In this document: piece by piece, positions 1 to 5,417 of the stretch
Layout: each line of letters opens with the position of its first letter
How positions within the stretch are numbered: the stretch's first letter is position 1
Assembly: GCA_028708105.1 (NCBI GenBank)
Contig: JAQVZR010000161.1
Coordinates: forward strand, 1-5,417
DNA from: Desulfoplanes sp.
GTDB taxonomy: Bacteria; Desulfobacterota; Desulfovibrionia; Desulfovibrionales; Desulfomicrobiaceae
Reading direction: 5' to 3'
Length of the DNA: 5,417 nt
Notes under the pieces: generated by a model
Database searches by the model: none
Seen by the model: the letters and a program-made list of their open reading frames with translations, nothing else
What the model was told of the DNA's origin: nothing
Position numbers and translations under genes: made by a program

Positions 1-2
1 CA

Positions 3-554
3 TTTACATCCGTTCAATTGTCTGACTATCTGGGAAAATGGGTTTCCCTGTGTTTTTATCCCGGTGATTTCACCTTTGTCTGAGCCACGGAAATCTCGGC
101 GGTCGCCGAGAAGAATGCCGAATTTGCCAAGCTGGGCGTCCAGGTTCTGTCCATGAGTGTAGACAGCATGTTCGTGCACAAGATGTGGGTGGACCACGAA
201 CTGTCCAAAATGGTCACGGCCAAAACAGTGCCCTTTCCCATGCTCTCTGATGGTGGTGGTAATGTGGGCAAGGCCTATGGGGTGTATGATGAAACCGGTG
301 GCGTGGATATCCGGGGACGATTTCTCATTGACCCGGACGGTATTGTTCAGGCCATGGAAATTCTAACCCCGCCCGTGGGCCGGAACGTGAACGAAACCCT
401 GCGTCAGGTACAAGCCTTCCAGCTAGTGCGCGAGAGCAAAGGCACCCAGGCCACACCATCGGGCTGGAGACCTGGCAAACCCACATTGAAACCCAATCCG
501 GATCTTGTCGGCAAGGTATGGGAAGCATGGAAGGTTTCCCAGGCATTTGATTGA
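3..554 (+). CDS. Selenocysteine-containing peroxiredoxin (AhpC/Prx family), 5' partial
   Basis: Thiol/selenol peroxidase of the AhpC-TSA fold, expected to reduce hydrogen peroxide and organic hydroperoxides in the cytoplasm. The frame is open from base 3 to the stop at 552-554 except for one TGA at 81-83. The residues around it read FYPGDFTFV-U-ATEI, aligning with the family active site FYPxDFTFVCPTE, so TGA sits exactly at the peroxidatic cysteine. Further family signatures follow: LGVQVLSMSVDS, PFPMLSD, GVYDE, RGRFLIDPDG and the C-terminal GWRPGK. A SECIS-like hairpin lies just downstream. About 35 N-terminal residues are missing beyond the edge. The usual resolving cysteine in the VCPxxW motif is absent (ATPSGW), and the only visible Cys is 10 residues before the Sec, so this looks like a 1-Sec enzyme. 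An internal ATG at 153 is the likely start in a naive annotation but would remove the active site. Confidence is high for the family and good for Sec. Confidence 0.88.
81..83 (+). other. UGA codon read as selenocysteine
   Basis: In-frame TGA at the position of the peroxidatic cysteine of peroxiredoxins. The frame is conserved on both sides: FYPGDFTFV upstream and ATEISAV downstream. Together with the hairpin that follows, this indicates recoding rather than termination. Decoding would need SelB, tRNA-Sec (selC), SelA and SelD encoded elsewhere in the genome. Confidence 0.85.
95..110 (+). promoter_or_regulatory. Bacterial SECIS element
   Basis: CTCGGC (95-100) and GCCGAG (105-110) form a perfect 6-bp stem closing the tetraloop GGTC (101-104). 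The loop starts 18 nt after the end of the TGA, inside the coding region, as in bacterial SECIS elements bound by SelB. The GGUC loop resembles the conserved GGUCU apical loop of the E. coli fdhF SECIS. The hairpin codes for SAVAE, so it meets both RNA and protein constraints. Confidence 0.8.
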
Positions 555-586
555 TCCAGCACCCCTAATGCCATAAACAGCATCAT

Positions 587-632
587 AAAGGCTCCAACTC
601 TTGTCCACGGAAAAGAGTTGGAGCCTTTTCTT
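587..632 (+). terminator. Rho-independent terminator of the peroxiredoxin gene
   Basis: A perfect 16-bp inverted repeat, 587-602 against 613-628, surrounds a 10-nt loop and runs into a T-rich tail (TTTTCTT, 625-632). It lies 32 bases after the peroxiredoxin stop codon. The left arm begins with AAAG, so it may weakly terminate in the other direction as well. Confidence 0.9.
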
Positions 633-656
633 GTAAAAAAGTAACTATTCGCCTCA

Positions 657-688
657 CCATTCGCGTAAAATAATCTCAATGTGTTTAA
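657..688 (+). repeat. Left terminal inverted repeat
   Basis: Pairs with 942-973 in inverted orientation at 28/32 identity. Mismatches fall only in the inner half, at arm positions 16, 19, 20 and 25. Confidence 0.75.
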
Positions 689-770
689 CGCAGCATAAAG
701 TGGCCCCCCGCCCTAGTTCAGGGAAGGTTTCAGGATAGAGGAAATGACAGATGACACGACCCGCCCCTAA

Positions 771-792
771 CCCCGCCCTGACCAGGGTGGGG
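771..792. repeat. GC-rich hairpin inside the element
   Basis: CCCCGCCCT (771-779) pairs with AGGGTGGGG (784-792) through nine pairs, one of them G·U, around the loop GACC. No T-tract follows, so it does not look like a terminator. The same nonamer CCCCGCCCT occurs at 706-714, followed by AGTTC and AGGG, giving a weaker copy of the structure. Confidence 0.5.
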
Positions 793-941
793 GATTCATG
801 TGTGCCCTCAACGAGGATGATAGTATATGCTGAACTGTTCTCCGAAATGACCTTCCGTTTTGTCCGGGTCTAAGCCGCACCCTTTGCCAGGATTCAACCT
901 CCAGATAGACAAGAAGGATGTGCTAACCGGATGAATCGAAA

Positions 942-973
942 TTAAACAAATTGGAATCATTTTACGCGAATGG
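942..973 (-). repeat. Right terminal inverted repeat
   Basis: Inverted copy of 657-688. The outermost 15 bp are identical, and the inner part shares CAAT and TGTTTAA. Confidence 0.75.
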
Positions 974-1173
974 TAAGTCTCCTCCTGTGTCAGGAAAAAC
1001 GAAAACTCACGTTTCCTTGTGGGCTTGAACTAACCGCTTGCGATCCTCCTTTTTTCTTGTTTCGCAAGAAGTCCTGAGGTATGCGTGTATCAAACGTCAG
1101 AAACACTCATTGCCATACATTTTTAGCCCAGGAGAATGTTCCACACCCCTAAAAATATATCCAGGCACATCCT
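974..1173. other. Intergenic region before the cytochrome gene
   Basis: No supported gene. It contains a 7-bp inverted repeat, CTTGCGA (1037-1043) with TCGCAAG (1062-1068), around an 18-nt pyrimidine-rich loop. An AGGAG purine run (1130-1134) sits only one base before an ATG at 1136. No convincing sigma70 promoter was seen. Confidence 0.4.
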
Positions 1174-1178
1174 TTGCT
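1163..1178 (+). promoter_or_regulatory. Possible sigma54 -24/-12 motif
   Basis: AGGCACATCCTTTGCT has GG-N10-GC spacing and differs from the consensus TGGCACG-N4-TTGCW at only two positions. It overlaps the proposed start of the cytochrome gene, and a start site 12 bases downstream would fall at the ATG at 1189. Either the cytochrome start is mis-set or the match is chance. No bound activator site was identified. Confidence 0.22.
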
Positions 1179-1431
1179 TTTCATCCTTATGCTCCCCATC
1201 ACCATGGCCATGGTCACCGCCCCGTCCGAACAATCCCTGGTGCAAGCATCCTGTCAAAGCTGCCATTCTCTAAAAAAAGTATATAAAAAAATGGGGCAGA
1301 ACGAAACCGTCTGGGAAAATACACTCAACCGGATGCAGAGCAAGGGATCAGGATTGAACACAAAGCAGAATACCCTGTTGGCCACCTACTTAGCCACAAC
1401 CGATGCCAAGACATTCGGATTATGCAACTAA
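1174..1431 (+). CDS. Small monohaem c-type cytochrome
   Basis: Probable periplasmic electron carrier. CQSCH at residues 27-31 is the haem c attachment motif (CxxCH). It is followed by W47 and M54 in a W-x6-M arrangement and by a C-terminal helix containing TYLATT, as in very small cytochrome c domains where that Met is the likely distal ligand. The first 16 residues are hydrophobic and end TAPSEQ, resembling a signal peptide with an Ala cleavage site, but they lack a positively charged start. The start is uncertain: TTG 1174 is used here, ATG 1189 is an alternative, and an in-frame stop lies at 1150-1152. A frame starting at ATG 1136 would supply the missing basic residues if a frameshift lies near 1170. 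Mature size is about 70 residues. The next gene follows in the same direction. Haem attachment is well supported; partner and pathway are unknown. Confidence 0.7.
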   Translation: MLFILMLPITMAMVTAPSEQSLVQASCQSCHSLKKVYKKMGQNETVWENTLNRMQSKGSGLNTKQNTLLATYLATTDAKTFGLCN

Positions 1432-1617
1432 CCAAAAACACTTGCTCGTCCTCCACACAAGGGCTGGCCCATGACGCATACAATTCCACATTTGAACTCT
1501 GGGGACAACAACACGGATTCTTTCGAGTGGCCGTCCCTTTGTGCATTGCATTATCCGCTTCCCGCACTCCAAATCCATACATACACTTCATCTCCAAACC
1601 AACGGAAAATCCATCCC
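1432..1617 (+). other. Possible remnant of the sensor part of the HD-GYP gene
   Basis: In the frame of an ATG at 1422 (not the HD-GYP frame), the stretch reads like protein with a hydrophobic run, [16 protein letters not shown]. It then gives IHFISKP at about 1581-1601, just before HAMP begins in the other frame. HAMP domains usually start with a helix end of the type ISRP. This suggests, without proof, that a transmembrane N-terminal part was separated from the HD-GYP part by a frameshift or small insertion near 1600-1617. Confidence 0.3.
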
Positions 1618-2406
1618 ATGGAGCAGACAACCCGCCTCATCACCCACATCGAAGCCATTGCCGCAGGTGATTACTCCAATGACATCATGGAACTGACCAA
1701 GGACAACCAACCCGAGAACATCCGCAGAATTGCCGAAGCCGTGGGCATGATGATGGTCCGCATTGAGGCCAGAGAAATGCGCCTGGAACAATTGTATGCA
1801 CAGATCAAACAAAACAGTCTGCGTACGGTGCAAAGCATTGCCGATGCCCTGGGCACCCGTGACTCATACACCCAGGGCCATGGCCAGCGTGTCGGTGATA
1901 TGGCCTCGCGTACGGCAATGCGGGCAGGCCTCTCCGACCAGGATGTGGAATCCATACGGTTGGCAGGCATCTTACACGATATCGGAAAAATCGGATTTAC
2001 AGACGATATTTTCAGCAACGAAGATACCCGGCCCAGCGATGCCATGCTGGAACAGATCCGCAAACATCCCACATGGGGCCACGATATTCTGACAAACCTC
2101 AATTTTCTGGGCAATGTTCCCGAACTCGTCTTCTGCCACCACGAACGGCTGGACGGCCAAGGCTATCCCCGAGGACTTAAAGGGGAGGAGATCCCCTTTG
2201 CGGCTCGGTTTATCAGCGTTGCCGATTGCTATGACGCCATGACAACCCAACGTATCTACCAGGACGCCATGCCCCAAAAAAAAGCCTGCACCATCCTCAA
2301 AAGACTGGCAGGGCCAAGCCTCGACCCCGATATCGTAACCATATTCATCACCGAACTGGAGAATCCATCCCAGCCAGAATTCCACCCTACGGAGAAAACC
2401 TTATGA
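1471..2406 (+). CDS. HAMP/HD-GYP domain protein, probable cyclic-di-GMP phosphodiesterase
   Basis: Predicted to hydrolyse the second messenger c-di-GMP. From Met50 (ATG 1618) a HAMP-like segment (about residues 50-113, with IAAGDYSND) leads by a helix into an HD-GYP domain. Metal and motif residues are all present: H137 in GHGQRV, H169-D170 in LHDIGKIG, H199 in KHPTWG, H223-H224, GYP at 231-233 and D252 in [10 protein letters not shown]. The residue four before H137 is Tyr, suggesting a two-metal rather than three-metal centre. Two starts are possible. ATG 1471 has AAGGG 7 bases upstream but adds 49 residues without recognisable character; ATG 1618 begins exactly at HAMP but has a weak ribosome site. 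A HAMP domain normally follows a membrane helix, and none is present in this frame, so the N-terminus may be damaged. The stop overlaps the next start (ATGA). Family confidence is very high; the start is uncertain. Confidence 0.87.
2403..2406 (+). other. ATGA stop/start overlap
   Basis: The HD-GYP stop TGA (2404-2406) and the AIM24 start ATG (2403-2405) share bases. With the Shine-Dalgarno GGAG inside the end of the upstream gene, this is the usual arrangement for translational coupling. Confidence 0.85.
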
Positions 2407-3191
2407 AAAGTCATGAAGTGGATTACAAGATCATTGGCCATGATATGCAGATCGTCGAGGTGGAGCTTGATCCCGGAGAAACGGTGGTGGCCGAAGCCGG
2501 AGCCATGAACTGGATGGAGGACGGCATCACCTTTGAAGCCAAGATGGGAGATGGCTCTGAAGCCGAAGGGGGATTTTTCGGCAAACTGATGGGCGCGGGC
2601 AAACGAGCCCTTAGCGGTGAATCCATATTTCTGACCCACTTTACCAACACCGGATCAGAAAAAACACACGTGGCCTTTGCTGCTCCCTATCCAGGACATG
2701 TCCTGCCCATCGACCTGAGTACCACCCAGGGGGAAGAACTTCTCTGCCAGAAAGACGCCTTCCTCTGTGCGGCCCTGGGAACCAAAATAGGCATCGCTTT
2801 TAACAAACGCCTTGGTGCCGGTTTTTTTGGTGGGGAGGGATTCATTCTCCAGCGACTGCAGGGTGACGGCATGGCCTTTGTTCATGCGGGGGGAACCGTG
2901 GTAAAAAAAGAACTCAAAGGCGAAACACTGCGCGTGGACACCGGATGTCTTGTAGCCTTCACCAAGGGAGTGGACTATGATATCCAGCGCGCCGGTTCCC
3001 TGAAATCCATGTTTTTCGGCGGCGAGGGCATGGTTCTGGCAACTCTGCAGGGAACCGGAACCGTCTATCTCCAAAGCCTGCCTTTCTCGCGCCTGGCCGA
3101 CCGGATCATTGCCCAGGCCCCCAAGACGGGGGGAAAACAAAAGGGCGAAGGCTCCGTCCTTGGGGGATTGTTTGACGGGGATAATAACTAG
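2403..3191 (+). CDS. AIM24 / TIGR00266 family protein
   Basis: A 262-residue member of the AIM24 (DUF124, TIGR00266) family of beta-rich, probably soluble proteins whose molecular role is not established in bacteria. Family marks seen are EAGAMNWM near residue 32, the glycine-rich [19 protein letters not shown] segment near 56-74, [16 protein letters not shown], and two copies of an FFGGEG-xxL-xxLQG-x-G unit in the second half, reflecting internal repetition of the beta fold. The length is typical. The start is well set: GGAG (2391-2394) lies 8 bases before the ATG, and the ATG overlaps the HD-GYP stop in ATGA, implying translational coupling. No signal peptide or membrane helix is present. 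A bidirectional terminator closes the operon. Function alongside HD-GYP is inferred only from position. Family assignment is confident; function is unknown. Confidence 0.85.
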
Positions 3192-3217
3192 CATCTTCCC
3201 CACTGGTTTTTTTGCAG

Positions 3218-3233
3218 CATGGAGGCCTCCATG
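3218..3233. repeat. 16-bp perfect palindrome
   Basis: CATGGAGGCCTCCATG is its own reverse complement and lies 26 bases after the AIM24 stop, preceded by a run of seven or more T. It could be a minor hairpin or a protein-binding site. There is no T-tract immediately after it on the + strand beyond TTT. Confidence 0.45.
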
Positions 3234-3277
3234 TTTCACCGCCCGATGTACACTACAAAAATAATTTGATCCAAACT

Positions 3278-3316
3278 AAAAAGCTGGGACAGTCCAATGG
3301 ACCATCCCAGCTTTTT
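3278..3316. terminator. Bidirectional rho-independent terminator between convergent genes
   Basis: AAAAAGCTGGGA (3278-3289) pairs perfectly with TCCCAGCTTTTT (3305-3316). After a two-by-two internal loop, GTCC (3292-3295) pairs with GGAC (3299-3302). The A-run on the left and T-run on the right make it usable from both strands, for the AIM24 operon (+) and the TatD-type gene (-). Confidence 0.88.
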
Positions 3317-3350
3317 GTCATTTTCCCACCCACAATACACAGGGCAATTC

Positions 3351-4178
3351 TTACATCTGAAGGCCCCAAAATGCACAGGCCGTATCCCGGACAAGCTTTG
3401 TGTGCAGTTCACAGGAAATCTCCCAAGCATCATCTTGCGCAACAAATCTTTGATAGTCAGATGCAATTTCCAGGGCCGAATCACTGTTGATCATGATCCG
3501 GTCTTCCAGGTCAGGATATTTTTCGAGTATCCCGAGCAACATGGTTACCGTCATTTTGCCCTCCTGCATGGTCATACCCATCATCATCCCGGAATCCATA
3601 ACCATTTCCAGATTTTCACCGCATACATGGTCAATCACAATCCGCGGCTGCAAGGCGGGTACTTCCTTCAGCAGATCCAAAATCACAGCGGTTATCCGGG
3701 CCTTATCTGCACGTGGCGTGTGGATACCGATCCGTTTATCCAAGGGTAAAAACGAAGCCGCCCAAACAAGCTGTTCTTTAAGAATGGATACCTCCCTCGG
3801 ACTTCCTGTCTCCAACCCCAATTCACCGAGGCCCCGGCATAAAGGATTTGTCACATGCGTTGCCAGGCTGGACCACAAGAACGACTTGGCACCACCACGA
3901 GGAGAATTCTTCGGGGGCAGTGATCGGGGGTGCACCCCCACCAGATAGTACAGAGGGAAATCTTTTCTGGTCGTTGACTGGGCCAAAGCCCCCAACGCAT
4001 CAAAATAGGAAGGATATACATCCCAGGCATCCGGCTCATGCACATAGGACCATGAAATTCCGGCCCCAGCCCGTTCATAAAACCCAAAATCTTTAGGGGC
4101 TACATGATGCAGGATGTCCGCATGAAAATGCGAATCCACAAAACCAACCTTTTTTTCCCTCTCTACAGGATATTCCAT
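3351..4178 (-). CDS. TatD-family metal-dependent hydrolase
   Basis: A 275-residue TIM-barrel metal hydrolase of the TatD/amidohydrolase superfamily; family members act as DNases or phosphoesterases, and the substrate here cannot be told from sequence. Metal-ligand motifs appear in the expected order: D15-S-H17-F-H19 (HxH), GVHP at 81-84, GELGLE at 118-123 carrying the bridging Glu, H153 in GIHTPR, H184 in IDHV, and D233 in NSDSA. Length fits the family. The ATG start has a good ribosome site (AGGGGAAG a few bases upstream on this strand). A methionine-rich stretch (residues 198-213, seven Met) follows the IDHV motif. It ends at the shared terminator and is divergent from the CGGC-protein gene. 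It is more remote from classical TatD than E. coli TatD-type enzymes, so a TatD-like subfamily is likely. Confidence is good for the family, none for the substrate. Confidence 0.82.
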   Translation of the reverse strand: MEYPVEREKKVGFVDSHFHADILHHVAPKDFGFYERAGAGISWSYVHEPDAWDVYPSYFDALGALAQSTTRKDFPLYYLVGVHPRSLPPKNSPRGGAKSFLWSSLATHVTNPLCRGLGELGLETGSPREVSILKEQLVWAASFLPLDKRIGIHTPRADKARITAVILDLLKEVPALQPRIVIDHVCGENLEMVMDSGMMMGMTMQEGKMTVTMLLGILEKYPDLEDRIMINSDSALEIASDYQRFVAQDDAWEISCELHTKLVRDTACAFWGLQM

Positions 4179-4349
4179 AATTCTTCCCCTGAACGCCTCT
4201 TGGCCTCGGTCTTTTCCGTTGCACTGGCCGTATTCGAGACGACGTCATTCAGATATCTTCTTTTCAATCAATAAAAATTAGGTTAGACAAACCTCAAAAA
4301 AAATCACGTGGCATGCACGGCACACCATTTCAACCCCAAGGAGTCATCC
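4179..4349. promoter_or_regulatory. Divergent intergenic region between hydrolase and CGGC genes
   Basis: Both flanking genes must be driven from this 171-bp stretch. A small inverted repeat AGGTT-agaca-AACCT (4280-4294) sits in its AT-rich middle, beside an A8 run (4296-4303). It could be an operator. The palindromes CACGTG and GCATGC lie at 4305-4316. No promoter boxes stood out clearly. Confidence 0.3.
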
Positions 4350-4748
4350 ATGACAAAAATAGGGATTATTCGTTGTGACAACAATCTTGACTCATGCCCA
4401 ATGACCGGATGTTTCACCTGCCTGCAGGATAAAAAACAGGGATTTTCCGGGTACGAGCACACCACGCTCACCGGTGTCATGACCTGCCATTGCCCGGGAG
4501 ACGATGTCGTAGCCAAGGCAAAAATCCTCAAGGCAAAAGGGGCCGATGTCATCCATTTGTGCACCTGCCTGTTTTCCAAACGGACAGAGGGAAAGGCATG
4601 GTCCCTGGGAAACGGTTTCTGTAACCATGCCGACGAAATGGCCCGACGCATTGCCCAAGAAGCCGGAATTACCTGTATCAAAGGCTCTGCACATCTTCCC
4701 AAAGGATACACCCCCGAGACATTCTCGCCCGCAACAGCACAGGCATGA
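4350..4748 (+). CDS. CGGC domain-containing cysteine-rich protein
   Basis: A 132-residue protein matching the general plan of the CGGC-domain family (short, probably metal-binding, common in anaerobes; biochemical role not established). Ten cysteines are present: C9, C16, C21 and C24 near the N-terminus (RCDN, SCPMTGCFTC), then TCHCPGD at 45-51, LCTCLF at 70-75, GFC at 89-91 and ITCIKG at 107-112, followed by the conserved-looking end SAHLPKGYTPE. The central CGGC tetrad is represented here by CHCPG. AAGGAG (4338-4343) lies 6 bases before ATG 4350, favouring this start over the upstream in-frame ATG at 4308. No signal peptide or membrane segment is present, so it is likely cytoplasmic, with metal or iron-sulfur binding as an inference. 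It is convergent with the remnant that follows and has no obvious terminator. Confidence 0.68.
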   Translation: MTKIGIIRCDNNLDSCPMTGCFTCLQDKKQGFSGYEHTTLTGVMTCHCPGDDVVAKAKILKAKGADVIHLCTCLFSKRTEGKAWSLGNGFCNHADEMARRIAQEAGITCIKGSAHLPKGYTPETFSPATAQA

Positions 4749-4810
4749 TCCCAAACAGGCACTCCCCCGCAGACTGTCCGTCAATCATAGATTCGAAGCC
4801 CTGATTATCC

Positions 4811-5179
4811 TTATATGCGGACAAAGAATCCAGCCTGGTCAACCTGATATCCGGCCATGCCGAGACGAGGGATAGGCACTTCATCAAAAGCCTGCAGGAC
4901 ATGGTTGCTATTGTCCTCAGGCCTCATTTTATTCAAAAAAAATAGAGGACGGAGCAGATTGATTTCCGCCAGTTTGTCCCTGATGCGCAGTAACTCGGCA
5001 AAGGCCAGCTTATCCGGATTCATGACCACGTTCAGATGCATATCCGAGCTTATAAACAATGCCAGCAGTTTGCAATAATCAGTATTGCTCCCATCCAGAT
5101 ATAAAGAAATCCTCAAGGGACCCCAAAAATTTGGGCTGGTGTTTAAGCTACGTTTAGGTCCAGATTCAGGAGGGAGCAT
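4811..5179 (-). pseudogene. Fragment resembling C-terminal half of an ArsA-like/anion-transporting ATPase
   Basis: This frame encodes 122 residues. The middle part, HLNVVMNPDKLAFAELLRIR and the following LFFLNKMRPED, resembles the segment of ArsA/Get3-type ATPases in which VxNPxKLxxxExxR is followed by a hydrophobic strand and an NK motif. The P-loop, switch regions and N-terminal half are absent. An in-frame stop lies upstream (5195-5197) and no ribosome site precedes the ATG at 5179. The first 25 or so residues look unrelated to the family. The stop at 4811-4813 may be near the natural end. The simplest reading is a decayed gene remnant on the minus strand, convergent with the CGGC gene. 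The family call rests on this one segment and is moderate to low. Confidence 0.4.
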
Positions 5180-5417
5180 ATGAACATGAAAAGTTTACAC
5201 ACCAGAGACTAAGGTTAACGTCGCAGGCGAGGCTCTCAAGGGAGGGCCAGGCAATCCCGGAAAATATGACCATGGAACCATGCAAAGCAGGTGTTATGTA
5301 CAGATATTCCCTATATCCCCTCGCTAGAGGATTCATGTACTTGGCCGCTGTCATGGATTGGCATACCACAAAAACATACGTGCCTGGCAGATTTTCACGA
5401 TAATGACTACAGGCTTC
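5166..5417 (-). CDS. Unrecognised open frame, partial at window edge
   Basis: The minus-strand frame is open from the window edge (5417) to a TGA at 5166-5168, giving 83 residues. The start, if real, lies outside the window; the GTG at 5369 has no clear ribosome site. The segment from YRENLPGTYVFVV through NPLARGYREY to SMVIFSGIAWPSLESL has a natural-looking composition, but I do not recognise a family. The last 20 residues (after LACD) look less protein-like, so the gene may be truncated or fused to junk near 5220. It overlaps the start of the ATPase-like fragment by 14 bases, which fits a rearranged region. Confidence 0.25.
   Translation of the reverse strand, partial: EACSHYRENLPGTYVFVVCQSMTAAKYMNPLARGYREYLYITPALHGSMVIFSGIAWPSLESLACDVNLSLWCVNFSCSYAPS

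Follow-up and report, generated by a model that had tools for sequence, protein, structure and literature searches.

A selenocysteine (Sec) peroxiredoxin from Eubacterium acidaminophilum was reportedly described by Sohling and colleagues in 2001, and such enzymes are said to have been known since that year. That protein, after which the NCBIfam model NF040737 (PrxU) is presumably named, has about 203 amino acids with Sec near residue 47, and so it lacks the N-terminal arm described below. In the later literature, a Sargasso Sea survey listed 43 Sec peroxiredoxin sequences (PMC1088965), a 2006 bacterial survey listed 12, several of them in Deltaproteobacteria (PMC1794560), they are listed for the genome of Desulfococcus multivorans, a sulfate reducer (PMC5109826), and the enzymes recur in recent reviews (PMC9312934, PMC13188914). 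The other close relatives are the typical 2-Cys peroxiredoxins (AhpC, Prx1-4 and plant BAS1) and the 1-Cys enzymes of the Prx6 type.

The locus studied here opens a stretch of 5,417 nucleotides from Desulfoplanes sp. (the window), which is an entire contig (G000:C269) of an assembly of 392 contigs that is 77.6% complete. The features of its first part are as follows.

3-554, plus strand: prxU, 3' part (183 codons and stop), matched by NF040737 and truncated at the 5' end where the contig begins
51-53, plus strand: codon of Cys17, the sole cysteine of the fragment, 10 residues ahead of Sec
81-83, plus strand: TGA predicted as Sec at the peroxidatic position, fragment residue 27, at the catalytic Cys in alignments to 2-Cys peroxiredoxins of solved structure
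94-111, plus strand: SECIS-type hairpin supported by covariation, in which 94-101 pairs with 104-111 around a GT loop at 102-103
153-554, plus strand: truncated open reading frame of 133 amino acids without the active site, given by table-11 gene finding in place of the full gene
453-455, plus strand: Thr codon where the C-terminal resolving cysteine would canonically be encoded (ATPSGW versus VCPAGW)
587-628, plus strand: inverted repeat with 20-nt arms, 95% complementary and 2 nt apart, followed by a T-rich stretch; the probable prxU terminator

With the internal TGA read as Sec, one frame runs through 183 codons from 3 to 554, interrupted only by that TGA and closed by a terminal TGA at 552-554. 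The fragment scored 359.4 bits against NF040737 (cut-off 270) with Sec scored as Cys, compared with 160 bits for the AhpC model TIGR03137, which is below its cut-off of 272. Pfam AhpC-TSA (PF00578) matched residues 2-117 with 114 bits, spanning the internal TGA, and Pfam 1-cysPrx_C matched residues 138-174 with 30.2 bits (cut-off 21.1). The first-pass annotation of this DNA had placed a peroxiredoxin with Sec at the peroxidatic position at 3-554. The reading frame was borne out, whereas the gene proved incomplete: it is already under way at window base 1, and because the contig starts there, the start codon and about 58 codons, as estimated from the protein of the same genus, lie outside the window. 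In an alignment with TGA as U, of the kind that had been suggested as a check, the codon fell on the catalytic Cys of 2-Cys peroxiredoxins whose structures are solved. The predicted substitution within an FYPxDFTFVCPTE motif held for the TGA site; the flanking residues differ, in that the window reads FVU-ATE rather than FVC-PTE. The expectation that automatic annotation would report only a truncated protein from base 153 was also correct, and plain gene calling yields just the 133-residue protein, which lacks the active site.

The window gene belongs to an enzyme type that is already published, named and covered by a curated NCBI model. Like PrxU, it exceeds the NF040737 cut-off and has Sec at the peroxidatic position, and it shares the TxxU motif given for the family in review (PMC13188914). 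The window's clade differs from PrxU in that Ala follows Sec, the canonical resolving Cys is missing and, in the relatives, an N-terminal arm carries a Cys. With typical 2-Cys enzymes the window shares the fold and the DFTFV-[C/U] active site, and in a Foldseek search the model of the same-genus protein found its best PDB match in 5zte (TM 0.91 by target length, 43% identity); the window departs from these enzymes in Sec for Cys, Thr at the resolving position and the sub-threshold TIGR03137 score. The Prx6 type resembles it in the 1-cysPrx_C match and in lacking the canonical C-terminal resolving Cys, whereas the matching Prx6-like NCBIfam models all fell below their cut-offs and the window's relatives carry an invariant N-terminal Cys. 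A 1-Cys enzyme has no resolving Cys anywhere; here the fragment, whose N terminus is missing, has only Cys17 besides Sec, and the arm Cys of its relatives is invariant.

The TGA codon was compared across related genomes. NF040737 gave 15 matches over its cut-off in 14 of the 22 genomes of the family, one being the window itself, and no such match in the other 8. All 14 other homologues, from 13 other family genomes, have TGA at the same codon, including the one in G017, the sole further genome of this genus. A sense codon at the site, which in close homologues would have pointed to a sequencing error, was found in none of them. An ordinary Cys-type AhpC gene carrying a nonsense mutation or a sequencing error could be suspected from the fragmented state of the assembly (392 contigs, 77.6% complete), and from that alone. 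It is refuted by the 14 conserved TGA codons, which, with the same-genus genome among them, exclude a sequencing error, and it is further opposed by the covarying hairpin, the presence of sel genes and the TIGR03137 score of 160 against 272, so that we consider it extremely improbable. In the wider phylum, 129 of 395 sampled genomes had an over-cut-off PrxU match, and a count by hand gave 133 of the 142 matches with one or more in-frame TGA codons; the G330 match is among these 133 and has Cys at the Sec site itself. The earlier statement that Sec peroxiredoxins are known was correct, and its description of them as uncommon needs adjusting in light of the phylum count; defence against peroxide by means of selenium is probably widespread among these anaerobes. 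One family genome that has no intact copy shows a pair of neighbouring short PrxU matches at G012:C3:129315-129574, of which one contains four TGA codons; this is possibly a decayed prxU.

A genetic code in which TGA stands for an ordinary amino acid such as tryptophan would account for the Trp found at the Sec site in 101 of 120 listed database homologues (P0004-P0121). This residue is presumably the product of gene callers using a code in which TGA is Trp, and public metagenome proteins would in the same way hide many Sec peroxiredoxins. Against such a code, prxU and other window genes end at TGA, sel genes are present, a SECIS-type hairpin follows the codon, and Trp is incapable of peroxidatic chemistry; we give this explanation almost no credence.

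The hairpin stem begins 10 bases past the TGA. In the SECIS element of E. coli, a conserved loop G and U are contacted by SelB. We aligned 104 distinct 36-base stretches, all from Sec loci of the window type, and found 98.6% of 832 cells paired. When the partners were slid by 1-3 columns, pairing fell to 38-71%. Changes on both sides were seen in 126 cells, compared with a shuffled mean of 47 and with none of 500 shuffles as high, and the loop-closing pair was A-U in 59 sequences and G-C in 45. By a weaker measure, four pairs had changed on both sides, a number reached in 41 of 500 shuffles. A seven-pair count gave 765 of 777 cells paired in 111 distinct window-type sequences and 141 of 161 in 23 Sec sequences of the U-P-T-E type, compared with 58 of 133 in 19 distinct Cys-bearing sequences, none of which was fully paired; this control comprised close Cys forms and ordinary AhpC genes, whose amino acids also differ. 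The folding energy was unremarkable (z -1.13). No Rfam SECIS model reached its gathering threshold on the window and four relatives, and a search of window positions 20-220 with E up to 10 returned nothing relevant. Judged from the alignments, the hairpin at 94-111 is a covarying one of the bacterial SECIS kind that Cys forms do not retain.

The genome was searched for the Sec machinery, the check proposed in the first-pass annotation. The search found selA (612 bits, cut-off 268) and selD (G000:C157:1753-2670; 330 bits, cut-off 125), the latter read with one in-frame TGA, as were all 18 selD matches above the cut-off in family genomes; the genome's own selD probably encodes a selenoprotein itself. 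selB was recovered as two pieces at contig ends, covering profile positions 1-148 (edge of C239) and 142-580 (edge of C261), neither over the cut-off alone. Since selA lies beside the selB piece on C239, the arrangement seen in G017, we infer that the pieces are a single gene split by the assembly. For the remaining gene, selC (tRNA-Sec), the best hit in the assembly, which is 77.6% complete, had 42 bits and so stayed below the cut-off of 47. A tRNA-Sec passed the cut-off in 20 of the 22 family genomes with 78-87 bits, including that of the same genus, the exceptions being the window's genome and G021. In G017 (locus L054, about 8400-11000), prxU lies divergently beside selD and a gene which we take to be YedF-like. 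The selD contig of the window's own genome has the YedF-like gene and no prxU, and a linkage of prxU to selD is not claimed.

Taken together, the model score, the aligned TGA, its retention in all 14 homologues, the hairpin and the presence of selA, selD and selB pieces make it very probable that 3-554 encodes the selenocysteine peroxiredoxin PrxU, its in-frame UGA being predicted to be decoded as Sec. From the sequence, insertion of Sec at this codon is predicted to involve SelB and tRNA-Sec, and the product is likely a thiol-dependent peroxide reductase.

Two points had been overlooked: the window gene lacks the canonical resolving cysteine, and its relatives have a conserved N-terminal cysteine, in a part of the gene that lies outside the window. 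In typical 2-Cys relatives of solved structure the resolving cysteine lies within VCPAGW-like motifs, where the window reads ATPSGW; the residue there is T or A in each of the 15 family sequences. The only Cys or Sec residues of the same-genus protein are C9, C75 and U85, and C9 belongs to a C-x-R-P motif early in an arm that is some 40 residues long. Among 116 window-type loci, this Cys was present in all 112 alignable arms, with C and P invariant and R at 98%, while conservation of the linker at alignment columns 38-58 was only 16-38%. The four unaligned arms were those of the window and L101, both cut at contig ends, that of L139, in another frame, and that of L166, ahead of an in-frame TAG. 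L166 (G207:C4) is an arm-type prxU with this TAG between the arm and the active site in addition to the Sec TGA; it could be a broken copy, or the TAG could be read as pyrrolysine. Structure prediction for the same-genus protein (pLDDT 85, pTM 0.80) gave a confident peroxiredoxin core and an arm predicted to be disordered (residues 1-35, pLDDT <50); the model is a monomer and is therefore silent on reach between subunits. An earlier prediction with the window fragment as first alignment row (pLDDT 39) was set aside.

Because the usual C-terminal resolving Cys is replaced by Thr, or by Ala in some relatives, we propose that the arm Cys may take its place. In the proposed cycle, the selenolate would attack peroxide to give a selenenic acid, which would be captured by the invariant arm cysteine as a selenenylsulfide, and a thioredoxin-like reductant would then open this bond. 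The arm cysteine of this cycle is lost from the window and present in the same-genus gene. Cys17 was considered as a substitute resolving residue and ruled out, because it also occurs in proteins that keep the canonical Cys (L192, L196, L208-L210). In the accessible portions of the open-access literature on N-terminal or relocated resolving cysteines, PrxU and Sec peroxiredoxins, the arm was not described.

The distribution of these cysteines was examined in a tree that joined 132 proteins from loci with 12 from the database, 144 in all, after 26 near-identical entries of 170 had been left out. One set of 80 loci consisted of the best of 580 found with two peptide patterns taken from the window's clade, and that clade is therefore over-represented among the 80. 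Six of 40 loci had no motif match and stayed outside the tree and the counts (four cysteine-free paralogues, one of the PCGW type and one without an N terminus). The window type formed a branch of 108 proteins with support 99, containing both Sec and Cys forms, and the arm Cys was present in all 11 Cys forms of this branch. Across the tree, 103 proteins had the arm without the canonical Cys, 3 had both, 18 had the canonical Cys without the arm, 16 had neither, and in 4 the arm was unreadable. The fewest changes required were 2 for the arm, 6 for the canonical Cys and 11 for Sec/Cys. Gain of the arm and loss of the canonical Cys formed only 1-2 independent pairs, so few that a statistical test has no power. 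Outside the window-type branch, the tail cysteine is found as GKVC, as PCGW or at the canonical place; L182-L189 and L200, L204-L206, all without the canonical resolving Cys, have their tail cysteine in a GKVC or PCGW motif. The 120 listed database proteins include 16 Cys-form homologues, of which 13 have the arm Cys at the N terminus and the other 3 start at the core Met, these starts being gene-caller predictions with unchecked start codons. Ten of the 16 are in the tree, and P0016 equals L172; those outside are P0011, P0022 and P0029, whose predicted sequences lack the arm, and P0027 and P0117, which have it.

These distributions bear on whether the arm Cys acts in catalysis at all. In a 1-Sec peroxiredoxin, an external thiol would reduce the selenenic acid directly, and the N-terminal Cys would serve cross-linking, regulation or docking. 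Four paralogous loci from one genus group (L191, L193, L198, L199), second PrxU-like genes whose matched part contains Sec and lacks Cys, fit such a mechanism and speak against the arm step, as does the position of the arm itself outside the window; three of the four genomes with a cysteine-free paralogue also have an arm-type prxU. The 16 of 144 tree proteins with neither the arm nor the canonical Cys point the same way, several of them having a GKVC or PCGW cysteine. The arm step is also opposed by the 3 proteins with both cysteines and by the 3 listed Cys forms that start at the core Met, and the scarcity of independent phylogenetic pairs is, with the four paralogues, the main argument against it. 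What a 1-Sec mechanism explains poorly is an arm Cys kept in 112 of 112 arms beside a drifting linker, and kept also in 13 of the 16 listed Cys forms, which have no selenium chemistry to account for it. We regard the 1-Sec mechanism as plausible and yet somewhat improbable. That the arm cysteine took over resolution of the oxidised Sec or Cys is nearly an even call, falling just short of probable. More broadly, and at somewhat less than an even chance, the window may belong to a widespread clade of Sec peroxiredoxins whose resolving role has passed from the C-terminal tail to an invariant Cys on a flexible N-terminal arm. Other branches of the family have no such Cys at all, keep the canonical one, or have a tail Cys at another place (GKVC, PCGW), and the family would then form a natural series of re-wired peroxiredoxin cycles with interchanging Sec and Cys forms. 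If the arm Cys does resolve, the family would show a peroxiredoxin relocating half of its catalytic pair, and natural Sec, Cys, arm, tail-cysteine and cysteine-free versions are directly comparable.

The rest of the window contains the following features.

1174-1431: small protein, distantly SorB cytochrome c-like, below cut-off
1618-2406: HD-domain protein
2403-3191: AIM24/TIGR00266 protein
3278-3316: inverted repeat with 19-nt arms and 1 nt between, just past the AIM24 gene; a probable terminator
3351-4178, minus strand: unmatched protein of 275 amino acids
4350-4748: CGGC-domain protein

Between prxU and the next gene, a MITE-like element of about 325 bases lies at 653-977, with imperfect terminal inverted repeats of 36 nt that are 86% complementary. 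Related copies were found elsewhere in the genome on contigs C52 (86% identity), C309 (78%) and C55 (79%), together with shorter pieces.
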